Shown here piece by piece: positions 1 through 11,279 of a stretch of DNA of 11,279 bases. This DNA is from an uncultured Blautia sp. (GTDB lineage Bacteria; Bacillota; Clostridia; Lachnospirales; Lachnospiraceae): NCBI GenBank assembly GCA_934371915.1, contig CAKROE010000076.1, positions 1 through 11,279 on the forward strand, read 5' to 3'. Numbering within the stretch: position 1 is the stretch's first letter; each line of letters opens with the position of its first letter. The position numbers and the translations under genes are program-made. The notes under the pieces were generated by a model. It saw only the letters and a program-made list of their open reading frames with translations. It had not been told where the DNA came from and ran no database searches.

Positions 1-195
1 CAGAACGGCTGCAAGAACAAGACCAAATTTCTACTCACTTCGCGCGCTGATAAGCCGCCATTCGCGCAAACTCGCTATGCTCAGACAGAGCGCTCGGTGA
101 CGGCAGCTAGCGCAAAGCTCGTAACGAAATTAGGTCAAGGTTCCTGCATCCGTCCCGTTATAGATGCTGCTGTATTTCAGCAATGTTTCACGTGA
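1..195 (+). other. GC-richer edge segment, open frame without start
   Basis: Frame 1 stays open for 64 codons from the window edge and ends at a TGA inside the first parS site. No start codon context is visible and I recognise no protein family. Positions about 45-120 are richer in G+C than the following AT-rich DNA. The reverse strand of 66-81 carries TGAGC-AT-AGCGAGTTTG, closely matching TGAGC-GTT-AGCGAGTTTG on the plus strand near 540-556, so this stretch is more likely a dispersed intergenic repeat than the tail of a gene. It does not look like the end of rsmG, the usual gene upstream of parA. Confidence 0.25.
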
Positions 196-199
196 AACA
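184..199. promoter_or_regulatory. parS: parS centromere site 1 (perfect)
   Basis: TGTTTCACGTGAAACA is an exact match to the 16-bp Bacillota parS consensus and sits in an 18-nt perfect palindrome (183-200). parS is the loading site for ParB, which then spreads as a CTP-dependent clamp. Location about 650 bp upstream of parA fits the usual origin-proximal clustering. Confidence 0.95.
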
Positions 200-353
200 T
201 AACTCGGCAGATATACTACAAGTACACGGCCTGTTACTGCCTTATATCTGTCAACAATGAAAATAGAAAACGTGATAATTGGCATGAAATTCATGACAAA
301 TAAGCTCAAATATTCTGCACTCACCTTAATATAGAGCTTGCTGTGCTTTTCAC

Positions 354-372
354 AATGTTTCACGGAAACATT
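354..372. promoter_or_regulatory. parS: parS-like site 2 with shortened spacer
   Basis: AATGTTTC and GAAACATT form perfect 8-bp arms, but the centre is ACG rather than ACGT, so the palindrome has lost one base compared with true parS. This would put the half-sites out of register for the ParB helix-turn-helix pair, so binding is probably reduced. Its position between two perfect sites suggests a decayed duplicate. Confidence 0.7.
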
Positions 373-411
373 CCCAAGTAGATGACACTTCTCTCGATTT
401 CCAATGCCCAT

Positions 412-640
412 CGATGCCTTATTTCACTACATGCTTATATATCAGCAATGAAAAGATATGGTGTGCGACAACCTCTGCAGGAGTTCGAGAAGTTCTTAGA
501 GATGTTCTGGCTGTGTTATGCGTAGGAAAACACACTGTTTGAGCGTTAGCGAGTTTGTGATTTCCTACGCATGTACTTAACAGACAGGTTATCTCATAGA
601 ACTACCGAACGACGAAGCCGTTGCCGCATACTATATTTTT
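412..640. other. Gene-free stretch between parS sites
   Basis: No supported coding frame is seen here on either strand. Its main content is the large imperfect palindrome listed separately. No DnaA-box cluster was found by eye. Confidence 0.6.
493..601. repeat. Large imperfect palindrome (hairpin element)
   Basis: The core arms ATGCGTAGGAAA (518-529) and TTTCCTACGCAT (561-572) are exact 12-bp complements. CACA (531-534) and TGTG (556-559) extend the stem inward. GAGAT (499-503) with ATCTC (591-595) and TTCT (493-496) with AGAA (598-601) extend it outward with gaps. The apical loop contains GAGCGTTAGCGAGTTTG, which resembles the reverse strand near 66-80. There is no U-tract, so an ordinary terminator is unlikely. 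A dispersed structured repeat fits better. Confidence 0.6.
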
Positions 641-739
641 TCAATTGCGTGAAATACAACATGTAAGCTGAAATAGAACTACATTCCCCACCTTGTTAAA
701 TATAAACAATAAATTTTTAAAATCTTTCTCGAAATTTAA

Positions 740-755
740 TGTTTCACGTGAAACA
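740..755. promoter_or_regulatory. parS: parS centromere site 3 (perfect), at parA promoter
   Basis: Exact 16-bp parS in a 20-nt perfect palindrome (738-757). It ends five bases before the predicted -35 of parA, so ParB loaded here would be well placed to affect RNA polymerase access, giving a possible autoregulatory link in addition to the centromere role. Confidence 0.95.
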
Positions 756-760
756 TTTTG

Positions 761-789
761 TGGAACAATAAAACTAAAAGTGCTATAAT
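761..789 (+). promoter_or_regulatory. Predicted promoter of the parA operon
   Basis: An extended -10 (TGC then TATAAT at 784-789) is preceded after 17 bp by TGGAAC (761-766), a weak match to TTGACA. The strong extended -10 compensates for the weak -35. Transcription should begin near 796 and serve the six-gene run to 7367, where gaps are too short for further obvious promoters. Confidence 0.7.
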
Positions 790-800
790 AATACCAGTGC

Positions 801-823
801 GCTATACAAACCAAATGTATAGC
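801..823 (+). promoter_or_regulatory. 5' leader hairpin of parA mRNA
   Basis: GCTATACA (801-808) and TGTATAGC (816-823) pair perfectly over 8 bp around a 7-nt loop. The hairpin starts a few bases after the predicted transcription start and ends 12 bases before the ribosome binding site. It could stabilise the 5' end or be a DNA operator. Neither can be decided from sequence. Confidence 0.55.
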
Positions 824-848
824 TGACATCCCGAAGGGAGGGTGAAAC

Positions 849-1616
849 TTGGGAAGAGTAATAGCAGTAGCCAACCAGAAAGGCGGCGTCGGTAAATCTA
901 CAACCGCAATCAATCTTTCTGCATGCCTTGCTGAAAAAGAAAAAAAAGTACTTACAATAGACATGGATCCACAGGGAAACACTACAAGTGGATTAGGAGT
1001 AGATAAAAATAATGTAGAGAACACATTATATGAATTACTCTTAGGAGAAGCAGAAGCCAAAAATACAATTGTAAAAGACGTAGTTGAAAACGTAGATCTG
1101 ATTCCATCTAATGTAAACTTGTCCGGAGCAGAGATTGAACTTATCGGTGTAGATGAAAAAGAATATATCTTAAAGAAAATCATTGATAAAGTTCGCAGAA
1201 AATACGATTATATCATTATTGACTGCCCGCCGTCATTAAATATGCTTACTATCAACGCACTGACGGCTGCAAACTCCGTATTAGTGCCAATTCAGTGCGA
1301 ATATTACGCGTTGGAAGGACTGTCCCAGCTGATACATACAATTGACCTCGTCAAAGACCGGCTGAACAAGAAACTTGTTATGGAAGGCGTCGTCTTTACT
1401 ATGTATGATGCAAGAACAAATCTTTCCCTGCAGGTTGTAGAAAATGTTAAGGATAATCTTCAGCAGAATATTTACAAAACGATTATTCCGCGAAATGTAA
1501 GACTGGCAGAGGCTCCAAGTTATGGACAGCCGATAACCTTATATGATACAAGATCCGCAGGCGCAGAGGCATACCGTCTTCTTGCAGAAGAAGTAATAAA
1601 CAGGGAGGATGAATAA
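849..1616 (+). CDS. parA: Chromosome-partitioning ATPase ParA (Soj)
   Basis: 255 aa, the usual length of short chromosomal ParA/Soj. The deviant Walker A motif KGGVGKST is at residues 11-18 with both lysines of the family, DMDPQGN follows at 38-44, and the Walker B region IIIDCPPS includes D125. ParA dimerises on ATP, binds nucleoid DNA non-specifically, and is released when ParB stimulates hydrolysis, which moves ParB-bound origins apart. The start is TTG at 849, supported by a GGGAGGG-type ribosome binding site at 836-842 and by the N-terminal sequence GRVIAVANQKGG. The gene is first in the operon and its stop overlaps the parB start by one base (TAATG), implying translational coupling. No large N-terminal HTH extension of the plasmid type is present. 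Confidence 0.97.
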   Translation: MGRVIAVANQKGGVGKSTTAINLSACLAEKEKKVLTIDMDPQGNTTSGLGVDKNNVENTLYELLLGEAEAKNTIVKDVVENVDLIPSNVNLSGAEIELIGVDEKEYILKKIIDKVRRKYDYIIIDCPPSLNMLTINALTAANSVLVPIQCEYYALEGLSQLIHTIDLVKDRLNKKLVMEGVVFTMYDARTNLSLQVVENVKDNLQQNIYKTIIPRNVRLAEAPSYGQPITLYDTRSAGAEAYRLLAEEVINREDE

Positions 1617-2557
1617 TGGCTGGAAAAAAGTCAGGACTTGGACGCGGCTTGGATGCACTGTTTCCGGAAAAAACAGTACAAAGCAAGCCAAAAGCAACAG
1701 TTAAAACTGTAAAACAAACAAAGACAGCTACAGTGGAGACAAAGAAAACCAGTCAGCAGGAAAACAGCAATGGTGCGAGAATGATGAAATTATCTATGAT
1801 CGAGCCAAACAGAGAACAGCCTCGTAAAAAGTTCGATGAAGATGCACTTCAGGAACTTGCAGAGTCTATTAAACAGTATGGAGTACTGCAACCTCTACTT
1901 GTGTCTGATAAAAAGGACTACTATGAGATCGTTGCCGGTGAAAGACGCTGGAGAGCTGCGAAACTTGCAGGACTGAAAGAAGTTCCGGTTGTAGTAAGAG
2001 AACTTTCCACTCAGGAAATAGTAGAAATCTCTCTTATTGAAAACATTCAGAGAGAAGACCTCAATCCAGTGGAAGAAGCGATGGCATATAAACGCCTGAT
2101 TGATGAGTTTCACATGAAACAAGATGAAATTGCAGAAAGAGTATCAAAGAGCAGGACAGCAGTAACCAACTCTATGAGACTTTTGAAACTGGATGCACGT
2201 GTACAGCAGATGATGGTTGATGAGATGATTTCAGCCGGACATGCAAGAGCAATTCTTGCAATTGAGGATCCAGAGAAACAGTACACGATTGCAATGAAAG
2301 TATTTGATGAAAAACTCAGCGTACGTGAAACTGAAAAACTGGTAAAAGCAGTACTTACACCGACAAAGAAAAAAGATAAAGTCACAAATCCGGCAGAAGA
2401 TGCCATTTATGAAAGTCTTGAGGAAAGAATGAAAGGAATCACCGGAACACGTGTATTCATTCACCGCAAGAAAAATAACAAAGGAAAAATAGAAATCGAA
2501 TACTATTCCAGAGATGACCTGGACAGAATCATTGATTTATTTGAATCCATTGGTTAA
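1616..2557 (+). CDS. parB: Chromosome-partitioning protein ParB (Spo0J)
   Basis: 313 aa. The N terminus carries GLGRGLDALF (residues 7-16), the basic segment that stimulates ParA ATPase. A lysine-, threonine- and glutamine-rich linker (about 17-55) is followed by the ParB/Srx-type CTP-binding domain with QPLLV (92-96), GERRWRAA (108-115) and ENIQREDLNPVEEA (142-155). A helix-turn-helix for parS recognition lies at about 169-196, and a C-terminal dimerisation domain ends with KIEIEYYSRDDLDRIIDLF. It is somewhat longer than B. subtilis Spo0J because of the linker. The ATG overlaps the parA stop and has GGGAGG at 1603-1608. The protein should load at the parS sites upstream and also recruit SMC. 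Confidence 0.97.
   Translation: MAGKKSGLGRGLDALFPEKTVQSKPKATVKTVKQTKTATVETKKTSQQENSNGARMMKLSMIEPNREQPRKKFDEDALQELAESIKQYGVLQPLLVSDKKDYYEIVAGERRWRAAKLAGLKEVPVVVRELSTQEIVEISLIENIQREDLNPVEEAMAYKRLIDEFHMKQDEIAERVSKSRTAVTNSMRLLKLDARVQQMMVDEMISAGHARAILAIEDPEKQYTIAMKVFDEKLSVRETEKLVKAVLTPTKKKDKVTNPAEDAIYESLEERMKGITGTRVFIHRKKNNKGKIEIEYYSRDDLDRIIDLFESIG
2106..2121. promoter_or_regulatory. Possible intragenic parS-like site in parB
   Basis: AGTTTCACATGAAACA matches 14 of 16 parS bases. One change is at the outer edge and one is at the central CpG. It encodes FHMK within the ParB open frame, so coding constraint could explain it. B. subtilis has a true parS inside spo0J, though at a different place in the gene. 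Confidence 0.35.
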
Positions 2558-2569
2558 AAGGAGTATGAT

Positions 2570-3109
2570 ATGAGTACAATTTTTGATAGTATGGGTATTG
2601 ACTCCGGAATCGTCATTATTGTATTACTGGTTATCGTAATCATTCTGATTGGATTTATGATCAGTAATGGCATGCGCCTTACACGACTGGAAAGAAAATA
2701 CAAAATGTTTATGAAAGGAAGCGACGCACAATCCTTAGAAAAAACGTTTGTACGTAAATTTGCTCAGATTGACAGATTGTATGAAGCAAAAGAAGACCAT
2801 GAACATGCAATCAAAGCACTGGAACAGCATTTTAAAATTATTTTCAGCAAATATGGCGTAGAGAAATATGATGCATTTGATGATGTAGGTGGTAAACTCA
2901 GTTTTGCGCTTGCATTGTTGGATAAAGACAATACCGGCCTGATCTTGAATGCAGTACACAGTCGAGACAACTGTTTCCTTTATTTAAAGGAAATCGTTAA
3001 AGGCGAATCTTATGTAATGCTCAGTCAGGAAGAAGTGGAGGCTTTGCGTAAGGCAGTAAACTTTGGACTTGCCAATATCAGTGAAGAAGAAAGTGGTATA
3101 GAAAAATAA
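2570..3109 (+). CDS. DUF4446 family membrane-anchored protein
   Basis: 179 aa. One hydrophobic segment at about residues 13-32 (IVIIVLLVIVIILIGFMI) anchors the protein. It is followed by a positively charged, probably cytoplasmic region with a heptad-like helical stretch (about 36-92), then a compact domain containing a DDVGGKLSFALALLD stretch and LNAVHSRDNCFLYLKEI. This matches my memory of DUF4446, a family commonly found next to parB in Clostridia. No biochemical role is established to my knowledge. A good AAGGAG ribosome binding site (2558-2563) and a 12-bp gap after parB place it in the same transcript. The location suggests a link to segregation or cell-cycle membrane functions, but this is inference from context only. 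Confidence 0.85.
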   Translation: MSTIFDSMGIDSGIVIIVLLVIVIILIGFMISNGMRLTRLERKYKMFMKGSDAQSLEKTFVRKFAQIDRLYEAKEDHEHAIKALEQHFKIIFSKYGVEKYDAFDDVGGKLSFALALLDKDNTGLILNAVHSRDNCFLYLKEIVKGESYVMLSQEEVEALRKAVNFGLANISEEESGIEK

Positions 3110-3112
3110 AGA

Positions 3113-3128
3113 GACAGTAGAAACTGTC
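3113..3128 (+). promoter_or_regulatory. Short hairpin directly upstream of serS RBS
   Basis: GACAGT (3113-3118) pairs with ACTGTC (3123-3128) around AGAA. The stem ends one base before the AGGAGG of serS (3130-3134 region). Only 32 bp separate the two genes, so there is no room for a T-box. The hairpin may influence initiation or mark an RNA-processing point. Confidence 0.4.
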
Positions 3129-3141
3129 AGGAGGAGAAATT

Positions 3142-4437
3142 ATGTTAGACATTAAATTCGTGAGAGAAAATCCGGAAATCGTAAAACAGAACATCCGCAA
3201 CAAATTCCAGGACAACAAACTGGAACTGGTTGATAAAGTAATCGCACTGGACAAAGAAAACAGAGAAATCAAACAGGAAGTCGAAGCACTCAGAGCTGAA
3301 AGAAACAAAATTTCCAAACAGATCGGTGCACTGATGGGACAGGGCAAACGTGAAGAAGCAGAAGAAGTAAAGAAACAGGTCGCAGCATCCGGCGCGCGTA
3401 TTGATGAACTTTCTGCAAGAGAAAAAGAAGTAGAAGAAGAACTTCTGAAAAATATGATGGTTATTCCGAATATCATCGATCCATCTGTTCCGATTGGTAA
3501 AGATGACAGCGAAAACGTTGAAATTGAAAAATTTGGTGAGCCGGTTGTTCCGGATTACGAAATTCCATATCATACAGAAATTATGGAAAACTTTGACGGA
3601 ATTGATCTTGACAGCGCAAGACGTGTTGCAGGTAATGGATTCTACTATCTGATGGGAGATATTGCAAGACTTCATTCCGCAGTTATTGCATATGCAAGAG
3701 ATTTCATGATAAACAGAGGATTTACTTATTGTGTACCGCCTTTCATGATCAGAAGCAACGTTGTAACAGGTGTAATGAGTTTCGCAGAAATGGATGCCAT
3801 GATGTATAAAATCGAAGGTGAAGACCTTTACCTGATCGGTACAAGTGAGCATTCTATGATCGGTAAATTTATAGATCAGATTGTTCCTGAAGAAGAACTG
3901 CCAAAAACACTTACAAGCTATTCTCCATGTTTCCGTAAAGAAAAGGGTGCTCATGGTCTTGAGGAGAGAGGTGTTTACCGTATCCACCAGTTTGAAAAAC
4001 AGGAAATGATCGTTGTCTGCAAACCGGAAGAAAGCCCGATGTGGTTTGATAAACTGTGGCAGAACACTGTTGATCTGTTCCGTTCTCTGGACATCCCGGT
4101 ACGTACACTGGAATGCTGCTCCGGTGACCTGGCAGACCTGAAAGTAAAATCCCTTGATGTAGAAGCATGGTCTCCACGCCAGAAGAAATACTTCGAGGTA
4201 GGAAGCTGCTCTAACCTTGGCGATGCACAGGCTCGTCGTCTGAGAATCCGTGTAAATGGCAAAGATGGCAAGAAATACCTTGCTCATACCTTAAATAACA
4301 CTGTAGTAGCACCTCCGAGAATGCTGATCGCATTTTTGGAAAACAACCTGAATGCAGACGGATCTGTAAATATTCCGGAAGCACTGCAGCCATACATGGG
4401 CGGCATGAAAAAGATTGAGAAAAAGACCCAGGCATAA
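3142..4437 (+). CDS. serS: Seryl-tRNA synthetase
   Basis: 431 aa, typical bacterial length. It charges tRNA-Ser with serine in the cytoplasm. The N-terminal part (about 1-110), starting MLDIKFVRENPEIV and rich in charged heptads (ALDKENREIKQEVEAL), is the antiparallel coiled-coil arm that grips the long variable arm of tRNA-Ser. The class II core follows: the serine-binding TSEH segment, motif 2 (SPCFRKEKGAHG with R265, then YRIHQFEKQE) and motif 3 ending at R393. Motif 3 reads NNTVVAPPR instead of the NGSGLAVGR seen in E. coli-type enzymes, and SNLGDAQARR replaces SNFxDFQARR. The catalytic arginines are kept, so activity is expected. The strong RBS is 3129-3134. Confidence 0.97.
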   Translation: MLDIKFVRENPEIVKQNIRNKFQDNKLELVDKVIALDKENREIKQEVEALRAERNKISKQIGALMGQGKREEAEEVKKQVAASGARIDELSAREKEVEEELLKNMMVIPNIIDPSVPIGKDDSENVEIEKFGEPVVPDYEIPYHTEIMENFDGIDLDSARRVAGNGFYYLMGDIARLHSAVIAYARDFMINRGFTYCVPPFMIRSNVVTGVMSFAEMDAMMYKIEGEDLYLIGTSEHSMIGKFIDQIVPEEELPKTLTSYSPCFRKEKGAHGLEERGVYRIHQFEKQEMIVVCKPEESPMWFDKLWQNTVDLFRSLDIPVRTLECCSGDLADLKVKSLDVEAWSPRQKKYFEVGSCSNLGDAQARRLRIRVNGKDGKKYLAHTLNNTVVAPPRMLIAFLENNLNADGSVNIPEALQPYMGGMKKIEKKTQA

Positions 4438-4454
4438 GGGTACGGAGGTATATT

Positions 4455-5324
4455 TTGCACAGCTTTTTAAAAGCAATCGGTTTTTCTCAAATCAGTAAAC
4501 GAGAACAGATGAAAAAAATTATTCTCGATGTCATCAAAAATTATGATACAAAGAATGTTATTAAGGATTACCCTGATGGAACATTTGCTGAGTTTTCGAG
4601 AAACTATGGAAACGATTGTGGAATCACTGTTTGCGGACAGTATGATGAGGAAGACAGATTCCATGTGGAGTACTATTATCCATTCTTTCGTGGAGCAGGA
4701 GTTACGACACAGGAATCAGTTACGGTAGAAAAGCATGTAGATAAGAATGCTTTTTCCGGAGCATGTGATGATCTGCGAATTGGAATCACATTGATCTTTT
4801 ATCTTCAGAATGCTGCCGAATATATGAAGGAAAGCGGAAAAGAAAAAATTGATAATCATCCATTGATTTTATCAGGACTTGCGGGAGAGGGAAAAATCCT
4901 TTTCCCAGTCCTCAAAGATAAAGAAGCTGTCAAGGTGGAGCAGGAATCTGCAAAGAACAGAAGTTCCATGATTGCCGCAGCCAGAAATGGTGATGAAGAG
5001 GCAATGGAAAATCTGACAATGGAAGAAATGGATACGTATTCCATGATTTCAACCAGAATTGTGAATGAAGATATTCTTTCTATTGTAGATTCCTATTTTA
5101 TGCCTTACGGAATCCAGTGTGATCAGTACAGCATACTGGGCGAAATTCTGGAAGTGCATACAGTCAGCAATATTGTCACAGATGAGGAACTGGTTCAGAT
5201 GACTATAGAGAGCAACAATATGCAGTTCGATGTGTGTATTAACCGAAAAGATCTTCTGGGAGACCCACAAGTGGGCAGAAGATTTAAAGGCACTGTCTGG
5301 CTGCAGGGGCAGTTGCAATTTTAG
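4455..5324 (+). CDS. DUF3881-like protein of unknown function
   Basis: 289 aa, soluble, with no signal peptide or membrane segment. The start is TTG at 4455, fixed by CGGAGG at 4443-4448 with six bases of spacing and by the N terminus MHSFLKAIGFS, which I recall as typical of the DUF3881 family of Clostridia. An acidic middle part (about 160-195, including KNRSSMIAAARNGDEEAMEN) may be a flexible linker or a short helical repeat joining two domains. The C-terminal half (SIVDSYFMPYGIQCDQYSIL, then EILEV) resembles a small beta-rich module ending in GTVWLQG. It lies 17 bp after serS and 15 bp before the sulfatase-fold gene, so all are probably co-transcribed. No catalytic motif is visible and no function is assigned. 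Confidence 0.75.
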   Translation: MHSFLKAIGFSQISKREQMKKIILDVIKNYDTKNVIKDYPDGTFAEFSRNYGNDCGITVCGQYDEEDRFHVEYYYPFFRGAGVTTQESVTVEKHVDKNAFSGACDDLRIGITLIFYLQNAAEYMKESGKEKIDNHPLILSGLAGEGKILFPVLKDKEAVKVEQESAKNRSSMIAAARNGDEEAMENLTMEEMDTYSMISTRIVNEDILSIVDSYFMPYGIQCDQYSILGEILEVHTVSNIVTDEELVQMTIESNNMQFDVCINRKDLLGDPQVGRRFKGTVWLQGQLQF

Positions 5325-5339
5325 AATTGAGGATAAGAA

Positions 5340-7367
5340 ATGAAGGAACTGAAAAATAGAGGCAGGCAGAGATGGAGGGATTATATCTGCCTGTTCGTTT
5401 CGTTTTTATTTGTTTTATATTTTGGATTTAATTATAAAAGTATCATATACGACTCAAACACTTTGGGAAATGGAATAAAAATATTTGTTCTTGCAGGCCT
5501 GTGGGCAATCGGCACAGTACTTATTTTTGTAAAACTGGAAGTAAAAGAAAAGATCGGTCGGATCATAAATATCCTGTATGTGATTTTGTCTCCATGTTTC
5601 ATTTTTCTGAATATGGAAGCAGCTACATTTACAATGGGAAAAAGCTTTTCCGGATTGAATAAAAGTCTTTTGCTTTTTAATATAGGTTTTATTTTAATAT
5701 TAGAATTGATATGTATTGTTCTTACAAACAGAATACGACTGGGAACTGACATTTGCGCTTTTATATGTGTTATGTTCAATATTGCAAACCATTTTATATA
5801 TGAGTTCAGAGGAACTCCGATCATTGCCTCTGATATTGCAACTATAAGCACAGCGGCAGAGGTTGCGTCTTCATACGAAATAAAATTTAACTGGTATTTG
5901 CTGGTTACACTGTTGCTTCTGTTTGATTTCTTTATGGTTGGCAGAGTTATAAAATGTAAACCTGTTTTCAGTAAAAAGAAATTTCGACTTTGCGGAATCA
6001 TTGTAATGGCCATTATATCGGTAGTAGGTGTACAACAATTCATCCTTTCGGATTATCTTGATAATCATGGGCTGAATCTGAGTCTGTTTAACCCAATGAG
6101 AAGTTATCGAACATATGGCAGTATTGCAGGTTTTTCACGAAGCATTCATTATTCTATACTGAAAAAACCAGAAGGCTACAGCCTCGAAAAAGTCGAAGAA
6201 ATTACTTCAAAATATGAATCAGATACAGTGGATAAAACCAAGGAACATCCGAATGTGATCGTGGTGATCAATGAAGCATTTTCAGATCTGAAGACACTGG
6301 GTGACTTTGAAACAAACGAAGATTATATGCCGTTTATCCATGGACTGATGAATGATAAAAATTGTGTAAGCGGTACAACGTATGCGTCTATTGTAGGCGG
6401 ACAGACAGCAAATACAGAATACGAATTTCTGACGGGAAATTCACTTGCATTTCTGCCGACGGGCTCGGTTGCATTCCAGCTTTTTGTAAAAGATGCAATG
6501 CCGTCACTTGTGACACAGCTTCAGGATGAAGAGTACATGGGAAGTACTGCGATTCATCTTCATCGAGCAAGCAATTACAGACGTGACAGAGCGTATCCGT
6601 TGCTTGGATTTAAAAACTTCTACAATTATGATACGGTAACGACTCCGATAGAAAAACTGAGACATTATGCTACAGATGCAGGTTCTTATCAGCGTATCAT
6701 TGAAGATTTTGAAAGCTATAAGAAGGATTCAGATGATCCGTATCTTGGATATGTCATGACAGTGCAGAATCACAGCCCGTTTATCAGCAGAGGTGATGAA
6801 AATTATACTCAGACAATTTCACTTAAAGACATAAAAGCAGAAGACGTAGAAACATATCTGAGCCTGATTAAATTGTCAGATGATGCTTTTAAAGATATGG
6901 TGGAATATTTCAAAAATGTAGATGAACCGACTGTGATATTTATGACAGGAGATCATCAGCCGAGGATTAACGATGCTTCCATGAATGCACTTACAAAGGG
7001 GCAATATAAGAACTGGAATGATGAAGAAATGATGCGTCATCGTTATGCGATTCCTTTTATGATCTGGGCAAACTATGACATTGGTGGTCAGAAAGTAGAG
7101 CAGACCAGCATGAATTACCTTCAGACACTTCTCATGGAAACGACAGGAAGTGAACTGACCGGTTTTCAGAAATATCAGCAGGATCTGCAGAAGGAGATTC
7201 CGGTACTGACAGGAAACGGGTATGTCGGAGCTGACGGAAAGTTCTATGAGCTGAATGATGAGACATCACCATATTATTCATTACTTCAGGACTATTCGAT
7301 CTTGCAGTATAATGATCTGGTTGATACAAAAAATCGTGATAACGACTTTTTCAATCTTCAAAAATAA
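5340..7367 (+). CDS. LtaS-like sulfatase-fold phosphoglycerol transferase
   Basis: 675 aa. Six or seven hydrophobic segments (about 14-32, 46-65, 75-92, 109-128, 137-153, 185-203, 217-235) precede an extracellular sulfatase/alkaline-phosphatase-fold domain. The metal and catalytic set of lipoteichoic acid synthases is visible: NEAF with E312, GGQTANTEYE with T356 as the likely nucleophile, NHSPF with H478, and GDHQP with D538 and H539. Such enzymes (COG1368) move glycerol-phosphate from phosphatidylglycerol onto a glycolipid, polymer or glycan. With more N-terminal segments than the five of S. aureus LtaS, and an asparagine- and aspartate-rich C-terminal tail, the acceptor is uncertain, so I give no ltaS symbol. 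The RBS (GAGG, 5329-5332) is weaker than those upstream. It is the last gene of the operon. Confidence 0.88.
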   Translation: MKELKNRGRQRWRDYICLFVSFLFVLYFGFNYKSIIYDSNTLGNGIKIFVLAGLWAIGTVLIFVKLEVKEKIGRIINILYVILSPCFIFLNMEAATFTMGKSFSGLNKSLLLFNIGFILILELICIVLTNRIRLGTDICAFICVMFNIANHFIYEFRGTPIIASDIATISTAAEVASSYEIKFNWYLLVTLLLLFDFFMVGRVIKCKPVFSKKKFRLCGIIVMAIISVVGVQQFILSDYLDNHGLNLSLFNPMRSYRTYGSIAGFSRSIHYSILKKPEGYSLEKVEEITSKYESDTVDKTKEHPNVIVVINEAFSDLKTLGDFETNEDYMPFIHGLMNDKNCVSGTTYASIVGGQTANTEYEFLTGNSLAFLPTGSVAFQLFVKDAMPSLVTQLQDEEYMGSTAIHLHRASNYRRDRAYPLLGFKNFYNYDTVTTPIEKLRHYATDAGSYQRIIEDFESYKKDSDDPYLGYVMTVQNHSPFISRGDENYTQTISLKDIKAEDVETYLSLIKLSDDAFKDMVEYFKNVDEPTVIFMTGDHQPRINDASMNALTKGQYKNWNDEEMMRHRYAIPFMIWANYDIGGQKVEQTSMNYLQTLLMETTGSELTGFQKYQQDLQKEIPVLTGNGYVGADGKFYELNDETSPYYSLLQDYSILQYNDLVDTKNRDNDFFNLQK

Positions 7368-7404
7368 AGGTCTTGTTTTTTAAAGAAAGATATAGTACAA
7401 TTTT

Positions 7405-7435
7405 ATGTGGAGTAGCGCAATGTGCTGCTCCATAT
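7405..7435 (+). terminator. Hairpin at end of the par-serS operon
   Basis: TGGAGTAGC (7408-7416) pairs with GCTGCTCCA (7424-7432) around GCAATGT, and the stem can be extended with A/T and G-U pairs. It follows the last stop by 40 bases. The downstream run is ATATTAAAT rather than a clean U-tract, so termination may be partial or the hairpin may protect the 3' end. Confidence 0.5.
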
Positions 7436-7449
7436 TAAATAATATATGT

Positions 7450-7560
7450 GTTTCCTTAGTTAAATGGATATAGCAAGTGCCTCCTAAGCGGTGACCAGAG
7501 TTATCGCCTCGGCATATAACAGAAAAATGAATTTGAGTTCGATTCTGTTATGTGATGTCA
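7450..7560 (+). pseudogene. tRNA-Arg(CCU)-like relic, 5' half only
   Basis: Positions 7456-7489 match the 5' half of the intact tRNA-Arg at 7728-7761 in 31 of 34 bases, through D-arm and anticodon loop CTCCTAA. The three differences all fall in the D-arm and keep the D-stem paired (GTTA with TAGC). Right after the anticodon core CTCCTAAGC similarity stops. The 3' half instead contains a 12-bp stem between CATATAACAGAA (7513-7524) and TTCTGTTATGTG (about 7543-7554) and only a T-loop-like TTCGATT, without a 3' acceptor strand for GTTTCCT. It cannot form a cloverleaf, so it is a relic or recombination scar. Confidence 0.6.
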
Positions 7561-7562
7561 CA

Positions 7563-7721
7563 ATTAAGGGGACATGCGTTTTTGGAAAAGGCGAAAGCTT
7601 CATACCAAAAAATCTCATCATATAAGATTGATTCAGCTGACGTAAGTCAGTTTTAAATCATAAAATCCAATGCCGTTGAAATGGCTGAAAACCTTGATTT
7701 TAAGCCAAAAATCCGGTATCT
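7563..7721 (+). other. Gene-free spacer before tRNA-Arg, with hairpin
   Basis: No coding frame is supported. A hairpin CTGAC-GTAA-GTCAG (7637-7650), followed by TTTT and flanked by TGATT (7629-7633) and AATCA (7656-7660), may be a weak terminator. A convincing promoter for the tRNA was not found. TTGAAA at 7676-7681 has only a poor -10 partner. Confidence 0.35.
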
Positions 7722-7793
7722 GTCCTGTTAGTTTAATGGATAGAACAAGTGCCTCCTAAGCACTAGATGTGGGTTCGATTCCCGCACGGGACG
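7722..7793 (+). tRNA. tRNA-Arg, anticodon CCU
   Basis: A full 72-nt cloverleaf folds by hand. The acceptor stem is GTCCTGT with ACGGGAC (one G-U), the D-stem GTTT with GAAC, and the anticodon stem AGTGC with GCACT around CTCCTAA, giving anticodon CCT at 34-36. The variable loop is AGAT, the T-stem GTGGG with CCCGC around TTCGATT, and the discriminator base is G. It decodes AGG codons. The 3' CCA is not encoded (TCC follows), so it must be added after transcription. A strong terminator follows immediately. tRNA-Arg(CCU) genes are frequent integration targets for islands, which fits the damaged copies on both sides. Confidence 0.95.
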
Positions 7794-7801
7794 TCCTATC
7801 A

Positions 7802-7856
7802 AAAGCGGAATGTATTAGAAAAATTTCTAATATGATTTCCGCTTTTTTGTTTTTTC
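7802..7856 (+). terminator. Strong rho-independent terminator after tRNA-Arg
   Basis: AAAGCGGAA (7802-7810) pairs with TTCCGCTTT (7837-7845). A second perfect 8-bp stem, ATTAGAAA (7814-7821) with TTTCTAAT (7824-7831), caps it. Two T-runs follow (7843-7848 and 7851-7856). Confidence 0.92.
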
Positions 7857-8191
7857 AAGGGGAAAATGGAATGGAATATCAGCTAATACGGAAAGGATCC
7901 TATTAGCCGCTGTCTAATAAAACGCACTGCTGGTATAATAGCTGGAAATAAATCGAAATTCTAATAAAAGAGAAAAGTCAGCTGTTTATTTGAGAAAGTG
8001 GATGTAAATTCAAGCTCAAATAAGAAAAAAGAGGAAGGGAAATATCCGGTGGTAAGTTATTAGGTGTGAATACAATAGAATCTTTGCTTAGTGAGAACTA
8101 GGGTCAACAGTAAGCCTGTTTGGATCAGATTTTAAAAAGAAATCTATCTGGACATGCTTTTTTTGTTGCAGATAAGAAATGGAGGAAAGAT
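7857..8191 (+). other. Degenerate spacer between tRNA and mobile debris
   Basis: No supported gene. Short frames only. One of them, GGKLLGVNTIESLLSEN ending at about 8100, looks like the start of an element-type ParB but is not in frame with the ParB fragment that follows, so it could be a broken piece of the same gene. No clear insertion-sequence ends were seen. Confidence 0.4.
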
Positions 8192-8290
8192 ATGGATATA
8201 GTGGCATCAGTTCCAGAAGATGGCGAAAAAATCATAGAGATTCAGTTGGAACGTCTGCGGACCTTTAAGAACCATCCGTTTAAGGTTCGG
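8192..8290 (+). pseudogene. Fragment of an element-type ParB-like protein
   Basis: An ATG at 8192 with GGAGG at 8181-8185 begins about 32 residues: MDIVASVPEDGEKI, then IEIQLERLRTFKNHPFKV. The stretch ending in FKNHPFKV is the signature of ParB/nucleoid-occlusion-like proteins carried by integrative conjugative elements, where the next residues are normally an acidic stretch and a SIKEYGV-like helix. Here the ParB-like reading ends at about 8287 and the DNA passes into IS66 transposase sequence in another frame. The frame runs on to a stop at 8362 as nonsense. It is distinct from the chromosomal ParB at 1616-2557, and the good RBS suggests it was once the gene's true start. Confidence 0.6.
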
Positions 8291-8580
8291 ATGCACTGGT
8301 GCAGGAAATGGTCCACTTCCGAAATGGATGCCGGCAGCCACACGGACCAGATCCGGAAATAGTCTCCGGATTCGAAAAACGATACCGTGAGATACTGGAA
8401 ATTGCCCGGAAAGAATATGAAGACATTTCGGCAAATGATTATTATAAAGACGGGTACAATTTATTCCTGAGAATGGAGAAATACATGCACAACCATCTGT
8501 TGTTCCTGCATGATATCCGGGTACCTGCCACGAATAATGAAGCCGAAAGGCTTCTAAGGAATTATAAGCGGAAACAGTAA
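8290..8580 (+). pseudogene. IS66-family transposase, C-terminal fragment
   Basis: Reading from about 8293 in the frame that ends at TAA 8578-8580 gives LVQEMVHFRN, then FEKRYREILEIARKEYEDI, YYKDGYNLFLRMEKYMHNH, LLFLHDIRVP and ATNNEAERLLRNYKRKQ. This is the end of the DDE catalytic domain of IS66 transposases, including the glutamate of NNEAER. The N-terminal zinc-binding part, the first catalytic aspartates and the last roughly 50-60 residues are missing, so it is inactive. The 5' end is joined to a ParB-like fragment at about 8288-8293 and the 3' end stops abruptly after KRKQ, where unrelated DNA begins. No IS66 terminal repeats were found. Confidence 0.88.
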
Positions 8581-8614
8581 TTTCCCAGTTTTCTTGCTCT
8601 TCCTCTATTGCCAT

Positions 8615-8643
8615 TTGATAATACTTATGCTATTCTTTTTAAT
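8615..8643 (+). promoter_or_regulatory. Predicted promoter of the 136-aa membrane protein
   Basis: TTGATA (8615-8620) and TTTAAT (8638-8643) are separated by 17 bp, each one base or so from consensus. The gene starts at 8680. Confidence 0.55.
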
Positions 8644-8679
8644 AATATTGGAGGGGAAATCTATAGAAGGAGTAATTCT

Positions 8680-9090
8680 ATGATTAACTTACACAAATCC
8701 AGAAGAAATTGTATCCTCATATTTGTCATAGTTTGTATATTAGGAATGTGTTTTGATTCATATCAAACAGATTCCTCTTTGTGTTCTTTCATCCAAACAG
8801 ATTCCGTCCATTTCCACTCTAATCAGATTAAGGTATCAGTAAATAATTCTGCCTGTACCCAGGAAATGTTGCAAGGCCGTGTGTACAGTCTTTTTGAACA
8901 TTTCTTTTCACGTAGTACAAATGCAGAAAACTATATCTGTAAACCTGATTATAATCTGAATCCCAATATTTTCCTTAGTCTTTCACAGGGATTCTATTCT
9001 GTTTATTCAATAATTTTGTTTTGTCCTGAATTACTGGATAAAAATATCGTCAAATATCTCCACAAATCGGATGGCAAAAAAAGACTTTAA
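8680..9090 (+). CDS. Small membrane/secreted protein, unknown function
   Basis: 136 aa when started at ATG 8680, chosen because AAGGAG (8667-8672) precedes it by seven bases. A longer TTG frame from 8608 has no such site. Basic residues (HKSRRN) followed by a hydrophobic stretch at about 11-25 (CILIFVIVCILGMCF) make a signal peptide or first membrane segment. The middle is polar, with cysteines (C24, SLCSF, SACTQEML, ICKPD). A second moderately hydrophobic stretch lies at about 97-117 (NIFLSLSQGFYSVYSIILF), and the tail is YLHKSDGKK. I do not recognise a named family. The tail motif HxxDGKK reminds me of uncharacterised small Lachnospiraceae membrane proteins. It has its own promoter and a likely terminator, so it may be a separate unit from the pyk cassette downstream. 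Confidence 0.7.
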   Translation: MINLHKSRRNCILIFVIVCILGMCFDSYQTDSSLCSFIQTDSVHFHSNQIKVSVNNSACTQEMLQGRVYSLFEHFFSRSTNAENYICKPDYNLNPNIFLSLSQGFYSVYSIILFCPELLDKNIVKYLHKSDGKKRL

Positions 9091-9108
9091 TCTTGATTTC
9101 CTATTCAT

Positions 9109-9133
9109 CCCATTATAATAATGGGCTATTTTT
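9109..9133 (+). terminator. Probable rho-independent terminator
   Basis: CCCATT (9109-9114) pairs with AATGGG (9120-9125) around a 5-nt loop and is followed by CTATTTTT. It lies 19 bases after the preceding stop codon. The stem is short, so efficiency may be modest. Confidence 0.65.
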
Positions 9134-9155
9134 GATGCAAAAAAATGTGTATATT

Positions 9156-9189
9156 TCAGGCTCTGCCTGATTTATATCAGGTAACCTGA
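9156..9189 (+). promoter_or_regulatory. Two tandem palindromes in the pyk leader
   Basis: TCAGGCTCTGCCTGA (9156-9170) and TCAGGTAACCTGA (9177-9189) are both palindromic, share half-sites TCAGG and CCTGA, and have centres 20 bp apart, about two helical turns. As DNA this looks like a double operator. As RNA the arms could pair within each palindrome or the first TCAGG with the last CCTGA. The cassette's first gene starts at 9205, with its RBS directly after the second palindrome. A TATATT (9150-9155) lies upstream, but I could not find a good -35. Confidence 0.5.
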
Positions 9190-9204
9190 GGAAATGGAGA
9201 AAAA

Positions 9205-9348
9205 ATGGGTCTGGATATTTTTGTAGGAATTTTATGTATATTAGCTTTAGGTGCCTGCGCATGGGCATGGTGGATGAACAGGGGAGATTCTGCCAGCAAA
9301 AATGATCATTCCAACGAAAGCGAGGTTAAGAAGCATGAGAAAAACTAA
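9205..9348 (+). CDS. 47-aa tryptophan-rich membrane microprotein
   Basis: MGLDIFVGILCILALGACAW begins a hydrophobic helix (about residues 4-23), followed by AWWMNRG and a charged, hydrophilic tail (KNDHSNESEVKKHEKN). The ATG at 9205 has GGAGA at 9196-9200. The stop TAA (9346-9348) lies 14 bases inside pyk, which is read in another frame, so translation of the two is probably coupled. The layout, a single N-terminal membrane helix closed by tryptophans with a polar tail, suggests a small inner-membrane protein. I know no named family and assign no function. The good start signal and the overlap argue that it is real. Confidence 0.65.
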   Translation: MGLDIFVGILCILALGACAWAWWMNRGDSASKNDHSNESEVKKHEKN

Positions 9349-10747
9349 ACTTATTTGTACTATTGGTCCAGCATGTGAAAATGAACAGATACTGGAAGAA
9401 ATGTGTCAGGCAGGAATGAATGTTGCACGGTTAAATTTTTCTCATGGAACTCATGAAGAACATGGAAAGAAAATAAAACTCATAAAAAGAGTCCGGGAAA
9501 AGCTTCATCTTCCTATTCCAATCATGCTGGATACCAAAGGACCAGAATATCGTATCCGCACTTTCAGAAATCAGAAAATTCTTCTTCATGACGGTGATGA
9601 ATTTACCTTTACCACAGAAGATATAATTGGGGATGAACATATTGTTTCCGTCAACTATAAACAGCTGATGGAAAATCTGGAAATTGGAGATACGATTCTT
9701 GTAAACAACGGTTTGGTCATTTTTAAAGTTATTAGTCTTACCCCCACCTGTGCGAAATGTAAAGTTGTTGTTGGCGGTGAACTTTCCAACTGTAAAAGCA
9801 TGAATTTTCCAAATAGAATAATGAAGCATGAATTTTTGAGCGATCAGGATAAGAAAGATTTGTTGTTTGGTATTAAAAACCAGATTGATTTTGTAGCTGC
9901 TTCTTTCGTTTCATGTAAACAGGATATGCTGGACATACGAACTTTCTTAGACGCTAACACTGGAAAGGACATTGATATCATTGCTAAAATAGAAAACCGT
10001 TCCGGTGTAGACAATATTGATGAGATTTGTGAAGTGGCTGACGGAATTATGATTGCCAGAGGCGATCTCGGTGTAGAAATTCCAGCTATGGAAGTCCCAA
10101 GCATTCAGAAATATCTCATCCAGAAATGCCGTATGCTCGGCAAACGTGTTATCACCGCAACAGAAATGCTTGAATCCATGATTTATAACCCCAGGCCAAC
10201 AAGGGCAGAATTATCCGACATCGCCAACGCTGTTTATGATGAAACCTCTGCTGTAATGCTGTCTGGCGAAACAGCTTCTGGAAAATATCCGGTTGCTGCT
10301 GTAAAAAATATGGTAGAAACAATTACTTTTACAGAAAAAAATATCCCCTACGACAAACGTTTTAAGACAGCCGAATTTGCAATAAATAATAATCTGGATG
10401 CTGTTTCACACTCAGCCTGTGCCATGGCTACAGATCTGAAGGCCAAATTTATCATTGTAAACTCCCTGTCCGGACATACAGCCCGAATGGTCAGCAGGTT
10501 TCGCTGTCCCGTAGATATCATTGGTATGACGTATTCTGAAGGGGGCTGGCGAAAACTTAATCTGAGCTGGGGCGTAATCCCGATTCTGTGTGGTAAATTT
10601 AATTCCATGGAGGCAATGTTCCAACATGACCTTTCAAAAGTTCAAGAAGTATTCCCCCTGAAAACAGGCGATAATCTTGTTCTTACTGGAGGAGTGGTAA
10701 ATGGAAGTACCGGTAATACAAACCTTCTGAAAGTTGAACAGATTTAA
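9335..10747 (+). CDS. pyk: Pyruvate kinase
   Basis: 470 aa starting at ATG 9335 (MRKTKLICTIGPACEN), the standard N terminus. An upstream in-frame start at 9302 would add only an unrelated leader. GAGG at 9322-9325 is the RBS. The enzyme converts phosphoenolpyruvate and ADP to pyruvate and ATP in glycolysis. Active-site features are present: R32 with NFSHG (34-38), catalytic K218 and metal ligand E220 in AKIENRSGV, D244 in ARGDLGVE, and T276 in ATEMLESM. The usual glutamine after this threonine is glutamate here, YDETSAVMLSGE replaces the common LDGTDAVMLSGE, and LDTKGPEYR replaces LDTKGPEIR. The C-terminal domain keeps SGHTARMVSRFR. The PEP-utiliser extension found in many Bacillota enzymes is absent. 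The location among mobile debris suggests an accessory second copy. Confidence 0.95.
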   Translation: MRKTKLICTIGPACENEQILEEMCQAGMNVARLNFSHGTHEEHGKKIKLIKRVREKLHLPIPIMLDTKGPEYRIRTFRNQKILLHDGDEFTFTTEDIIGDEHIVSVNYKQLMENLEIGDTILVNNGLVIFKVISLTPTCAKCKVVVGGELSNCKSMNFPNRIMKHEFLSDQDKKDLLFGIKNQIDFVAASFVSCKQDMLDIRTFLDANTGKDIDIIAKIENRSGVDNIDEICEVADGIMIARGDLGVEIPAMEVPSIQKYLIQKCRMLGKRVITATEMLESMIYNPRPTRAELSDIANAVYDETSAVMLSGETASGKYPVAAVKNMVETITFTEKNIPYDKRFKTAEFAINNNLDAVSHSACAMATDLKAKFIIVNSLSGHTARMVSRFRCPVDIIGMTYSEGGWRKLNLSWGVIPILCGKFNSMEAMFQHDLSKVQEVFPLKTGDNLVLTGGVVNGSTGNTNLLKVEQI

Positions 10748-10768
10748 TCCCTGTATAAATCAATCCCC

Positions 10769-10805
10769 TAATCATGACCACCGGCTAAGCCGGTGGTCGT
10801 GATTA
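10769..10805. repeat. 37-nt near-perfect palindrome after pyk
   Basis: Arms TAATCATGACCACCGGC (10769-10785) and GCCGGTGGTCGTGATTA (10789-10805) pair over 17 positions with one T-G pair and a TAA loop. It follows the pyk stop by 21 bases but has no U-tract. It could block exonucleases at the mRNA end or be the subterminal hairpin of an IS200/IS605-like element or derived repeat. I favour a combined palindromic-repeat origin, without proof. Confidence 0.75.
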
Positions 10806-10991
10806 TGAGATCAAGTCAGAGCATGTGAGAAAAAAGAGGTAAAATAGTGGTCAAAGCATCTTGCGTAAATGGCGGTATCTGATGTATTTATTTTCTCAGA
10901 AAATGTAAAAATCCGGAATAATTTTCAATGATCTTATATGAACAGAAATAGTCTGGGAAGGCGCTTTTTTACTGGACTTATAAGTGAATAG
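10806..10991. other. Gene-free stretch, nothing recognised
   Basis: AT-rich, with no open frame of note on either strand, no strong hairpin and no convincing promoter. The only run is CGCTTTTTT at about 10961-10970, without a clear stem. Confidence 0.5.
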
Positions 10992-11073
10992 GTTGTCTCT
11001 GTTGGACTAGTATGAACCTGCATAAAAGTTGCTCCTAAGCGAGGGGTCGGAGGTTCAAATCCTCTTGGCGACG
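10992..11073 (+). pseudogene. Degenerate tRNA-Arg(CCU)-like sequence
   Basis: The 3' end is well preserved: T-stem GGAGG (11049-11053) with CCTCT (11061-11065) around TTCAAAT, then TGGCGAC and G, as in a tRNA acceptor. The 5' strand GTTGTCT pairs with it in six of seven positions, counting wobbles. The anticodon-loop core CTCCTAAGC (11032-11040) matches tRNA-Arg(CCU), but the anticodon stem does not pair around a 7-nt loop, and the part between acceptor and T-stem is about ten bases too long. I read it as a dead tRNA-Arg(CCU) copy, different in T-arm from the intact gene at 7722 and so perhaps brought in or left by an element. Confidence 0.6.
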
Positions 11074-11079
11074 GGCTTC

Positions 11080-11135
11080 AAAGCGTTCGAAAATGTTAGC
11101 TGGATTAGCTGACAACGAGCGCTTTTGTTATTTTC
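11080..11135 (+). terminator. Strong rho-independent terminator after tRNA relic
   Basis: AAAGCGTTCG (11080-11089) pairs with CGAGCGCTTT (11116-11125). TGTTAGCT (11094-11101) pairs with AGCTGACA (11107-11114) above it. GCTTTTGTTATTTTC follows. The two-storey design resembles the terminator after the intact tRNA-Arg. Confidence 0.85.
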
Positions 11136-11192
11136 TAATCACGTTCGTGACACTAAATTCCATTCAAAATGATCAATTTCCAGCTAACATTT
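11091..11192. repeat. 13-bp inverted repeat spanning the terminator
   Basis: AAATGTTAGCTGG (11091-11103) is the exact reverse complement of CCAGCTAACATTT (11180-11192). The left copy overlaps the upper terminator stem, so the distant right copy could compete with terminator formation, or the pair could be ends of a roughly 100-bp miniature element. Within it is the palindrome TCACGTTCGTGA (11139-11150). Confidence 0.55.
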
Positions 11193-11279
11193 GGGTTCCG
11201 CCCTGTTGTCACCCCTTATTCGGGGATGTAAATCAGAGAAAAGGCGGGAAAAGAAACAATCTCTCCCAAACCTGCAAAC
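11136..11279. other. Right-edge non-coding stretch
   Basis: No supported gene. It contains a short hairpin CCCC-TTATTC-GGGG (about 11212-11225), GTTGTCA (11205-11211) complementary to TGACAAC (11110-11116), and the right arm of the 13-bp repeat. It may be the edge of a further element beyond the window. Confidence 0.4.

Follow-up and report, generated by a model that had tools for sequence, protein, structure and literature searches.

The stretch of DNA that we analyzed (hereafter the window), 11,279 nt from an uncultured Blautia sp., carries three consecutive genes, namely a leader ORF that we call A, a microprotein gene that we call B, and pyk, encoding pyruvate kinase (Table 1). ORF A had been overlooked in a first-pass annotation of this DNA, which had reported a 47-aa frame overlapping the start of pyk by 14 bases and two tandem palindromes in front of that frame, all of which are indeed present in the sequence. 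The strong hairpin 3' of pyk is likely to mark the end of the A-B-pyk unit. No riboswitch was found in the window, since Rfam at gathering thresholds returned tRNA only.

Table 1. Features of the A-B-pyk cassette (positions in the window)
Feature	Position	Strand	Basis
Leader ORF A, 136 aa, Shine-Dalgarno AGAAGGAG	8680..9090	+	36 matches at E ≤ 1e-5 in 397 genomes
Codons for YLHKSDGKK, candidate arrest motif of A	9055..9081	+	D, G, and last K invariant in 28-row alignment
5' arm at the stop codon of A, able to pair with the Shine-Dalgarno region of B	9086..9102	+	Inverted repeat I1, 76% complementary; predicted fold
Terminator-like hairpin CCCATTATAATAATGGG separating A from B	9109..9125	+	Inverted-repeat listing
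Tandem palindromes, interpreted as hairpins in the A-B leader RNA	9156..9189	+	Inverted repeats, fold
3' arm, i.e., the Shine-Dalgarno region of B (GGAG 9196-9199)	9189..9205	+	Inverted repeat, fold
Microprotein B, 47 aa, single hydrophobic helix with Trp, charged tail	9205..9348	+	
B/pyk overlap, 14 bases; nucleotides common to the last residues EKN of B and the MRKT start of pyk	9335..9348	+	
pyk, pyruvate kinase, 470 aa	9335..10747	+	
Strong hairpin 3' of pyk, AATCATGACCACCGGC-TAA-GCCGGTGGTCGTGATT	10770..10806	+	By eye

The pyk copy had been described as lying among mobile debris. There is an IS66-like fragment on one side and tRNA-like remnants on the other, and the stretch also has parA, parB, and serS. 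The remnants were recognized by eye, while the IS66 fragment is below threshold (E = 0.002) and the tRNA-Arg(CCT) is intact. This intact tRNA and two tRNA-Arg-like remnants lie around the cassette at 7457-7495, 7721-7796, and 11028-11075, as if tRNA-Arg had been a repeated integration site. A search of 7600-11279 for long direct repeats flanking the cassette yielded a single pair of 22 nt, 77% alike. In a relative, L111, the cassette lies in a glycolytic neighborhood, with enolase and phosphoglycerate mutase genes on either side, both on the opposite strand. Since the flanks differ between L111 and the window, the place of the cassette changes between relatives. Elsewhere in the window, 5340-7367 encodes a membrane protein with a sulfatase domain (PF00884, 3e-27), which we take to resemble enzymes of the lipoteichoic acid synthase type.

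The pyk gene encodes a complete pyruvate kinase, with barrel and alpha/beta domains over the cut-off (PF00224, 9e-120; PF02887, 3e-31), and it is similar to solved bacterial enzymes, the closest solved chain being 2e28 (E = 1.2e-118). Two oddities had been pointed out at conserved positions. The first, the glutamate in ATEML (E277), turns out to be normal for the subfamily, where it occurs in 79/79 sequences including the window. As for the second, DETS, in the 41 of these 79 sequences in which the motif could be read (the pattern missed 38), the window is the sole one with DETS and 27 have DGTS. DETS recurs in L111. Compared to known pyruvate kinases (PF00224/PF02887), the window enzyme differs by a G-to-E change common to L111, and its gene differs by being situated behind an A-B leader. 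Between the window and L111, dN/dS is 0.045 for pyk, with saturated dS. As for a second pyk, the search covered six genomes with A before this pyk subfamily, several of them being draft or metagenome assemblies. Further matches to the pyruvate kinase barrel were found in G001, G003, G004 (fragments in this last case), and G016, and one match each in G002 and G021.

The two palindromes, TCAGGCTCTGCCTGA (9156-9170) and TCAGGTAACCTGA (9177-9189), are near-perfect TCAGG/CCTGA inverted repeats in tandem, and we presume that they resemble DtxR sites. They could be read as a DNA operator for the B-pyk transcript, bound for example by a DtxR/MntR-like regulator. We dropped this reading, which we regard as extremely improbable, because relatives with the same cassette do not have the palindromes: in L001-L004 and L078 the DNA in front of B lacks them, and L001 and L002 carry a different CCTG..CAGG hairpin instead. 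In L111, the CAGG/CCTG arms are kept with changed letters, and the second palindrome is altered to CAGACAGCCTG with an alternative stem pairing kept.

Conservation of microprotein B and ORF A

B was searched for in 397 genomes from the family to which G003, a Falcatimonas, belongs (Lachnospiraceae by inference), using a profile seeded with pyk-linked members, which includes the G003 match itself. This gave 21 matches at E < 1e-5 in 21/397 genomes. Between the window and L111, dN/dS is 0.24 for B as a whole and 0.23 outside the overlap, with dS of 0.6-0.7. B is a real, conserved gene that is kept as a protein, and the earlier call of a hidden gene is thereby upheld. None of the 25 members that we searched has a convincing match to a known family. 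The best were a viral A13L model in 2/25 (best E = 0.00075) and Tetraspanin in 4/25 (best E = 0.021), which we took as chance likeness between single helices, and the rest were single matches. One homolog, at L120:6755-7144 on the minus strand, has a long repeated charged tail.

The first-pass annotation had suggested that the peptide possibly tethers or regulates the enzyme. A dedicated partnership of the two is not supported by our data. A B frame is indeed found upstream of this pyk in L001, L002, L003, L004, and L078, but the other 73 of 78 subfamily loci do not have it (by eye; L040 and L064, with a short or truncated 5' side, were left out of the 80 pyk loci). The 14-base overlap is conserved in L001, L002, L004, and L111, whereas B ends before pyk in L003 and L078. 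Among the 21 clear B loci, one of which (L101) ends just past B, it is only at L081, L082, L084, and L096 that this pyk lies no more than 1.5 kb away. The other loci have B before genes for a Na/Pi cotransporter, DUF368, a Na/Ca exchanger, YitT, or further proteins (by eye, several being confirmed by profile). While the overlap would fit with a microprotein tethering or regulating pyruvate kinase at the membrane, as would the A and B-like ORFs found in G057 before a different pyk subfamily, we consider this very unlikely in view of the 4/21 B loci and 5/78 pyk loci in which the two adjoin, and of G190, where A precedes pyk without B.

The companion of B is ORF A, which was found in 18/21 B loci (16 by motif and 2 by inspection). 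The loci without A are L112, L118, and L126. In L118 and L126, B comes after genes that by eye resemble those for KdpD/KdpE-type sensors, and in L126 a gene for a Na/Pi-like cotransporter sits in between.

When the 397 genomes were searched with a profile of A, 32 of them yielded matches at E ≤ 1e-5. Of these 36 matches in total, 16 were already in the search profile and 20 are new. In a search of 391 genomes of the wider class, the two matches below 1e-5 came from G003 and G173, both of which are also in the family survey. No family could be confidently assigned to A in Pfam (best E = 0.029) or NCBIfam (best E = 0.0065, in 1/28 sequences). Compared to L111, A shows a dN/dS of 0.23, with saturated dS. 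Within A, a membrane/signal segment near the N terminus (about residues 10-28) is followed by a divergent middle and then by a conserved C-terminal tail. The hydropathy of an N-terminal 19-residue window is at least 1.6 in 38/39 sequences, the exception being L173 (0.80), which likely has a wrong start, and the distance from this segment to the tail exceeds 30 aa. A later hydrophobic segment, a possible pulled part, is clear (at least 1.4) in only 18/39.

The tail reads (I/V)xYIHxxDGKK near the stop, with the window A ending in DGKKRL. DGxK is present in 36/36 A's, where x is Met only once, and H occupies the third position before it in 33/36. The K of DGxK falls at residue 126-143 in 38/39 sequences, a range that is approximate because starts were picked by Shine-Dalgarno. 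The D, G, and final K are invariant in 28/28 aligned sequences, but their synonymous codons vary among 37 loci, so it is the peptide itself that is conserved. DGxK is the exact end in only 6/36 A's, while 29 add 1-15 residues and one adds 41. L116 and L123 have the DGKK-stop form.

Genes behind ORF A

On the same strand and within 3.5 kb 3' of A, the 36 loci have Na/Ca exchangers in eight cases and pyk in seven (six plus G190). Rarer families in the same span are Na/Pi cotransporters and CitMHS permeases (three each), DUF368 (two), and YitT, secD, and a P-type ATPase (one each), with some loci counting in more than one family. At least one of these eight families is found behind A in 21/36 loci (22 with G190) and in 13/20 of the new A's. 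Less than 2 kb of sequence is present 3' of A in 5/36 loci (G170, G306a, G027, G035, and G157). By comparison, none of the eight was found in 20 arbitrarily chosen 9.4-kb regions, picked by hand, from 11 of the same genomes. Since the families were chosen after the loci had been inspected, single neighbors prove nothing, but recurrences do. The pyk behind A in G057 and G190 belong to other subfamilies, with 47-48% identity to the window pyk (47% for G057, over the part read), and A has therefore been placed before pyk more than once.

The gene directly after A usually encodes a microprotein, which is B-like in 24/36 loci and a second type, C, in 8/36, with six loci having both and 10/36 neither. 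For these counts, matches were accepted at E ≤ 0.05 and within a span of 700 nt. Three of those to B are weak (E = 0.0003-0.006), and the profiles themselves contain many of the sequences. The C microproteins, which form another family without annotation, measure about 47-51 aa and share a tail resembling KIYRKIKYGxSLYD. C follows A in L113, L121, L123, L127, L128, L206, L209, L210, and L215, several times before a Na/Ca exchanger. Other single-helix microproteins, with tails like D(K/R)(I/M)L(P/S), come after A in L019, L217, and L221, and are possibly a third family.

Because B is tiny, single-helix, and patchy (21/397 genomes), and because the window site is near mobile remnants, A-B might be taken for a toxin-antitoxin-like or other selfish pair, with B a small hydrophobic toxin unrelated to its neighbors. 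We give this very little credence, since the neighbors recur (Na/Ca exchanger in 8/36 loci and pyk in 7/36), B is under purifying selection, and A stands before large genes without B or C in L207, L211, L216, L219, and L220.

Predicted RNA pairing between the end of A and the next Shine-Dalgarno

A stalling leader would be expected to have RNA just past its motif that masks the Shine-Dalgarno of the following gene. In the window, among the inverted repeats listed for 8800-9400, the longest links the stop of A (9086-9102) with the Shine-Dalgarno of B (9189-9205). We compared cognate arms with arms swapped between loci. In 21 loci, cognate arms gave -291.7 against a permuted mean of -215.7 (0/100000 permutations). 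The outcome was 0/100000 again in 32 loci, and 192/100000 in the 11 later-added loci alone. A second comparison, using dinucleotide shuffles of the 5' arm, was done in 37 loci, i.e., the 36 A loci minus L208, L122, L213, and L222 (dropped for a contig end, for an overlap, or for want of a clear gene behind A) plus five found through pyk (the window, L001, L002, L004, and L078). It gave a summed z of -7.6 (0/300), as against -0.9 for control pairing with a downstream coding segment. The pairing is uneven, with z above 0 in 9/37 loci, and for the window alone it is not significant (p = 0.23).

In the same 37 loci, masking the first 19 nt past the motif raised mean Shine-Dalgarno access by 0.271 with the own sequence and by 0.202 with foreign sequence, 402/20000 draws reaching the own value. 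Masks of 13 and 25 nt had a similar outcome (527/20000 and 365/20000). Own and foreign leaders differ significantly but only modestly because foreign leader segments also lower Shine-Dalgarno access. Over the locus set, the Shine-Dalgarno of the next gene is predicted to be hidden by RNA lying beyond the motif of A, heterogeneously between loci.

A as a candidate stalling leader

We propose, with reasonable confidence, that A is a leader of the arrest-peptide type that gates B by Shine-Dalgarno unmasking, with pyk following via the 14-base overlap. A-B-pyk would be a translationally controlled unit, in which the N-terminal segment of A is delivered to the membrane or translocon, and its DG(K)K tail near the stop arrests the ribosome in the absence of a pull on the nascent chain. 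When no ribosome is parked there, the RNA by the stop of A would pair with the Shine-Dalgarno of B, and B would be shut. A stalled ribosome would cover the 5' arm, which in the masking model would free the start of B, and pyk would then be translated by coupling through the overlap. Our computations show the conservation and layout of A, the recurring set of genes behind it, the cognate pairing over the locus set, and the overlap, while we infer that A itself stalls and that it is stalling, as opposed to termination alone, that opens the hairpin.

The main rival is plain translational coupling, in which A is an ordinary small membrane protein and termination at its stop melts the hairpin without any stalling. 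Coupling alone explains why a hairpin arm adjoins the stop of A in many loci, and 30/36 A's do not have the DGxK-stop arrangement. We nevertheless find this rather unlikely, because the pattern of A, i.e., a membrane segment, a divergent middle, and a near-invariant HxxDGxK mostly a few residues from the stop, is that of arrest peptides and not of a folded protein. In addition, the motif resembles one for which stalling has been shown experimentally (PMC10987492).

In that study, a screen of upstream ORFs before secA, secDF, and yidC uncovered uDF_DGMK-stop, a group of six clostridial secDF leaders with N-terminal localization signals. The one tested, with Lys139 in its motif, was found as peptidyl-tRNA in vitro, at about 30-50% with Escherichia coli ribosomes and more than 50% with Bacillus subtilis ribosomes. 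Stalling was affected by Ala changes at -4 to -1 and needed the stop codon (PMC10987492). A is similar to this group in its N-terminal localization signal, length (about 139 aa), C-terminal D-G-x-K, and occurrence in Clostridia, and one A precedes secD. It differs in that the published group ends in K-stop whereas 30/36 A's run past DGxK, and in that ion transporters, pyk, and microproteins lie behind A, with secD in 1/36 loci and not in the window. With only 6/36 A's ending at DGxK, many must stall during elongation, if they stall at all. A would then act like the uDF_DGMK-stop class, as which we do not file it (PMC10987492).

A can also be compared with SecM, MifM, VemP, and CliM, which like A are leader ORFs with a membrane-targeting N terminus and a conserved C-terminal tail, SecM moreover having RNA that hides the Shine-Dalgarno of the next gene (PMC10987492). 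Unlike theirs, the motif of A is DGxK and not RAGP/RAPP or KYxIW, and its downstream genes are mostly outside protein localization. CliM is a clostridial leader that also stalls, with a quite different motif (PMC13183943). In our literature search, which covered titles and the starts of abstracts of journal articles, none of the matches listed dealt with arrest peptides located upstream of genes for pyruvate kinase or for ion exchangers.

What A might sense can only be guessed. Since many of the downstream genes encode Na+, Ca2+, or phosphate transporters, the signal could be failing translocation or ion-gradient energization. Calcium is another guess, since Na/Ca exchangers are the commonest neighbors and Ca2+ inhibits pyruvate kinase. 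The precedent of VemP-SecDF2 in Vibrio, an arrest peptide responsive to Na+ supply via the Na+-driven SecDF, would also point to translocation or energization (PMC11470409). VemP controls secDF itself, whereas A precedes Na/Ca, Na/Pi, and CitMHS-type transporters and pyruvate kinase, and a signal common to both would be a guess by analogy (PMC11470409).

The leader, microprotein, and pyk of the window hint at an unrecognized switch between membrane state and metabolism, and similar leaders are found in front of genes for ion exchangers and, in one case, for protein export. Should A stall, sensing through the nascent chain would reach both metabolism and the ion balance of common gut bacteria, and B and C, as microproteins without annotation, would gain a testable place. 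Pyruvate kinase control would in that case link the state of the membrane with the PEP/ATP node. More tentatively, leaders with the HxxDGxK tail may sense membrane energization or ion gradients via translocation of their own nascent chain, and turn on, by Shine-Dalgarno unmasking, Na+/Ca2+ exchangers, Na+/phosphate and CitMHS-type transporters, B, C, and pyruvate kinase in Lachnospiraceae. This would amount to an arrest-peptide regulon, mostly outside protein localization, through which glycolysis is tied to ion homeostasis. PMC10987492 describes monitoring-type arrest peptides controlling secA, secDF, and yidC, with a large screen that covered only sequences upstream of those genes. Because the screen was limited in this way, leaders that act on ion exchangers and on an enzyme of glycolysis would lie beyond its reach.

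Upstream ORFs with DGxK were found before none of 30 other secD loci, a best-scoring sample in which the nearest ORFs of at least 70 aa were examined. The one A that does lie directly before secD (PF22599, 2e-25), in G157 (L170/L216), has the motif YIHRSDGKK and ends in YIHRSDGKKSNMFIFA.
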